DNA of 64,000 bases, taken from Sulfurimonas sediminis (GTDB taxonomy: Bacteria; Campylobacterota; Campylobacteria; Campylobacterales; Sulfurimonadaceae). The stretch covers positions 558,001 through 622,000 of the forward strand of contig NZ_CP041235.1 in assembly GCF_014905115.1 (NCBI RefSeq), in the 5' to 3' direction. Below, piece after piece: positions 1 through 64,000 of the stretch. How positions within the stretch are numbered: position 1 is the stretch's first letter; each line of letters starts with the position of its first letter. The position numbers and the translations under genes were made by a program. The notes beneath the pieces are model-generated. The model was not told where the DNA came from, did not search any database, and saw only the letters and a program-made list of their open reading frames with translations.

Positions 1-827
1 GTTCGCGCAACAGTACCCATGACAATCAAATCAATTTGTAGTTTTTGAACGAACCGGGGAATGATTTTATTTGCCTGGCCTCGTACGAGATGGATATTTG
101 GCTGTAAAAACTCCAGCATATCGCCAACCTGTTTTTGTGCTGCATCATGCAGGAGTGCTTTTAGTTTTGCATGATGTGTGTTTTGCATCTCTTCCACATA
201 CGCAATAACCTCAGAATCGGGCATATTTACAAAGGCACCCTGCATAAGCGCTGCTTCTGGAGCATCCCATACATGCAGGATGTGCAGTTGGGCCAACTCA
301 CTGACAGCAAGAGAACTTGCCATTTGAAGAATCTGATGGTTTAGCTTCTCCTGGACATCCGCATTTTCTTTTGTTTCACTGTTGGTACCTACATCGACTG
401 CAGCCAGGATATTGTTAAAAGAGGGAGAACTCTCTTTTTTGATAAACCAGACCGGACAGGGACATTTTTGCAAAAGATGCATATCATTGCTTCCAAACAG
501 TCTGTGCATCCAGCTTGCATCTTCTGGCATCTTGATAACCAAATCATAATTATTTTGCAAAACATTGTAAATTATTTCATAATAAGGCGTTCCGAAAAAT
601 ATTTTAATTGCAATATTACATTGATCTGAAAAAGCGCGTGTCATCTCTTCAAGCTCTTTTTGTTTCTCTTTTTTTGCAAAGGGAAAACCGGACTGGGCAT
701 TCGGAAGAACACTTGCAACGGTGAGGTTCGCCTGGTTGTCCTGTGCCAGTTTAGAGGCCCGTTGCAAAATATTCTGACTTTCCTGCGCATTTTCAATCAT
801 GCAGAGTATGTTTTTAAATCGTTTCAT
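1..827 (-). CDS. Tandem universal stress protein (UspE-like), 3' end cut by window edge
   Basis: The gene reads leftward off the window, so its last residues are missing; 275 codons are visible. It starts at an ATG (825-827) with an AAGGAAG ribosome site just upstream. The protein opens MKRFKNILCMIENAQESQ and has two Usp folds in tandem: the first covers roughly residues 1-135, and the second starts near NNILAAVDVGTNSE and runs to VMGTVAR at the edge. The latter is the start of the family's nucleotide-binding G-x2-G-x9-G signature. UspE-type proteins are about 300-315 residues, so around 30 are missing. The family consists of cytoplasmic stress proteins that bind ATP or other ligands; the exact role is unknown. 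The start overlaps the end of the MrpE-like gene by 14 bp, which suggests translational coupling. Confidence 0.88.
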   Translation of the reverse strand, partial: MKRFKNILCMIENAQESQNILQRASKLAQDNQANLTVASVLPNAQSGFPFAKKEKQKELEEMTRAFSDQCNIAIKIFFGTPYYEIIYNVLQNNYDLVIKMPEDASWMHRLFGSNDMHLLQKCPCPVWFIKKESSPSFNNILAAVDVGTNSETKENADVQEKLNHQILQMASSLAVSELAQLHILHVWDAPEAALMQGAFVNMPDSEVIAYVEEMQNTHHAKLKALLHDAAQKQVGDMLEFLQPNIHLVRGQANKIIPRFVQKLQIDLIVMGTVAR

Positions 828-1308
828 GGACACTTCCTTGAGTCGCTGTTTTTTTAGAAAATATATTATGGATATACTCTTCAATCAATGCAAGCTCTTT
901 TTTGATATTTTTTCCGATATCCAGTACATGAATCAACAGCAGATCATTTTCAATGTCTACTGAAAGTGTACCCGGAAGCAGGTTGAGTACATTGACGATC
1001 ATATCCTGTTCTATTGGCTTGCGAATGTGTAACTTATACTCTACCAAACCAGGATTTATGGGAAGATCGGGATGGAAAACACGCAGCATTACATCCACGC
1101 CTCCAAGAAGAGAGCGGATGAGATAAAACGGAATAAACCTCAGCAGTGCAGTGAAGTTCCAAAAAACAGGGGGAAGAAGCACAAGACTGATGAAAGCAGA
1201 CAGTAAGACAGCAGGAATACCAATCCAAAACGAAGCAGGATTTCCTTCTGTCAGAATTATCCAGATAACAAGAAATAAAAACACTCTTTTCAATAGAATA
1301 TATTTCAT
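814..1308 (-). CDS. MrpE/MnhE-like Na+/H+ antiporter subunit E
   Basis: This is a small membrane protein of 164 residues. Two hydrophobic segments lie near the N-terminus (about residues 5-22 and 25-48), and a soluble alpha/beta C-terminal half contains LLPGTLSVDI and LLIHVLD, typical of the MnhE family (PF01899). I chose the ATG at 1306-1308, preceded by AAGGGG, over an ATG 7 codons upstream. In Mrp complexes subunit E is one of six or seven proteins of a cation/proton antiporter in the inner membrane. Here no other Mrp subunit is adjacent: the gene before it is a TolC-like protein and the gene after it is a universal stress protein. It may serve an Mrp system or hydrogenase-like complex encoded elsewhere; that is inference. 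Confidence 0.82.
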   Translation of the reverse strand: MKYILLKRVFLFLVIWIILTEGNPASFWIGIPAVLLSAFISLVLLPPVFWNFTALLRFIPFYLIRSLLGGVDVMLRVFHPDLPINPGLVEYKLHIRKPIEQDMIVNVLNLLPGTLSVDIENDLLLIHVLDIGKNIKKELALIEEYIHNIFSKKTATQGSVHETI

Positions 1309-1331
1309 ACTGACCCCCTTGCCAGGCACTT

Positions 1332-1337
1332 ATTATA
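1332..1337 (-). promoter_or_regulatory. Possible -10 element for the mrpE-usp pair
   Basis: Read on the minus strand this is TATAAT, 23 bases upstream of the mrpE-like start codon, in the 65-base gap after the TolC gene. No convincing -35 is seen, which is normal for sigma70 promoters in this phylum. Confidence 0.4.
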
Positions 1338-1373
1338 GTATTGTACACTCTTTTTCTGATTTTTTAAAAAGAT

Positions 1374-2717
1374 TTATAGCGGTTCCCTGAGAATATATCT
1401 TAATTCTAACTCTTTTTCTATAAGTTTATAGTATTCGTTAAGAAGTTTTTGTTTTGCCTGCAGTGTGATAATTTCTCTTTGATTCAGTGTAAGCAGGTTT
1501 CCTATACCAAGTTTATAGCGCCTTCTTTGGGCATCTTCAACTTTTTGTTTCAGGGTGACCTCTTTTTTTGCAAGACGTATAACCTCTTTTTTTGTTTTTA
1601 TCTCCTGCATCACTGTGATGATGGCAGTTTTTATTTTGCTCTTTTGGAGTGCTATTTTATTTTGTATTAAAAGCATCTCTTTTGTGTAAACGCCTTTTAG
1701 CCCCTTATAGGAACTTCTTTGCAAAGGGAGATTGAAATCAAAAGTTGCCTTATAGCCCTCTTTGTATTTCAAGTCATAGACACCATATAGATTGACGTCT
1801 AATTTTGGATACTTTTTGACTTGATTATATTTTTGCTTAATTGTTATCTCTTTTTTCTTTACATGTAATGACTTTAAAAGTAAGCTATTTGAAAAAGCTA
1901 TTTGCATTGCTTTGTCTTGGGCTAACTCTATAGAGCTTTGTTTTGGCAGTTCTGGAAGTGTATAACTTTTATTAAAATCTTTTTTATTTATATTGAGATA
2001 TTGTAAGAAAGAGTAAAAATTTTTCTGAAACTCTATATTGGTAAGTGCAACTCTCTGTTTTCTATTGATAATTTCACTTTCTATTTCTACTAATGCTATT
2101 TGTGGCAACTTTCCGGTTTGAATACTTTTTTGAATAAATTCAAAATTAATATATGCTTTGTCTAAAAGCTCTTTATTTGCTTGAAGCAGTTCTTTTTGAA
2201 GCAAAAGCTTATAATAAAGCTTTGATACATCAAGATAAAATTTAATTATTTTCTCTTGTGATTGTAATCTGGTTATTTTTGTTTTTTGTTCTGCGAGAGA
2301 GAGATTTTTTCGATTTTTACTGATACTGTTGAGAATGTTAAAAATTGGAAGATGTAGATTGATAATGCCTTCCCCATCTTTGGATGTTTTTATATTGTTG
2401 TATTCTTGTGTTCCTGTTGCTTGTCTGTATGCTGCTGAAAACTCTACTCCGTTTCCAAGAGATTGTTTAAGTCCTGCTTTTGTAAACTCTGCCAAAGAGA
2501 GCGGGTACTCTTTTTTTTCATATCTTGCATCAAGCTTTATATCAAAAGCACCTTGATAGAAAATTTCATTGTACTCTTTAATATAAATATCACCAACTTT
2601 TTCATAGTAAAAAGGGTTTTTCTCATTAAAATATTTAATGATATCTTTTTGCACAAATACTTCTTGTGCAAAACTGTAACTACTTAAAAGAATGACAAGG
2701 AAGCCTCTTATTCGCAT
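1374..2717 (-). CDS. TolC-like outer membrane efflux/secretion channel protein
   Basis: A 447-residue protein with an N-terminal signal peptide (hydrophobic LVILLSSYSFAQ, cleavage likely after SFA). It then has long amphipathic, Lys/Gln/Leu-rich helices in two repeats, as in the outer membrane efflux protein family (PF02321). The family forms trimeric channels that span the outer membrane and periplasm and dock with an inner-membrane pump through an HlyD-type adaptor. The gene directly follows its predicted partner: the adaptor gene ends at 2718, so the two coding regions abut. Base composition is visibly poorer in G+C than genes on either side of the module. The cargo cannot be told from the sequence. 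Confidence 0.85.
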   Translation of the reverse strand: MRIRGFLVILLSSYSFAQEVFVQKDIIKYFNEKNPFYYEKVGDIYIKEYNEIFYQGAFDIKLDARYEKKEYPLSLAEFTKAGLKQSLGNGVEFSAAYRQATGTQEYNNIKTSKDGEGIINLHLPIFNILNSISKNRKNLSLAEQKTKITRLQSQEKIIKFYLDVSKLYYKLLLQKELLQANKELLDKAYINFEFIQKSIQTGKLPQIALVEIESEIINRKQRVALTNIEFQKNFYSFLQYLNINKKDFNKSYTLPELPKQSSIELAQDKAMQIAFSNSLLLKSLHVKKKEITIKQKYNQVKKYPKLDVNLYGVYDLKYKEGYKATFDFNLPLQRSSYKGLKGVYTKEMLLIQNKIALQKSKIKTAIITVMQEIKTKKEVIRLAKKEVTLKQKVEDAQRRRYKLGIGNLLTLNQREIITLQAKQKLLNEYYKLIEKELELRYILREPL

Positions 2718-3998
2718 TTAAAAACTCGATTCATCTATTTTTATATGTACCATTTTTGGTGGTTGTGCCGATATGAGTCTCCATATTTCGTACCATATTG
2801 GAACTGTTGAGAGACGCACCCATATTTTTGCCTGTGTTCCATTTCTTAAAAGTTGTGATGGAGGCCACTTACTGTCTTTTTCATTTTCTACAAGCAGTGC
2901 ATAGTAGTTATTTTGATCATATGCTGTTTGTTCTGTTGTTGCAATTTTTCCTGCGTATGTCCCGTGAGAGATTTTTGGCCACCCTGAAATCTGTAAAGCG
3001 GGCCATCCATAAAATATTATACGGGCTTCGAGCCCTTTTTTAATGAGTGGCATGTTAAAGTTAGAGACTTCAAGACGAATGGCTCTTGTTGTTACTTTCG
3101 GAACAAAAAAGAGAATTTTATCTCCTTTTTTGAGTAGTTTGTTTGTATCATTTTGGTAAATTCTTACTACATAGCCATCTGATTTGGCTCTAATATCCTT
3201 GTTTTCATAACGTAAAAGATTGACATTGTCATTTTGCAGATTTTTTTTCAGTGCATTTATACTGTTTTGTGTTTCTAGTAATTTGTTCTTTATGGTATTT
3301 ATTTTTTGCGTCAGTGTATTGAAAACTGCATCTTTCTCATTTTGAAGAACTGATATCTCTTTTTGAGCATTTTCTATTTTTGTATTGATGATTGAAAGTT
3401 CTGCTTTTGTTGCTATGTAGGTATTGTTTTGTACCTCTAATGCCCGTTTTGACTCTATACCATCTTGAAAAAGTTTTTGTGTTCTTTTAAAATTGATATA
3501 TGCAATTTTTTTTTGGTTGATAAGTGCAATTTTTTTCTCTTGTAGAGCAAGAATTTTATTCTGCTGTTGTAATATTTTTGTGCTAAAAGCTTTCATTTTG
3601 TTTTCAAGATTTTCTTTTTGGTTACTAAGATTATTTTGTAAGTTTTCAAGTTTAATTGTAAGATTGCTTATCTGGTTTTTTGTCTGTTGTTGAATACTTT
3701 GGAGTCTTTGTTTGTAATCTTTATCTAAATCTCGCATTGAGAAAAGAAGATCCCCTTTTTTTACTTCTTGGTTCTCTTGTACATAAAATTTTTCTATTAC
3801 TCCATCAACAGTTGCAACGATATCATATTCTCGTTCAGTTGGGTCTAATGCGATTACTTTACCTATGCCAAATACAGTTTGTTGCCATGGCAAAAAAAGT
3901 AAAATTATGAAAATTGATATGATAGAAAAAGTGATAAGCATCCAGTGTTTTATAAACTTGTGTGGCTCGGCAAGTTCTAATGATTTATATTTTTTCAT
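2718..3998 (-). CDS. HlyD-family periplasmic adaptor (membrane fusion protein)
   Basis: A 426-residue protein with a short cytoplasmic N-terminus, one transmembrane helix (about residues 18-39) and a biotinyl-lipoyl half-motif (VATVDGVIEKFYVQENQEVK). A coiled-coil hairpin of about 200 residues follows (about 95-280), then the second lipoyl half (IRAKSDGYVVRIYQ) and a beta-barrel C-terminus with the unusual WPALQISGWPKISHG stretch. This layout is that of HlyD/LapC adaptors, which link an inner-membrane transporter to TolC. The start overlaps the end of the ABC membrane-domain gene by 4 bp (ATGA), and the end abuts the TolC-like gene, so the three are almost certainly co-translated. A type I secretion role would be the default reading, but the partner lacks an ATPase domain. 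Confidence 0.88.
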   Translation of the reverse strand: MKKYKSLELAEPHKFIKHWMLITFSIISIFIILLFLPWQQTVFGIGKVIALDPTEREYDIVATVDGVIEKFYVQENQEVKKGDLLFSMRDLDKDYKQRLQSIQQQTKNQISNLTIKLENLQNNLSNQKENLENKMKAFSTKILQQQNKILALQEKKIALINQKKIAYINFKRTQKLFQDGIESKRALEVQNNTYIATKAELSIINTKIENAQKEISVLQNEKDAVFNTLTQKINTIKNKLLETQNSINALKKNLQNDNVNLLRYENKDIRAKSDGYVVRIYQNDTNKLLKKGDKILFFVPKVTTRAIRLEVSNFNMPLIKKGLEARIIFYGWPALQISGWPKISHGTYAGKIATTEQTAYDQNNYYALLVENEKDSKWPPSQLLRNGTQAKIWVRLSTVPIWYEIWRLISAQPPKMVHIKIDESSF

Positions 3999-4957
3999 TT
4001 TTCTTCACCTTCAAAGACTTTGGAAAGTTTGTCAATTTTATAAAATCCTTCAATCATATCATAGATATAATCTATTTTTTCAATAAACTCTTTTAAGGCT
4101 CCAACAACAGAGATAATAAGAATCTCTGCAGCAACAAACTCTCCAATAGGAACAATACCTTCAAAAACAAGGTAACCTCCTAAAATGAAAAACGATGCCA
4201 GAATAAATCCTTCCGTAGCAAAAGTAAGTGCAACCTGTTTAATGATTATTTTGAACATTTGTTGTCTTTTTGAAACATATATTGTCAAGTATTCATCCAG
4301 TTTAGATATTACGCTCTCTTTTGTATCATTTAAAAAGGGAATATTTTGTAAAAAATATATGGCATTGTGTTTTGCATCTGATCTTGCAACTGCACTTTTT
4401 GGACTTTTCCTTCCTAAAAATAGAACTATAACAACAAATATGAGTATAAATACCACTCCCATTACAAAAAATGAAATATCAAACAAAAGCAGTAAAAGTA
4501 AGCTAATGATAACTTTAATGATTAGGCTAGAACCATTTAAAAGTAAAATTGGAAAAAGTTTTTGTATATGTACAACATCAAAAAAGTAGTTCATATATTT
4601 GTCAATTTTATCTCTATTTTGAAGATTTTGTTTGTTACTCATTGAAAGCTCAGAGACTTTAATGGCATTTTTTACAAATATTTTCTGTTCAAATTTTTCT
4701 ATTATGTACTCTTTTATGACCTGCAAAATAGCAATAAGTGAAAAAATAACAATGACAACAATACTTAAGACAGTAATAGAAATAGAAGCATGTGCCAATA
4801 CACTATTGATAATAAATGCTGAGGTTAGTGGACTGACAAGGAGTAGAATTGCTTCAATAACAGAGTAATAGAGAAGATAAAAAATATTTTTTTTATCTTC
4901 TGATGCAATATTTTTGAGTTGCTTAAAAACATTGCTAAAAATTTCTTCATTTGTCAT
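3995..4957 (-). CDS. ABC exporter transmembrane domain protein without an ATPase domain
   Basis: A 320-residue protein with about six hydrophobic segments (for example LLYYSVIEAILLLVSPLTSA, then pairs near residues 55-95, 135-190 and 240-290). It has the general layout of an ABC type-1 exporter membrane domain, and ends at DKLSKVFEGEEK, just where the nucleotide-binding domain would begin. No Walker A, LSGGQ-type signature or Walker B sequence is present here or in adjacent frames, because the HlyD gene starts 4 bp before the stop. I prefer the ATG at 4955-4957, which overlaps the P-type ATPase stop by 11 bp and has AAGGA upstream; an earlier ATG at 5011 is possible. DNA here is very A+T rich. 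Either a separate ATPase completes the pump, or the protein works without one. Confidence 0.8.
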   Translation of the reverse strand: MTNEEIFSNVFKQLKNIASEDKKNIFYLLYYSVIEAILLLVSPLTSAFIINSVLAHASISITVLSIVVIVIFSLIAILQVIKEYIIEKFEQKIFVKNAIKVSELSMSNKQNLQNRDKIDKYMNYFFDVVHIQKLFPILLLNGSSLIIKVIISLLLLLLFDISFFVMGVVFILIFVVIVLFLGRKSPKSAVARSDAKHNAIYFLQNIPFLNDTKESVISKLDEYLTIYVSKRQQMFKIIIKQVALTFATEGFILASFFILGGYLVFEGIVPIGEFVAAEILIISVVGALKEFIEKIDYIYDMIEGFYKIDKLSKVFEGEEK

Positions 4958-7667
4958 ATTTGTTTTTTTCCTTATTTGTGTTAGATCTAAGTTGTCGGAT
5001 TGTTTTTTCAATCGAAACTATAACATAAATCAGTACACCGACTGCAAATATACTGCCCCAATCATTCAAACTGATTGGTGCAGTATGAAACATTTTGTTC
5101 ATAACAGGCAAGTATGTCAGTGCAACAGAGGCACTTATCATACAAAAGATGCCTATCCAAATCCAGGGGTTCTTAAAGAGCCCCAGTCTAAATGCAGAAA
5201 AACGAAGCGAACGGGAATCAAGCAGATAAAAAGACTCTCCCACTGCAAAAATATTGACCGCTACAGTACGGGCTTCTTCCAGACTGGCTCCATGTGTAAG
5301 GGAGAGTTCGAACAAGCCGAAAGAGCCCCCAAGCAGCATGATGCCAACCAGAAAAATACGAATGAGCATCTCTTTTCTTAATATCGGGGCAGAAGGTGCA
5401 TGCGGTGGTTTTTGCATCAAGCCGGGCTCCTGCGGCTCAAATGCCAGGGCCAGTCCAAGAAAAACCGCAGCTGTCATATTGATCCATAATGCCTGAACAG
5501 GAAGAATAGGCAGTGTAACATTAGCTAAAATAGCGACCATAATGACAAGCCCCTCTCCAAGGTTTGTAGCCAAAATAAAACCAATAAACTTTATAATATT
5601 TTCTAGAACAGCTCGTCCCTCTTCAACGGCTGCTTCAATAGAGGCAAAATTATCATCAGTCAGTACCATGTCCGCAGCTTCTTTGGCTACTTCTGTCCCT
5701 GTAATGCCCATAGCAATACCTATATCAGCTCTGCGAAGTGCCGGGGCATCATTGACACCATCTCCTGTCATTGCAATAATTTCATTGTTTTTTTGCAATG
5801 CTTCGACAATACGGAGTTTTTGTTCCGGTGTGACTCTGGCAAAAACAGAAGCATTCTTAGAGGATGTAAGCATCTCTTCATCTGTTAAATATGTGAGTTC
5901 GCTCCCTGTAATGACGGCACTTTTTTTATTTTGTTCAGCATCTATCAGTCCCATTTGTCGGGCAATTGCTGTAGCTGTTAAGGCATGATCTCCGGTAATC
6001 ATTTTTACATTGATACCTGCTGTTTTACATGCTTTTATCGAAACTATTGCCTCTTCTCTTGGAGGGTCCATCATGCCCTGGAGTCCTAAAAATTCTAAAT
6101 TTTGAGAGATGTTTTCATGCTCAAGTGTTACTGCCCGCTCTATGATGAGTCTGGCAAAAGCCAAGACTCTAAGCCCCTTTTCTGCCATAGCCTCGACCTG
6201 CATGAAAATCTCACTTTTATTGAGAGGAACAGGCTTGGCATTTGTATTTAAAAATGTGCTACATCGTTGGGTAATGCTCTCTACGGAACCTTTAATGTAG
6301 ATGATATACTTGTTGGACTCTTTGTCAAAATGCAGTGTCGCCATATATTGATACTGTGATTCGAAAGGGATGGCATCTACTCTTGGCATATCACTTCTGA
6401 GTGCATCTGTGTCAATAGCAGCTTTTTTTGCACAGACCAGCAAGGCTCCCTCTGTAGGATCTCCTTCAATGTTCCATGACTCTTTACTCTCTTTTAAAAC
6501 AGAATCATTACAAAGCACCCCGGCTTTGAGGAGTTCTAATAAGGCTTGATTCGTGTGAGTATCATAAGTTTTTTCTTGTTGTATCTCTCCCTTTGGTGCG
6601 TACCCAATGCCTGTTACTGTAAACTTTTCATCTGCACAGTAGAGTTCTTGGACAGTCATCTCATTGCGTGTCAAGGTACCTGTTTTGTCTGAACAGATTA
6701 TTGTGGTGCTTCCCAGAGTTTCTACCGCAGGCAGATGGCGAATAATGGTATTTCGCTTTGCCATGCGTGCGACACCGATGGCCAAAATGATTGTCATGAC
6801 AGCAGGCAAGCCCTCTGGAATCATGGCAACACTCAAGGCGATAGATGCCATGAATAACTCCTCCCAGGAATTTCCATGCCATAGTCCTACAGCAAAAGTA
6901 ACGGTAGCCAAAAAGAGAATGACCATCAGTAAAAGATGACTGAACTTGGATATTTTTCGCGTTAAAGGAGTTTCTAAGACGGTTGCATCATTGAGTAGTT
7001 TTGAAATATGACCTATTTCAGTCTCGTCACCTGTGGCAACAACAATACCAACTCCCGTGCCATAGGTTACAAAAGTAGAGGAATAGAGCATATTGGTTCG
7101 ATCTGCAAGAGAAACTTCCTGCGGTAGTATTGTGTTCGTTTTTGCAACGGGGAGAGACTCTCCCGTAAGTGCAGATTCGTCTATTTGTAGTTCACGGGAT
7201 GCGAGAATCCGCATATCGGCAGGCACTTTGTCTCCGGATTGCAGCAATACGATATCGCCGACAACAAGTCCTTTTGCGTCAATCTGTTGCTTTTTTCCCG
7301 AACGCACAACGGTACTCATCGTAACCAAAGATTCTGATAAAGCGGCCAGGGCATTGAGCGCTTTGTTCTCTTGAACAAAACCTATGATGGCATTCAGCAA
7401 AACAACACCGAAAATTACACTGGCATCAACATAGGCACCCAGATATATTTTGATGACAATAGCAGCCAGCAGGATATAGACCAGTGCCTGATTGAATTGA
7501 CTCAAAAAACGCATAAGCGCAGATTTTGTTTTTTTGACACTTAAAAGATTCGGACCATATTTTTTATATCTGTTTTGTGCTTCATCTGCCCGAAGCCCCT
7601 CTTTTAAATCCGAGCTGAATATTTTCAGTATATCCTGTTCGTTGAGAGTATGCCAGTGCTTTTTCAT
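4947..7667 (-). CDS. P2-type cation-transporting ATPase (Ca2+-ATPase-like)
   Basis: A 906-residue P-type ATPase with all catalytic motifs in order: TGES in the actuator domain, PEGL in helix M4, the phosphorylated aspartate in SDKTGTLT, MITGDH and MTGDGVNDAP. It has an N-terminal cation ATPase domain and a C-terminal block of about six helices. The family uses ATP to export or move cations across the inner membrane. Helix M6 reads LWINMTAAVFLGLALAFEP; the Asp used by SERCA-type Ca2+ pumps in the NLVTD motif is replaced by Ala, so Ca2+ specificity should not be assumed. The start has GAGGG 8 bases upstream. Its stop overlaps the start of the ABC membrane-domain gene by 11 bp, placing it at the head of a four-gene unit. 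Confidence 0.93.
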   Translation of the reverse strand: MKKHWHTLNEQDILKIFSSDLKEGLRADEAQNRYKKYGPNLLSVKKTKSALMRFLSQFNQALVYILLAAIVIKIYLGAYVDASVIFGVVLLNAIIGFVQENKALNALAALSESLVTMSTVVRSGKKQQIDAKGLVVGDIVLLQSGDKVPADMRILASRELQIDESALTGESLPVAKTNTILPQEVSLADRTNMLYSSTFVTYGTGVGIVVATGDETEIGHISKLLNDATVLETPLTRKISKFSHLLLMVILFLATVTFAVGLWHGNSWEELFMASIALSVAMIPEGLPAVMTIILAIGVARMAKRNTIIRHLPAVETLGSTTIICSDKTGTLTRNEMTVQELYCADEKFTVTGIGYAPKGEIQQEKTYDTHTNQALLELLKAGVLCNDSVLKESKESWNIEGDPTEGALLVCAKKAAIDTDALRSDMPRVDAIPFESQYQYMATLHFDKESNKYIIYIKGSVESITQRCSTFLNTNAKPVPLNKSEIFMQVEAMAEKGLRVLAFARLIIERAVTLEHENISQNLEFLGLQGMMDPPREEAIVSIKACKTAGINVKMITGDHALTATAIARQMGLIDAEQNKKSAVITGSELTYLTDEEMLTSSKNASVFARVTPEQKLRIVEALQKNNEIIAMTGDGVNDAPALRRADIGIAMGITGTEVAKEAADMVLTDDNFASIEAAVEEGRAVLENIIKFIGFILATNLGEGLVIMVAILANVTLPILPVQALWINMTAAVFLGLALAFEPQEPGLMQKPPHAPSAPILRKEMLIRIFLVGIMLLGGSFGLFELSLTHGASLEEARTVAVNIFAVGESFYLLDSRSLRFSAFRLGLFKNPWIWIGIFCMISASVALTYLPVMNKMFHTAPISLNDWGSIFAVGVLIYVIVSIEKTIRQLRSNTNKEKNKYDK

Positions 7668-7737
7668 ATTTAACCCTCTTTTTATCTTAAAATCAGATAA
7701 ATAATACTCTATTTAAGCTTAATGAAAAATGTAAGGT

Positions 7738-8337
7738 TTATCGTAAAGGAATAGACCATTTTGCATAGTAGGCAATAAGTCTCAGTGTCAGTGCGGCAAA
7801 AAAGAGAATGGCAAGATTTGTATATGTCGTTACATGTAAGGTATGCAGGGCATACAAAATAATAGCGATAAGAATGGAAACTGTACCGTAAAACCCTGTT
7901 TTTAATACAAAAGGCACCTCATTGATAATCACATCACGTGCAATACCTCCTCCCACTGCGGTCAGAAAAGCCATAGCAACAATGCCTGTAAGATTGAAGC
8001 CGCTCTGTATGGCAATCAGGGCTCCGGATATACTGAAAGAGACCAAGCCGATAGAGTCACTTAAAATGAAAAGAGCCCTGTTTTCTATGGAGTTGCGATG
8101 ATGAAATTTAAAGAGAATCAAAAGAAGCAAAACAGAAATGACAATGAGGGCGGGATAGTTGTGTGAAAAGGTAAAAGGGATTTTTGCGACAGTGACATCT
8201 CTCATTATGCCTCCGCCAAGCGCTGTTAAAAAAGTTGCGACTAAAACACCGAGCAGATCAAGTTTGTTTCTGGTTGCCACAAAAAAACCACTCATGGAAA
8301 AAGCGATAATTCCTATGTACTCCGCTATTTCAAACAC
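7738..8337 (-). CDS. TRIC/UPF0126-type inner membrane channel or transporter (YicG-like)
   Basis: A 199-residue membrane protein made of two similar halves of three helices each. The halves carry the matching signatures TALGGGIMRDV and TAVGGGIARDV, diagnostic of the UPF0126/TRIC-like family. Bacterial members have been described as trimeric cation channels or as amino acid (glycine) transporters; the substrate here cannot be read from sequence. It starts at GTG (8335-8337) with AAGGG upstream and overlaps the end of purN by 13 bp, so it is probably translated from the mraY-purN transcript. One copy of the TTACATGTAA palindrome (7830-7839) lies within it. Confidence 0.88.
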   Translation of the reverse strand: MFEIAEYIGIIAFSMSGFFVATRNKLDLLGVLVATFLTALGGGIMRDVTVAKIPFTFSHNYPALIVISVLLLLILFKFHHRNSIENRALFILSDSIGLVSFSISGALIAIQSGFNLTGIVAMAFLTAVGGGIARDVIINEVPFVLKTGFYGTVSILIAIILYALHTLHVTTYTNLAILFFAALTLRLIAYYAKWSIPLR

Positions 8338-8888
8338 AGAGCAAGCCCTTCTACTATCGCCTCTTTTTCCAGGCTTTTGACTCTTGCTTCAAGAGAATCA
8401 ACACTCTCACCGGGTTCTATCTGCAATGATTTTTGCAAAATGATTTTGCCCTCATCATAATTTTCATTGACTTCATGAATGGTGACACCGCTTGTTGTTT
8501 CTCTGTTTTTTATGACAGCTTCATGCACAAAGCGCCCATACATTCCCATCCCGCCATATTTTGGCAACAAAGAGGGATGTGAATTGATTATTGTAAAACC
8601 GGATGTCAGTAGAGGAGAAAGTTTTTTCATGTAGCCTGAGAGAAACACAAACTCACAGGCATATTCTTTAAGAAGCTCATAAATGGCTCTATTTGGGTCC
8701 GGGTCTGTTTTTGCATTGATGAGCTTACATGTAATCCCGTATTTTTTTGCTTTTTGCAAAACTTTTGCATCTGTATTATTGGAAATGACCAAAGCAATGT
8801 TTAAGGGTAAAATTCCAGCATTGACAGCTTCTACAATGGCATCGAGACCGCTACCGTTATGGGATGAAAGTATGGCTATATTCTTCAT
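8325..8888 (-). CDS. purN: Phosphoribosylglycinamide formyltransferase (GART)
   Basis: A 187-residue enzyme of the formyltransferase family. It transfers a formyl group from 10-formyltetrahydrofolate to glycinamide ribonucleotide, the third step of purine synthesis, in the cytoplasm. The N-terminal phosphoribosyl-binding loop is ILSSHNGSGLDAIV. The catalytic Asn and His are in INSHPSLLPKYGG, and the catalytic Asp is in NYDEGKIIL. Length matches the PurN family. It begins 4 bases after the mraY stop, with AGGT upstream of the ATG, and overlaps the following membrane protein gene. Confidence 0.93.
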   Translation of the reverse strand: MKNIAILSSHNGSGLDAIVEAVNAGILPLNIALVISNNTDAKVLQKAKKYGITCKLINAKTDPDPNRAIYELLKEYACEFVFLSGYMKKLSPLLTSGFTIINSHPSLLPKYGGMGMYGRFVHEAVIKNRETTSGVTIHEVNENYDEGKIILQKSLQIEPGESVDSLEARVKSLEKEAIVEGLALCLK

Positions 8889-8892
8889 GTTT

Positions 8893-9954
8893 TTACCTAA
8901 TCTTCAGTGTAATCAATGCTAAAATATTTGAGAGAATGGCAATAATCCAAAAACGGACGATAATTTTGTTTTCCGCCCATTTTTTCATTTCAAAATGGTG
9001 GTGAATCGGTGCCATCAAAAAGACTCGTTTTTTACGCAGTTTGAAGCTGCCAACTTGTAATATGACAGAGAGTGTCTCTATAACAAAAATAGAACCAATC
9101 AGGAGCAGAAGTATTTCACTTTTGCTGATAATTGCCAAGTATCCCAAAAAAGCACCTATTGTCAAAGAACCACTGTCCCCCATAAAAACTTCGGCTGGAT
9201 GGCAGTTGTACCATAAAAACCCTGTAAGTGCACCTATAAGAGCACTGGCAATAATAGCTACTTCACTGACTTCAAAATGAGGCATGAGCAGATAAGCACT
9301 GATTTTGACATTGCCTATAATATAGATGATAATACTGAAAGTGGCGAGGGCAACGATGGAAGGCACTGTTGCCAGACCGTCGAGTCCGTCTGTCAGGTTG
9401 ACTGCATTGGAAGTGGAAATAATGACCAAAACCCATAAAAGAACGGCAAATGCACCCATATCAAGAAGAGGTGTTTTTAAAAAAGGCACATACAAATCGG
9501 TGTTAAAATCAGCAAAGTAACATAAAAAACACGAAACTGCAAGGGCTGAAATGATTTGAAGCAGCAGTTTTGTTCTTGCTTTAAAGCCTGCAAGGTTTTC
9601 ATTTTTTTTGATTTTTGCAAAATCATCCCAAAAGCCTATGAAGGAAAAAAGCACAAGGGTAAGCAGTCCGGCTAAAGCATAGGCATTGTCAAGACGAACC
9701 GTTAGGAGTGTGGCAATGATGGTAGCCCCGATAAAGACAATGCCACCCATTGTCGGCGTTGAAACTTTCTCCTGATGTCTTTGTGGTGCCCACTCGTTAA
9801 TAGGCTGCACACTGGATGTTTTTTGGGCCCAACGTATAAATTTTGGCATCAAATACAATGTAAGCGTTAAGGCAATAAAAAAAGCGATACCTGCACGGAT
9901 AGTGATATAACCTAAAATGTTAATATCGAGAAACTGGTGTATAAAATATAACAA
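8893..9954 (-). CDS. mraY: Phospho-N-acetylmuramoyl-pentapeptide transferase
   Basis: This integral membrane enzyme transfers phospho-MurNAc-pentapeptide to undecaprenyl phosphate, making lipid I for peptidoglycan. Signatures are DTPTMGG-like STPTMGGIVF, DDFAKIKK, NAVNLTDGLDGLA, GDSGSL and APIHHHFE, with about ten membrane helices. I place the start at TTG (9952-9954). It has AGGA 8 bases upstream, gives 353 residues (the length I recall for Helicobacter MraY), and lies downstream of a minus-strand TATAAT at 9998-10003. Upstream in-frame ATGs at 9999 and 10056 would overlap that promoter or the divergent gpmI gene. purN follows immediately. In Helicobacter murD follows mraY; here it does not. 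Confidence 0.93.
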   Translation of the reverse strand: MLYFIHQFLDINILGYITIRAGIAFFIALTLTLYLMPKFIRWAQKTSSVQPINEWAPQRHQEKVSTPTMGGIVFIGATIIATLLTVRLDNAYALAGLLTLVLFSFIGFWDDFAKIKKNENLAGFKARTKLLLQIISALAVSCFLCYFADFNTDLYVPFLKTPLLDMGAFAVLLWVLVIISTSNAVNLTDGLDGLATVPSIVALATFSIIIYIIGNVKISAYLLMPHFEVSEVAIIASALIGALTGFLWYNCHPAEVFMGDSGSLTIGAFLGYLAIISKSEILLLLIGSIFVIETLSVILQVGSFKLRKKRVFLMAPIHHHFEMKKWAENKIIVRFWIIAILSNILALITLKIR

Positions 9955-9997
9955 ATATGTGTCCTGATTTGAGTCTTGTTTAGAATTTAAAAGTGAC

Positions 9998-10010
9998 ATT
10001 ATAGTATAAT
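9998..10010. promoter_or_regulatory. Overlapping divergent -10 elements for mraY and gpmI
   Basis: The plus strand has TATAAT at 10005-10010, 31 bases before the gpmI TTG start. The minus strand has TATAAT at 9998-10003 (a second candidate, TATACT, lies at 10003-10008), about 44 bases before the mraY TTG start. The two promoters overlap, so polymerase binding in the two directions could interfere. Confidence 0.5.
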
Positions 10011-10040
10011 CACGCAAGAAAATTATTAATAGGAATAAAA

Positions 10041-11516
10041 TTGAGTAAAAAAGCAATTTTAGTCATAACAGACGGCATTGGTTACTGTGAAAAAACAGAG
10101 CACAATGCATTTTATAATGCAAACAAACCTACATATGATAAACTTTTCAGTGAAGTGCCTCACTCGCTTATAGATACTTTTGGTCTGAGTGTCGGACTGC
10201 CCGAAGGTCAGATGGGCAACTCTGAAGTCGGACATATGAGTATAGGAAGCGGGCGTGTTTTGTATCAGGATCTGGTCAAGATTTCACTGGCACTCAAAGA
10301 CGGTTCTTTGGAAAAAAACGAAACTTTACAGGAACTCTTTAAAAAATCTGACAGACTGCATCTTGTTGGACTGATGAGTGATGGCGGTGTGCATTCGCAT
10401 ATAGAACATTTTATGGGCTTGGCTGATATTGCGGCAAAAAACTCAAAAACGGTTTTTCTTCATTTGATTACGGATGGAAGAGATGTCTCACCTACTTCTG
10501 CACAGAAGTACCTTGAAGAGGTAAAAAAACATCTCAATGAAAATGTACAAATTGCTTCCATATCCGGTCGTTTTTATGCAATGGACAGAGACAACCGCTG
10601 GGAGAGAATCAAACGGGCATATGATGCGATAGTCAATGCCGAACCAAAAACGGATATGTCACCCGAAGCCTATATCGGGCACTCCTATTCTCTTGGTGAA
10701 ACAGATGAATTTGTAGAACCGACGGCTTTTGAAGGGTATGACGGTATGCAAGAAGGTGACAGTGTACTGACAATAAATTTTAGAAGTGACAGAATGAGAG
10801 AACTTGTAACGGCACTAGCCGATGAAAATTTTACAGAGTTTCAAAGGTCAGTAGAACATGTCAACCTGGCAACCATTACTGAATATGACAAAAGTTTTCC
10901 CTATCCTGTGATGTTTAGAAAAGATGTGCCGAAAAATACGCTCGCAGAAGTGATTGCCAATGCAGGTCTGCGACAGTTACATACGGCAGAAACAGAAAAA
11001 TACGCACATGTCACTTTTTTCTTAAACGGCGGCATTGATGAACCTTATGAAAATGAAACCCGGGTACTCATTCCTTCTCCTGACGTAAAAACATATGATA
11101 TGCAACCGCAAATGAGTGCAAAAGAGGTTGGCGAGGCTGTTTTGAAGGCAATGGATGCAGAGTATGACTTTATAGTGGTTAATTTTGCCAATGGAGACAT
11201 GGTAGGACATACCGGTGATTTTGAAGCGGCAAAAAAAGCTGTTGAAGCAGTGGATGCGGAGTTGGGAAAAATATATGCCAAAGCAAAAGAAAAAGAGTAT
11301 GCCTTTGTGCTGACAAGTGATCACGGAAACTGTGAAGAGATGAAAGATGAAAAAGGTAATGTACTGACAAACCATACGGTTGGAAAAGTCTGGTGTTTTG
11401 TAGATGCCAAGGGTGTCGAAAAAGTAAAATCAGGCGGACTCAACAATATAGCACCAACGGTTTTAAAACTCATGGATTTAGAAATTCCTAAAGAGATGGA
11501 TAAGAGTTTAGTCTAA
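10041..11516 (+). CDS. gpmI: 2,3-bisphosphoglycerate-independent phosphoglycerate mutase
   Basis: A 491-residue, two-domain metalloenzyme of the alkaline phosphatase superfamily. It interconverts 3- and 2-phosphoglycerate in glycolysis and gluconeogenesis in the cytoplasm. The catalytic serine is in GQMGNSEVGHMSIGSGR near residue 60. The N-terminal metal site begins VITDGIG, substrate loops include LITDGRDVSP and SGRFYAMDRDNRW, and the C-terminal metal ligands are in VGHTGD and LTSDHGNCEEM. It starts at TTG (10041-10043) with AGGA upstream. It is divergent from mraY, and a REP-type repeat pair lies just after its stop. Confidence 0.95.
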   Translation: MSKKAILVITDGIGYCEKTEHNAFYNANKPTYDKLFSEVPHSLIDTFGLSVGLPEGQMGNSEVGHMSIGSGRVLYQDLVKISLALKDGSLEKNETLQELFKKSDRLHLVGLMSDGGVHSHIEHFMGLADIAAKNSKTVFLHLITDGRDVSPTSAQKYLEEVKKHLNENVQIASISGRFYAMDRDNRWERIKRAYDAIVNAEPKTDMSPEAYIGHSYSLGETDEFVEPTAFEGYDGMQEGDSVLTINFRSDRMRELVTALADENFTEFQRSVEHVNLATITEYDKSFPYPVMFRKDVPKNTLAEVIANAGLRQLHTAETEKYAHVTFFLNGGIDEPYENETRVLIPSPDVKTYDMQPQMSAKEVGEAVLKAMDAEYDFIVVNFANGDMVGHTGDFEAAKKAVEAVDAELGKIYAKAKEKEYAFVLTSDHGNCEEMKDEKGNVLTNHTVGKVWCFVDAKGVEKVKSGGLNNIAPTVLKLMDLEIPKEMDKSLV

Positions 11517-11520
11517 ATAT

Positions 11521-11584
11521 AGCCGGCACTAAAGTACCGGTTCCATGGAGATGCCATTTTTTGGAACCCGTACTTCAGTGCGGG
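11521..11584. repeat. REP/BIME-like inverted repeat pair (copy A)
   Basis: Two 24-base repeat units face each other. 11521-11544 reads AGCCGGCACTAAAGTACCGG followed by TTCC, and 11563-11586 starts GGAACCCGTACTTCAGTGCG and ends GGCT. The reverse complement of the first closely matches the second. Each unit folds into a short hairpin (CCGG..ACT/AGT..CCGG and CCCGTACT/AGTGCGGG), and GGTTCC/GGAACC allows the two to pair with each other. It lies in the gap between gpmI and fabG and may end or attenuate transcription or protect mRNA. The same units recur at 48968-49038. Confidence 0.75.
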
Positions 11585-11620
11585 CTTTGCGTCTTACAAA
11601 AAAAATTAAAGGAAAATATA

Positions 11621-12367
11621 ATGAAATTTAGCGGAAAAAATGTTTTAGTAACAGGTGCGAGTAGAGGAATCGGCGCAGAGATAGCAAAAACTTTAGCAGG
11701 TTTTGGTTTGAAAGTATGGGTAAATTACAGAAGCGGTGCAAAAGAAGCGGATGCGGTAAAAGAGGCAATCGAAGCAGAAGGCGGCAGTGCGGCGGTTATC
11801 GGGTTTGATGTAACCGATGAGGCGGCATTTATTGACGGAATAAAAACGATTGTTGATGCAGACGGAGAGCTTTCTTACCTTGTTAACAATGCAGGCATTA
11901 CAAAAGACAAGCTGGCATTGCGTATGAAAACCCAAGATTTTATGGATGTAATCAATGCCAACCTGACATCTGCATTTATCGGATGTAGGGAATCAATGAA
12001 AGTCATGCGAAAGAAAAAATTCGGTTCGGTTGTCAATATTGCTTCTATTGTAGGTGAAACAGGTAACGGCGGACAGACAAATTATGCAGCGAGCAAAGGC
12101 GGGGTTATTGCAATGACAAAAAGCTTTGCCATTGAAGCTGCGACAAGCGGTATACGATACAACACGATTACACCGGGATTTATCGCAACGGAAATGACAG
12201 AAGTGCTGAGTGATGAGGTGAAAAAAAGTTTTACGGACAAGATTCCTATGAACCGTTTCGGCGATGCAAAAGAGGTGGCAAATGCAACAGCTTTTTTACT
12301 TTCGGACTATGCAAGTTATATTACGGGTGAAACTTTAAAAGTTAACGGCGGAATGAACATGGCATAA
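11621..12367 (+). CDS. fabG: 3-oxoacyl-[acyl-carrier-protein] reductase
   Basis: A 248-residue short-chain dehydrogenase/reductase. It reduces beta-ketoacyl-ACP with NADPH in fatty acid elongation. The nucleotide-binding motif is TGASRGIG near residue 12, the NNAG motif is LVNNAGIT, and the catalytic set is N, S (NIASIVGETG), Y and K (YAASKGG). The ATG at 11621 has AAAGGAAA upstream. A longer in-frame reading from a TTG at 11561 begins inside the REP repeat and is rejected. It is first of the fabG-acpP-fabF-accA run. Confidence 0.94.
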   Translation: MKFSGKNVLVTGASRGIGAEIAKTLAGFGLKVWVNYRSGAKEADAVKEAIEAEGGSAAVIGFDVTDEAAFIDGIKTIVDADGELSYLVNNAGITKDKLALRMKTQDFMDVINANLTSAFIGCRESMKVMRKKKFGSVVNIASIVGETGNGGQTNYAASKGGVIAMTKSFAIEAATSGIRYNTITPGFIATEMTEVLSDEVKKSFTDKIPMNRFGDAKEVANATAFLLSDYASYITGETLKVNGGMNMA

Positions 12368-12389
12368 ATGTCCTCTAAGATATTTATGC

Positions 12390-12395
12390 TATAAT
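12390..12395 (+). promoter_or_regulatory. -10 promoter element for acpP
   Basis: TATAAT lies 35 bases upstream of the acpP ATG in the 62-base gap after fabG. A separate promoter would fit the high expression expected for acyl carrier protein. Confidence 0.5.
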
Positions 12396-12429
12396 TACAG
12401 GATTTTAAACTTAAAAAACAGGAGCTATA

Positions 12430-12657
12430 ATGGCACTTTTAGATGATATTAAAGAAGTAGTAGTTGAGCAGTTAAGCGTTAACCCAGATGAAGTAAAACC
12501 GGATTCAAAATTCGTAGAAGATTTAGGTGCAGATAGCCTTGATGTTGTAGAATTGGTAATGGCTCTTGAAGAAAAATTCGACATCGAAATTCCTGATGAT
12601 GAAGCTGAGAAAATTCAAACTGTTCAAGATGTTGTAAACTATATCGAAAACAAGTAG
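12430..12657 (+). CDS. acpP: Acyl carrier protein
   Basis: A 75-residue acidic helical protein that carries growing acyl chains on a 4'-phosphopantetheine arm. The attachment serine is in [20 protein letters not shown], the family's hallmark sequence. The rest ([20 protein letters not shown]) also fits. The ribosome site is AGGAG. A hairpin terminator candidate follows 13 bases after the stop, which would allow acpP to be made in excess of its neighbours. Confidence 0.97.
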
Positions 12658-12670
12658 TCAGTTTTTTAAT

Positions 12671-12699
12671 TTTCAAAGAGGTTTTTCATCTCTTTGAAA
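12671..12699 (+). terminator. Hairpin terminator candidate after acpP
   Basis: A 10-bp perfect stem (TTTCAAAGAG / CTCTTTGAAA) with a 9-base loop, followed by an A+T-rich stretch with a short T run (12706-12710). It sits between acpP and fabF and is probably a partial terminator, since fabF appears to depend on nearby transcription. Confidence 0.6.
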
Positions 12700-12769
12700 G
12701 CAAATATTTTTAATAGTTAATTTTTTATTGATTTTTAAAAGTATTTTATTATTTTATGGAGAATATTCA

Positions 12770-13987
12770 ATGAAAAGAGTGGTAGTTACAGGTCTGGGAA
12801 TGATAAATTCAGTAGGTCACGATAAAGAGAGTTCTTTTAAAGCTATATGTGACGGCGAATGTGGAATTGACATTATTACTATATTTGACCCTGAAAAATT
12901 CAGCGTAAAAATTGCGGGAGAGGTTAAAGACTTTGATCCTGCTACGGTGATGCCTCCCAAAGAAGTAAAAAAAGCAGACAGATTTATTCACCTTGGACTC
13001 AAAGCTGCCAAAGAAGCGATGGAAGATGCCGCACTTTCTGAAGATACAGATATGGAAAGATTCGGAATCAGTGCAGGTTCGGGAATCGGCGGACTTCCTT
13101 CCATCGAAAAAAGCTCTGTTATTTTAGAGACGCGCGGACCAAGAAGAATTTCTCCGTTTTTCATTCCTGGTGCACTTGTAAATATGCTGGGAGGATTTGT
13201 TTCTATAGAACACGGAACAAAGGGACCAAACCTTTCAAGTGTAACGGCCTGTGCGGCAGGGACACATGCAATCAGTGAAGCCGTAAAAACTATCATATGC
13301 GGTGGCGCCGATAAAATGCTTGTTGTCTCGGCAGAATCAGCTATAACAGGTGTGGGTGTTGGCGGATTTGCCGCGATGAAAGCACTCTCAACGAGAAATG
13401 ATGATCCTAAGCATGCATCCCGTCCTTTTGACGCAAATCGTGACGGTTTTGTTATGGGAGAGGGTGCTGCGGCACTTGTTTTGGAAACATATGAGGATGC
13501 AGTTGCGCGTGGTGCAAAAATATACGGTGAAATTATCGGTTTTGGTGAAAGCGGTGATGCAAATCACATTACAACACCATCATTAGACGGTCCTGCCCGT
13601 GCGATGAAAGCTGCCTATAAGATGGCAGGTGAACCAAAACTTGACTATGTGAATGCACATGGAACCAGTACACCGGTAAATGATAAAAATGAAACAGCAG
13701 CGCTGAAAGATCTTTTGGGCGGAAAAGAAAACTGTCCTCCGATGAGCTCCATCAAAGGACAGATCGGTCATTGTCTCGGTGCAGCAGGCGGTATAGAGGC
13801 TGTTACATGTTTGATGGCGATGCGAGACGGTATCATTCCTCCGACAATCAACTATGAAACACCTGATGAAAACTGTGACTTGGATTATGTTACGGAAGGT
13901 GCGAGAAAAGCAGATTTAAACATTGTTATGAGTAACTCATTTGGTTTTGGCGGAACAAACGGCGTTCTTATATTCAAAAAAATCTAA
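12770..13987 (+). CDS. fabF: 3-oxoacyl-[acyl-carrier-protein] synthase II
   Basis: A 405-residue condensing enzyme that elongates acyl-ACP with malonyl-ACP in fatty acid synthesis. The Cys-His-His catalytic triad is visible: Cys in SVTACAAGTHA, His in VNAHGTSTPVND and His in KGQIGHCLGAAGG. The GFGGTNGVLIF end is typical. The start is the ATG at 12770 with GGAG upstream; a longer reading from 12728 has no ribosome site. accA follows after 16 bases. Confidence 0.95.
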   Translation: MKRVVVTGLGMINSVGHDKESSFKAICDGECGIDIITIFDPEKFSVKIAGEVKDFDPATVMPPKEVKKADRFIHLGLKAAKEAMEDAALSEDTDMERFGISAGSGIGGLPSIEKSSVILETRGPRRISPFFIPGALVNMLGGFVSIEHGTKGPNLSSVTACAAGTHAISEAVKTIICGGADKMLVVSAESAITGVGVGGFAAMKALSTRNDDPKHASRPFDANRDGFVMGEGAAALVLETYEDAVARGAKIYGEIIGFGESGDANHITTPSLDGPARAMKAAYKMAGEPKLDYVNAHGTSTPVNDKNETAALKDLLGGKENCPPMSSIKGQIGHCLGAAGGIEAVTCLMAMRDGIIPPTINYETPDENCDLDYVTEGARKADLNIVMSNSFGFGGTNGVLIFKKI

Positions 13988-14003
13988 TTGACAAGGATTT
14001 AAT

Positions 14004-14939
14004 TTGGCTACATACTTAGACTTTGAATATAAAATAAAAGCTATTCAAGAAGATATAATCTCTGCACAGGTTCGTCATGATCAAGGCGCAGTTGAAGAGT
14101 TAAAAAAGAAATTAGACAAAGAAGTTACAAAGATTTATAAAAATCTTTCTGACTTTCAAAAGCTTCAACTGGCACGCCATCTTGATCGTCCTTATGCACT
14201 TGATTATATTAACCTTATTATGAAAGACAAGTATGAAATACACGGAGACAGACATTTTCGTGATGATGCCGCTATTCTTTGTTATATTGGGTATATTGAC
14301 AATCAAAAAGTCATGGTTATCGGTGAACAAAAAGGGCGAGGAACAAAAAACAAGCTAAAGCGAAATTTTGGTATGCCGCATCCTGAAGGCTACAGAAAAG
14401 CACTCCGTGCCGCTAAATTAGCCGAAAAATTCAATATTCCGCTTCTTATGCTTGTCGACACACCGGGTGCCTATCCTGGTATAGGGGCAGAAGAGCGGAA
14501 CCAGAGTGAGGCAATTGCCAGAAATCTGCTTGAACTTGCAGAGTTGAAAATTCCTACGGTTTCTGTTGTTATAGGCGAGGGTGGATCAGGTGGTGCTCTT
14601 GCCATCGGTGTTGCCGATAAATTTGCGATGATGCGTTATTCTATCTTCAGTGTTATTTCACCTGAAGGGTGTGCAGCAATTCTTTGGAATGATCCTAAAA
14701 AAGTAGAAACTGCCACAAATGCACTTAAGATTACCAGTGCAGATTTAAAAGACCTGGATTTGATTGATGACATCATAGATGAGCCTTTAATCGGAGCACA
14801 CAGGGAAAAAGAAAAAGCAGCGCAGGTTCTTAAAGAGTACTTTTTAGAAAAAGTAGACGAATTAAAAGCCATGAGCGAAGAGGAGCGTATGGCAGCACGC
14901 TATGCAAAACTCACAAAACCGGGTGCTTTTAAAGAGTAG
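14004..14939 (+). CDS. accA: Acetyl-CoA carboxylase carboxyltransferase subunit alpha
   Basis: A 311-residue subunit of acetyl-CoA carboxylase. With AccD it transfers the carboxyl group from biotin to acetyl-CoA, giving malonyl-CoA. Motifs include [36 protein letters not shown] and [15 protein letters not shown], the crotonase-type oxyanion region. It starts at TTG (14004-14006) with AAGGA upstream. Its end lies 2 bases from the end of the convergent exonuclease gene. Confidence 0.95.
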
Positions 14940-14957
14940 CCTTAGTGCTCTTTTTTT
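14931..14957. terminator. Weak hairpin between the convergent accA and exonuclease genes
   Basis: AAAGAG (14931-14936) pairs with CTCTTT (14948-14953), followed on the plus strand by a T run. The hairpin lies over the stop codons of both genes. The stem is only 6 bp with an 11-base loop, so this is a weak call. Confidence 0.35.
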
Positions 14958-15742
14958 AATTCCAAAAGAGGATCAAATTTCGGGCGTTTGAGCCTTGGCG
15001 CCTCTTTTGAAAACTGTATCAAATCTTCTACCGTTTTTATATCTTCATCCAAATTCTCCAGGCTTAGCAAAAAGAGTCCATAGGTTGTAATAACATCACT
15101 CATGGCTCTGTGATGCCTGGCTTGCGGATTTAACTGCAGTGTTTCATTCAGATACGAAAGTGCATACCTGTAAGAGACAATAGTTCTTTCAGCCAAGGCA
15201 AGAGAACAGAGACTTCTGTTTAACAGTGGTTCCAAACCGATTTTTTGCAGGCTTTTGGATATAAAACTGTAATCAAACTTGACATCATGGGCAACAAACA
15301 CGGCATTGCCCAAAAAGAGTTTAAATCGTTGCAGAACATCTTTGAGCTGAGGCGCATTTGTTGTATCATCGGCAGCTATGCCTGTAATCTCTGTGATATG
15401 AGGATTGATCTCTTTGGTATGAACCAAAGATTCAAATCTGTCTATTATCAATCCGTTTTTTACTTTGACAGCGGCAATTTCGATAATCTGGTGTTTTTCT
15501 ATTTTTGAACCGTTTGTCTCGATATCAACGATGCAGAATTCTGCCTGATTGATGGGAATAAATTTTGTATCAAAATAGTAATATCCCTGGTGTTTGATTA
15601 CATGTAAACCCTGTGCTTTCCAGAGTTCTATTGAGAGTTCAAGTTCTTCGTTGAGTTGCTCTTTGAGTGTTTTTAATGAGAGTCCGCGTGAAGAGAGTCG
15701 TGAAATGCTTTTGGCATCAAGATTAAAATTATCAGTGAGCAT
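14942..15742 (-). CDS. DnaQ-like 3'-5' exonuclease
   Basis: A 266-residue protein with a DEDDh exonuclease domain at about residues 85-245. The first Asp and Glu are in FCIVDIETNGS, the second Asp is in AHDVKFDYSF, and the His and last Asp are in HHRAMSDV. The layout resembles the epsilon subunit of DNA polymerase III or Campylobacterota stand-alone exonucleases. The N-terminal 80 residues carry no motif I recognise. It could be the replicative proofreading subunit or a nuclease in repair; sequence alone does not decide. Its start overlaps the trpF end by 11 bp, as the last gene of the rpe-trpF unit. Confidence 0.85.
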   Translation of the reverse strand: MLTDNFNLDAKSISRLSSRGLSLKTLKEQLNEELELSIELWKAQGLHVIKHQGYYYFDTKFIPINQAEFCIVDIETNGSKIEKHQIIEIAAVKVKNGLIIDRFESLVHTKEINPHITEITGIAADDTTNAPQLKDVLQRFKLFLGNAVFVAHDVKFDYSFISKSLQKIGLEPLLNRSLCSLALAERTIVSYRYALSYLNETLQLNPQARHHRAMSDVITTYGLFLLSLENLDEDIKTVEDLIQFSKEAPRLKRPKFDPLLELKKEH

Positions 15743-16316
15743 TGTGTATAAACTCTCTTACTTTAGCGGCATCTTTTTTCCCGTATGATATTTCTACACC
15801 ACTGCTGACATCAAAAGCGTAAAAACCATATTTTTTCAGAGCCTGGATGTTGTCGGGAGTTAAGCCGCCAGCAAGAATAATTTTGGAACACTCAACTCCC
15901 TCAAACCATTCTGCATTGAGCTGTTTCCCCGCACCGCCGTATGCTTCGCAGTAGGCATCAACAAGTCTGTACTCATCAGCATATTGGAGTACATCTTCTT
16001 TTTTCTGTGCCCGTATAACTTTGATGTGAGGGATTTTCAGTGCCTCATAGAATGCCGCGTCTGCTTCAAAATGAATCTGGGCAAGTGTCGCGCCAACCTC
16101 TTTACATGTAGCATTGACTGTCTGTGCATCGACATTGACAAAGAGTGCTACTTTTTCAACAAAAGGAGGAAGTTTTTGTATAATATTTTTTGCTTTTTCT
16201 CGCGTAAGAAAGCGTGGAGATTTTTCATAAAATACAAATCCGAGTGCATCGGCTCCGGCATCAACAGCAACCATTGCATCTTCATAAGAGGTAATACCGC
16301 AGATTTTTGTACGCAT
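15732..16316 (-). CDS. trpF: Phosphoribosylanthranilate isomerase
   Basis: A 194-residue TIM-barrel enzyme for the third step of tryptophan synthesis from anthranilate, converting PRA to CdRP. The catalytic Cys is in the N-terminal KICGIT. Other signatures are GADALGFVFYEKSPR, the LAGGLTPDNI phosphate loop and the catalytic Asp/Ser in AFDVSSGVE. It is separate from other trp genes here and starts within the rpe stop (TAATG), so it is coupled to rpe. Confidence 0.93.
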   Translation of the reverse strand: MRTKICGITSYEDAMVAVDAGADALGFVFYEKSPRFLTREKAKNIIQKLPPFVEKVALFVNVDAQTVNATCKEVGATLAQIHFEADAAFYEALKIPHIKVIRAQKKEDVLQYADEYRLVDAYCEAYGGAGKQLNAEWFEGVECSKIILAGGLTPDNIQALKKYGFYAFDVSSGVEISYGKKDAAKVREFIHNAH

Positions 16317-16957
16317 TATATCTGAAGACTCTTTATTGCTTGGGCTCTGTCTTCGTGCTTAAAAACATAGCTGCCGGCAACGACAACATCAACGCCGGCT
16401 TCTTTGAGTGCATGGATGTTTTTGTCACTTACCCCGCCGTCAACCTGGATAAGACATTCGGGATTGAGTCTTTTTCTCATAGCATCAAGCTTTTTTGCCT
16501 TTGGAAGGACAGAATCTATAAAACTCTGTCCGCCAAAACCAGGATTAACACTCATTAAAAGTACCATATCCAAATCACCAAGAAGATATTCCAACTCTTC
16601 GGGGATAGTGTTTGGATTGAGCACTATACAAGGTTTGATGCCAAGAGAACGGATTTTTTGTATGAGCCTGTGCGGGTGTTTCTCCTCTTCTATATGAAAA
16701 GAGATATATTTGGGCTGCAGAGGTGCAAAAAGCTCTACAAAAAAGGTGTTGTTTTGGACCATAAGATGAATATCCAGGGGTTTTGTGGCAGCTTTGGCTA
16801 TTGCCGAAACCACAACCGGTCCTATCGTCAGATTGGGTACAAAATGCCCGTCCATGACATCTACATGTACCAGATCACATCCCGCTTCACATATTTCCTG
16901 TACATCACGTGCCAAATTTCCAAAGTCTGCCGAGAGAACGCTAGGGGCTACTTGCAT
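16316..16957 (-). CDS. rpe: Ribulose-phosphate 3-epimerase
   Basis: A 213-residue TIM-barrel metalloenzyme interconverting ribulose-5-phosphate and xylulose-5-phosphate in the pentose phosphate and Calvin-type pathways. Metal ligands and active-site residues are in VHVDVMDGHFVPN, IHLMV and QVDGGVS. The phosphate loop region reads MSVNPGFGGQ. It heads the rpe-trpF-exonuclease unit. A minus-strand TATAAT at 16982-16987, in the gap after the CheX-like gene, is a likely promoter. Confidence 0.95.
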   Translation of the reverse strand: MQVAPSVLSADFGNLARDVQEICEAGCDLVHVDVMDGHFVPNLTIGPVVVSAIAKAATKPLDIHLMVQNNTFFVELFAPLQPKYISFHIEEEKHPHRLIQKIRSLGIKPCIVLNPNTIPEELEYLLGDLDMVLLMSVNPGFGGQSFIDSVLPKAKKLDAMRKRLNPECLIQVDGGVSDKNIHALKEAGVDVVVAGSYVFKHEDRAQAIKSLQI

Positions 16958-17001
16958 ATTCTTCCTTTAAATTATTGTGGAATTATAAACTATAATAGCT
17001 T

Positions 17002-18396
17002 TTACCTTGTTAAGAAAAACAAAAATTTGTCATTATCAAAGGATAAATCAACCTGAACACCTTTTTTCCCTTTGGCAACTTCCAGCAGTCCGTCAACATC
17101 ATGGTAGGTTCTAGGAAGGGTAATATCCACACTGATATGCTCATCAGCCAAAAGTGTTTTTACCTTTCCTCCGACAATATTGACAAGTTCTGCCAAAGTG
17201 TCAAGGATCAACTCTTTGTCATCCGTATTTTCTCCTATAAGTAGTTCGCAGGCTTTTTTCGCTATGCCAAGCGGAAAAACAAGCATAACCATGCCGTCAA
17301 TGTCTCCGTAAAATCCGATAGAACTCGCTATTTTTCCATCTTTGTCAGTAATTTCAATTTTGTCTACTTTTGCTGCATCTTTGATAGCTTTTGAATTGGT
17401 CATCATCTCTATAGTGGCTACAGTCGCATCAATAAATCTTGGCAGTTCTGTCACCAGTACTTTGTTAAGTGCGCGTTTGTTTTTTGTCGCAGCTGCACTG
17501 CTGGCACCCAGTTCGTCCAAAAGTTCTTTGTTTTGCAAAATATCATCCATCTGTTCAAAAAACATGATGCCGGCATCTTCAAGCGTCTCTTTGAAAGAGA
17601 GAGGAGTTTTGTCAAAAGACATGCCTACAAAACATATGGTGGCATTGTATTCGGCAGAAGAGGATGCAAGTTTTGAGAAAAAATTAAGCGCATGAATGTT
17701 CATACTGACAACTCTGTAGGCATCAAAGATAAAAAGTCTAAAACCGACATGCAGGGAGTTGTTATGATAGGCTATATTAAAAGTATTGCCTATTTCCGCA
17801 TCCAAAAATGAAGAGACGGTGTATATGATAGCATTGCCTGTGACCCTTGTTGCAACTTTCTGCCCCATTTGTCCGAGATATGTCTCTTCTATGATGACAT
17901 CATAAGCATTTTCTACTTTTGCTTTTTGTAAAAACTCTTCTTTTGTCTGTGCAACTATCGGGTTGTGTCCATTGTTGTGCAACTCTATCGCCAAGGCTGC
18001 TCTTTGTGATTTGTCTTCGCTGTAGAGAAGTATATTTTTATTTTTTTCTTTGAATCCGTCTGCAAACAGAGAAGCGATTTTCTGGGTTTTAAAGAGGGAA
18101 AAATTTAAATCGTCATCGTAAAATTTTTTAAAAGCATCGTATTTCTTTTTGTCATAATCACAAAAACCGACGATTATATGGTTTTTGCTTCTGACTTTTT
18201 GAAACATTTTTACAAAAGTGTCCAGACCGTTTCTGTTGAAGAAAATAACTTTTTTTAGTGAAACAAGAATCATCGAAGCATTGCTTTTGAGTGTGGCCTC
18301 TATATCTTCTATGCTCAGAAATGAACTTCCTGAGGAACCGTCGAGGAATCCCTGAGGGTGAAATACACCGATCCCTTCTCTTATTACCGCTCTCAT
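17002..18396 (-). CDS. STAS-like / CheX-like chemotaxis or signalling protein
   Basis: A 464-residue protein with three visible parts. Residues 1-100 look like a STAS (anti-sigma antagonist) fold (GVFHPQGFLDGS..., with the ASMILVSLKKVIFFNRNG strand-loop). Residues 115-250 look like a degenerate receiver-type alpha/beta domain (NILLYSEDK...). Residues 310-464 match the CheX/CheC phosphatase type, with LPRFIDATVATIEMM and ELVNIVGGKVKTLL. CheX proteins dephosphorylate CheY-P. The gene overlaps the HDOD gene by 4 bp and forms a two-gene unit with it. Domain calls for the first two parts are tentative. The target response regulator is unknown. Confidence 0.7.
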   Translation of the reverse strand: MRAVIREGIGVFHPQGFLDGSSGSSFLSIEDIEATLKSNASMILVSLKKVIFFNRNGLDTFVKMFQKVRSKNHIIVGFCDYDKKKYDAFKKFYDDDLNFSLFKTQKIASLFADGFKEKNKNILLYSEDKSQRAALAIELHNNGHNPIVAQTKEEFLQKAKVENAYDVIIEETYLGQMGQKVATRVTGNAIIYTVSSFLDAEIGNTFNIAYHNNSLHVGFRLFIFDAYRVVSMNIHALNFFSKLASSSAEYNATICFVGMSFDKTPLSFKETLEDAGIMFFEQMDDILQNKELLDELGASSAAATKNKRALNKVLVTELPRFIDATVATIEMMTNSKAIKDAAKVDKIEITDKDGKIASSIGFYGDIDGMVMLVFPLGIAKKACELLIGENTDDKELILDTLAELVNIVGGKVKTLLADEHISVDITLPRTYHDVDGLLEVAKGKKGVQVDLSFDNDKFLFFLTR

Positions 18397-19190
18397 GAAA
18401 TCTCCATCAGTGTTGAAAAGTCATCATAAATGTCGCTGACATAATCAATTTGAAAGTCAATAAAATCATTTAATCCGGCTTCAATAAAAACAGGTTTTGA
18501 CAGGGTGTAAAAGAGCAGCAAATGCATCCATTTTCCAAGTTTGTTGTTTGTTTCATCCTGAGATGGTTTGATGCCGGAAGATGCCTGAACAATATCGGCA
18601 ATATTTTGGGGCATTTCCCATTTTTGAGAAATTCTTTCGCATATATCAAACAGGTCCATATTGCATAGTCTTTGCAATATGGTGTTGAGATCAATTTCAT
18701 CTACACTTCGAAGAAGCTGCACATCTTCAATTTTCTCACAAAAGAGTGCTTCAGATACTATGATACTTGCAGGGAGTAAAGCAACAGCACTCTGGAGATT
18801 TTTATCTTCTATCTGCAAATGGGCGGTGATTTTGTGCCAGTTAACAGAGAGTCCGGCCTGTAAATCATAAAAAGAAGATTTGTTCAGTTTGAAGAGTTTC
18901 CATTTTGCGGGAGAAAGCAAAGAGATCATATAGTTATAAGCCGCCTGCTGTGATCTTGATACCCCAAGTATGCCAAAAATCTGAGAAATATTTGTGACTT
19001 CATTTTTAAATCCGTACAAAGGTTTGTTCACCAGCTCTTTCAAATAGGCATTGAGTGCAGGATCATTCTGTGCCACTTTTGCCGCCTGCACCAGATCACC
19101 CTGATCTAGTAAAGCGAGCGTCTGCTTTAAAATCTTTGGCGATGGCGGTATTTTTTCTATAAATGCGTCTATCTGTTGTAATGTAATCAA
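18393..19190 (-). CDS. HDOD domain protein
   Basis: A 265-residue protein whose core (about residues 8-200) looks like an HDOD domain. It has the PPSPKILKQTLALLDQGDL opening and alternating helices with ILGVSRSQQAAYNYM; catalytic HD pairs are absent, as is normal for HDOD. HDOD proteins act as signalling hubs in motility, c-di-GMP and chemotaxis. It is first of a pair with the STAS/CheX-like gene (4-bp overlap), so both are likely to act in one pathway. It is divergent from rpmB. Confidence 0.75.
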   Translation of the reverse strand: MITLQQIDAFIEKIPPSPKILKQTLALLDQGDLVQAAKVAQNDPALNAYLKELVNKPLYGFKNEVTNISQIFGILGVSRSQQAAYNYMISLLSPAKWKLFKLNKSSFYDLQAGLSVNWHKITAHLQIEDKNLQSAVALLPASIIVSEALFCEKIEDVQLLRSVDEIDLNTILQRLCNMDLFDICERISQKWEMPQNIADIVQASSGIKPSQDETNNKLGKWMHLLLFYTLSKPVFIEAGLNDFIDFQIDYVSDIYDDFSTLMEIS

Positions 19191-19293
19191 ATTTTACTGC
19201 TTTATGTTGGATATCGTATATTCTAACGAGATTAAGATAAAATTCAAATAAAGTATAAAAAGTATATTCTCAAAAAAACAAAACAGGCTTAAG

Positions 19294-19321
19294 TTGCAGT
19301 TTTGCTTTTGTTTGCTATAAT
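19294..19321 (+). promoter_or_regulatory. Sigma70 promoter for rpmB
   Basis: TTGCAG at 19294-19299 and TATAAT at 19316-19321 with a 16-base spacer, 34 bases before the rpmB ATG. This is among the clearest promoters in the window. Confidence 0.6.
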
Positions 19322-19355
19322 TCGCAACTTTAAAATATCATTCAAGGATACTCAA

Positions 19356-19544
19356 ATGGCAAGAAGATGTGCTATTAGCGGCAAAGGCCCTATGAGTGGG
19401 AACAATGTTTCTCATGCAAAAAACAGAACAAAGCGTCGTTTTTTATTAAACCTAAGAACAGTTCGTATTACATTAGAAGACGGTACAACGAAGAAGATTA
19501 AGATTTCTGCAAGAGAATTACGCACACTTAAGAAAAATTCGTAG
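19356..19544 (+). CDS. rpmB: 50S ribosomal protein L28
   Basis: A 62-residue, very basic protein beginning [20 protein letters not shown] with [11 protein letters not shown] next, the L28 signature. It is part of the large ribosomal subunit. The ATG at 19356 is preceded by AAGGA; a longer reading from 19302 starts within the promoter and is rejected. The potassium channel gene follows after 16 bases. Confidence 0.96.
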
Positions 19545-19560
19545 ACTATAGGAATCAGTT

Positions 19561-20691
19561 TTGAATCTTTTACCAAGGATTCGTAAGTTCCTAAATTGGG
19601 AGAGCCCTCCCAAACCTGATCCCAAGCTTCTTCCTGAAGTTTATTCCCACCTCAAAGCTTTTCGTCTCCCTTTAATTTTAACAGTATTTGTAATGTTAAT
19701 AGGAACATCCGGATATGTTCTTATAGATGATTTTACAATAATGGATGCAATTTATCAGACAGCCATTACTTTTACTACTGTTGGTTTTGGGGAAATTGCT
19801 CCAATATCAAACGCAGGAAGAATTTTTACTATCAATTTGATTATTGCAGGGTTTGCAGTATTTTCAAGTGCTATAGGTATTTTGGTTTCAGAACTGAACA
19901 AGGGGCATATTGTTGCCATAATGAAGGAGAGAAGAATGCTGTACAAAATAGCAAGACTTAAGAAGCATTTTGTTGTGTGCTATCATAATGACTATACAAT
20001 AGAAGTAACAAAACAGTTGCGAAAAAACCATATTCCTTTTATTGTGATTGATCCAAGGCCTGAAATCTACGAATGGGCAATAGAACATAAATATCCGCAT
20101 TTTTTGCAGGCACAGCCTCATGCTGAGCTCTCAATGCTCAAAGCACACCTCTCTTCTGCAAAAGGTCTGATTACTTTGTCTAGTTCCATTGCTGATAATA
20201 TTGCGCTGATTGCTTCGGTGCGGCTTTTTGAAAAAGAACATTTTTTGCCTCGTCCCTATTATGTGATATCCTCAGCAGAAACAATGAGTGATGTGGAAAA
20301 GCTGAAAAAACTTGGAGCAGACACTGTTGTCTCTCCTACAAAACTCACAGCGCAGAGAGTCTCTGCCATGGCAGCCCGCCCCGATATGGAAAATCTGCTT
20401 GAAGAATTTTTATATAAAAGTGACAATCCTCTGGATATGCAGGAAATTACTGTACCGCGTTACAGCTGGGCGGTTTTGAAAAAACTCAAAGAGACGCACA
20501 TCCGGGAAATTGCAAACACATCCGTTGTAGGGATTACCAGAAAAGACGGAAAGCTGATCGGCATGCCAAAGGGAGATACCTTGGTGACAAGTGAATCGAA
20601 ACTTCTAGTGATAGGCACACAAGAAGGCATTAAAATAACAAAAGATTTGATTTCAAAAAGAGTCAAACCTAAGGAGTTGAAGTTTGTATAA
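19561..20691 (+). CDS. Two-helix potassium channel with RCK (TrkA-N/TrkA-C) domains
   Basis: A 376-residue inner-membrane protein. Two helices (about residues 35-55 and 80-108) flank a pore loop with the K+ selectivity filter TTVGFGE. An N-terminal RCK domain follows (about 125-255), then a TrkA-C domain with [12 protein letters not shown] and LLVIGTQEG. The usual GxGxxG nucleotide loop of the RCK domain is missing: the first strand reads [11 protein letters not shown]. Gating by NAD(H) or ATP is therefore unlikely, while Ca2+ or another ligand is possible. It starts at TTG (19561) with AGGA upstream, and its end overlaps argJ by 8 bp. Confidence 0.9.
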
Positions 20692-21862
20692 GTTGATAAA
20701 AGTTGATGGTGGGGTTTGTACGGCAGAAGGTTTTTATGCGGATGGTATCAGTGCAGGCTTAAAACCGAACAATGTAAAAGATATGGCTTTTGTTTACAGT
20801 GATACCCTGTGTGAAACAGCGACAGCATTTACAACAAACAAAATGACGGCAGCACCGATACGTCACTTTAAAGCAAAAGGTGAGTTTCAGACAAATTTCG
20901 TACTTATAAATGCTAAAAATGCCAATGCGATGACTGGAAAAGCAGGTATTGAAGATATAGAAGAAATTTTAGCTACCTTGCCGGAGGAAGTGCACAACCC
21001 TGTAATGAGTTCAACAGGTGTTATCGGTGTAAGACTGCCAAAAGAGAAAATTATCGCCGGTGCCAGACTTTTTGATTTGAAAAAACGAGACGCCAATGCG
21101 GCGGCGGCAGCGATTATGACAACCGATACTTTTTCAAAACAGATTGCATACAGAGTTGAGCTTGAAGACGGCAGTTGTTTCCATATTGGGGCAATGGCAA
21201 AAGGAGCAGGGATGATTAATCCCGCTATGGCTACAATGCTCTGTTTTATCACAACTGATGCGAAAGTTGACAAAGATGAAATGCAAAATATTTTAAATGA
21301 CAATGTAAAAAGAACTTTTAATGCCGCAAGTGTTGACGGAGATACATCCACAAATGATACAGTCATGTTGCTCAGCAATGCAAAAAGTAAAGTCTACCAC
21401 AAGGAAGCATTCACAGAAGCTCTTTATAAAATTATGCGTTTTTTGGCCCGTGAAATGGTAAGAGACGGAGAGGGTGCGACAAAACTTGTAACCTATGAGG
21501 TGAGTGGGGCAAAAGATGATGAGGAGGCAGAGATCGTGGCCAAAGCGCTGACCAACTCTTTACTTGTCAAAACGGCACTCTACGGAGAAGACCCAAACTG
21601 GGGAAGAATCGCCTCAACAGTCGGTGCAAGCGGTGTAGAAGCTTATGAAGAGAGTTTAAAAATTTCTTTTGAGGATGTCTGTGTGTATGACAGGGGTGAA
21701 CTCTATTTTGATGCAGTGATGGAGCAAAAAGCCGGTGAAGTTATGAAAAGAGACTCATTTACAATTTATTGTGATTTAGGGATAGGCGACGGAAAATTCA
21801 CAGCTTTTGGCTGTGATCTTGGGTATGAGTATGTCAAAATAAATGCGGACTATCGAACATAA
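20684..21862 (+). CDS. argJ: Glutamate N-acetyltransferase / amino-acid N-acetyltransferase
   Basis: A 392-residue Ntn-type enzyme of arginine synthesis. It moves the acetyl group from N-acetylornithine to glutamate, and bifunctional forms also use acetyl-CoA. The self-cleavage and nucleophile site is the Thr in [21 protein letters not shown] before it and EDPNWGRI near the C-terminus are conserved, and length is as expected. It starts at TTG (20684-20686) with AAGGAG upstream and overlaps the channel gene. It converges with the carbonic anhydrase-like gene with a 13-bp overlap. Confidence 0.93.
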
Positions 21863-22377
21863 TCCTCTTTAAACTCAACATACCGAGAGGCTGAGGCATA
21901 GAGTTCTTTTATCTCATCTTCATTTAATGCTCTGACAACTTTTGCAGGGCTTCCCATGATGAGCGAGCGGGGCGGAAAAACTTTGTTTTTTGTCACAAGC
22001 GAACCTGCTCCGACTATGCTCTCTTTGCCTATAACCGCACCATCCAATATGGTAGCACTCATGCCGATGAGGCAGGCTTTTTCTATGGTGCATCCGTGAA
22101 GCATGACACGATGCCCTATGGTTACATCATCTCCGATAACAGTGGGATTACCGTCACTCTTGTCCTCTTTTTTGTAATGCGTTACATGTATCATGCTTAA
22201 ATCCTGAATATTGACACGATTGCCGATTTTTATGTAATGCACATCACCTCGAACGACACAGCCAAACCAGATAGAACAATCCTCTCCGCAGGTGACATCC
22301 CCTATGACATCAGCAGAAGGCGCTATCCAGCTTTTTGCTCCTATAGAGGGAGTGATATTTTTGTATACATGTAACAT
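21850..22377 (-). CDS. Gamma carbonic anhydrase-like protein (YrdA/PaaY type)
   Basis: A 175-residue left-handed beta-helix protein built from hexapeptide repeats (for example [20 protein letters not shown]). Three histidines likely to bind the metal lie in MIHVTHYK and [10 protein letters not shown]. Family members include active Zn or Fe carbonic anhydrases and inactive relatives; activity cannot be assigned here. The start ATG is followed directly by a near copy of the TTACATGTAA palindrome, read on the minus strand as MLHV. GGAAC upstream acts as ribosome site. Confidence 0.87.
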
Positions 22378-22390
22378 AAGGCGTGTTCCT

Positions 22391-24490
22391 TTAACTTTCT
22401 ATGAAGAGACGGTTTACCAGTTGCTGCACATAGGTAGAGGTCTCTTTTTTGGTTGCTTTTGCAATACGGTTGACATAGTCTTCAAGAAGTTTGTGGTTGT
22501 TGATAATTTTTTGCCCCTCTTTGGGTTTGATTTTTATATAGGATCCGTCACTTTGCAGTTCATGTGCAAGTGCATTGTCGGAGCATTGCAGTTTAAGAAT
22601 CTGTATAATTTTCTTTTTGGCATCTTCATCTTTGATAGCAGTTAAAAGCTCTATACGCCGCACAAGATTTCGAGGCATCCAGTCTGCACTTGAGATATAG
22701 ACTTTTGATGCATCATTTTTAAAATAAAAAGTACGGGCATGCTCGAGATATTTTCCCAAAATGGAAACAACTCTTATATTTTCACTTACATCTTTGATAC
22801 CGGGCTTCAAACAGCAGATACCACGTACAATAAGCTCAACTTTTACACCGGCTATTGAAGCTTTATAAAGTGCTCTGATGACATCATCGTCGACAAGTGA
22901 GTTTATCTTTGCAATGATGTGTCCGTTTTTCCCCTGTCTTGTTTCATTGTGAATGAGTGAGAGGAGTTTGGGTTTGATTTGTGAAGGAGACATATACAAC
23001 TCATTGAGTTTTCCTTTTTTGCTGAAACCTGTCAAAAAGTGGAAAAAGCGTGTTAAGTCATTGGTGATTGTGTCCTTGCTGGTCATATAGCTCATATCAG
23101 TATATATTTTTGCAGTGGAAGGGTTATAGTTTCCTGTGCCCAAATGGGCATACTGTTTGAGTTTTCCGTTTTTTCTTCTTGTAATCAAAGCGGCTTTTGC
23201 ATGGACCTTAAAACCCTGAATACCGTAAATAACATGGGCTCCTGATTTCTCAAGCGCTTTTGCCCAGATAAGATTGTTTTCTTCATCAAAACGTGCTTTG
23301 AGTTCAACCATGACCGTGACCTGTTTCCCCGATTCGCTGGCATCCATCAAAGATTTGACAATAGGTGATTTTGTCCCTGAACGGTAGAGTGTCATTTTTA
23401 TAGAGACAACATCAGGATCTTTTGCTGCATACTGAATGAGATTTACCACAGGGTCAAAGCTTTGATACGGATGATACATCAAGACATCCTGCTTTTCCAA
23501 AATAGAGAAAATATCTTCATTGTTTTCAAAAGGCGGCAGGTTTTTTGGTTGAAAGGCCGGTGCCAAAAGATGTGCAAAATTTTTGTTGGATACTATCTGC
23601 CAAAGACTTGAAAGGTTTAAAAAAGTATGGTATCTGTAAATGTCATCTTTATAGATATGTGCATGACGGTTAAAAAAGTTAATGATTTCATCATCGGCAT
23701 TGGAACCGACTTCGAGGCGGACCATTTCTCCTTTACGGCGAAGTTTTAAGCCCTCTTCAAGAATCTCCATAAAGTCATCAGCTTCCTCTTCCTCTATGGC
23801 AATATCAGCATTTCTTGTCACACGAAAAGGGGCATATTTGATAAGCTCATAGCCTGGAAACAGTTCATCAACATGTTTTTCCACAACACTTTCTATAGGC
23901 ACATAGGTTCCGTTTCCAAGCTCTACAAATCTGTTTAAAACACGGGGCACACGTATAATTCCAAAGCGTTCTATGTTTTCGTTGTCCATATCGCGAAGCT
24001 TTACGATAAGTCCGAAACTCAGGTTGTTAAGGTGCGGAAAAGGGTGTGTGGCATCTATGGCAATGGGAATAATTACCGGGTAGATGTTTTCATTGAAATA
24101 CTGGTTGAGTTTATGTTTGTCCTGATTGTTCACTTCATCATATGTTTTTACACTGATACCATGAGGCTCAAGTTTTTTAAATATTTCACTTCTGCAGTGC
24201 TCGACAACCTGTTGTTCCTGGTGCAGATAGTTTCTTATTTCACGAAGCTGCTGCAATGGGGTAAGTCTGTCAGCCCCTGAGACGATAATGCCCGCAGCAA
24301 AAAGTTTTTTTAAACCTGCCACGCGAATCATATAGAACTCATCCAGATTTGTCCCGTAAATGGCAAGAAATTTGAGACGTTCAAGCAGAGGCAAAGATTC
24401 ATCCTGCGCCTGTTTGAGGACTCTTGTGTTAAACTGTAACCATGAAAGCTCACGGTTTAAATAAAGATTGGGATTTTTAAGGTTTATCAT
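22391..24490 (-). CDS. ppk1: Polyphosphate kinase 1
   Basis: A 699-residue enzyme that builds polyphosphate reversibly from ATP. N-terminal signature: LNRELSWLQFN. The phosphorylated histidine is in GFKVHAKAALITRR near residue 430, and the PLD-like C1/C2 domains contain KMTLYRSG and VRGICCLKPGI. Length is typical for PPK1. It is followed on the same strand by the carbonic anhydrase-like gene and preceded by lnt. Polyphosphate affects stress survival and motility in related bacteria (established for the family). Confidence 0.95.
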   Translation of the reverse strand: MINLKNPNLYLNRELSWLQFNTRVLKQAQDESLPLLERLKFLAIYGTNLDEFYMIRVAGLKKLFAAGIIVSGADRLTPLQQLREIRNYLHQEQQVVEHCRSEIFKKLEPHGISVKTYDEVNNQDKHKLNQYFNENIYPVIIPIAIDATHPFPHLNNLSFGLIVKLRDMDNENIERFGIIRVPRVLNRFVELGNGTYVPIESVVEKHVDELFPGYELIKYAPFRVTRNADIAIEEEEADDFMEILEEGLKLRRKGEMVRLEVGSNADDEIINFFNRHAHIYKDDIYRYHTFLNLSSLWQIVSNKNFAHLLAPAFQPKNLPPFENNEDIFSILEKQDVLMYHPYQSFDPVVNLIQYAAKDPDVVSIKMTLYRSGTKSPIVKSLMDASESGKQVTVMVELKARFDEENNLIWAKALEKSGAHVIYGIQGFKVHAKAALITRRKNGKLKQYAHLGTGNYNPSTAKIYTDMSYMTSKDTITNDLTRFFHFLTGFSKKGKLNELYMSPSQIKPKLLSLIHNETRQGKNGHIIAKINSLVDDDVIRALYKASIAGVKVELIVRGICCLKPGIKDVSENIRVVSILGKYLEHARTFYFKNDASKVYISSADWMPRNLVRRIELLTAIKDEDAKKKIIQILKLQCSDNALAHELQSDGSYIKIKPKEGQKIINNHKLLEDYVNRIAKATKKETSTYVQQLVNRLFIES

Positions 24491-24545
24491 AAATTTTTCA
24501 CTTTCTTTGGTAAGTTTTTTCTTTATTATAGCAAAGAAATTATTA

Positions 24546-25754
24546 CTATTTGATTACACCTGTGCCACTCATGTTGGCTGCGTGGTAAATTGTCACACCG
24601 TTTTTTCGGGCATAGTACTCTAAAAGCAACTTCTGCAGTGTTGGCTCAACAGAAGGGGTAAACCATGCATTGTTGCTTATGGCAATCATATATTTTACAT
24701 CACCTTGATAAAGCTCTTTACATGTAGCCTCATAACAGATGGCATTTCTGAACCTGATACCTTTTATGACAAAGTCTGTCGGTTTTTTTGCCGTGACAAA
24801 ATCACTTGATCCTTGAAAAAAAGTATCGTTGATGAACTTTTGTGCAAATTTTGGCAGAGGAATATACTCGCCAAAAGGAACCAGAATGAGTTTTTTGGCA
24901 AGGCTGTATTCTCCTTTGTCAAACATATAGGTGACATTGTAGTTGAGATTGTTTTCACGCATCAGTGCACCGGCTATGACAGTGATTTTTTCAGAAGCTT
25001 TGCGAAGTTCCTGTATCAGTTTTGGCATTTCATTCATAAAAAGAGGAAAGACAGATTCCGGGAAGATGACAACATCATAGCCTTCTGCCTGCGCCTGATG
25101 AATTTTTTCAAAAATCATGGCAACGGTAGGGTAGAGGCTGCTTCTCTCCCATTTGACACTTTGGGGAATTTCTGTTTGTACCAGCTTTATCTTCAGGGGT
25201 GCGTCATGTTGTTGCGGGTAGCCGTAATTATAGGCAAAAATGAGAAGCGCAAGCGGCAGGTATCTGTATTTTTTGTTTTTTATCAGCCAGGGCAGGGAGA
25301 GAGCAAGCAAAACGGCTGCCAGTTGATACTTGTAAACACCTATATAACTGTTGACAAACAAGAGCTCAATCTTCATCCAGTTCCAGCCAAGCGGTTCAAA
25401 AAAGCTGAGCCCAAAAAGCAGCAGGGCCCGTATATAGGGCTTGTCTGTAAAGGCGAGCGGTGCAAAAAAGAGAAGATAGAGAATGCCGAAGCCGAGAGTA
25501 ACAAAAGGCTCCATATAACCGACACCCTGATATTTAAAACTAAAGCCAATCCAGTAAAACCAAAAGAGTCCTATAAAAAACCCGCTAAAAAGAACCGCTT
25601 TTTTAGGAATACTTAAAAGCAGTGCAATGGCGCCAAGTCCAAAAAGGGTATTGAGAAATTTATTTTCAATGCCAAAATATTCCAAATAGATAAAAGCACT
25701 GAAAAGTGCAGCCGTAATAATTGCGAGTAAAATATTTTTTGTTAATGAATTCAT
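24546..25754 (-). CDS. lnt: Apolipoprotein N-acyltransferase
   Basis: A 402-residue inner-membrane enzyme that adds the third acyl chain to lipoproteins. About six to seven N-terminal helices (residues 8-195) precede a nitrilase-type domain. The Glu-Lys-Cys triad can be seen in FPESVFPLF, KLILVPFGEYIPL and AICYEATC, with ISNNAWF following. It is shorter than the E. coli enzyme (about 512) but near the Campylobacter size, with a shortened membrane part. It is divergent from yajC. Confidence 0.9.
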   Translation of the reverse strand: MNSLTKNILLAIITAALFSAFIYLEYFGIENKFLNTLFGLGAIALLLSIPKKAVLFSGFFIGLFWFYWIGFSFKYQGVGYMEPFVTLGFGILYLLFFAPLAFTDKPYIRALLLFGLSFFEPLGWNWMKIELLFVNSYIGVYKYQLAAVLLALSLPWLIKNKKYRYLPLALLIFAYNYGYPQQHDAPLKIKLVQTEIPQSVKWERSSLYPTVAMIFEKIHQAQAEGYDVVIFPESVFPLFMNEMPKLIQELRKASEKITVIAGALMRENNLNYNVTYMFDKGEYSLAKKLILVPFGEYIPLPKFAQKFINDTFFQGSSDFVTAKKPTDFVIKGIRFRNAICYEATCKELYQGDVKYMIAISNNAWFTPSVEPTLQKLLLEYYARKNGVTIYHAANMSGTGVIK

Positions 25755-25798
25755 TTTGAAATTGTACTGAATTTAAGAGCTTATTAGTATATTTCTTG

Positions 25799-25804
25799 TA
25801 TAAT
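25799..25804 (+). promoter_or_regulatory. -10 element for the yajC-secD-secF unit
   Basis: TATAAT lies 34 bases before the yajC ATG in the 84-base gap divergent from lnt. No clear -35 is present. Confidence 0.5.
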
Positions 25805-25838
25805 CGCTGCAATTTTATAAGACAAGGAAGCACAAGAT

Positions 25839-26105
25839 ATGGAAATTATCTCCCAACTACTACCGTTTGTATTTTTAATTGCAATTATGTATTTCGTAAT
25901 TATTCGCCCACAGCAAAAAGAGGCCAAGGCTAAAAAAGAGATGATTGAATCTCTTAAAAAAGGTGACAAAGTCATCACTAACGGCGGTTTTATCGTTGTT
26001 GTTCATAAAGTTGAAGATAACTTTCTGACTGTAAAACTCAATGATGATACACTCGTAAAAATTACAAAAGATTCCATTGCAAAGAAGTTCGAGGATGAAG
26101 CTTAA
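25839..26105 (+). CDS. yajC: Preprotein translocase subunit YajC
   Basis: An 88-residue protein with one N-terminal membrane helix (LLPFVFLIAIMYFVIIRPQQ) and a basic cytoplasmic tail (KGDKVITNGGFIVVVHKVED). The RPQQKEAK motif is characteristic. It associates with SecDF at the Sec translocon. The ribosome site is AAGGAAG. Its end overlaps the preferred secD start by 11 bp. Confidence 0.95.
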   Translation: MEIISQLLPFVFLIAIMYFVIIRPQQKEAKAKKEMIESLKKGDKVITNGGFIVVVHKVEDNFLTVKLNDDTLVKITKDSIAKKFEDEA

Positions 26106-27660
26106 TTATCGCATAGTCATCTTTGCTCTGGCAATAGTGTTTGGAATTGTATTTTCTCTTCCGTCACTTTTACAGACCCAAAGCGGCAAAAAAATAACCT
26201 TAGGCCTTGATTTACAGGGTGGTCTGCATATGCTGCTCGGTGTAAAAACCGAAGAAGCGACAAAATCACGTATAAAATCAATAGCGGCAAGTATCAAACA
26301 CTTTGCGGAGCGTAATGATATTTTAATAGACGGACTGACTTTTGATGACAAAAGCGTCAAGTTTGAAGTTTTGGATTCTGATGAAATTAAAAAGTTTGAC
26401 ACTTTTTTATCAAAACTTGAAGGCGTAGATATTACACATAAAGGGAGTGTTATTACACTCAGTCTGACGCCAAAAGAGATTCAAAAGACAAAACAGCAGG
26501 CAGTTTCGCAGGCAATAGAAACCATCAGAAACAGACTGGATCAGTTTGGACTCTCCGAACCGATTGTCGCACGTCAGGGAAAAGACAAAATTCTTGTAGA
26601 ACTTGCGGGGATTAAAACGCCGCAAGAAGAACAGCGTGCACGTGAGCTGATTTCGCGTGCGGCAAAACTTGAAATGATGGCAGTAGATGAGGCCAGAAAT
26701 GCACGGGTTTACAATATGAGTGATGCAGATGCGGCGGCATACGGTGATGTGATTTTAGAAGATGTGAAAAATCCTAAAATCAAGTATTTGGTGCATGAAA
26801 TTCCTATTTTAGACGGGGGAATGCTTACAGGCGCCAATGTTGGTTTTGACCAAAACAACCGTCCGGTGATTAATTTTAAACTCAATGCCGAGGGTGCTGA
26901 CATTTTCGGTGATTTTACCGGTAAAAATGTAGGCAAGCGTCTGGCAGTTGTACTGGACGGAAAAGTCTACTCTGCACCAAATATCAATGAACGCATCGGC
27001 GGAGGCAGCGGACAGATTTCCGGAAACTATACAGTGCTTGAGGCAAAAGATTTGGCGATTGCCTTGCGTTCGGGTGCCTTGCTCGCACCTATCTATATGA
27101 TGGAAAAACGCTCAGTCGGTCCAAGTCTGGGTGCTGACAGTATTAAGGCCTCTATGATAGCGCTTATAGGCGGTTTTATTCTTGTTATTGTTTTTATGAT
27201 GGTTTATTATCGTATGGCAGGGGTGATTGCAAATATTGCTCTGATTGCCAACCTGCTGATTCTTTTGGCGGTTATGAGTCTTTTTGGGGCGACATTGACG
27301 CTGCCGGGTATGGCAGGTATTGTCCTGACGGTCGGTATGGCGGTGGATGCGAATGTTATTATTACCGAAAGAATCCGTGAACTCATTTATGAGGGAAAAT
27401 CTATGCACAAGGCCATAGAAGAAGGCTACGCAAACGCAATGACGGCAATTTTGGATGCAAATATCACGACGCTGATTGCTTCTGTTGTGCTGTATGTCTA
27501 TGGAACGGGAGCGATTAAAGGGTTTGCCATTACGATGAGTATCGGTATTTTGGCATCTATGCTTACGGCAATTCTCGGAACACATGGAATTTATCAGATG
27601 CTTGAGCCTAAAATGGGCAAGAGCAAAAATTACCGTTTTTGGTTTGGGATTAAAGGATAA
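26095..27660 (+). CDS. secD: Protein translocase subunit SecD
   Basis: A 521-residue RND-type membrane protein that uses the proton gradient to help pull exported proteins through the Sec channel. One N-terminal helix is followed by GLDLQGGLHMLL and a large periplasmic P1 domain. Then come five helices with GVVLTVGM-like IVLTVGMAVDANVIITERIRE. I chose ATG at 26095, overlapping the yajC stop; a TTG at 26077 would add six residues. secF follows after two bases. Confidence 0.95.
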   Translation: MKLNYRIVIFALAIVFGIVFSLPSLLQTQSGKKITLGLDLQGGLHMLLGVKTEEATKSRIKSIAASIKHFAERNDILIDGLTFDDKSVKFEVLDSDEIKKFDTFLSKLEGVDITHKGSVITLSLTPKEIQKTKQQAVSQAIETIRNRLDQFGLSEPIVARQGKDKILVELAGIKTPQEEQRARELISRAAKLEMMAVDEARNARVYNMSDADAAAYGDVILEDVKNPKIKYLVHEIPILDGGMLTGANVGFDQNNRPVINFKLNAEGADIFGDFTGKNVGKRLAVVLDGKVYSAPNINERIGGGSGQISGNYTVLEAKDLAIALRSGALLAPIYMMEKRSVGPSLGADSIKASMIALIGGFILVIVFMMVYYRMAGVIANIALIANLLILLAVMSLFGATLTLPGMAGIVLTVGMAVDANVIITERIRELIYEGKSMHKAIEEGYANAMTAILDANITTLIASVVLYVYGTGAIKGFAITMSIGILASMLTAILGTHGIYQMLEPKMGKSKNYRFWFGIKG

Positions 27661-27662
27661 TC

Positions 27663-28634
27663 ATGGAATTTTTTAAGTATAAACAGCCCATTGATTTTAT
27701 GGGCAAATCAAAAATTGCAATGGCAGTTTCAATTATTCTTATCTTGGCTTCGTATGCGATTTTGGCGACAAAAGGACTAAATTACGGGATCGACTTTGCC
27801 GGAGGAACGATTGTTCAGGTGAAGTATGATACAAAAGCCCCTATCAAAGCGATGCGGGAAAAACTGCAGGCAGACAAACTTTTTGACGGTGCTTCCATCA
27901 GTGAGTTCGGTTCTCCGGATGAAGTTGTCATTCGTATGAAAACATCGAGTGCGAGTGTAGCAAAAGATATCGGTGATGTTGCCAGAGCAGCACTGCAGGG
28001 CACAGGCAATTTTACGATTCGCCGTGTTGATATTGTAGGTCCAAAAGTAGGTTCGGAGTTAAAAGAGAAAGGGCTTATGGCACTGTTTCTCTCAATAGCC
28101 GCGATTCTTGTTTATGTGGCATTTCGATTTGAGTGGCGATTTGCCGTTGCTTCTATAGCCGCGTTGGTGCATGATGTCTCCATTGCAATGGGTGCAGTGG
28201 CTCTTTTTCAGATTGATGTCAATCTTGATGTCCTTGCCGCCATCCTGACACTTTTGGGGTATTCGCTCAACGATACGATTATTGTCTTTGACCGTATTCG
28301 AGAGGGGATTACAAAATCCAAAAAAGCGAATTTGACGGAGATTATCAATGAATCTATCACAAGAACGCTTGCACGTACGACACTGACCTCTTTAACGACC
28401 TTTTTTGTGGTCTTTACACTCTTTATGTTTGGCGGAGAGATTATCCATGCCTTTGCATTTACACTTTTGGTAGGTATAATCGTAGGAACATATTCGTCCG
28501 TCTTTGTTGCTTCACCGTTGTTGATACTTTTTGGTTTTGATGTGAAAAATTATCATGCAAAACTGGCAGAGAAGGCAAAGAGAGAAGCAGAAAAAAACAG
28601 AATGCGCGAACAATTTGAATCAGGAGTAATGTAA
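27663..28634 (+). CDS. secF: Protein translocase subunit SecF
   Basis: A 323-residue partner of SecD. The N-terminal helix and GLNYGIDFAGGTIVQVKY are typical, as is the RRVDIVGPKVGSELKEKG stretch. The membrane block with YSLNDTIIVFDRIRE carries conserved charged residues of the proton pathway. The stop overlaps the start of the small membrane protein gene by one base (TAATG). Confidence 0.95.
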   Translation: MEFFKYKQPIDFMGKSKIAMAVSIILILASYAILATKGLNYGIDFAGGTIVQVKYDTKAPIKAMREKLQADKLFDGASISEFGSPDEVVIRMKTSSASVAKDIGDVARAALQGTGNFTIRRVDIVGPKVGSELKEKGLMALFLSIAAILVYVAFRFEWRFAVASIAALVHDVSIAMGAVALFQIDVNLDVLAAILTLLGYSLNDTIIVFDRIREGITKSKKANLTEIINESITRTLARTTLTSLTTFFVVFTLFMFGGEIIHAFAFTLLVGIIVGTYSSVFVASPLLILFGFDVKNYHAKLAEKAKREAEKNRMREQFESGVM

Positions 28635-28972
28635 TGGATTGGGGTAAAGTCGTCTACGTATTTTTTTCATTAATGAGTCTAACATCCATAGCGGGATTTT
28701 TGTATGAAAATACGGCTATTTCATTGTTTATAGCCGCAAGTGTGAATCTGATTTCAACAATTTTAAAAATCGGTGTGCGCAATCTGCTTTCCGCTGAGCT
28801 TTTGGCATCTTCTTTGGTGGCAGACCTGCACCTGATTCCGGCATTTGTCTTTTTGGTTATTGTACAAAATGACTCCTGGGCAATTGCTTTGGCAATCGGT
28901 GCATTGATTGCCAATGTTTTTTCAATGGGACTTGTTTACATTGAGAGCAGTAAAACACACGAAGAATATTAA
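28634..28972 (+). CDS. Small conserved membrane protein of unknown function
   Basis: A 112-residue protein with about four hydrophobic segments (residues 5-24, 27-42, 55-80, 85-103) and a short charged tail ending in SSKTHEEY. It may belong to the Campylobacterota membrane family DUF6394; I am not certain. It begins within the secF stop (TAATG), so it is translationally coupled to secDF, and leuS follows 14 bases later. A link with protein export is suggested only by position. Confidence 0.75.
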
Positions 28973-28986
28973 CAGGAAGAATAAAA

Positions 28987-31458
28987 GTGGAATATAACGC
29001 AAAAAATATAGAAAAAAAATGGCAGGAATACTGGAAGCAAAACGAAAGTTTTGAGCCGAGTGAAGATTTTACCAAAGAGAAGAAATACATTCTTTCGATG
29101 TTTCCGTTTCCAAGCGGACGCCTGCACATGGGACATGTGAGAAACTACTCTATCAGTGATGCTTTTGCCCGCTACCACAGACAGCAGGGTAAAAATGTAC
29201 TCCATCCCATAGGCTTTGACAGCTTCGGAATGCCTGCTGAAAATGCTGCTATAAAAAACGGTTCACATCCTAAAAGCTGGACCTATGACAATATTGACTA
29301 TATGAAAAACGAGTTTTATTCTCTGGGTTTCTCTTTCTCACGCAAACGTGAATTTGCCACAAGTGACGAACTTTATACGAAGTTTGAACAGGGCTTTATC
29401 ATTGATATGTACAACAAAGGCTTGCTGTATCGTGAAAAAGGGATGCTCAACTGGTGTCCGCATGATCAGACTGTTTTGGCAAATGAACAGGTGGTCGATG
29501 GCTGCTGTTGGCGATGTGACACGCCGATTGTCAAAAAAGATATGAATCAGTACTATTTTAAAATTACAGCCTATGCAGACGAACTCTTAAATGATTTGAA
29601 AAAGCTTGAAGGCGGCTGGCCGAAACAGGTTTTGACTATGCAGGAAAACTGGATAGGAAAATCAAACGGACTTGCTTTTGACTTGTATTTTGATGAAGCA
29701 AGCCAAGAAAAACTTTCGCATACATTTGAGCATTTTGATGTTTATACAACAAGACCTGATACGATTTACGGTGTGAGCTATACGGCTTTGGCACCTGAAC
29801 ATGAAATTGTCTCTTATATGATTGAAAACAAACTGCTTGATGCGGATGTCATTGCAAAAATTGAGACTATGAAAAACACCTCTTCCATTGAACGGCAAAA
29901 AGAGAAATCAGGTGTCGCGCTTGGTTTACATGTAACGCATCCGCTCACAGGAGAAAAAATTCCTGTCTGGGTGGCAAATTTTGTCTTGATGGATTATGGA
30001 AGCGGTGCGGTTATGGCGGTGCCTGCACATGATGAGAGAGATTATGACTTTGCCAAAAAGTATGACCTGCCTGTAAAACCGGTTATCAAGCCTTTTGAAG
30101 CAGAACATGACTTTTCAAAATCTGCTTTTACAGAAGTCGGCGAGCTTATAAATTCCGGTGAATTTACTGGAATGAACTCTCAGGAGGCACAATCAAAAAT
30201 CATAGCAATGTTTGAGCAAAAGGGTTTGGGCAAAAAGACGACAAACTATAAACTCAAAGACTGGGGCGTGAGCCGTCAAAGATACTGGGGTGCACCTATT
30301 CCTTTTATACATTGTGATTCGTGTGGCCTTGTTATGGAGAAAAAAGAGAATCTTCCTGTGGCTCTGCCGGATGATGTAGAGATTACAGGAGAGGGAAATC
30401 CTTTGGAAAAACATCCCACATGGAAACACTGTAAATGTCCGGAGTGTGGCAAAGATGCTATGCGTGAAACAGATACAATGGATACTTTTGTAGAATCTTC
30501 CTGGTATTTTCTGCGTTTTTGTGCATCGCCTGCAAACTGGGAAAAAGAGGCATTTTCACCTGAGCAGATAAAATACTGGATGCACCAAAAAGGGCACGAA
30601 GGTGTTGATCATTACATCGGTGGAATCGAACATGCGATTTTACACCTTTTATATGCGCGTTTTTTTACAAAAGTCTTCCGTGATTTGGGTTATATTGATT
30701 TGGATGAACCGTTTGAGAGACTTTTAACCCAGGGAATGGTACTCAAAGACGGAGCCAAAATGAGCAAATCAAAGGGAAATACGGTTGACCCTGATGCCAT
30801 CATTGAGAAGTACGGTGCAGATACGGCACGTCTGTTTATACTTTTTGCCGCACCGCCGACACAGGAACTTGAATGGAATGACAGTGCTGTCGAGGGTGCC
30901 TACAGATTTATCAAAAGATTTTATGAGCGAAGTGCCAATGTCTTTACATGTAAGGAGAAGCCGAAAATCAATCATGCGGATTTGAGCAAAGAAGAGAAGT
31001 TTGCTCGTAAAAAAGTCTATGAAGCACTCAAACGTGCCGAAGATGTTTACAATGAAAGATATACATTTAATACGATGATTGCCGGTGTCATGGAAGCGAT
31101 GAACGCACTCAATGCACAAAAAAATGCAGATGTATGGACGGAAGGATACTGGATACTCAGCTCGATTATGGAGCCGGTTATTCCCCATACCTGCCATGAA
31201 ATCAGTGAAAAATATTTTGACTTGAAAAACTTAGCACCGCAAGAAATTCAAGAAGAAGTTTTTGTAGAAGAAAGCATCTCTTTGGGTGTTTCGGTTAACG
31301 GGAAAAAAAGAGGAGAAATTGAAGTGGCCGCTGATGCCGATAAAGAGACAATTATTGCAGCAGCAAAAGAAAATATTGCCAAGTGGCTTGAAGGCAAAGA
31401 GATCGTCAAAGAGATATTTGTGCCGAAAAAACTTGTCAATATTGTAGTCAAAGGCTAA
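28987..31458 (+). CDS. leuS: Leucyl-tRNA synthetase
   Basis: An 823-residue class I synthetase that charges tRNA-Leu. The HIGH-type motif is HMGH in [13 protein letters not shown] near residue 45. An editing (CP1) domain contains [12 protein letters not shown]. The KMSKS motif is in [13 protein letters not shown] near residue 598. It starts at GTG (28987) with AGGAAG upstream. It contains two exact TTACATGTAA copies in different reading frames (29926, 30944). lptE follows after three bases. Confidence 0.97.
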
Positions 31459-31461
31459 AGA

Positions 31462-31980
31462 ATGAAAAAACATCCGCACTTTTTGAAGTTAGTTACTTTC
31501 ATAGTATCTCTGCTTCTTGTAAGTGGGTGTGGCTATAAACCAAGTTCAAAGTATGCCAGAAGTGTCATTGGGTCAAAAATACATACACATGTTGTCATTT
31601 CAGCTCTGGACCCTCAAAATACCGTTTTAATAAAAGATGCAGTAGACAGCGCTATTGTGGAAATTTTTCATGCCTCTTTAACAGACAAATCCCATGCCGA
31701 CACAACGCTGAATTTTTCTCTGACACCACCGAGTTATTCGCCAATTCAGTATAATGCGCAAGGGTATATTATTGCATATCGGGCAAAAATTGTTTTGAAG
31801 ATTGCAAGAGAATCAAAAAATATTAAAAAAACGTATACGGCAAGAGGTACCTATGATTTTTCGGTTGTACCAAATGCTGTTATAACTGATCAGGAACGAT
31901 TTGATGCGATAAAATTTAGTGCTATAAAAGCTATAGCATCTTTTGTTGCACAGGTCTCAGCAGAAGGATCACAACTATAA
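31462..31980 (+). CDS. lptE: LPS-assembly lipoprotein LptE
   Basis: A 172-residue lipoprotein. The signal helix ends in the lipobox LVSGC, with the modified Cys near residue 23 followed by GYKPSSKYAR, as in LptE. It plugs the LptD barrel in the outer membrane for lipopolysaccharide insertion. Its place after leuS matches the family's usual context. Sequence beyond the N-terminus is weakly conserved, so the call rests on the lipobox, size and context. Confidence 0.82.
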   Translation: MKKHPHFLKLVTFIVSLLLVSGCGYKPSSKYARSVIGSKIHTHVVISALDPQNTVLIKDAVDSAIVEIFHASLTDKSHADTTLNFSLTPPSYSPIQYNAQGYIIAYRAKIVLKIARESKNIKKTYTARGTYDFSVVPNAVITDQERFDAIKFSAIKAIASFVAQVSAEGSQL

Positions 31981-31996
31981 ATCAGGAGAAGATCAC

Positions 31997-33544
31997 ATGA
32001 CTATACAAACAATCATAAGCAAAGCTGTTAAAAGATTAAAACTTGAAGGAAAACTACTGACTCCTGACTTTTATGCAGAAGCATTTTGCAAAGAGGCGCA
32101 AAAAGCAAATATGCAGGTTGAAGATTGTCAGCATATTGACAAGTTCAATGCCATGCTCAACAAAGATTTACAAAAAGAGCTCAAAAAATACAACATAAAA
32201 ACGATGCATGAATTTGTGCGTTTGCTTATCTCAAAACTCAACAGAACCAACCCTACACAGTGTTCAAACCTGCTTGAATCCCAAACATTACTGACAAAAA
32301 GAATTCTGCAGGTTATTACTGTACTGCACAACAAAGAAGCGAGTGAGCTTGCCCAAAAAACCCTGGAACTTATAGAACATGGTGCCCAGCCTGAACAGCT
32401 GGACCAGTTTCGACAACGATGGGTCAATTTTTTAACTACTTATGATGATGCTTTTTTGCAAAAATTGAAAGAGTACGGTGATGTAGATACGCGGGACTTA
32501 CAAAAAACTATTGAAAATTTACATTTGGAATGTGTCACTGCACAAGAAAACCAAAGTGTGAATCTACAAAAAATATCAAAACTTTTGATAGCTTCTTTTG
32601 TCCCTTCAATTGCATCAAGTGTCAATGACACAATTGCCACTTTGAGTGAAAAAATTCAGAAAAATCCTGAGCTGCTTGAACATGAAAGTGTTGAAAATGA
32701 AATCAGGTCAGCCATATCTTTGCGTATAGCACTTGACAAAGCAACTGTCAAAGAGATGGTAGAGTCTATTGACGGTGTTCTTGATAAACTTTCACTGCGC
32801 CTTATAGACATGATAGAGAGTTCTGACAACTCAAATGCCGAAATACAAAAAATAAAACTTGAGCTGGAATCTTATACGGAAGAATCAACTGTAAATTTTG
32901 CACTTGCACATAAAAAACTTTTTACAATTGCCGTTGCCTTAGAAAAAAATACACATCTTTTAAGTAAAGATTTGCAGGGACACAGTGAGGAAGTCAAAGC
33001 TTTGAGCAAAAAAGTCCGTACACTTGAAAAAGAGCTTGAAGAGGCCAAACAGGAGTCAAAAGAGGATTTTTTAACGAAGCTGTATAACAAGCGCGCGCTT
33101 GATGAGTTTTTAACGATGAAAGAGGCAGAGTACAAACGGTATGGCCACAATTTTGTCATTGTTATGTTTGATATAGACTTTTTTAAAAAAGTAAATGATA
33201 CCTACGGGCATGAAGCTGGAGATGCGGTTTTGGCGGCATTTGCCAAAATACTCAAAAAAGAGAGCAGAACAGTAGATATAGTCGGTCGTTTTGGAGGCGA
33301 AGAATTTTTGGCACTTTTAAGTGAGACAGATTTGGAAGGTGGTGTGGTTTTTGCCCAAAAGGTGAGACAACATGTCGAAAAGACTCGTTTTGTATATAAA
33401 GGCAAGCGTATTAAAGTGACTGTGAGTGCCGGTGTCGCGCAACGAAATGATCATATTTCACTTGACGCGACGATAAATTCTGCCGATGAGTATCTGTATA
33501 AAGCAAAAAAAGAGGGAAGAAACAGAGTGGAGTATAAAAAATAA
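31997..33544 (+). CDS. GGDEF diguanylate cyclase with helical N-terminal domain
   Basis: A 515-residue cytoplasmic protein. The N-terminal 340 residues are helical and of unknown type, ending in a coiled coil. The C-terminal GGDEF domain (about 350-513) has FDIDFFKKVNDTYGHEAGD and the active-site GGEEF. An inhibitory I-site RxxD (RTVD) lies exactly five residues before GGEEF, so feedback by c-di-GMP is likely. No membrane or known sensor domain is present. I chose the ATG at 31997 with AGGAGAAG upstream; a longer reading overlaps lptE. folC follows after two bases. Confidence 0.9.
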   Translation: MTIQTIISKAVKRLKLEGKLLTPDFYAEAFCKEAQKANMQVEDCQHIDKFNAMLNKDLQKELKKYNIKTMHEFVRLLISKLNRTNPTQCSNLLESQTLLTKRILQVITVLHNKEASELAQKTLELIEHGAQPEQLDQFRQRWVNFLTTYDDAFLQKLKEYGDVDTRDLQKTIENLHLECVTAQENQSVNLQKISKLLIASFVPSIASSVNDTIATLSEKIQKNPELLEHESVENEIRSAISLRIALDKATVKEMVESIDGVLDKLSLRLIDMIESSDNSNAEIQKIKLELESYTEESTVNFALAHKKLFTIAVALEKNTHLLSKDLQGHSEEVKALSKKVRTLEKELEEAKQESKEDFLTKLYNKRALDEFLTMKEAEYKRYGHNFVIVMFDIDFFKKVNDTYGHEAGDAVLAAFAKILKKESRTVDIVGRFGGEEFLALLSETDLEGGVVFAQKVRQHVEKTRFVYKGKRIKVTVSAGVAQRNDHISLDATINSADEYLYKAKKEGRNRVEYKK

Positions 33545-33546
33545 AC

Positions 33547-34692
33547 GTGTTACAGGAATTTCTTAACCACAAACCATTGTATTATGACACCATAGACTAC
33601 ACCCGTATGCCCAGAGTATATGCAAAAATCAAAGCTTCATTGAAAATTCCAAAAATTATTCATCTTGTGGGAACAAACGGAAAAGGGACAACAGGACGTT
33701 TTTTGGCGTCAGCTTTGTACTCTTTGGGGTTTTCTACGGGGCATTATACCTCTCCTCATATACTGACTTTCAATGAACGCATTTGGTTCAACGGAGAAAA
33801 TGTCAGTGATACACGCTTAAATGAAGCACATCAAAAGCTTTTGTCATTGTTGGACCACCAGGATGCAGATTCATTAAGTTACTTTGAATATACAACACTT
33901 TTGGCAGTTTTTTTGTATCAGGAGTGTGATTATATTGTTCTTGAGGCAGGGCTTGGCGGAGAGCATGATGCTACAGCGGTATTTGAAAATATTTTAACAC
34001 TTGTGACACCGGTTGGTTTTGATCATGAAGCTTTTTTGGGGTCGGATATTTTGTCTATAGCAACGACAAAACTCAATGCCATGCAGAAAAAAGTCATTTT
34101 GTCCAAACAGCCACATAAAGAAGTGATGCAGATTGCCAAAAAAATCGCACAGGAAAAAAATATCCGTGTTGCAGATTACAGTGAACTTTTAGAGGCACAG
34201 GACAAAGAAAAGATTGAAAAAATTGCCAGGTATCATAAGTTGGCATACTATTTAAAAGAAAATTTAATGCTGAGTGTCGCGGCATTAAAGAGTCTGGGTA
34301 TTTCGTATGAAGCAGAAGATTTTAAGCATGCAAAATTATTTGGCAGACTTTCTCAATTAGAGACAAACATACTGATAGATGTAGGGCACAACACACTGGC
34401 GGCTCGCTCAATTTATGAAAGTTTAAAAGAGAATAAATATATATTGGTTTATAATAGTTTTAAAGATAAAAACTACAGTGAAATACTTACTGTTTTACAG
34501 CCGATAATTGAACATGTGGAAATTATAGCAGTAGAAGACGAAAGAATAGAAGAGTCGACGAAACTCAAAAAGGCTATAGAGGATTTACAGATTAAACACA
34601 CAAGCTTTCAAGGGATAGATGCAGATAAAAATTATCTTGTTTTTGGCTCCTTCAGTGTTGTGGAAACATTTTTGAAGGTGCATGGTGGATAA
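33547..34692 (+). CDS. folC: Folylpolyglutamate synthase / dihydrofolate synthase
   Basis: A 381-residue Mur-ligase-type enzyme that adds glutamate to dihydropteroate and folates using ATP. The P-loop is LVGTNGKGTTGRFLASAL near residue 40. HYTSPHILTFNERI and VLEAGLGGEHDAT are FolC signatures. DVGHNTLAARSIYESL lies in the C-terminal domain. It starts at GTG (33547) and overlaps the peptidase start by 11 bp. Confidence 0.93.
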   Translation: MLQEFLNHKPLYYDTIDYTRMPRVYAKIKASLKIPKIIHLVGTNGKGTTGRFLASALYSLGFSTGHYTSPHILTFNERIWFNGENVSDTRLNEAHQKLLSLLDHQDADSLSYFEYTTLLAVFLYQECDYIVLEAGLGGEHDATAVFENILTLVTPVGFDHEAFLGSDILSIATTKLNAMQKKVILSKQPHKEVMQIAKKIAQEKNIRVADYSELLEAQDKEKIEKIARYHKLAYYLKENLMLSVAALKSLGISYEAEDFKHAKLFGRLSQLETNILIDVGHNTLAARSIYESLKENKYILVYNSFKDKNYSEILTVLQPIIEHVEIIAVEDERIEESTKLKKAIEDLQIKHTSFQGIDADKNYLVFGSFSVVETFLKVHGG

Positions 34693-35641
34693 TCATTTTA
34701 CAGTCACTATTCACGATGACAACGGTGTCAAGCAGTTTAATGTTCACAAGTTTATAAAAAAAGCTTTTTTGTATGCCGGACTTTTTTTACTGAGTATTGT
34801 ACTGATTGCCTCAGGAACTATTTTGTATTTAAATGCCAGTGTGGATAAACTGCAGAGTAAAAAAAATGAAGTGGCACAGGCATATAAAGAGATGTTGCGT
34901 CAAAATCAAGCCTTGCAAAAAGAGATGAAGCGTACAACACATTCACTTTTGGCAAAAGAAAAAGAGCTTGATGAACTTTCAGATTCTTTGTCTCAGATTG
35001 AAACGCTCATAGGGCTCAAACCTCTTGCGGATGAATCTTTGGCCGAAAGAGTAAATATGACAATGCTCAGTTCATCGCACAGAGCAACACTGCTGGAACT
35101 CATCCCAAGCGGATCTCCTGTAAAGTACCATGGAATTACAAGCAAATTCGGCTACAGAATACACCCGACACTGCATAAAAAGGAGTTTCATCGTGGTTCT
35201 GACATGAAAGCGAAATTCAATACTCCTGTATATGCAACGGCTGACGGTATTGTTGAATGGGCAGGGTTGCACAGGCGCAGCGGTTTTGGAAAACTTGTCA
35301 TACTCGAACATGTGTATGGTTTCAAATCGTATTTTGGACATTTAAACAAAATTGTGGTAAAGTCAGGACAATTTGTAAAAAAAGGTGATTTAATTGCCTA
35401 TACGGGCAATTCTGGACTCAGTAACGGACCGCATTTACATTATGAAATACGCTTTATTCATCGAGCATTAAATCCGTATTATTTTATAAAATGGACACAG
35501 CAAAATTATGATGAAATTTTTAAAAAGGAGAAAAAGGTACCATGGCAATCTTTAATAATGGCAACCTCACGGATAAAAGTGATAAAACAGATGCAAACAC
35601 AGCAATTGTCACAGCCGGAGCTAAAATCAAAGGCGAAATAG
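34682..35641 (+). CDS. M23 (LytM) peptidoglycan endopeptidase, Csd1-like
   Basis: A 319-residue protein. It has a cytoplasmic N-terminus, one helix (about residues 32-53), a periplasmic coiled coil (60-115) and a zinc peptidase domain (150-275). Zinc ligands are the His and Asp of HRGSDMKA and the last His of GPHLHYEIR. The bactofilin gene overlaps its 3' end by 100 bp. Helicobacter csd1 and ccmA are arranged in this way and act together on helical cell shape by trimming peptide cross-links. The same role is inferred here. The extended C-terminal tail of about 40 residues is coded by the overlapped DNA. Confidence 0.87.
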   Translation: MVDNHFTVTIHDDNGVKQFNVHKFIKKAFLYAGLFLLSIVLIASGTILYLNASVDKLQSKKNEVAQAYKEMLRQNQALQKEMKRTTHSLLAKEKELDELSDSLSQIETLIGLKPLADESLAERVNMTMLSSSHRATLLELIPSGSPVKYHGITSKFGYRIHPTLHKKEFHRGSDMKAKFNTPVYATADGIVEWAGLHRRSGFGKLVILEHVYGFKSYFGHLNKIVVKSGQFVKKGDLIAYTGNSGLSNGPHLHYEIRFIHRALNPYYFIKWTQQNYDEIFKKEKKVPWQSLIMATSRIKVIKQMQTQQLSQPELKSKAK

Positions 35642-35913
35642 AACTTACATGTAATCTTTACATAGATGGAGAGTTGGAGGGGTTTATAAAGTCTTCCAAA
35701 GAGGTGAATGTCGGTAAAAACGGACATGTAAAAGGCGATATCACAACAAAGCGTCTCGTGGTTCAAGGCCTGGTTGAGGGGAGTATACATGCAGACCGTG
35801 TTGAGATAAAAGCGGCCGGACATGTAAATGGTGAAATCACCTCGCTTGAACTTGTCATAGAAGCCAAAGGTATTTTTCAGGGAAACTCGATAGTAAAAGA
35901 AACAGGAAAATAA
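35542..35913 (+). CDS. ccmA: Bactofilin (CcmA-like cell-shape scaffold)
   Basis: A 123-residue bactofilin: a beta-helical, self-polymerising core (residues 20-115) with hydrophobic repeats such as GEIELTCNLYIDGELEGFI and HVKGDITTKRLVVQGLVEGS. Bactofilins form filaments at the inner membrane and direct peptidoglycan enzymes; CcmA is needed for helical shape in Helicobacter. The start ATG has AAGGAG upstream, which supports the 100-bp overlap with the peptidase gene in another frame. The stop overlaps the mfd ATG (TAATG). Confidence 0.92.
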   Translation: MAIFNNGNLTDKSDKTDANTAIVTAGAKIKGEIELTCNLYIDGELEGFIKSSKEVNVGKNGHVKGDITTKRLVVQGLVEGSIHADRVEIKAAGHVNGEITSLELVIEAKGIFQGNSIVKETGK

Positions 35914-38906
35914 TGTCACAGGCAGTTTTATTTAATCATTTTAAAAACAATGCACAAAAAGATGCACTTGAAGTTTTGGTATGCGAAGATGCAAAAGAAG
36001 CATATGAGCTTGAAAATGTAGCAAAATTTTTTGGACGTGATGTTGTTGTTTTTCCCGATTTCAGACCAGCTTACGGGGATGATTTGCGTTCGTACAAAGA
36101 AGAGTTGCACGAACTCAGCTTTGCCTTAAGAAAATACTATTTTTGCAGAAAAAAACCACTTGTAATATCTCCTTTAAAAACACTTCTTTTTCACTTGCCA
36201 AAAAAAGAGCTGCTCGGTGAGATGAGGCTTGAGTTTGGCTCAGAGATTAATCTCAAAGAGTTTAAAGAGCAGATGCTTTACTGGGGATACACTTTTGTTG
36301 ACATGGTACAGGTTGCAGGTGAAATTTCCCATCGTGGAGATATTATAGATATTTTTGTACCTTCTTCCGAAAATCCGATAAGAATTTCTCTCTTTGACAA
36401 TGAAATAGAACAGATAAAATCCTTTGCGCTTGAAACACAAAGAACTCTCGGCGATGATTTGGAAAGTGTAGAAATTCGAAGTGCTTTTTATGCGCTGGAT
36501 GAAGCATCCTACAATGAATTGCATCAAAAAATACAAAAGAGTGAATTTGATGCACTCAACAAAGATGTAGCCTCTTTGGGATTTTGGCATCTTGATGAAC
36601 TGGCAGAGAATTTTTTGGCAGGCAAAAATGTCAAGCTTGTCAGAAATCTGGACAATATACTCAAAGATGCCTACGGTATAAACAATCCGCAGCTTCCAAG
36701 GGATGCTTTTGATTTGGAACTACTCGAAGAAAACGATGCCGTCAAAGAGCTGGTTGTTGTCAATGCTGCGCAGCTTTTAAAAGTACATCCAAACAAAAAA
36801 GTAACGCTCATTGCTGCAAATAATGCAACAATAAAACAGACGGGCATTTATGATACAGCAGGGTTGACCATTGTAGAGGCTCCTTATATATTAAATATTA
36901 TTACACCTGATGAGCTGGTTATATCACTGAACAAAGCCGATAAAAAACGCCGTAGAAGAAAAACTTCTATTCTTTTGGATGATTTAAAAGCAGGTGATTA
37001 TGTTGTTCATGAAGATTATGGTGTGGGTATCTTTGAAAAAATTGAAAAAACCGAAATACTCGGCGGAGTCAAAGACTTTATCGTCATCAAATATGTCGGT
37101 GATGATAAAATACTGCTGCCTGTAGAAAATCTCGACTATATTGACCGCTATATTGCCGGAGGCGGTGCGACACCTGTGCTGGACAGGCTGGGAAAAGGAA
37201 GCTTTGGCAAACTCAAAGCAAAGGTAAAAAAAAGACTGCTTGAGATTGCAGGACAGATTGTTAACACGGCAGCAGCAAGAGCACTCATTAAGGCACCTAA
37301 AATTTCTTTGGACAAAAAAGAGTTAGAGCAGTTTCAGGCACTTTCAGGTTTTGAGTATACAGATGATCAGACTCAGGCTGTTGAGGAGATACTCGGACAG
37401 ATGAGTTCAGGGCATATAATGGACAGGCTTTTAAGTGGAGATGTCGGTTTTGGCAAAACAGAAATTGCACTCAACACTATTTATGCAGCCTACAAGTCAG
37501 GCTATCAGTCGGCATTTATCGTGCCGACTACACTGCTTTCAGCGCAGCACTGGCGCTCTTTGGATGCGCGGTTTAAAGATTTGGGTATCCGTTATGCTAA
37601 ACTTGACCGATTTGTCACCACAAAAGAGAAAAATGCAGTTATTAAAGGGCTGGCAAGCGGTGAAATAGACTGTGTTGTTGGGACACATACGCTTTTTGGA
37701 CTGGAATTTAAAAAGCTTGGCGTGGTGATTATAGATGAAGAACACAAGTTTGGTGTGAAACAAAAAGAGAAAATCAAAGAGCTCTATCATAATGTGCATC
37801 TGCTCTCTATGAGTGCAACGCCTATTCCGCGTTCACTGAATCAGGCACTCAGCTCCATAAAAACAATGAGCCAGCTTTTAACAGCGCCGAGTGAGCGCCA
37901 AGGGGTCAGAACTTTTGTCAAAGAGTATGATGAAAAGCTGATAAAAGAGGTTATTTTGAGAGAACTTCGCCGTGGCGGTCAGGTCTTTTATGTGCACAAT
38001 TCAATTGATCATATGCCGATAAAAATGGGGGAACTGCAGGCACTCTTGCCTGACTTGAGAATGCTTATGCTGCATTCTAAAATATCAGCGGTTGAAACAG
38101 AAAAAGAGCTGCTGAAATTTGAAGCAGGCGAATATGATGTCATGATAGCTACTTCCATTATTGAGAGTGGTATCCATATGCCTCGTGTCAACACCATCAT
38201 TGTGGACGGTGCAGACAGATTTGGTATAGCAGATTTACATCAGCTTCGCGGACGTGTAGGCCGTGGCCACAATGAGGGTTTTGCCTATTTTATTGTACAA
38301 AACAAAGAAAATTTGACAGATGAAGCCAAAAAACGTCTTTTGGCATTGGAATCAAACTCCTTTTTAGGTTCGGGTTCTGTGCTGGCACATCATGATTTGG
38401 AAATTCGCGGCGGCGGAAATCTTGTAGGGGATGCACAAAGCGGACATATTAAAAATATCGGCTACTCTTTGTATCTTCGAATGCTTGAAGATGCCATAAA
38501 AGAGTTGAGCAATACAGCCGAGGGAGAGCGGGCAAAGGTAGATGTGAAACTGAGCATATCCGCTTTTATCAGTGATGAAATTGTGCAAGAAGACAGATTG
38601 CGTTTGGATATCTACAGAAGACTTTCACAGTGTGAAAATGCTGTGGAGATTTACGAGATAGAAGAAGAGGTAATTGACCGTTTTGGTGAGTTGGATATTC
38701 CTACAAAACAGTTTTTTGAACTGATGGTTATTAAACTTTTGTCCCTGGAGAAAAAAATCAAAACGATTTCAAACTATGGACAAAATATCACATTTACCTA
38801 TTTAAATGAGTCTAAGGAGACAATAAAATCAGATTCGAAAGATGATGATGACATTATCAAAGCAACACTGTACTATTTAAGAAACAGCAAACCAAAAGTG
38901 CTCTAA
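35913..38906 (+). CDS. mfd: Transcription-repair coupling factor
   Basis: A 997-residue DNA translocase that removes RNA polymerase stalled at lesions and recruits nucleotide-excision repair. The N-terminal UvrB-like part is shorter than in E. coli (1148 residues). The RNA polymerase-interacting domain has AGDYVVHEDYGVGIFEKIE. Helicase motifs are LLSGDVGFGKTEIA (Walker A), IIDEEHKFG, LSMSATPIPRSL and the RecG/Mfd-type HQLRGRVGRG. A C-terminal TRCF domain follows. It is the last long gene of the 25.8-39.3 kb plus-strand run. Confidence 0.96.
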   Translation: MSQAVLFNHFKNNAQKDALEVLVCEDAKEAYELENVAKFFGRDVVVFPDFRPAYGDDLRSYKEELHELSFALRKYYFCRKKPLVISPLKTLLFHLPKKELLGEMRLEFGSEINLKEFKEQMLYWGYTFVDMVQVAGEISHRGDIIDIFVPSSENPIRISLFDNEIEQIKSFALETQRTLGDDLESVEIRSAFYALDEASYNELHQKIQKSEFDALNKDVASLGFWHLDELAENFLAGKNVKLVRNLDNILKDAYGINNPQLPRDAFDLELLEENDAVKELVVVNAAQLLKVHPNKKVTLIAANNATIKQTGIYDTAGLTIVEAPYILNIITPDELVISLNKADKKRRRRKTSILLDDLKAGDYVVHEDYGVGIFEKIEKTEILGGVKDFIVIKYVGDDKILLPVENLDYIDRYIAGGGATPVLDRLGKGSFGKLKAKVKKRLLEIAGQIVNTAAARALIKAPKISLDKKELEQFQALSGFEYTDDQTQAVEEILGQMSSGHIMDRLLSGDVGFGKTEIALNTIYAAYKSGYQSAFIVPTTLLSAQHWRSLDARFKDLGIRYAKLDRFVTTKEKNAVIKGLASGEIDCVVGTHTLFGLEFKKLGVVIIDEEHKFGVKQKEKIKELYHNVHLLSMSATPIPRSLNQALSSIKTMSQLLTAPSERQGVRTFVKEYDEKLIKEVILRELRRGGQVFYVHNSIDHMPIKMGELQALLPDLRMLMLHSKISAVETEKELLKFEAGEYDVMIATSIIESGIHMPRVNTIIVDGADRFGIADLHQLRGRVGRGHNEGFAYFIVQNKENLTDEAKKRLLALESNSFLGSGSVLAHHDLEIRGGGNLVGDAQSGHIKNIGYSLYLRMLEDAIKELSNTAEGERAKVDVKLSISAFISDEIVQEDRLRLDIYRRLSQCENAVEIYEIEEEVIDRFGELDIPTKQFFELMVIKLLSLEKKIKTISNYGQNITFTYLNESKETIKSDSKDDDDIIKATLYYLRNSKPKVL

Positions 38907-39317
38907 TTGGTCTATATTACTCTTTTTTTAAGCGCTTTTGGCGCTGCAACTCTATTGCCGATTGTAAGTGAAGCTGTATTGGTTTATGATATTGCAGCCG
39001 GTTACAATATTTATGCTCTGCTGGGTGTTGCTACACTCGGCAATACCCTTGGTTCCTGTTTGAACTACTTTTTGGGTAAAAAAGGGGTTGAGTATCTGGC
39101 ACAGAAAAAATATGTAAAAATGAAAGTATATAAAAAAGCCGAATCAATGTTTGAGTGTTACGGTGCCATCGTGCTGCTGCTCTCCTGGGCTCCGATTATC
39201 GGCGATCCTATTACTTTTGTAGCCGGTGCCCTGCATTATAATTTTAAAAAATTTTTTGTGCTTGTTTTGTTTGCAAAAGGTATTCGTTATATTCTATTGG
39301 CACTTTTTTTTATCTGA
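38907..39317 (+). CDS. YqaA/DedA-like small membrane protein
   Basis: A 136-residue inner-membrane protein with about three to four helices. GNTLGSCLNYFLGKKG and WAPIIGDPITFVAGALH are the signatures of the YqaA branch of the SNARE-associated/DedA superfamily. Function in this branch is not established; lipid or small-molecule transport is suspected for the superfamily. It starts at TTG directly after the mfd stop. It converges with the amidotransferase-like gene with a 24-bp overlap. Confidence 0.8.
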   Translation: MVYITLFLSAFGAATLLPIVSEAVLVYDIAAGYNIYALLGVATLGNTLGSCLNYFLGKKGVEYLAQKKYVKMKVYKKAESMFECYGAIVLLLSWAPIIGDPITFVAGALHYNFKKFFVLVLFAKGIRYILLALFFI

Positions 39318-39983
39318 TTTTATCTCTTTGGAAAAAGCTTCAAAAATGCGGTAAGTACTCCAGTGATAGGGCATAAACTCAGGATGCCACTGCAGACCTA
39401 AAATGAAGTTTTTATTGTCTGTTTCAATGGCCTGTATGAGGCCGTTTGTATCTTTTGCTGCAACTTTCAGCCCTTTTCCGAGTCTTCTCACTGTTTGATG
39501 ATGCAGGGCATTGACTTTTAATTTTTCGGCTTTGAGAATTTTATGCAGCTGGCTTTTTGGTTCTATTTTGATGGTATTTTGCGGCAGCAGGGAATGCGGA
39601 TGTCTAAATTCCAAATCCATTTCCTGTATATGCGGATGAAGTGATCCGCCCATAAAGAGGTTGATAAACTGCATGCCTCTGCATATTCCCATAACAGGAA
39701 TGTTTTGTGTGAGCGCGCGCTCAAGTAAAAAGAGTTCCATCGCATCACGCAGCGGTTCGGTTTTTTTTACACTGGGATGTTTGTATGTATGAAAAGTATG
39801 CGGATCAATATCCACACCTCCTGTCAGTAAAAGCCCATCCATTTGGATGCTTTTATCCCAATTACCAGGATGTAAAAACCTTGCATTCACACCAAAAAGT
39901 GTGAGCAAGGCACGACTTGTCATCCAGGCACTGCGACTTCCTTTACTTGAGCCTGTTATGATTATATTTGTTTTTTCAGCCAT
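39294..39983 (-). CDS. Class I glutamine amidotransferase-like (peptidase C26/PuuD type)
   Basis: A 229-residue protein with the class I GATase fold. The nucleophile is the Cys of MGICRGMQF, and the His-Glu pair is in LGLQWHPEF. LLTGGVDIDP is typical of gamma-glutamyl-GABA hydrolase relatives. It may hydrolyse gamma-glutamyl amides or deliver ammonia. The ATG at 39981-39983 has AAGG upstream and overlaps the end of the amidoligase gene by 22 bp, so the pair is co-translated. The known association of amidoligases with such hydrolases suggests one makes and the other cuts or modifies a glutamyl-type amide bond; substrates are unknown. Confidence 0.85.
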   Translation of the reverse strand: MAEKTNIIITGSSKGSRSAWMTSRALLTLFGVNARFLHPGNWDKSIQMDGLLLTGGVDIDPHTFHTYKHPSVKKTEPLRDAMELFLLERALTQNIPVMGICRGMQFINLFMGGSLHPHIQEMDLEFRHPHSLLPQNTIKIEPKSQLHKILKAEKLKVNALHHQTVRRLGKGLKVAAKDTNGLIQAIETDNKNFILGLQWHPEFMPYHWSTYRIFEAFSKEIKSDKKKCQ

Positions 39984-40972
39984 ACATTGACCTTCTGCAA
40001 CCATTTCTCTTTTTTCAAAAACGAAAAAGGGTCAGTGAGGTATTTGCTGTATTCACCGGCAAGTTGTGCAAGTGTCTCTTTGTCTTGAGCGAGTTTTTCA
40101 ATGATGACCCAGCTGTTCCAGGCATCATATGTATGCCACTCCTTTTTGTCAACCTTGGAGTTTGGAAGACGATAATGATAGGCAGGACGCGGTGAAATTT
40201 TTTCCTCGGGCAGCGTCTTGAAAACCTGATTGGAATCTATCCAGGCAAGGAGAGGCAAGAGGTCCAGCGCGCGATTGCGGGTAGGGTTGTATTGCAGATA
40301 GTCGCAGATAAACCGGTTTATATCGGGTTGGTAAGAGGCTTTGAGTACTTTTTGTATATACTCCTCTTCAAAAGGTTTGATATAGGGGCTGATTCTGCGT
40401 ACAATATCCGGTTGCAGCCATAGCACAAGTGTCTCATAAAGAATGAAAAATGCCCTGAGTGTATCAATAATTTCTGTTACCTCAAAAGAGAAGGCCTGGG
40501 GATTGATATGAAAGCCAAAGGCATAAAGAGGGTTGGCATCAGTTCCAAGTGCTCCGTTGGTCCGGAAAGTCTCTTTTATCTCTTCTACAATTTCAATTTT
40601 ATCCAAAGGAAGCGGCGGTGTTGTAATTTCATAAGGCACTATGGTTTGTGAAAGGGTGGCTATGAACTCTTCCAATGCCAGTGCGATTTCTGCTTCGATA
40701 AACTGGTCAAGTCCTATGTTCTGCAGCCATTTCTGCAATCCCTGAGAAATAAGAAACTGAAAATCAAGCACAAGATTAAAGTCACCATAATGTGTGTCTC
40801 TGATTTTGTAATGATAAGGATTTATTTTTTCCATACTGCCGGATTTTAGAGTTTCAATAAGTAATTCTGCACTTTTTTGTAATTCTATGGCACTGTATTC
40901 AAGTTCAAAGCCGACTTTTCGAAGTTCATGTGAAGAAGCAAGAAGCACAGGTGGTTGAACAAAAAGATTCAT
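39962..40972 (-). CDS. Amidoligase-family enzyme (glutamine-synthetase-like fold)
   Basis: A 336-residue protein that looks like the putative amidoligase family (PF12224). It has LRKVGFELEYSAIEL near the N-terminus (Glu pair for metal/ATP), YEITTPPLPLDKIEIVEEI around residue 115 and AFGFHINPQAF around residue 150. The family is predicted to form amide bonds with ATP, making peptide-like metabolites or modifying proteins. The start codon lies only 8 bases from a 272-bp palindromic element, and no ribosome site is seen, so expression must depend on the element's sequence. It is followed, overlapping, by a class I amidotransferase. Confidence 0.75.
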   Translation of the reverse strand: MNLFVQPPVLLASSHELRKVGFELEYSAIELQKSAELLIETLKSGSMEKINPYHYKIRDTHYGDFNLVLDFQFLISQGLQKWLQNIGLDQFIEAEIALALEEFIATLSQTIVPYEITTPPLPLDKIEIVEEIKETFRTNGALGTDANPLYAFGFHINPQAFSFEVTEIIDTLRAFFILYETLVLWLQPDIVRRISPYIKPFEEEYIQKVLKASYQPDINRFICDYLQYNPTRNRALDLLPLLAWIDSNQVFKTLPEEKISPRPAYHYRLPNSKVDKKEWHTYDAWNSWVIIEKLAQDKETLAQLAGEYSKYLTDPFSFLKKEKWLQKVNVWLKKQI

Positions 40973-40980
40973 ACTGTAAT

Positions 40981-41252
40981 TAAGTACCTATCCAAAGATA
41001 AAACCAATTAACAGCGATAAGTAAAAGGTACAGATGCAAGGCAGATTTTTGCAGCACTAGCCGTAGTTAATGCAAAAAAATCTAACGAAGACAGATGTGC
41101 CTTTTACTTATCGCCCAAGGGGAATTTTAAAATGATACCTATTAGTGCGTTAAAAACTCTTGAAGCTACTGGTAGCTTCTGCGAATTTTTGCCTTCTACT
41201 GGGCATCATTTTAAAGTTCTGTTAATTGGTTTTATTTTTGGATAGGTACTTA
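40981..41252. mobile_element. 272-bp nested-palindrome, MITE-like element
   Basis: The ends are 34-bp inverted repeats (40981-41014 and 41219-41252) differing at one position, beginning TAAGTACCTATCC. Inside are two more stem regions. CGATAAGTAAAAGGTACA (41015-41032) pairs with 41096-41113 with one mismatch. TTTAAAATGAT (41126-41136) pairs with 41204-41214. The second arm ends in a perfect 8-bp hairpin, GAAGCTAC/GTAGCTTC (41162-41179). The whole could fold as a branched cruciform. TA flanks AGTACC at both ends, as expected for insertion at TA by an IS630/mariner-type transposase (inference). No coding region lies inside. It occupies almost the whole gap between two divergent genes. Confidence 0.75.
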
Positions 41253-41267
41253 TACTCTATATTTAGA

Positions 41268-41273
41268 TATAAT
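41268..41273 (+). promoter_or_regulatory. -10 element for the YmdB-like gene
   Basis: TATAAT lies 28 bases before the TTG start and 15 bases outside the right end of the palindromic element. Any -35 contact would fall inside the element. Confidence 0.45.
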
Positions 41274-41301
41274 TTCGAAAATTTAACAAAAGAATTATAC
41301 A

Positions 41302-42108
41302 TTGAAAATAGCATTTATAGGCGATATACTAGGGCAACCCGGGCGTGTCATGTTGCGTGATTATCTGAAGAAAATAAAAGAAGAACACAAAATTGATTTT
41401 GTCATTGCAAATTATGAAAATGCTTCTCATGGTTTTGGATTGACACTCAAAAATGCAAATGAACTCTTCTCATACGGCATTGATGTTATGAGCGGAGGCA
41501 ATCATACCTGGGATAAAAAAGAGATTATTCCTCTTTTAGATACGCATGAACTGCTGCGACCCCATAATTATCCGGATGAAGTACCGGGAACCGGTCTGCG
41601 TATTTATGATATCAAGGGTGAAAAACTTGCTGTCTTGAATCTAATGGGGCATTATGCAATGCCCTATACTGACAATGCTTTTCGCTGTGCAAAAAATACG
41701 GTTGAGGCACTGCACACGCAGGAGATAAAAAATATTTTTGTTGATTTTCATGCTGAGGCTACAAGTGAAAAACGTGCTATGATGATGATGCTTCAGGGAA
41801 AAGTAAGCGGAATTATCGGGACACATACCCATGTAGGCACTGATGATTTTCAAATTGTAAACGGTACGGCATATATGAGTGATATAGGGCTTACAGGGTG
41901 CCGTGACAATATAATTGGCATGGACAAAGATGTTCCTATAAAACAGTTTTTGACAGGGCTAAAAGGGCATTTTGATATTCCCAAAAAGTGTAAAAAAATT
42001 CTGCAGATGGCTGTTATGCAAATCAACGACGGCAAATGCAGTGAGGCATACAAACTGAAAATTTTTGATGACAGCAGAGTGATTAAAACCGAGGCATGGC
42101 TGGATTAG
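41302..42108 (+). CDS. YmdB-family metallophosphoesterase
   Basis: A 268-residue protein of the TIGR00282 family. Two-metal site motifs: FIGDILGQPGR, ANYENASHG, SGGNHTWDKKE, LMGHYAMP, FVDFHAEATSEK and GTHTHVGTDD. Bacillus YmdB is a 2',3'-cyclic nucleotide phosphodiesterase that affects biofilm and spore-related behaviour; the role in this phylum is unknown. It starts at TTG (41302). It ends with a 4-bp convergent overlap with the next gene. Confidence 0.9.
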   Translation: MKIAFIGDILGQPGRVMLRDYLKKIKEEHKIDFVIANYENASHGFGLTLKNANELFSYGIDVMSGGNHTWDKKEIIPLLDTHELLRPHNYPDEVPGTGLRIYDIKGEKLAVLNLMGHYAMPYTDNAFRCAKNTVEALHTQEIKNIFVDFHAEATSEKRAMMMMLQGKVSGIIGTHTHVGTDDFQIVNGTAYMSDIGLTGCRDNIIGMDKDVPIKQFLTGLKGHFDIPKKCKKILQMAVMQINDGKCSEAYKLKIFDDSRVIKTEAWLD

Positions 42109-42554
42109 GCGGCAGTCACTCTGTAGTAGTTGTCATTTGCAATATAGGTATTGATAAATTTTTGTTTTAAAAGAGTGTTCTGTTGTATGTTTTCAGGCTG
42201 TTTAACTTCTTGTGTTAATGCTGTTTTCGGTTTTTGCAAAAGAGAAAAATAGTGAGAATTTTCACTGTAGGCATTCTGGGCACTGCTGATTTTGTTTATT
42301 TTTTCAAATTTGGTTTTGGCATACTCTTTTTTGAATGCATTTTGCTGTTGCAGTAACTGTTGGTTGTGTAATGACTTATAGTTTGAGATGTAATTGAGTG
42401 GTATTTTTACAGAAGAAGCAACAACTTTTTCAAGGTTTTTTGAGAATAATTTCTCTTGCTCTTGAGAGAAAGTGTCTCTTGCATTTTGCGTATGTTTATC
42501 TATTTGTGATGTGTGTTTGTTGGGTATATATGTATTGTATGATGAAACAAACAT
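42105..42554 (-). CDS. Hypothetical protein, Gln/Asn/Lys-rich
   Basis: A 149-residue protein that I do not recognise. It has no signal peptide or membrane helix. It is rich in Gln, Asn, Lys and Ser, with a likely helical middle (about residues 20-110). The opening MFVSSYNTYIPN resembles in style the start of another unknown protein at 50578-51102 (MNTSYAANSYYRHD). The ATG at 42552-42554 has GAGGG upstream. It is divergent from the OmpR-type regulator gene with overlapping promoter space, so it may be under its control. Confidence 0.6.
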   Translation of the reverse strand: MFVSSYNTYIPNKHTSQIDKHTQNARDTFSQEQEKLFSKNLEKVVASSVKIPLNYISNYKSLHNQQLLQQQNAFKKEYAKTKFEKINKISSAQNAYSENSHYFSLLQKPKTALTQEVKQPENIQQNTLLKQKFINTYIANDNYYRVTAA

Positions 42555-42589
42555 CTTTTTTCCCTCTTCCAAATTTCCGCAATTGATTT

Positions 42590-42616
42590 ATTATACCATA
42601 GAATCTTTGATATAAT
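42590..42616. promoter_or_regulatory. Divergent -10 elements between the hypothetical gene and the response regulator
   Basis: Minus-strand TATAAT at 42590-42595 lies 36 bases from the leftward gene's start. Plus-strand TATAAT at 42611-42616 lies 25 bases from the regulator's start. The close spacing would allow shared control. Confidence 0.45.
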
Positions 42617-42640
42617 TATAAAAAATATTAAGGCATGTTT

Positions 42641-43315
42641 ATGAGTGCAAATATAGTAATAGTTGAAGATGAGGAAGATTTACTCGAACTGTTGGAATAC
42701 ACCCTGGAAAAAGAGGGGTTTGAGACAATAGGCTTTTTAAATACAAAAACAGTTGTGCAGATTTTAGATGAAGAAGATATAGATTTACTGATAATGGACA
42801 GGAACCTTCCCGGTGTTGAGGGAAGTGAGTTTGTTGCCCAACTGCGTGATGAGGGGCTTGATATACCCGTTATATTTTTAAGTGCAAAAGACAGAGATGA
42901 AGATATTGAGAGTGGCTTTTTAAGAGGCGGAGATGATTACATCACAAAACCGTTTAATATGAAAGAGTTGGTCCTTCGCATCCGGTCTGTCTTAAAAAGA
43001 ACTTCAAAAAAATACAATAATTCAAAATTGCTTTTTAGAGATTTACTGCTTGACAAAGGCAGCAGAACATTACATGTAGACGGAAGACCTGTTGATGTGA
43101 CAAAGCTTGAATTTGATCTTTTAAGTGAATTTATTTTAAATAAAAACAGTGTACTTGACAGGGATTATCTGCTTGAAAATGTTTGGGGTGACAGTGAAAA
43201 CCACCAGTACAAGACTGTCAATGTTGCCATCAACAGGCTCAAAGAGAAGATAGACCCGGACAAGTCAAAAGACTATATACAAACAGTTCGCGGAGTAGGG
43301 TATAAAATATGTTAA
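42641..43315 (+). CDS. OmpR/PhoB-type response regulator (orphan)
   Basis: A 224-residue two-domain regulator. The receiver (residues 1-118) has the acidic pair VEDEEDL, the phosphorylated Asp in LIMDRNLPG, the Ser in FLSAKD and the Lys in YITKPF. The winged-helix DNA-binding domain (about 130-222) has LEFDLLSEFILN and VNVAINRLKEKI with the RGVGYKI end. AAGG is well placed for the second of two close ATGs. No histidine kinase is adjacent, so its partner must be elsewhere. A small HTH gene follows 64 bases downstream. Confidence 0.92.
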   Translation: MSANIVIVEDEEDLLELLEYTLEKEGFETIGFLNTKTVVQILDEEDIDLLIMDRNLPGVEGSEFVAQLRDEGLDIPVIFLSAKDRDEDIESGFLRGGDDYITKPFNMKELVLRIRSVLKRTSKKYNNSKLLFRDLLLDKGSRTLHVDGRPVDVTKLEFDLLSEFILNKNSVLDRDYLLENVWGDSENHQYKTVNVAINRLKEKIDPDKSKDYIQTVRGVGYKIC

Positions 43316-43379
43316 CAAATTGACATATTTTTAGCTTTCTTGATTTTTCTTGGTTATATTGTTGCTCTTAGGAGTAAGA

Positions 43380-43592
43380 ATGAGAGATTTTCGAACGATT
43401 ATAGAAGTTTTAAAAGAGCATATTGCAAATGGTTCAAAGGCTAAAGTCTATGACAAAGATGTGGCAAATCTACTAAATATTTCCCAATCAAAATTTGCAA
43501 CAATCAAAAAAAGAAACTCTACCCCTTTTGTTGAGATACTGGAATACTGTCATCAAAAAGGTTTGTGTTGCAATGAAATTTTTTTTGACTAG
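43380..43592 (+). CDS. Small helix-turn-helix protein
   Basis: A 70-residue protein with a single HTH-type fold: DKDVANLLNISQSKFATIKKRN reads as helix-turn-recognition helix, similar to phage CI-like or XRE domains but short. The ATG at 43380 is preceded by TAGGAG. A weak reading from 43350 would add ten residues without a ribosome site. It may be a DNA-binding regulator. No toxin-like partner is adjacent. It converges with dnaX with a 4-bp overlap. Confidence 0.75.
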   Translation: MRDFRTIIEVLKEHIANGSKAKVYDKDVANLLNISQSKFATIKKRNSTPFVEILEYCHQKGLCCNEIFFD

Positions 43593-45298
43593 ATTTTTGA
43601 CTGTACGGTTACCTTTTTTGCCTCAAACATCTCTATGGCTTTTTGTATCATCGGCTCTTTTGTTATATCGGTGCCGTTTGTTTCATCTTGTATGGAAGGC
43701 TCGTCGCAGTTTGTTACACAGCTTGCAGCGCCGCCTGCTTCAATGTCCTCGATGGTAGAACCGCTTTGCATTTCGGGCTGTGGTGCCTGCTTGGATAGTG
43801 TTTCTTCTTTTTGCGGCGCTTCTTTTTTTTCCTGTGTGCAGGCAACTCCCTTTATTTTTGTTTCAAAACTAAAGGTTTCACGTACGAGCTGTTTGATGAC
43901 TGAGTAGCCGTGTTTAAGAACTTTTTTACACTCTTCGTCTGCACAGCTTTCCCAGGTCAGTGTGTTGTCTTTGTACGAGACAAAGTGAATGTTTTTTGTA
44001 AAACACTCACCAAGTTCATAGTTTCTGTCTGTGATTTTTTCTATGAGCGTTTGAAAAGTGAGAAGGTGCTCATTTGGCGGTATTTCCTGGGCATCTTCTA
44101 AAGAGGTTTCTTTTGCGACCTTGCCGTTCATCTCAGGTGTAGTTTCCTGCATTTTTATTTTTACAGGCGAGGAGGTTTGCACTTCCTTTTTCTCTTCCTT
44201 TGATACAATAATTTCAGGACGTTTCACATCTTTTTCAAAAGATTCTATCATCTGATCAATTTCTCGTATTTTAAGGGCTTCTATCATTTTGAAAAATATC
44301 AGAGAAAGAACAAAAGAACCATCGGCATTAATGCTGAAAAGATATTTTGATTCACTCAGTATTCTGAAAAACCTGTCAAGTACCAGTGTAGAAAAAAGAG
44401 CATCCTGATTATACATTTTATCTTTGAGATAAGCGATGAGTTCGTCTACAACCATTTCACTTTCATAATCTTCAAGTTCTTTTGTATACTCTACCAGCCG
44501 TGCATAGTCTTTTGCAAAAACAGTATCAAAAAGTTTACTGATAAACTTGGGATCAACCAGCCCGAGCATATCTGTAACGGTACGAACATCAACATGGTTT
44601 TTTGAGTAGATGATTGCCTGATCGAGCAATGTCAGTGTATCACGAAGACTTCCGCTCCCGCTTCTTGCGAGAATTTCAAGCGCATCTGTTTCATACTCTA
44701 TTCCCTCAAGTTGCAAAATATGGGCAAGATGATCGACGACCTTGTTTGTGGCGATACTTTTAAATCGAAAGTGCTGTGTTCGGCTTAGAATTGTTGCAGG
44801 AAGTTTGAGCGGGTCAGTGGTTGCAAGAACAAACTTGACATATTGGGGCGGTTCTTCAAGTGTTTTAAGCAGGGCGTTAAAAGCCTCTTTTGTGAGCATA
44901 TGCACTTCATCAATAATGAAGATTTTATACCTGGCAACGGCCGGTTTGTATTTTGTCTGCTCGATAAGGTCACGAATATCATCAATTTTACGGCTGCTTG
45001 CCCCGTCCATCTCTATGATGTCCATGTGACGGTTCTCTTTTGCCATCACACAGTTGGAACATTTGTCACAAGGTTTATGGCTCATTCCTTCTTCACAAAT
45101 AAGTGCTTTGGCAAAGATACGCGCAGTTGAAGTTTTTCCGCTCCCGCGCAGTCCTGAAAAGAGATAGGCATGCGAGAGTCTGTTTGAATCAAGTGCAAGC
45201 GAGAGAGTCTGTGCTATCGTCTCTTGACCGATAAGTTCATCAAAGTTTGACGGACGATATTTTCTGGCTAAAACTTCATGCGCTTCTTTCAAATTCAT
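43589..45298 (-). CDS. dnaX: DNA polymerase III subunit gamma/tau
   Basis: A 569-residue clamp-loader ATPase. Walker A is GLRGSGKTSTARIFAKAL. The four-Cys zinc module is C-x8-C-x2-C-x2-C in CEEGMSHKPCDKCSNC. Walker B reads IIDEVHML, and sensor 1 is LATTDPLK. Residues 380-500 are a Glu/Lys/Thr-rich linker, with the tau-like C-terminus of low complexity. Whether a shorter gamma form is made cannot be judged here. It converges with the small HTH gene. Confidence 0.95.
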   Translation of the reverse strand: MNLKEAHEVLARKYRPSNFDELIGQETIAQTLSLALDSNRLSHAYLFSGLRGSGKTSTARIFAKALICEEGMSHKPCDKCSNCVMAKENRHMDIIEMDGASSRKIDDIRDLIEQTKYKPAVARYKIFIIDEVHMLTKEAFNALLKTLEEPPQYVKFVLATTDPLKLPATILSRTQHFRFKSIATNKVVDHLAHILQLEGIEYETDALEILARSGSGSLRDTLTLLDQAIIYSKNHVDVRTVTDMLGLVDPKFISKLFDTVFAKDYARLVEYTKELEDYESEMVVDELIAYLKDKMYNQDALFSTLVLDRFFRILSESKYLFSINADGSFVLSLIFFKMIEALKIREIDQMIESFEKDVKRPEIIVSKEEKKEVQTSSPVKIKMQETTPEMNGKVAKETSLEDAQEIPPNEHLLTFQTLIEKITDRNYELGECFTKNIHFVSYKDNTLTWESCADEECKKVLKHGYSVIKQLVRETFSFETKIKGVACTQEKKEAPQKEETLSKQAPQPEMQSGSTIEDIEAGGAASCVTNCDEPSIQDETNGTDITKEPMIQKAIEMFEAKKVTVQSKI

Positions 45299-45469
45299 AC
45301 TCCAAAGTTAGGTAAACAGATTTTAGCAGAGAGTGGATTAAAAGATGATTTAATGAAACTGTTTTTTCATTGTCTGAAATTTATCTATAATAAAGTATTC
45401 TTTCCATATCATAATGTAAAGCATCTTGTGTTTTGATGATGTTTTTAAATTTTTTTACAAGGATGAATT

Positions 45470-45913
45470 ATGAAATTGGACAATACAGTTATAATCGTGG
45501 CAGACTTAGGGGAATTAAAAGCATATAAAACAGTAAAACATGAAGATATTTACAACAATGAATTGAAAATCAACTACTCTTTGGAATTGGTAAATGCTGA
45601 GGATTTTATAGAGGGCAGAAAAAAACTCCATGAACTCAAAAGTGATGCCAATGGCAGAAAAGGGCACGCGACAATTGAAGAACACAGTGTTGAAGAGACG
45701 ATTGCAAAAAGAACACTTACCGAGGTGGCAGAAGATATAGATATGATTGTACAGCAGACACAACCGAAATCTCTGTTTTTAGCGTTTCCACAGGAGAACA
45801 ATGCCGAACTGCTTGATAAACTCAGCCAGGAAACAAAAGCTGTTTTGAAAAAGAATGTGGCGCTTGATTTGGTCAAAGTCGATAAAAACAAACTGTTTGA
45901 GTATTTTAATTAA
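45470..45913 (+). CDS. Host-attachment/BaeRF-like protein
   Basis: A 147-residue cytoplasmic protein resembling the host attachment protein family (PF10116), related to archaeal release-factor-like BaeRF proteins. It has an initial TVIIVADLGELKAYK strand, a central HSVEETIAKRTLTEVAEDID helix and a FLAFPQENN strand. The role is not established outside plant-associated bacteria. AAGGA precedes the ATG. The gap before it (45299-45469) contains a TATAAT at 45386 and no other feature I can support. Confidence 0.7.
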   Translation: MKLDNTVIIVADLGELKAYKTVKHEDIYNNELKINYSLELVNAEDFIEGRKKLHELKSDANGRKGHATIEEHSVEETIAKRTLTEVAEDIDMIVQQTQPKSLFLAFPQENNAELLDKLSQETKAVLKKNVALDLVKVDKNKLFEYFN

Positions 45914-45937
45914 TGCGAACTTTTAGTTGATATAGAG

Positions 45938-45961
45938 TTAAAAGATTATATAATCTTTTAA
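45938..45961. promoter_or_regulatory. 24-bp perfect palindrome in front of the MurL-like gene
   Basis: TTAAAAGATTATATAATCTTTTAA is written here as two halves: TTAAAAGATTAT at 45938-45949 and its exact mirror complement ATAATCTTTTAA at 45950-45961. It contains TATAAT (45949-45954), 18 bases before the first ATG. It could be an operator over a promoter or a hairpin ending the previous gene; A+T richness makes the hairpin weak. Confidence 0.5.
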
Positions 45962-45971
45962 AAATATCAAA

Positions 45972-47327
45972 ATGGTTCTCATGAAAAAATTTAAAGAGTT
46001 GCGCAAAAAAGCAAATAAATTTATATACAAAAGCTATGAAATTCAAGAAGATGAAGATCAAATAGCTCTGCACTTTCACTATCAACTTGATGAAGAAGGG
46101 AAAATCACTGACTTTCTTCATCGTCTCAGTATTAAAAAGAATGAAAAAATCTCTACAGATTTTTCTATGCAAAACATTGTTTTTCATATTGGTATGGCAG
46201 AAGCCATCAGTTACTATAAAATCGCTCTGCCACAGGATTTTGTTATAGAGTGTGGCAGTTTAAATGAAGCGCAGAAAAAATGGTTTGCAAAGCTTTATTT
46301 TAATGGACTTGGGGAGTATATTTATCTCAATGCCATTGAGGTAAAGCAAGAAGATCTTGTTCACTTTACATGTAAAGGCAAAGCTTACGACAAAACAGCT
46401 TTGCCCACACAGGAAAATATCATCATACCGATTGGCGGAGGAAAAGATTCTCTTGTAAGTTATGAACTTTTAAAAGAGGAGTTTCCTGATGCGTTGATGT
46501 TTTCTATGAACCCGATAGTTGCTTCACAAGAGATATTGAAGCAGCACCCAACACATGCGATAGAGTTAAAAAGAGAACTTGACCTGGAAAAGATTTTGGA
46601 TTTTAATGCGCGTGGCTACTTAAACGGGCATATCCCTTTTTCTTCCATTGTCGGGTTTATCTCCATCTGGCTTGGTCTGCTGTATAAAACAAAGTATATC
46701 GTCCTTTCAAACGAATCGAGTGCCAATGAAGAAAACATCATTTATAACGGACAGAAAATCAACCATCAGTACTCAAAATCCATAGAGTTTGAAAATGATT
46801 TTCGGGAGTATGTTTTTAGTTTTATAACGGAGGATGTAGAGTATTTCAGTTTTTTACGCCCTTTGGATGAGATACACATCGCGCAGCTTTTTGCCACATT
46901 TGCAAAAGAGCACTTTTTTACATTTCGCAGCTGCAATGTCGGGAGTAAACGCAATGAATGGTGTGGCAAATGTCCAAAATGCCTCTTTACCTACATAATG
47001 CTGTGCAATTACATAGATGATATTACGCTGCAAAAGATATTTGGCAAAGATATGCTTGATGATGAGGAACTTCAAGAACTTTTTGACGGACTCTCTCAAA
47101 GCGATGCCGTCAAACCTTTTGAGTGCGTAGGGACTTATGATGAGGTCAATTATGCTCTGAGTAAAAAATACCATTCATATTCTCAGCAGGAACTGCCTTC
47201 TCTTTTAAAAAATTACAAACCAAAAGAGAGGGCATATCCTTTACATGTAAACTATGACGGGCAAAACAATCTGCCGCAAAAATTTAAAAAGAACCTGAAA
47301 AGCCATGTTGAAAAACTTAGTTTCTGA
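45972..47327 (+). CDS. murL: MurL-like UDP-MurNAc-L-Ala-L-Glu epimerase
   Basis: A 451-residue protein resembling MurL, found with MurD2 in Xanthomonas. There MurD2 adds L-glutamate and MurL then epimerises it to D-glutamate on the nucleotide precursor. Visible features: a PP-loop-type IPIGGGKDSLVSYELL near residue 155, SNESSANEENI near 250 and a four-Cys-like cluster CNVGSKRNEWCGKCPKCLF near 320. The next gene is a MurD-type ligase that overlaps by 23 bp, matching the murD2-murL pairing. Start is ATG 45972 or 45981; neither has a strong ribosome site. Two exact TTACATGTAA copies lie inside (46366, 47241). Confidence 0.78.
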   Translation: MVLMKKFKELRKKANKFIYKSYEIQEDEDQIALHFHYQLDEEGKITDFLHRLSIKKNEKISTDFSMQNIVFHIGMAEAISYYKIALPQDFVIECGSLNEAQKKWFAKLYFNGLGEYIYLNAIEVKQEDLVHFTCKGKAYDKTALPTQENIIIPIGGGKDSLVSYELLKEEFPDALMFSMNPIVASQEILKQHPTHAIELKRELDLEKILDFNARGYLNGHIPFSSIVGFISIWLGLLYKTKYIVLSNESSANEENIIYNGQKINHQYSKSIEFENDFREYVFSFITEDVEYFSFLRPLDEIHIAQLFATFAKEHFFTFRSCNVGSKRNEWCGKCPKCLFTYIMLCNYIDDITLQKIFGKDMLDDEELQELFDGLSQSDAVKPFECVGTYDEVNYALSKKYHSYSQQELPSLLKNYKPKERAYPLHVNYDGQNNLPQKFKKNLKSHVEKLSF

Positions 47328-48534
47328 TTTAAAACAGTATAAAAGTATTGGTATTTTCGGTTTTGGCGTAGAGGGTAAATCTTTTTATAATTTTGCACAA
47401 AAATATTTGCCGGGTACTGAGCTTGTAATCATAGATAAAAATCATCCTTCTTGTGATGAAAATTACCTAAAAAAGCTTGATGCAGTCGAACTTGTTATCA
47501 AGTCACCGGGTATTTCGCTCTATAATCTTGGGATTGAACATACATCTTACAACTTTTCCTCAACAACAGAACTGTTGCTCAAGCATTTTAAACATCAGAT
47601 TATCGGAGTAACGGGAACAAAAGGCAAAAGTACCCTTGTGACACTTATAGACAGTTTGTTGAAAAATGCAGGAAAAAAGAGTATTTTATGTGGCAATATC
47701 GGTATACCCGCTTTTGATATGCTCGAAGAGATCAGCGCAGAGACAAACATAGTGATGGAACTCTCCTCTCATCAGCTCTTACATGCTACGCACTCTCCTC
47801 ATATCGCGATTTTGACCAATCTGTTTGAAGAACATTTGGATTATTACAAAGATGTGCATGAGTATTATGAAGCCAAGTTCAATATATACAGGTATCAAAG
47901 CAAGAAAGATATTTTTATATACAATTTGGGGCAGAAGTTGGAGCGGGGATATAATGTATTTGACAATGAACTTAAATTTAGTGTGGATTTCAGTCTGCAA
48001 AACGGTTTCATTCATAAATCTACTTTGCAGATACTAGAAAAACTCAAAGAAATTTTGGCACTCGGTGATGAGGCATACATGCAAGCACTTAACACCTTTC
48101 AAACGCTTCCTCACAGGATGGAATTTGTCAAAGAAATCCAGGGTGTCTCTTATATAAATGACTCCATAGCAACAATTCCTCAGGCCACCATAGAAGCTGT
48201 AAAAATTTTAAAAAATGTTGATACGCTTATAATCGGAGGGAATGACAGAGGTGTGCATTATGAAGTGCTGATAGATTTTTTACTTACAAGTGATGTTGCA
48301 AATATCATTCTTTTTTCAGATACTGGGAAGAAAATTTATGATGCTTTACATGTAAAAGAGAAACAAAAAAATCTGTTTTTGCAAAAAAACTTGCAAGAGA
48401 GTGTAAAAAAAGCCTATAATATAGCAAGAAAAATCGTGTTGTTCTCTCCTGCTGCTTCAAGTTTTAACGAATATAAAAACTTTGCAGAGCGTGGGGATGA
48501 GTTTAAAAGAGTAGTAAATCAATTAAAAGGATAG
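47305..48534 (+). CDS. murD: MurD-type UDP-MurNAc-L-alanine:glutamate ligase (possible MurD2)
   Basis: A 409-residue Mur ligase. It has an N-terminal Rossmann domain (IGIFGFGVEGKSF), the ATP loop IIGVTGTKGKSTLVT near residue 100, MELSSHQLLHATHSPHIAIL and the C-terminal domain with IGGNDRGVHY. It adds glutamate to UDP-MurNAc-L-Ala in the cytoplasm. Linkage to a MurL-like gene, with 23-bp overlap, suggests the L-glutamate-using MurD2 type rather than standard MurD. In Helicobacter murD sits next to mraY; here mraY (8893-9954) has no murD neighbour. Whether a second murD exists outside the window is unknown. Confidence 0.85.
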   Translation: MLKNLVSDLKQYKSIGIFGFGVEGKSFYNFAQKYLPGTELVIIDKNHPSCDENYLKKLDAVELVIKSPGISLYNLGIEHTSYNFSSTTELLLKHFKHQIIGVTGTKGKSTLVTLIDSLLKNAGKKSILCGNIGIPAFDMLEEISAETNIVMELSSHQLLHATHSPHIAILTNLFEEHLDYYKDVHEYYEAKFNIYRYQSKKDIFIYNLGQKLERGYNVFDNELKFSVDFSLQNGFIHKSTLQILEKLKEILALGDEAYMQALNTFQTLPHRMEFVKEIQGVSYINDSIATIPQATIEAVKILKNVDTLIIGGNDRGVHYEVLIDFLLTSDVANIILFSDTGKKIYDALHVKEKQKNLFLQKNLQESVKKAYNIARKIVLFSPAASSFNEYKNFAERGDEFKRVVNQLKG

Positions 48535-48537
48535 ACT

Positions 48538-48867
48538 ATGCCGTTTATAGATGTGGATGAAGATAATTTCGATGCTGTTATGGCAAGAGAGTTTGAAAAA
48601 GAAAAATTTGTTATTTTAAAGTTTGGTTCTTACTACTGTGATGCATGCCAGATTATGGATATGGAGCTTGAAGAGTTATGTGACAGGCTTGCGAATGTTT
48701 CTGTTTTGAGCATTGACAGCGGAAAGTCGGAGTATCTGACACAGCGCTATTTTGTTGAAGAGGTACCGACTACTTTGATATTTAAAGAGGCAGAGAAACA
48801 GCTTTTTTACAGAACGGGGATTACTCTTGCCGATGATATGATAGATCTGATTTTGAAAGAGTGTTAA
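48538..48867 (+). CDS. Thioredoxin-like protein
   Basis: A 109-residue single thioredoxin fold with active site YYCDACQIMD (C-D-A-C rather than C-G-P-C) and the cis-proline region EEVPTTLIF. No signal peptide, so cytoplasmic. It begins three bases after the murD stop and probably shares its transcript. The acidic CxxC centre suggests a reductase or a specialised thiol carrier rather than the main thioredoxin. Confidence 0.85.
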   Translation: MPFIDVDEDNFDAVMAREFEKEKFVILKFGSYYCDACQIMDMELEELCDRLANVSVLSIDSGKSEYLTQRYFVEEVPTTLIFKEAEKQLFYRTGITLADDMIDLILKEC

Positions 48868-48877
48868 GGTTTTAATT

Positions 48878-49053
48878 TCAATGTCATTTCTTAGAACCTG
48901 GGTTTTAACCTAAACCTTAGTTTTTAAAGACACAAAGCCCGCTGCCATTAAGTTAAGCATTTTTTTTGGAACGCGGACTTTAGTCCGGGCTGAGAGTGGC
49001 AAGATTATTGCAACAGCCGGCACTGAAGTACCGGTTCCGAGAAATGACATTGA
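48878..49053. repeat. REP/BIME-like palindromic repeat block (copy B)
   Basis: Two REP units face outward here. The unit at 48968-48991 starts GGAACGCGGACTTTAGTCCG. The unit at 49015-49038 starts AGCCGGCACTGAAGTACCGG and is the reverse complement of the consensus. Both match the units of copy A (11521-11586). The block is bounded by a further inverted repeat: TCAATGTCATTTCT at 48878-48891 and its complement at 49040-49053. It fills the gap between convergent thioredoxin-like and rho genes and could act as a two-way terminator. No REP-associated transposase gene lies in the window. Confidence 0.75.
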
Positions 49054-49095
49054 GACTGAACTTCAGATGCTAAAAACATTGCAAAAACATGAACA

Positions 49096-50454
49096 CTAGC
49101 TGTTTGTGTTCATACTTTCAAGAAACTCTTCGTTTGTAGATTTTTTGCCCATAGTGTTGTAGATAAACTTGAGTGCTTCGACTTCGTTATCCTGTTTATG
49201 CAGCATCTGGCGAAGAATAAATACCTTCTGTAATACTTCTGGACCGATGAGCAGTTCATCTTTACGCGTTCCTGATTTGAGAATGTCAATAGCCGGGTAG
49301 ATACGTCTGTCTGCAATTTTTCTGTCAAGTACCACTTCCATATTTCCGGTTCCTTTGAACTCTTCAAAGATAACTTCATCCATACGGCTTCCTGTGTCAA
49401 CAAGTGCTGTAGCAATAATAGTTAGACTGCCGCCGTTTTCAATATTTCTCGCCGCTCCAAAGAAACGTTTTGGCTTATGCAGGGCATTTGCATCCACACC
49501 ACCTGAGAGGACTTTTCCGCTTGAAGGGGTAACTGTGTTGTAGGCACGTGCAAGACGAGTGATAGAATCAAGTAAAATAACGACATCACGACCAAGTTCT
49601 ACTCTACGTTTTGCTTTTTCTATGACCATCTCGGCAACTTTTACATGGTTTTTTGAGGGCATATCAAAGGTAGAACTGTAGACTTCACCTTTGACACTTC
49701 TTTCCATGTCTGTTACCTCTTCAGGGCGCTCATCCACAAGAAGCACCATCAGATCCACTTCCGGATGGTTGGTTGTGATTCCGTGAGCGATCTCTTTTAA
49801 AAGTTCTGTTTTACCACTTCTAGGAGGAGCAACAATCAAACCGCGCTGTCCTTTTCCGATAGGACAAAACAGATCCATCATACGCCCTGTCAAGCCTTTT
49901 TCACGATATTCGAGTTTGAGCTGTTCTGTCGGATAAAGCGGTGTGAGGTTTTCAAATAGCGGTCTTTTTTTACTCTCTTCAGGCGGAAGGGAGTTGACTG
50001 CTTCTATCTTTATAAGAGCGTAGTATCTTTCTTGATCTTTGGGAGGACGAACCTGACCCGTTACAACATCTCCGTTTCGCAGAGCAAAGCGTTTGATTTG
50101 TGTGTTTGATACATAGGCATCATTGATACTTTCATTAAAACTCTGATCGATTGAACGGATAAAACCGTAACCGTCTTGCATGATTTCCAAAATACCGCTG
50201 AAAAGAATATATCCGCCCTGTGCAGTTTGGGCTTTGAGTATTTCAAATATAACATCCTGGCGTTTGAGTTCATTTGGTTGTTCAACACCAAGTTGTGTAG
50301 CTATATCAACAAGTTCTTGAATACTTTTGGTACGAAGTTCCTCGACACTGGAACCTTTTACCGGGGTATGTGTTCTAGACTTTGAATTATTTCTATTGTT
50401 ATTATTGTTTTTTGTATTTTTACGCGATTGTGTAGAAGATTCGTTTTCACTCAT
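49096..50454 (-). CDS. rho: Transcription termination factor Rho
   Basis: A 452-residue hexameric RNA helicase. The N-terminus has an Asn-rich run ([13 protein letters not shown]), then the Rho N domain and the RNA-binding cold-shock-like domain ([10 protein letters not shown]). The ATPase part has Walker [13 protein letters not shown], Walker B-region [15 protein letters not shown] and the Q/R-loop region [23 protein letters not shown] at 50452-50454. The repeat block B lies just after its stop. The poly-Asn insertion is longer than in E. coli, as is common in AT-rich genomes. Confidence 0.96.
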
Positions 50455-50577
50455 ATGGTTGACTGCCTTAGTTGATTAGGATTGAAATTGTAGGATAGAT
50501 TTAAAGATACCTTGCGTATCTGTCTTGTTAATGGAATTTTACACTAACTCTTGAGCTATTGTCAAGTTTTTGTATTT

Positions 50578-51102
50578 TTATGCGTAAAGTTCTTTATTAA
50601 AGGCATCAAACTCTTTGAGTGTTTTTTCCAGAAGCTTCTGTGTTTCCTTGAAAATGTTGAGAGGTTCCTGCACTTTTTGCAGTGACCTGTCAAACATTTC
50701 TACAATGTTTGTTTTTATAGTATTGTTGCGTGCCTCACTGTTGTTTTCATTGGGTTGGAACAGTGCGGCTATCTTTTTGGCAAGTTTTGTGACAGGTGAT
50801 TTTGGAGCATCTTCACTTAGCTCCTGTATAAATTTATCTATATAAGGCTGTGCTGTTTTCATAAAAGCTGCTATCTCTTTTTTGTCCTGTGCATCAATTC
50901 CGTTTGTGTTGATAGAAAACTGAAAAGAGGCCATTGAAGAGAAACTCATGGATGTCCTGCTTGACTGAGCGTCTTTTTCATAGTTTAAATCTGCGGATTT
51001 TTCATTTGCAAAATCCATTGTTATGACGTCTCCGCTTGATGTTTTCATTGTAATGTTCAAATCATGGCGATAATAACTGTTTGCTGCATAGGATGTATTC
51101 AT
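50578..51102 (-). CDS. Hypothetical protein, possibly lineage-specific
   Basis: A 174-residue protein with no signal peptide or membrane helix. It opens MNTSYAANSYYRHDLNITMK, followed by a beta-rich stretch (TSSGDVITMDF) and a helical C-terminal half (DKKEIAAFMKTAQPYIDKFI, then EMFDRSLQKVQEPLNIFKET). I do not recognise the family. It stands before rho on the same strand but is separated by 123 bases, and is divergent from surE. It may be restricted to this group of bacteria (inference). Confidence 0.65.
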   Translation of the reverse strand: MNTSYAANSYYRHDLNITMKTSSGDVITMDFANEKSADLNYEKDAQSSRTSMSFSSMASFQFSINTNGIDAQDKKEIAAFMKTAQPYIDKFIQELSEDAPKSPVTKLAKKIAALFQPNENNSEARNNTIKTNIVEMFDRSLQKVQEPLNIFKETQKLLEKTLKEFDAFNKELYA

Positions 51103-51192
51103 TTTTCTTTTCTTCTTTTTTTTACTTTTAATCTATATCGGTAATAATGAAAAATTATCAAATGTAAATGATGTTTTCTATACAATTACACT

Positions 51193-51978
51193 ATGAAGAA
51201 CAAGTATAAAATTTTAGTAACAAATGATGACGGATATGAGGCGAAAGGACTGTTGTGTCTGGTGGAAGCTTTGCGCGAGCTCCCGGATGTGGAAGTAACC
51301 GTTGTGGCTCCGGCAAATGAAAAATCTGCCTGCGGACACTCTTTGACACTGACAAGACCTTTGCGTTTTGTGGGAATTGAAGAGAATTTCTTTAAACTTG
51401 AAGACGGAACACCCACTGACTGTGTGTATCTCTCTTTAAATGCAATTTTTCAAGGGAATAAACCCGACTTGGTTGTAAGTGGAATCAATAGAGGTTCCAA
51501 TATGGGTGAAGACATTACCTACAGTGGAACTGCAGCAGGTGCTATGGAGGGTGTTTTACATGGTATACCTTCTGTCGCAATTTCCCAGGTGATGGATTTT
51601 ACCAATCCAAAGGGAGATTTTACATTGGCGCAAAAAACAATCAAAAAGATAGTGACAAAAATACGAAATGACAAATTTCCTCTGCCTGAGAGAGAATTTT
51701 TAAATATCAACATTCCTCCGGCAGTTGAAGAGGCCGAGATAAAGACAACCTATGCAGGGTACAGAGTCTATTCGAATGAAGCCGATGTGCACAGTAATCC
51801 ACGGGGCGAGAAACACTACTGGCTTGGACTGCACCCTCTGAATTTTCGAGCAAGAGCAGGTGTCAATGGTGTGAGCGATTATGAAGCGATACGTGACGGA
51901 TTTATATCTGTGACGCCGATTATGCTTGATCTGAGTGCGTACAAAAGTATGAAAAGAGTACAGGAGTGGTTGGATTAA
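51193..51978 (+). CDS. surE: 5'/3'-nucleotidase SurE
   Basis: A 261-residue metal-dependent phosphatase acting on nucleoside monophosphates. The metal ligands are in LVTNDDGYEAKGL at the start. SACGHSLTLTRPL and VSGINRGSNMGEDITYSGTA are SurE signatures. Cytoplasmic and of typical length. Its TAA overlaps the ATG of the next gene by one base. Confidence 0.95.
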   Translation: MKNKYKILVTNDDGYEAKGLLCLVEALRELPDVEVTVVAPANEKSACGHSLTLTRPLRFVGIEENFFKLEDGTPTDCVYLSLNAIFQGNKPDLVVSGINRGSNMGEDITYSGTAAGAMEGVLHGIPSVAISQVMDFTNPKGDFTLAQKTIKKIVTKIRNDKFPLPEREFLNINIPPAVEEAEIKTTYAGYRVYSNEADVHSNPRGEKHYWLGLHPLNFRARAGVNGVSDYEAIRDGFISVTPIMLDLSAYKSMKRVQEWLD

Positions 51979-52622
51979 TGCAAAAATATGACCGCATAAA
52001 ACTTGTGTTAAAGGATGATTTTTCTAAACTCGAAGATGCCAAAATATTACTGCTTGGTGTTGGCGGCGTAGGGAGCTTCTGTCTGGACTGTTTATACAGA
52101 AGCGGTGTGAAAGATATCACGATTGTAGATTTTGACACCTATGACAAATCAAACCAAAACCGTCAAATGTGGTCGGAGCTGCATGAAGGTGAGACAAAGG
52201 TAGAAGCCTTAAAAGAGCATTATCCGGAGTTACATGTAATCAACAGACGCATAGACGAAGCATGGGTGCAGGAGTTTGATTTTGAACCATACGACTTGGT
52301 ACTTGATGCGATAGATGACAGAAATGCAAAACTCGCAATCGCGCAAAAATGCCATAAAAAACTCATCTCCTCTTTTGGAAGTGCCAAAAGACTTGACCCG
52401 ACAAAGGTTCAGGTGGGTGATATCTGGAAAAGTTACGGCGATAAATTCGGTGCAAAAATTCGGTATGAATTGAAAAAACGCGGTTTTAACAAAAAATACA
52501 AAGTGATTTTTTCAAGCGAAGAAGCAGTCATAAAAGAAAAAGGCAGTTTTATGGGTGTTACGGCAACTTTCGGTCTGACCATGTGTGCCGAGGCAATTAA
52601 AAAGATAAGAGAGGAAAAATAG
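51978..52622 (+). CDS. ThiF/TcdA-like E1-type adenylating enzyme
   Basis: A 214-residue protein with a Rossmann nucleotide motif LLLGVGGVGSFCLDCL and VDFDTYDKSNQNRQ, the E1-like adenylation signature. VLDAIDDRNAKLAI follows. It matches TcdA (CsdL), which dehydrates t6A37 in tRNA to its cyclic form, although the C-terminal half is shorter than in E. coli. ATG at 51978 overlaps the surE stop. One exact TTACATGTAA copy (52230). Confidence 0.85.
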   Translation: MQKYDRIKLVLKDDFSKLEDAKILLLGVGGVGSFCLDCLYRSGVKDITIVDFDTYDKSNQNRQMWSELHEGETKVEALKEHYPELHVINRRIDEAWVQEFDFEPYDLVLDAIDDRNAKLAIAQKCHKKLISSFGSAKRLDPTKVQVGDIWKSYGDKFGAKIRYELKKRGFNKKYKVIFSSEEAVIKEKGSFMGVTATFGLTMCAEAIKKIREEK

Positions 52623-52625
52623 AAT

Positions 52626-53009
52626 TTGTTTGATTTTTTAGAGAGTGACTGGTTTAACATAGGGCTTGAGATTTTTTTTGTGATTTTAATCTCTTATGAT
52701 ATGAAAAAGTATTTTGAAACAAAAAAGAGAGAATATATCATCAATATTGTTCTGACAATAGCTTTTGCAATATGGGCACTTTATCCGTACTATAACTCCT
52801 ATATCGGTTGGGAAGACGAACAGAAAAAAGAGATGCTTTCACACTGCAAGGGGGATGAAAATTCCACGAAGCTTTGCAGATGCCTGGATGATGCCACTTT
52901 TAAAGAGTATACCTATGATGAGTATAAGAAACTTGATAAAAACGGTTCCGATTATAAAGAGTTTGTAAAAGATGCAAAAGAGGAGTGTCTGGATGATTCA
53001 TGGTTTTGA
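52626..53009 (+). CDS. Small membrane protein of unknown function
   Basis: A 127-residue protein with two membrane helices (about residues 10-25 and 38-58, LTIAFAIWALYPYYNSYIG). A C-terminal soluble part is rich in Asp, Glu and Lys and has four Cys (HCKGDENSTKLCRCLDDA and KEECLDD). The start is TTG at 52626. The Cys pattern could hold disulfides if the tail is periplasmic. The family is not recognised. Follows the TcdA-like gene by three bases and overlaps the next gene by 17 bp. Confidence 0.65.
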   Translation: MFDFLESDWFNIGLEIFFVILISYDMKKYFETKKREYIINIVLTIAFAIWALYPYYNSYIGWEDEQKKEMLSHCKGDENSTKLCRCLDDATFKEYTYDEYKKLDKNGSDYKEFVKDAKEECLDDSWF

Positions 53010-53235
53010 TTTGAGTTCTCCTCTTGTGTGTGAGGGAATAGTCGGTGACGGCTGTGGGGGTGGACGCATTTTTTATGTTCAAGATGAAAAACTGCAAACC
53101 TTTGACCCTGTGACAAAAAAGTCTATGATACTCCTGGAAAATGTGAAAAATGCCCAAAAAATCAGTAAATCTGCCTGTATTATTACAATAGAGTGTTCAG
53201 ACCAAATTATAAAATTTGATCTTTCATTACTGTAG
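52993..53235 (+). CDS. Hypothetical 80-residue protein
   Basis: A small protein with alternating hydrophobic strands and a Gly/Cys turn (VCEGIVGDGCGGGRIFYVQD), ending in IKFDLSLL. It looks like a small beta sheet or a fragment of a propeller blade; no family is recognised. The ATG at 52993 has AGGAG upstream and overlaps the membrane protein gene by 17 bp. Its end converges with the DUF1566 gene with a 9-bp overlap. Confidence 0.6.
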   Translation: MIHGFDLSSPLVCEGIVGDGCGGGRIFYVQDEKLQTFDPVTKKSMILLENVKNAQKISKSACIITIECSDQIIKFDLSLL

Positions 53236-53625
53236 TTTTCTGACACATACCAGTTTGTTTGTATGACATTTATCCGTTGATGAGACGAAACCGTTTCCTG
53301 TATAAACAGTATAAGCATTAAATCCGTCACTGCTTTTGTCTATATCTTTACTCCAGTACAGCGCAGTATCAAGGTGCCTGAATTTTGTTTTGAGTTTTTT
53401 TGACTCTCCCAAGTGTTGCAGTTCCTTTTTTGTCGGCAGTCGCCAGTCATCTTTTTGCTCTACATGTAATGCTTCACAGTAACTGTTTGCCAGTTTCCAT
53501 ATACCGTTAAACTCCTGCATATCCTTTGTATCGAGCCATTGTAACTTTTGCTCTGTATCTGTAACGATCTCTTGTGCCTCTGTACAGGAGAACAAAACAA
53601 AAAGCAGCATAAAAATTTTTTGCAT
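53227..53625 (-). CDS. Exported DUF1566-type protein
   Basis: A 132-residue protein with a signal peptide (FMLLFVLFSCTEAQ; the Cys could make it a lipoprotein). The WRLPTKKELQHLGESK motif and following YWSKD pattern are characteristic of DUF1566 (Lcl C-terminal-like). Such proteins are secreted or periplasmic with no known activity. The ATG at 53625 has AAGG upstream. It is the last gene of the YeeE-AhpD-DsrE cluster. Confidence 0.75.
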   Translation of the reverse strand: MQKIFMLLFVLFSCTEAQEIVTDTEQKLQWLDTKDMQEFNGIWKLANSYCEALHVEQKDDWRLPTKKELQHLGESKKLKTKFRHLDTALYWSKDIDKSSDGFNAYTVYTGNGFVSSTDKCHTNKLVCVRKLQ

Positions 53626-53637
53626 TGCCAAACCTTC

Positions 53638-54084
53638 TTATTTGAAACTCATAAGTGCATACCCGTCATTTTGGTATCTGATAGTATCGATAAAACTGTT
53701 TTTTGAGATTTTCACAAAAGGCATAACATCTGTTTTTTCAATGGCATTATGTGCCAGAGACATAGCACAGGCAGTGATGGTGACATTTTTTCTTTTTGCA
53801 AGTTTTTTGAGGTATTGCTGGGATTGTTTTATATCTTGAACATCTTCATCCGGTACTATCATGTCATAGTCATTTGCCACCATTGCAACACAGGAACCGT
53901 GCAGTGTCAGTGCTACTTTTGCAGTATCTCCCTGTTCCTCTATCATATCTATGGTTTTTCCGACAAGCCACATACGACTTTTTATATAAGAGGCATTGCC
54001 CGAACTGCAGTCAAAGACAACTTTATATTCTTTGGCATTGGCAAGCAGATTAAAAAGGGTAAGAATTAAAAAAATATTTTTCAT
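53638..54084 (-). CDS. Exported DsrE-like protein
   Basis: A 148-residue protein with a signal peptide (FLILTLFNLLANA) and a DsrE/TusD-like alpha/beta fold. It has YKVVFDCSSGN at the first strand, VALTLHGSCVAMVAN, and the family's conserved Cys in VTITACAMSLAHN. DsrE-type proteins carry sulfur on a cysteine persulfide in the cytoplasm; export of this one is unusual. Next to split YeeE/YedE genes it could carry sulfur in the periplasm (inference). Confidence 0.75.
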   Translation of the reverse strand: MKNIFLILTLFNLLANAKEYKVVFDCSSGNASYIKSRMWLVGKTIDMIEEQGDTAKVALTLHGSCVAMVANDYDMIVPDEDVQDIKQSQQYLKKLAKRKNVTITACAMSLAHNAIEKTDVMPFVKISKNSFIDTIRYQNDGYALMSFK

Positions 54085-54088
54085 ATGC

Positions 54089-54616
54089 TTACTCTAAGCC
54101 AAAAACATTTGACAGTGTGTTAATGTAATTAAAATAACCGGTAATAGCAACCGCTTCGACTATTTGAACATCACTCCAGCCGAGCTTTTTTAAGTTGTCT
54201 ATCTCTTCTTTTGTCACTTTGTAGTTGTCTTTTTTGGATGCGCGTATACAGAAGTTCAAAAGTGCTTTTTCTGCTTCATTTGAGTCCATTGAATCAACGC
54301 CTTTGAGTACTTCTTCGATTCTTTCTTCACTCATCCCTAACATTTTGGCGATACTTTTATGGACATCTACACACATTTTGCAGCCATTTTCCAAAGATAT
54401 AAGCAGGGCAATAGACTCTTTTATATCGTATGAGAGTGTTGTTTCATCCAAAAGGTATTTTTGTATCATTGTATCTGTCGCAAAGTAGACTTTTTCATCA
54501 AGTGCCAAGAGTTTGAATATCTCTCCGAGTTTTCCGGTTTTTTCTAAAATAGGTCTTGCTTTGTCCTGAATTGCAGGACTCATTTCTTCAAATTCCGGTA
54601 GTTGTATATATGCCAT
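54089..54616 (-). CDS. AhpD/carboxymuconolactone decarboxylase-like protein
   Basis: A 175-residue helical protein with the AhpD-type active site NGCKMCVDVHKSIAKMLG (CxxC followed by His). The rest (AIQDKARPILEK, GWSDVQIVEAVAITGYFNYIN) fits the carboxymuconolactone decarboxylase family. The CxxC form acts in peroxide reduction or thiol exchange in the cytoplasm. Lies four bases upstream of the DsrE-like gene in the sulfur cluster. Confidence 0.85.
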   Translation of the reverse strand: MAYIQLPEFEEMSPAIQDKARPILEKTGKLGEIFKLLALDEKVYFATDTMIQKYLLDETTLSYDIKESIALLISLENGCKMCVDVHKSIAKMLGMSEERIEEVLKGVDSMDSNEAEKALLNFCIRASKKDNYKVTKEEIDNLKKLGWSDVQIVEAVAITGYFNYINTLSNVFGLE

Positions 54617-54632
54617 ATTTTTTCCTTTGTAT

Positions 54633-55229
54633 CTAATTTTTGTTGAAATCTGCAGGGTCTTTGTATTCTATTGTCGGCAGCAGATATGCAGTGATAAGTA
54701 AAATAGTACTAAAAATCAGTACAACAAGTAAAGCGTGATATTCAAAATAATGAAATATCTGCACTTTTCCCAAATCCGGGCCCATGAGGTTTTTTATCTG
54801 AGGGTAAAAAAGCGTAAAAACCGCTCCTCCGACCATTCCTCCCAAAACACCGACAAGAGCATCTATGCGGCCCTCAGATACAGAAACAAAAAAAGCAGAG
54901 GGACATTTTCCTAAAATAACCAAGCCGATACCAAAAAGTATTGCCCCTGTGATAAGTCCTGCAAGCAAAACAGGTTTTACCGAATAAGAAGCATACCCGG
55001 TCTGTACCAAAATATAAAATCCCAGGCTTGAAAGTGCAACGGTTGTCATCGCCATACGAGGAACAAGGGTGTCTTCAAAAATCATAAAACCAGCCATTTT
55101 TTCAAATTTATCCAGTCTTGAGTATAAAATAACGGCACCAAAAACAAAGCCTATGAACAGCACCGTCCAAACAGAACCATGCCCTTGCTTTGCTACTGTA
55201 TCAAACATATGTACAATTCTATCTGTCAT
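54633..55229 (-). CDS. YeeE/YedE-type sulfur transporter, second half
   Basis: A 198-residue membrane protein with about five helices. It has the conserved Cys in LVILGKCPSAFFV, typical of the C-terminal part of the YeeE/YedE (DUF395, sulphur transport) family. Full-length TsuA-like proteins (about 350 residues) import thiosulfate through conserved Cys residues; here the family is split in two genes. Starts at 55229, overlapping the first half by 11 bp. Substrate could be thiosulfate or another sulfur compound. Confidence 0.82.
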   Translation of the reverse strand: MTDRIVHMFDTVAKQGHGSVWTVLFIGFVFGAVILYSRLDKFEKMAGFMIFEDTLVPRMAMTTVALSSLGFYILVQTGYASYSVKPVLLAGLITGAILFGIGLVILGKCPSAFFVSVSEGRIDALVGVLGGMVGGAVFTLFYPQIKNLMGPDLGKVQIFHYFEYHALLVVLIFSTILLITAYLLPTIEYKDPADFNKN

Positions 55230-55737
55230 TTTTGCAAACCTTTTTTTTGTAAAAAAATCTTCCTGTTATCACACCTGTTCCCAGTGCAAAAACGGCAAAG
55301 ATTATACCACTGAGTGCCAATTGACTGCCACCGGACAAAATATGCCCGGCATTACATCCGCCTGCAAGTCTGGCACCAAATACAAGCAGAAATCCGGCAA
55401 TAAAACTCCAAATCATACGGGATTTGACTGATCTGTTTTTTCTCTCTTTCCAGAGAGTGGGGATAAGACTCAAATGAAAAGACTTTGTTACAAAAATTGA
55501 CATAAAAAGTCCGCCAAAGAACAAACCGATCAGCATGACACCTTCCCATGCTCCGGATTGTTCTATCTCTGCTGTATAAGCATAACTGTTTGCATCAAGT
55601 CCAAACAAAACAGTTGCAAGGTACGCCATTCCGGTTGAAGCACCGATAGGACGATTTGCTCCAAAAGTTGAAAAGCTAAAATAAAAAAGTAAACTCATTG
55701 CAATTCCGCCAACCCACCAAGGTATCTGTCTAGGCAT
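55219..55737 (-). CDS. YeeE/YedE-type sulfur transporter, first half
   Basis: A 172-residue membrane protein with about four helices. GARLAGGCNAGHILSGGSQL carries the family's conserved Cys and GGC-x-GH motif. It is the first gene of a five-gene unit that continues through 53227. A MerR regulator lies divergently, with a dyad in between. Two-gene versions of this family are known, so the split is not in itself a sign of damage. Confidence 0.83.
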   Translation of the reverse strand: MPRQIPWWVGGIAMSLLFYFSFSTFGANRPIGASTGMAYLATVLFGLDANSYAYTAEIEQSGAWEGVMLIGLFFGGLFMSIFVTKSFHLSLIPTLWKERKNRSVKSRMIWSFIAGFLLVFGARLAGGCNAGHILSGGSQLALSGIIFAVFALGTGVITGRFFYKKKVCKNDR

Positions 55738-55761
55738 GTAAACTCCATTTAAAGTAAATAG

Positions 55762-55801
55762 TGTAAAGCTACACTTTACAATTTGAATTATATGATATAA
55801 T
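55762..55801. promoter_or_regulatory. Dyad operator and merR-side promoter between YeeE and MerR genes
   Basis: TGTAAAG (55762-55768) and CTTTACA (55774-55780) form a 7-5-7 inverted repeat. The same stretch also has AGTGTA/TACACT separated by four bases. TATAAT at 55796-55801 is the likely -10 for the rightward MerR gene. MerR proteins bind such dyads between divergent genes; control of the yeeE cluster is inferred. Confidence 0.55.
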
Positions 55802-55830
55802 TCTTAATCAGTTATTAATTAGGATGAAAA

Positions 55831-56511
55831 ATGGATTATAAAATGTCTGAACTTGTGGCAAAAACAGGTGTTCCAAAATCAACTATACTTTACTATATAA
55901 AAGAGGGACTCTTGCCAAATCCTGTAAAAGTAAAGGCAAATGTTCATAAATACAGTGAGGAACATATAGAGCTCATCAAATATATCAAGTATATGAAAGA
56001 GGAGATGGGCAGCAGTAACGAACAGGTGAAACTGGTTTTAGAGAAAAAAAACAACTCATTTTCAAGCTCTTACACAATGCTGGCACCGCTTATGAATACT
56101 TTAAGCGGTATTGAGATTCACAGCGAGCACTATAGCAAAAAAGAGTTTACAGAGCATTTTGATATTGATGAGGATCTCCTGGAAAGGTTGCTTGCTGATG
56201 GTGTTTTGATGCCAATAGGGGAGAATGATTATACTCAAAAAGAGGCCTGTATAGTGAATCTGATAGAGAACTGCAGGGAAGTCGGGATTGACTATGCGCT
56301 GATAAAAGAGTATGTAAAACATGCCCGGGAACTGGCAAAACTGGAACTTAAAATGCAGGAAAAACTATGTGCGCTGCGAGATGATAAAAATTTTTCTACT
56401 TTGTGGAAAATAGTATTTGATACACTTTTTAAAACCAAAGAGTATATTTTTCATCGTGCCACCTACAAAGAATTTTACAGAGCAATCAAACAGGAACTGA
56501 TTGGAACATAG
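55831..56511 (+). CDS. MerR-family transcription regulator
   Basis: A 226-residue regulator. The N-terminal winged HTH reads MSELVAKTGVPKSTILYYIKEG, and YSEEHIELIKYIKYMKEEMG follows in MerR order. A long helical C-terminal part has one Cys in KEACIVNLIENCREVGI and one near the end. It does not look like the metal-binding CxxxC type. The gene reads away from the yeeE cluster and overlaps the histidine kinase gene end by 26 bp (convergent). The inducer is unknown; a sulfur compound is plausible. Confidence 0.88.
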   Translation: MDYKMSELVAKTGVPKSTILYYIKEGLLPNPVKVKANVHKYSEEHIELIKYIKYMKEEMGSSNEQVKLVLEKKNNSFSSSYTMLAPLMNTLSGIEIHSEHYSKKEFTEHFDIDEDLLERLLADGVLMPIGENDYTQKEACIVNLIENCREVGIDYALIKEYVKHARELAKLELKMQEKLCALRDDKNFSTLWKIVFDTLFKTKEYIFHRATYKEFYRAIKQELIGT

Positions 56512-57673
56512 ATTTTTTAAAGGTGTAGGTAAACAGACTTCCTTTTCCCGGTTCAGATTGTATATCAAGATCAATACCTGCTTCATCTATGATTGATTTG
56601 ACTATGCTCATACCGATGCCAAAACCGTTTTTATACTCATTTTCCCTGTAATAGCGTTCAAGAATTCTTTGCGGGTTCTGGATGCCTTTCCCATAATCTT
56701 GGATACTCAGACATATATTTTGTTCTTTGTCATGAAAAAGCTTTATCTCTATTTTGCTCTTTGCAAATGAAAACTTTATGGCATTGGAAAGCGTATTGTC
56801 AACGATTCGCTGCAGTTTTGTTGTACTGAAAAAAAGTATGGGCTTTTTTTCTACATTACATGTAAAGAGAAGTTCTATCTCTTTTAACTGGCAGATAAGT
56901 TCAAAATAAGAGACACGCTCCTGTAAAAAGTCATAAAGGTTAATGGGCTCATTTTTGTATGCAACTCTGTTTTGTTTTATGAGATAATCCATGTCATTGT
57001 AAATGGTAGCAAGAGAGCGTGTTGCTGATTTTATGCGGTTGAAGTATTTGTTTTTGCCGTAAAGCGCATCAAAAAGGTCAACATTGACATTGATGATGCT
57101 CAAAGGGGTATTGATTTCATGCATGGATTCTTTGATAAAATCATCGAGCTTTTCATTGACTCTTCTAAAAGGTTTTGAAAAGCTTTTTAAAAAATAAAAA
57201 GAGAGCAGCAAGATGAGCGTAATAATTCCAAAGGCAATGAGGCTGGCTTCAAAAAAAACAGGAGCGAAAGAGATTTCTGTTTTTGTGACCAAATAGTTTG
57301 CAAAAAAGTATTTTTTATCCGGGAGTTGTGTGATGAGGTATCTGTTAGAACCTTTGGAATGGTATCCAGGCATATAGGAGGGGAGGGGTTCGTGTATTTG
57401 CGTATATACCGGCGTAAAATCTTTTTTGTACAGACCTGAGGCAAAAGAGGCAAACCTGGGAAATTCAAAGATCTCCTGAGGGTGGTTTCCAAAGTTGTCC
57501 ATAGCTTTTATGATGTGGGCCTGAATGGATTTGAGTTCCACTTCTGTTTGTACTTCCTGCAGGTTTATTTTATGATTGATATACAAAGACAAAGGGGTTA
57601 AGAGTATAAAAGAGACAATCAGTGTGTAAATAAGACTGTACTTTTTGACAAATTTTTCTTCATTGACAATCAA
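56486..57673 (-). CDS. Membrane sensor histidine kinase
   Basis: A 395-residue kinase with two helices (about residues 13-32 and 152-175) around a periplasmic domain of about 115 residues, with no PAS or HAMP seen. The H box is ESMHEINTPLSII near residue 193. N, G1 and G2 boxes are NTLSNAIKFSF, IQDYGKGI and GFGIGMSIVKSI. It overlaps the response regulator gene by 14 bp and is the last gene of the porin-DsrE-Cache-regulator-kinase run. It contains an exact TTACATGTAA copy (56856). Confidence 0.9.
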   Translation of the reverse strand: MIVNEEKFVKKYSLIYTLIVSFILLTPLSLYINHKINLQEVQTEVELKSIQAHIIKAMDNFGNHPQEIFEFPRFASFASGLYKKDFTPVYTQIHEPLPSYMPGYHSKGSNRYLITQLPDKKYFFANYLVTKTEISFAPVFFEASLIAFGIITLILLLSFYFLKSFSKPFRRVNEKLDDFIKESMHEINTPLSIINVNVDLFDALYGKNKYFNRIKSATRSLATIYNDMDYLIKQNRVAYKNEPINLYDFLQERVSYFELICQLKEIELLFTCNVEKKPILFFSTTKLQRIVDNTLSNAIKFSFAKSKIEIKLFHDKEQNICLSIQDYGKGIQNPQRILERYYRENEYKNGFGIGMSIVKSIIDEAGIDLDIQSEPGKGSLFTYTFKKSMFQSVPV

Positions 57674-58322
57674 GTCGGTATCCTATGCCGTAAATATTCT
57701 CAATGACATCCTTTGGCAGCTTTCTTCTCAGATTGTTGATCTGTACTCTTGCATTGGCAGCCTCAACATTGTTTTCCCAAATCTCTTCATACAGCATTTC
57801 AAAAGTGACAATCTGGTTTCTGTGTTTGATAAACAGAGTAAGAATGTCATTTTCTGTTTTGCTCAGCTGTATCTCTCCCGATATACCGATAAGTTTCCGG
57901 TTGTTAACATCATACTGGTAGTCACAGGGAAGCTGGAGCATATCACTGTCGGTTTTAAAACAGTTTGATTTTAGGGCATGCTGTACCCGCAACTGTAACT
58001 CGATTAGATCAAAAGGCTTCTTAATGTAGTCGCAGCAACCGTTTGCATATCCCTGCAGCATTGCATCGGCACTTGACATAGAAGTGACAAAAATCGTAGG
58101 AATGTTCTTTCCCTCATCTGCGAGTTCTTTTCTTAAAGAAAACCCGTCAAATTCTCCGGGGACATTGACATCCAGAAGCAGTAAGTCATACTCTTTGCTG
58201 AAAATGGCATCAAAAGCATCACTGCTGTTTTCAAAACTGTCTACTGTATAGTTTTTTGAGCTGAGAAATTCTTCAATACTCTCTTTTAAAATGGTCTCAT
58301 CTTCGAGCAAAAGTATTTTCAT
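57660..58322 (-). CDS. OmpR-family response regulator
   Basis: A 220-residue regulator. The receiver has EDETILKES, the phosphorylated Asp in LLLDVNVPG, and Lys in YIKKPFD. The winged-helix domain has LSKTENDILTLFIKHRNQIV and ARVQINNLRRKLP, ending NIYGIGYRLDC. It overlaps the Cache protein gene by 4 bp and the kinase gene by 14 bp. The three GTGtAAAA direct repeats before the porin gene (61414-61446) are a candidate binding site for it. Confidence 0.92.
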   Translation of the reverse strand: MKILLLEDETILKESIEEFLSSKNYTVDSFENSSDAFDAIFSKEYDLLLLDVNVPGEFDGFSLRKELADEGKNIPTIFVTSMSSADAMLQGYANGCCDYIKKPFDLIELQLRVQHALKSNCFKTDSDMLQLPCDYQYDVNNRKLIGISGEIQLSKTENDILTLFIKHRNQIVTFEMLYEEIWENNVEAANARVQINNLRRKLPKDVIENIYGIGYRLDCQ

Positions 58323-59410
58323 TTTATCTTTCCTCTTGAAATTTTTTGAGAGTTGGCATCCAGCAACAGGGATATTAACTCTTCTTTTGTGTATCTGTTA
58401 AGTTTGTTACGTAAATTTTTCTCCAAACAGGCTCTGTCTTTTTGTGTTGTGCATTTTTTTAATGAAACAAGTTCTTTTGCTGTTAAGTCGGTATAAGGGT
58501 CAAAGGCTTTTTCTTTGTTGACAATAGTAGAATAAAGATCTTTTCTTGAGTAGCTGAAAAAGCTTTCAAGTTCATTCTCAAAACTGCTGAAAAGTTTGAG
58601 TTTCTCTTGTGAAAGTATAAGTATAAAGTAGCCTATACGCTCTGCTTTGGAGTTGAGAATGACTTTTGATATGTAGAGATACTCTTCGGTCTGCACAGAA
58701 CCCAAATTTTCAAGTTTATTCAAATCCAGTCTGCGGAGATTTTGAATGTGATTGATGTTTGCTCCGTTGTTTGCCACTATCGTATTTTTAATACGCGGAT
58801 TGTTTTTTAGCAGTACGGACTGGTTTTGGTATTTGTCATCAAGAAGTGCAATCATATCTATGTCGTACTGGGCAAAATATTTTTCAAGGGAATCAAAGCG
58901 TTGAATAACCTCAACAAACCCGAGACACTTTTTGTTCTCTACTATAGGAATGGAAGCGATAAGTACAAGTCGTCTTGCCGCTTCATAGGAGAGGTGCGGA
59001 CTGAGTGTCTTTTTCATCTCAACTAAATCAGGACGGTAGGCCCTGACATTGACACCCGCATCACTGTTGTCCCAGCTGCGTGCAAATATAGTGATATCAT
59101 TTGAGAGAATCTGAATACGGATTTTTGAACCGCTGAATGTTTCAAGTGCCTTCATATGTGTCTGGAGAATCTCATAGGCTTTTTTGGCATCATTGTTTTT
59201 GAGCGCTTTTTGGAGTGTTTCATTTTGAGAAAGGGCAAAGGCAAAATTAAAAGCCCGTGCCTTTTCATTTTCTATCTGTTTGTTTAAAATATTGAGTAAA
59301 ACAGTATGCACTCTGTCAGTAAACTCCTGCTTGTTTTGTGTATAGAAGTAGCCTATAAAGATTACCAGCATTAACAATACTACAGCGAGATACTTCTGAT
59401 AGAGTTTCAT
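58319..59410 (-). CDS. Membrane-anchored periplasmic Cache-like sensor protein without output domain
   Basis: A 363-residue protein with one N-terminal helix (about residues 8-24) and then an entirely periplasmic region. The latter looks like a double Cache sensor (about 30-290: NEKARAFNFAFALSQNETL, IARSWDNSDAGVNVRAYRPD-type ligand stretch, ASIPIVENKKCLGFVEVIQ). A C-terminal tail of about 70 residues has two Cys (KKCTTQKDRACLEK). There is no second membrane helix and no kinase or chemoreceptor domain. By position between the DsrE-like protein and the response regulator, it may present a signal to the kinase (inference). Confidence 0.75.
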   Translation of the reverse strand: MKLYQKYLAVVLLMLVIFIGYFYTQNKQEFTDRVHTVLLNILNKQIENEKARAFNFAFALSQNETLQKALKNNDAKKAYEILQTHMKALETFSGSKIRIQILSNDITIFARSWDNSDAGVNVRAYRPDLVEMKKTLSPHLSYEAARRLVLIASIPIVENKKCLGFVEVIQRFDSLEKYFAQYDIDMIALLDDKYQNQSVLLKNNPRIKNTIVANNGANINHIQNLRRLDLNKLENLGSVQTEEYLYISKVILNSKAERIGYFILILSQEKLKLFSSFENELESFFSYSRKDLYSTIVNKEKAFDPYTDLTAKELVSLKKCTTQKDRACLEKNLRNKLNRYTKEELISLLLDANSQKISRGKIK

Positions 59411-59477
59411 TTTTTTTACTTTTTATATAAAGAATATGTATTATTTTTTATAATAATACATAAATCTTTGCTTGAAA

Positions 59478-59990
59478 TTACTTAATTTTGACGTAAGCGC
59501 ATCCCTGTCTTTGCAAATTGACTATTTTGATGATGCCCGCAGGTGTTTTTTTGACATAATCCTGCAGCTGTTCATCTTTAACATGCTTTTTCTTCATTGT
59601 GTTGCCGCAGGCAAAAAAGTTGATGTTGTCACCGCCAAGCTGTTTTAAAGATTTAAAACGTGAAACAGTCCCGGCACCTGTCGGACCTCCGTGCTCGCAG
59701 TAAGGCATCTTCACAAATCCTGTTCCTTTGAAGTCTTTCATCATGTACTGCAGACATGGACCTAGCGCAACTACATTTATCTCATAAGGGATGAGATGTT
59801 TGTCAAAATAGCTTGCTGCGTTATTGATCGTGTTGAGCATAAGATGAATACGTTGAATATCAGGAAAATCACACTGATAGACTATCTTTACCACATCATT
59901 ATCTTCTTCTGCATCACTGTTTTGCGCATATAGACCTGTTGTGAGCAACATAAGTAATGCCACTGTTGAGAGTTTTTTGAATAATTTCAT
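59478..59990 (-). CDS. Exported DsrE-like protein (second copy type)
   Basis: A 170-residue protein with a signal peptide (TVALLMLLTTGLYAQ). The DsrE-like core has KIVYQCDFPDIQRIHLML, INVVALGPCLQYMM and NINFFACGNTMKKK, whose Cys matches the conserved family position. A further Cys lies in RQGCAYVKIK at the end. The ATG at 59990 has AAAGGA upstream. It is only distantly related to the DsrE-like protein at 53638-54084, but both are exported. It follows the porin by 10 bases. Confidence 0.78.
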   Translation of the reverse strand: MKLFKKLSTVALLMLLTTGLYAQNSDAEEDNDVVKIVYQCDFPDIQRIHLMLNTINNAASYFDKHLIPYEINVVALGPCLQYMMKDFKGTGFVKMPYCEHGGPTGAGTVSRFKSLKQLGGDNINFFACGNTMKKKHVKDEQLQDYVKKTPAGIIKIVNLQRQGCAYVKIK

Positions 59991-60000
59991 TGTCAATCCT

Positions 60001-61386
60001 TTAAAAAGCTGCTGTTATTTGAATAGCAATACGGTTGCCCATATTGTCTAAAACTTTTTGTGCATTTGTATTACCCGGCGCTTTTGCATCCCGTATCATG
60101 TAGTTCAGATCGACTCTTGTTGCGCCTTTGAATCTGTATGAGGCACCAAGAGTTAGTGTTTTAAAGTTACGTTCGCCTTTGGTGTCATTTGTCAGACGGT
60201 TTAAGTAGTCATATCTACCAAATACTTCGAATTTTCTCTTTACAATTTCATACTGAAGGTTTACATATCCACCGTCTGCTTTGTTTTCACTGCCTGCAGC
60301 GAATTGAAACTGCCAGTTTTCAGTCTGTGGATCAGGGTCTGTGTCTTTTGCACCGGTATAAATCATCCCTGAGGCTCTCATATATTCCCCTTCTACTCTT
60401 ATGCCGTCTTTATGATAGGTAAAGCCTAAACCATATCGTTTGCGATCTGCATCAATTTGGGTAGTTGTTGTTCCGTTGTTGGAAAGAAGTTTTCTTTTTC
60501 CGCTTTGTCCCCAGACAAACATTTTGAGTGAATTGGTATAGTACCCTTTGCCCGGGTTTGCAAAAATTTTCTCAAATGCAAAGTAGCCGTAGTGGGTTGC
60601 CTGATCATTGGAACTGCTCATACTGACACCGTTTCCGTTTCCGTACATGTAAGCATAAGAGATGTTCCATGAGCCGATAAGTGGCAAGGTGTCAAAAATC
60701 TGCACACCTGTATCTCTAAAAGCACCGATTGGTCTGTTGATTTCTGTACTTGTATAGTGTACTGTCTGTGCGCCGCCTGCTGCTGCACCTGTTTGCGCTG
60801 CTCCTACTTTTGTTACCTGTCTTTCCAAAAGCTGTTGGAATGTCATAGAAGTAAACTCGATGTAAGGAGAAACAAAAACAGCCTGCAAGCCCTCTTCACT
60901 TCCCGGATATTTGAACATACCGGCTCTGACTTTTGCCCCTTTGATATGTTTGAGTGTTACAGAAGCGTCTGTAAAATAAGTACCGACATTTCTGTGCCCG
61001 GCAAGATTATTGATACCGTTGTTCCCAAACTCTGTCATAAAAAAGTAGTTGACAAGGTTGTCATTGTCAGCCATCCCTCTCATCGCCAAACGTGCCCGAA
61101 AAAGACTCATACCGGATTGTGACTCCAAGTCGGGATTTAAAAGAGAAAAAGGTGTTTTATTCTTACCGTCAGTGGCAATAAAAACTTTTCCCTCGTCTTT
61201 TTTATAATTTGCCTGAATAAATCCCCAGACTTTTGGTTTGTGACTGCGATAAGGCACTATGACACCTTTTGGTGCAAAAAACTCCGGTTGATACCCCTGT
61301 AGTTTGAGCCAGTCAGCAGCCTCAATCTGTGAAGTACAGACAAGGGCTGCCAAGCCAAGAAACTTTATTTTTAAAGTTGTTTTCAT
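60001..61386 (-). CDS. Outer membrane porin (phosphate-selective-porin-like)
   Basis: A 461-residue protein with a signal peptide (FLGLAALVCTSQIEA) and many amphipathic strands with aromatic girdles ending in IQITAAF, the terminal Phe typical of outer membrane barrels. It resembles OprO/OprP-type porins (FRARLAMRGMADN, YMRASGMIY, RFKGATRVDLNYMI). A perfect AGGAGG lies before the ATG, suggesting strong translation. A hydrophilic Ala/Gly/Gln loop (VGAAQTGAAAGGAQTVHY) may be an external loop. First gene of the sensor operon; substrate unknown. Confidence 0.85.
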   Translation of the reverse strand: MKTTLKIKFLGLAALVCTSQIEAADWLKLQGYQPEFFAPKGVIVPYRSHKPKVWGFIQANYKKDEGKVFIATDGKNKTPFSLLNPDLESQSGMSLFRARLAMRGMADNDNLVNYFFMTEFGNNGINNLAGHRNVGTYFTDASVTLKHIKGAKVRAGMFKYPGSEEGLQAVFVSPYIEFTSMTFQQLLERQVTKVGAAQTGAAAGGAQTVHYTSTEINRPIGAFRDTGVQIFDTLPLIGSWNISYAYMYGNGNGVSMSSSNDQATHYGYFAFEKIFANPGKGYYTNSLKMFVWGQSGKRKLLSNNGTTTTQIDADRKRYGLGFTYHKDGIRVEGEYMRASGMIYTGAKDTDPDPQTENWQFQFAAGSENKADGGYVNLQYEIVKRKFEVFGRYDYLNRLTNDTKGERNFKTLTLGASYRFKGATRVDLNYMIRDAKAPGNTNAQKVLDNMGNRIAIQITAAF

Positions 61387-61413
61387 ATTTTCCTCCTATG
61401 AAAGATTTTGGTA

Positions 61414-61446
61414 GTGTAAAACAAGAGTGAAAAGAAAGTGTAAAAA
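61414..61446. promoter_or_regulatory. Three direct GTG(t)AAAA repeats upstream of the porin
   Basis: GTGTAAAAC (61414), GTGAAAAGA (61427) and GTGTAAAAA (61438) recur at 13- and 11-base steps, 28-60 bases before the porin start. On the minus strand this is repeated TTTTACAC. OmpR-type regulators often bind tandem repeats about one helical turn apart, and one is encoded in the same gene run. The gap 61387-61530 shows nothing else I can support. Confidence 0.45.
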
Positions 61447-61530
61447 AGAGGATTTCTAGAACCTTTAACTAAAAGCAAAGCTTTCTAAAAGTACTATATA
61501 CAACTTTTAAAATATAGTTAAGGATTGTGA

Positions 61531-61932
61531 ATGGCTGAAATATATTTGGATACCAAAGCTTTTTTGGTTTCAGAGACAGATACGAAAGGGATTATCCGTT
61601 TTGCCAATGATGAGTTTTGTCATTATGCCGGATACAGTGTTGACGAACTTGTAGGAAAACCGCACAATATTGTCCGGCATCCCGATATGCCGCGTGCCGC
61701 TTTTAAAGATTTGTGGGATACGATAAAAAACGGGAAGCGATGGCGGGGCTTTGTAAAAAACAAGGCAAAAAACGGTGACTACTACTGGGTTTTTGCCACG
61801 GTCTACCCGTTTACCTCCTGTGATGGACAACCGGGCTATATCTCCTGCAGAAGAACAGTTTCAGAAATGGAAAAAGAGAAATATGAAAAAGTTTATAAAG
61901 AGATGAGAGCAAAGGAGCGCCATAATGGTTAA
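61531..61932 (+). CDS. PAS domain protein (Aer-like energy/redox sensor)
   Basis: A 133-residue protein made of one PAS domain resembling the FAD-binding PAS of Aer: SETDTKGIIRFANDEFCHYA, HNIVRHPDMPRAAFKDLWDT, WRGFVKNKAKNGDYYW. There is no membrane or output domain. It starts at ATG (61531) and overlaps the downstream chemoreceptor gene by 8 bp, so the two are co-translated. It probably signals through that or another receptor, as in the split Aer-like (CetA/CetB) pair of Campylobacter; that comparison is inference. Confidence 0.87.
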   Translation: MAEIYLDTKAFLVSETDTKGIIRFANDEFCHYAGYSVDELVGKPHNIVRHPDMPRAAFKDLWDTIKNGKRWRGFVKNKAKNGDYYWVFATVYPFTSCDGQPGYISCRRTVSEMEKEKYEKVYKEMRAKERHNG

Positions 61933-64000
61933 TTTTTTAACAAAGATTTCAGTAAGAAACAAGATGCTGCTTAATGTTGCCGTGCCTCTTGCGGTCATTA
62001 TCATCATAGCCATAAGTGCAATTTACACCCATTTGCAAAACAGTCAAAAGTATGAAACATACAGCATCATCGTTGATCTGGATCAAAAAATTTCCAAAGT
62101 TGTGCATGAGACACAAAAAGAGCGGGGTGCAACTGCCGGGTTTTTAGGCTCAAAAGGGAAAAAGTTTGCACAAAAACTCTCTTCGCAAAAAGAAGAGACG
62201 GACAAAAAAATTCAAGAACTGCAAAGCTATCTGCAAGACGGAAATGTCATCAGTCTGTTGGACAAAGATGTCAAAGCATACCTTGAAAAAGCACTGCAGG
62301 ATCTCTCACGGATAGACAACATTCGTTCTCAGGTGACGGCACAGAGTATAGGAGCAAAGGAAGCGATTGCCTACTACACACAAATGAATGCTAAATTTTT
62401 AAATTTTATAGCAAAAGCTTCTTTGCAGGCAGCAGATGCACAGCTCAGTGCCGAGACATTGGCGTATTATGATTTTTTACAGTCCAAAGAGAGAGCCGGC
62501 ATAGAGCGTGCAGTCGGAAGTGCCACTTTTGCAAATGACAAATTTATCAAAGGGGCAAAAACAAAACTTGCAGGACTGATCTCTGAACAAGAGGCATTTA
62601 TGAGCAGCTTTGAGACCCTTGCCTCAAAAAAAGATATCGCATATAAGAGAGAGATTCTGCAGGGGAAGGTGATTGAGGAAGTCAAACGGATGGAAACCAT
62701 TTTACTGACAGCCAAAGAGATTGGCGGGTTTGGTGTGGATGCCACCTACTGGTTTGATACGATTACAAAAAAAATAAACAGACTCAAAAAAGTGCAGGAG
62801 AAGATAGAAACAGGATTGACAGCCAGTGATAAAAGAAGCGAAGAACTCTTTAAACTTGCCATAGATATCGCAAACTTTGTACATGAAACACAAAAAGAGA
62901 GAGGTGCTACAGCAGGGTATATAGGTTCAAATGCCAAAAAATTCGTTACAAGACTTCCGGCACAGAGAGTTGCAAGTGATAAAAAACTGGTAAGACTCAA
63001 AGAGGACATCAGAAGTTTTCATTTTCAAAACTATCCACATGAATTACGAAAATGGGTCAATCAGTTTGTGCAAAAGATTCAAAAGTTACAGAGTGTAAGA
63101 AAACGGGTGACATCACTGGATATGGATGCTAAAACCGCTATTGGCTATTATACTGCTACAAATGCTTCCATGCTTGATACGATTGCCTACATGACACATT
63201 TGGCAAGAGATATAAAAAGCGGAAGAAAGCTTATTGCCTATTACAGTTTTTTGATGGCAAAAGAGAGAGCGGGCATAGAGCGGGCAGTACTTTCAAATGC
63301 CTTTGCCAGAAATAAATTTCTGCCTGGTATGAAAGACAAATTTGTAAAACTTATAACAGAACAAAAAAGCTTTTTACGAGTATTTCACTCTGTAGCTCCT
63401 TCCTATCTGGTGGCATATTATACAAAGCAGATGGCTATACCGGCAGTGCAGGAGGTTGAAAAGATGCGAAAAATTGCGCTTGAGGCCAATACCATAGGCG
63501 GATTTGGTGTGGATGCTTCTTACTGGTTTGATACTATCACGCAAAAAATCAATCTTTTGAAGAAAGTAGATGACCACCTGAGCCAGAATCTTACCCGCTT
63601 GGCACATGAAAAATATGAGAATGAAAAAAATGCGCTCTATCTGTATCTTTTTGTCATGCTCTTTATTATTTTGTTTACGGCAGTGCTTTCGTGGCTTATC
63701 AGCAAAAATATCACACACTCCGTTGCCAAAATAAGTAAAGGGATGGAACAGTTTCTGGAGTTTTTAAACAGAAAACACAATGTAATCGAGAAGATTGACC
63801 TGCATGGCAGTGATGAACTTGCCCGTGTTGCAAAAATGGTCAACGAACAGACAGATACGATTAATGAGGGAATTGAAAATGATATGCTGTGTGTCGGAGA
63901 GTCAATTCTTACACTTAACAAAGTACAGCAGGGCTCTTTTAAGTGCAGAGTCAATTCCGAGGCAACTAACTCGCAAATCCAGACTTTGGCAAATACAATC
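61925..64000 (+). CDS. Methyl-accepting chemotaxis-type receptor with tandem NIT domains, 3' end cut by window edge
   Basis: 692 codons are visible and no stop is reached. One helix (about residues 14-36) precedes a long periplasmic region with two copies of a nitrate/nitrite-sensing (NIT, PF08376) domain. VHETQKERGATAG occurs near residues 61 and 319, KERAGIERAV occurs twice, and IGGFGVDA(T/S)YWFDTIT occurs twice. The repeat unit is about 257 residues. A second helix (about 570-592, LYLFVMLFIILFTAVLSWLI) and a HAMP-like stretch follow. The signalling domain lies beyond the window, so chemoreceptor is inferred, but a kinase is not excluded. The upstream PAS gene overlaps by 8 bp. Confidence 0.8.
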   Translation, partial: MVNFLTKISVRNKMLLNVAVPLAVIIIIAISAIYTHLQNSQKYETYSIIVDLDQKISKVVHETQKERGATAGFLGSKGKKFAQKLSSQKEETDKKIQELQSYLQDGNVISLLDKDVKAYLEKALQDLSRIDNIRSQVTAQSIGAKEAIAYYTQMNAKFLNFIAKASLQAADAQLSAETLAYYDFLQSKERAGIERAVGSATFANDKFIKGAKTKLAGLISEQEAFMSSFETLASKKDIAYKREILQGKVIEEVKRMETILLTAKEIGGFGVDATYWFDTITKKINRLKKVQEKIETGLTASDKRSEELFKLAIDIANFVHETQKERGATAGYIGSNAKKFVTRLPAQRVASDKKLVRLKEDIRSFHFQNYPHELRKWVNQFVQKIQKLQSVRKRVTSLDMDAKTAIGYYTATNASMLDTIAYMTHLARDIKSGRKLIAYYSFLMAKERAGIERAVLSNAFARNKFLPGMKDKFVKLITEQKSFLRVFHSVAPSYLVAYYTKQMAIPAVQEVEKMRKIALEANTIGGFGVDASYWFDTITQKINLLKKVDDHLSQNLTRLAHEKYENEKNALYLYLFVMLFIILFTAVLSWLISKNITHSVAKISKGMEQFLEFLNRKHNVIEKIDLHGSDELARVAKMVNEQTDTINEGIENDMLCVGESILTLNKVQQGSFKCRVNSEATNSQIQTLANTI

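Follow-up and report, generated by a model that had tools for sequence, protein, structure and literature searches.

Does the 272-bp palindrome within a 64,000-nucleotide stretch of the Sulfurimonas sediminis chromosome (the window, C1:558001-622000 of a 2.32-Mb single-contig genome) owe its symmetry to transposition, or is its folded form itself maintained by selection? The answer reached here is that both probably hold: the palindrome would be an IS630-mobilised miniature inverted-repeat transposable element (MITE) that carries a selected structured module of two opposed hairpin arms.

Parts and mobility of the element

The limits given in a preliminary description of this DNA are exact (40981-41252, 272 bp), and the repeats reported there with a single mismatch, at 40981-41014 and 41219-41252, are indeed 34 nt long, complementary at 33 of 34 positions, and enclose two stem-loop arms. 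The parts of the element are as follows.

40981..41252, no strand: whole element, including both TA target copies (40981-40982 and 41251-41252), delimited by the empty sites
40981..41014, + strand: left terminal inverted repeat, IS630-type, beginning TAAGTACCTATCCAAAGATAAAACC; element positions 1-50 match the ends of three IS copies at 86%
41014..41114, + strand: arm 1, with its motif strand on +; covariance model R1, 92.1 bits
41038..41042, + strand: 5' side of the arm 1 internal loop, AAGGC; conserved columns in alignments A1 and A2
41084..41090, + strand: 3' side of the arm 1 internal loop, AACGAAG; conserved columns in alignments A1 and A2
41115..41121, no strand: inter-arm linker, core of a small CCC..GGG hairpin; from sequence and fold
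41122..41219, - strand: arm 2, with its motif strand on -, inverted relative to arm 1; covariance model R1, 89.8 bits
41145..41151, - strand: 3' side of the arm 2 internal loop, AACGCAC; from sequence and alignment A1
41191..41195, - strand: 5' side of the arm 2 internal loop, AAGGC; from sequence and alignment A1
41219..41252, - strand: right terminal inverted repeat; its final 31 nt are identical to the IS end

As a single strand, the element folds in the order outer stem, arm 1, the very small CCC..GGG hairpin, and arm 2. Folding as RNA, which had been proposed as a check, gives a minimum free energy of -121.6 kcal/mol versus -56.3 (sd 4.5) in dinucleotide shuffles (z -14.65, with none of 200 shuffles as good), and the opposite strand reaches a z of -14.5. 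In agreement with the earlier observation that nothing is encoded inside, the element contains no open reading frame of at least 80 amino acids, and a search of Rfam gave no family at its gathering threshold and, below thresholds, chance-level scores only.

The TA at both ends had been taken to fit insertion by an IS630/mariner-like transposase, and it proves to be a duplicated target. Two genomes of the same genus, in which the neighbouring amidoligase is 93-94% identical, have an empty site with a single TA (CTGTAAT-TA-TACTC), whereas the window has two (CTGTAAT-TA[AGTACC...GGTACT]TA-TACTC); thus, the element inserted with duplication of a TA target. A second full copy, 84% identical, is located in the same genome at C1:2025877-2026144, and many others occur in relatives, so that the single copy at a position conserved in all relatives, which would have spoken against mobility, is not what is observed. 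Moreover, the genome contains the suggested longer partner, in the form of three IS copies of about 1.1 kb whose ends are the same as those of the element, at up to 31 of 31 nt; the copy examined has two reading frames with DDE_3 and winged-helix/HTH domains, as in IS630. Short, devoid of a transposase gene, present in multiple copies, bounded by terminal inverted repeats and a target duplication with matching empty sites, and sharing its ends with an IS that has a DDE_3 transposase, the element is a non-autonomous transposon (MITE) with the ends of a resident IS630-type IS. It was most likely moved in trans by the resident IS630 transposase onto its TA target.

The insertion lies in a divergent promoter region (window 40960-41302), where it precedes the predicted amidoligase start codon by 8 bp and ymdB by 49 bp, and it probably alters the promoter of the amidoligase gene. 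Elsewhere in the genome, a lone IS630-type end stands before an unrelated gene (L029, C1:1634600-1636500), with no matching second end in the stretch fetched.

In being non-coding, with TA ends, a TA duplication, and the ends of a resident IS630-type IS, the element resembles IS630/Tc1-mariner-derived MITEs such as RUP of Streptococcus pneumoniae. Unlike RUP-type MITEs, it has 34-bp ends and a two-arm core that is conserved by covariation and is also found in elements with other ends.

A conserved core with variable ends

Matches to the element are present in 49 of 100 genomes of the genus. The 44 elements cut out are nearly all 260-290 bp long, most of them 264-272 bp, and all are built in the order left end, arm, CCC..GGG linker, inverted arm, and right end. 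Within Campylobacterota, about a dozen or more different end sequences accompany the same core, including TAAGTACCTATCC, TAAGTGCCTGACC, TAAGTCCTTAGCC, TAAGTAAGAGACC, ATACCAATCCC, GGGCACCTCTAAAAA, TATTGCCATCC, TAATAAGCAACAG, TAGACTTCTTGC, TAACTGACCTTA, ATCACCGCACC, TCACTACCAGC, and TATGAGACCACTGC, among others. The end classes may not all be independent of one another. Cores can be up to 77-80% identical where the ends are only 41-52% identical (e.g., L097/L105 and L078/L086), and, since like cores carry unlike ends, cores and ends have been exchanged, or ends replaced. The preliminary description had considered the symmetry greater than transposition needs; the excess is there, but it belongs to a distinct module of two inverted arms that also travels with many other ends, rather than to a palindrome peculiar to these ends. 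Those elements inspected that have GGGCACC and TAGACTT ends show a different loop in one arm. No autonomous partners of three other end classes were seen in the S. sediminis genome, and loci elsewhere with TAGACTTCTTGC ends are short elements with no clear transposase.

Several further repeats were encountered among these loci. The TAGACTTCTTGC ends also enclose very short palindromes (about 90-130 bp) with unrelated interiors (L325, L327, and L339; G310), and a second MITE-like palindrome, with GGCATTAAGTTAAG ends and CCCTTTGGGT flanks, lies within arm 2 of a TAAGTGCCTGAC-type element (L330, G311:C24:7100-7900). Near the apex of arms (arm 2 of L068; L330), a short insert resembling TACCCAAAGGGCATAGCA is found repeatedly and lengthens the elements to about 290 bp. 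Another palindromic repeat, with CAATGCCATTAAGTTAAG ends, constitutes a distinct family (L028:350-480 and L032:360-500, at C1:343949 and C1:2223859 of the same genome).

Evidence of selection on the fold comes from alignment A1, which contains 67 arms, both arms of each element being included and each read on its motif strand. RNAalifold yields 37 pairs, 34 of which have changed on both sides; paired cells amount to 96.3% versus 66.8% in shuffles, and the covariation score is 0.817 versus 0.247 in shuffles (0 of 500 as high), falling to 0.10-0.17 when partners are slid by 1-3 columns. Compensatory changes, whose absence was to have counted against a structured RNA, are thus found well above controls. 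Within the stem, an unpaired motif, AAGGC opposite AACG, is nearly invariant, its letters being conserved in Campylobacterota at A100 G100 G97 C99 and A100 A100 C100 G99 (percentages) and in the Syntrophia set described below at 95-100%. In addition, the motif strand tolerates wobble pairs: G-U outnumbers A-C by 210 to 12 in the inner columns of A1, exceeding it in 66 of 67 arms and falling below it in none, and by 82 to 5 in the Syntrophia set, whereas the opposite strand of that set, where the folding program is equally free, gives 26 to 33; these counts come from related sequences, and RNAalifold favours G-U on whichever strand it is given. The large surplus of G-U over A-C suggests selection on the fold of the motif strand, and the upkeep of a double-stranded palindrome alone cannot produce such polarity. 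Taken with the compensatory pairs and the nearly invariant loop, this makes the selection on the folded form proposed at the outset well supported.

These observations also bear on the reading of the element as an ordinary MITE, whose inner symmetry would be a functionless remnant of inverted duplication and palindrome repair. The transcripts of bacterial MITEs are generally strongly paired (PMC2229807, PMC10969869), the two arms are alike in inverted orientation, and template switching can homogenise palindromes, so that template-switch repair could generate some of the covariation without selection. However, such repair should do away with fixed unpaired loops and would not make G-U prevail on a single strand, whereas the internal-loop letters are fixed in divergent copies, the length is near-constant, the G-U excess is strand-specific, and the same core is found with unrelated ends and recurs in a second phylum. 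The ordinary-MITE reading, already disfavoured, is therefore regarded as quite improbable.

A further alternative is that the module works as single-stranded DNA, the motif-strand hairpin being recognised by an HUH or tyrosine enzyme in replication or transposition, as in REP/RAYT systems and attC. Inverted arm pairs are reminiscent of BIMEs, and conserved unpaired positions together with strand polarity are typical of hairpins recognised in single-stranded DNA. Nevertheless, G-U is the commonest non-Watson-Crick pair (210 versus 61 for all other mismatches together in the inner columns of A1), which suits RNA better, and the IS630 ends and TA duplication of the window element are explained by a DDE transposase. 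A single-stranded DNA module is accordingly considered rather unlikely, and the wobble pattern leans towards RNA as the selected form.

The element can also be set against known hairpin repeats. Integron attC sites have their RYYYAAC / GTTRRRY boxes at the stem base, whereas the motif of the element lies within the stem. REP/BIME repeats with RAYT transposases likewise consist of inverted pairs of imperfect hairpins with strand polarity, and the Syntrophia form shares with them a placement after stop codons; their hairpins measure 20-40 nt (PMC3733652), in contrast to arms of about 98-101 nt here, which do not match the short hairpins that, with a GTAG-type tag and RAYT, define REP/BIME, and the window element, unlike them, has DDE-type transposon ends and a TA duplication.

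Single arms in Syntrophia and orientation to genes

The covariance model detects 23 arms in the S. sediminis genome, and the same arms are present in many named Sulfurimonas records. Across Campylobacterota, 23 of 200 genomes and 14 of 47 genera contain matches. Among 80 loci recruited by pattern from many phyla, good model scores were confined to Campylobacterota, and the whole genomes behind 12 other loci added two matches, one from a bin of Mesonia (50.6 bits) and the other from a Syntrophaceae bin. In the class Syntrophia (Thermodesulfobacteriota), the model finds the arm in 62 of 155 genomes, with up to 20 per genome and E-values down to 1.6e-10. Plasmid and phage collections contained no real match; in viral contigs, pattern matches had no model score, and the flanks of loose-motif matches paired no better than the control.

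The Syntrophia elements consist of a single arm, bounded by GGCTGTTCAAAAA...TTTTTCAACAGCC, whose upper stem differs, and their centre is as in Campylobacterota, TGC-AAGGC / AACG[CA]-GCA, although this loop match is partly ascertained, as the model used for the search rewards the motif. Most Syntrophia copies share the 12-nt string CAGATGCAAGGC with the window arm. Chance likeness is unlikely, given this string, the shared purine mismatch, and the 3-bp TGC/GCA step; the resemblance may represent either homology or convergence. Flanks of the single arms such as TTAG/TTAG suggest short target duplications (L488-L576).

Orientation was scored at 76 independent Syntrophia loci with ORF-based gene calls. 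Where the flanking genes are co-directional, the motif strand is antiparallel to them in 29 of 34 cases (29:5, p = 4e-5; 32:3 in an earlier count under a simpler gene rule), and in about 20 loci the distance between a stop codon and the 3' end of this strand is exactly 3 bp, whereas no stop codon comes so close to its 5' end. Either oriented insertion or selection against motif-strand transcripts within operons could account for this bias. The exact stop-codon placement in fixed orientation could also reflect strand-specific insertion, as the single-stranded DNA reading would have it.

All two-arm elements of the S. sediminis genome have convergent arms, so that the first arm transcribed, whichever side transcription comes from, is read as its motif strand. 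This order would suit a put-like RNA element for antitermination or anti-polarity, which would explain how operons tolerate the insertion. Such an element predicts the opposite of the 29:5 bias, in which the motif strand is antisense to co-directional genes; antitermination is contradicted by the Syntrophia orientation, largely refuted for the single-arm form, and very improbable overall.

As for gene context, only one of 13 elements in the S. sediminis genome, a 136-bp remnant, lies between co-directional genes, compared with eight of 14 classified elements in other Campylobacterota genomes. A preference for divergent promoters was rejected as a general rule, since it holds for 10 of 13 elements in the S. 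sediminis genome yet for five of 14 classified elsewhere.

Possible action of the arms and significance

A bidirectional intrinsic terminator spread through transposition would agree with the one terminator-like site found, on the motif strand of arm 2, with the T-runs in several arms, and with the position of single-arm elements right behind stop codons. Nevertheless, the T-run is not conserved, the Syntrophia example examined contains no terminator-like site, and the internal-loop letters would be left unexplained; a terminator of this kind is unlikely, and a simple one was discarded because not all members have, on the relevant strand, a GC-rich hairpin with a T-run behind it.

Under the preferred explanation, a MITE with a selected two-arm module, the arm would act as a folded single strand, RNA more likely than DNA, and might be recognised by a widespread, conserved host component. 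RNA polymerase arriving from either side would transcribe a motif-strand arm first, and the arm could then end, cut, or block the transcript in a direction-dependent manner, which would protect the element, or the genes on its far side, against read-through. The Syntrophia bias fits such a block, since co-directional mRNAs mostly lack the motif strand, although the bias could arise from insertion instead of selection, and a strong two-way block does not fit the eight of 14 co-directional placements in other Campylobacterota genomes. An RNA-level, direction-dependent block on transcripts is put forward as a possible but doubtful function. A broader proposal, somewhat more plausible although still short of probable, is that the AAGGC/AACG-loop module, as RNA or single-stranded DNA, is carried from phylum to phylum by unrelated transposons, exchanging its terminal repeats on the way, because it acts on a conserved component of the host's transcription or RNA machinery.

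That MITEs can have folded transcripts is well established (PMC2229807, PMC10969869, PMC5896051). Correia/NEMIS and ERIC are likewise small MITEs whose folding transcripts can affect the neighbouring mRNA (PMC2229807, PMC10969869), but each has been described as a single family, with ends and a clade of its own, whereas here one core is combined with many end types and reaches a second phylum. Chunjie of Geobacter and QMITE2 of Coxiella, compared by description only, are also MITEs with long paired transcripts (PMC10969869, PMC5896051). A core that keeps its shape and its loop letters in elements bounded by many different ends did not come up in the literature searched, which included few subscription papers.

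The usual view of a bacterial MITE is of a deleted insertion sequence in which the ends are the sole working parts. Here the interior is conserved and the ends are variable. If the arm is a functional module, it would help to explain the success of some very small non-autonomous elements with many transposases, and it would add an unnamed structured element to Campylobacterota and Thermodesulfobacteriota.
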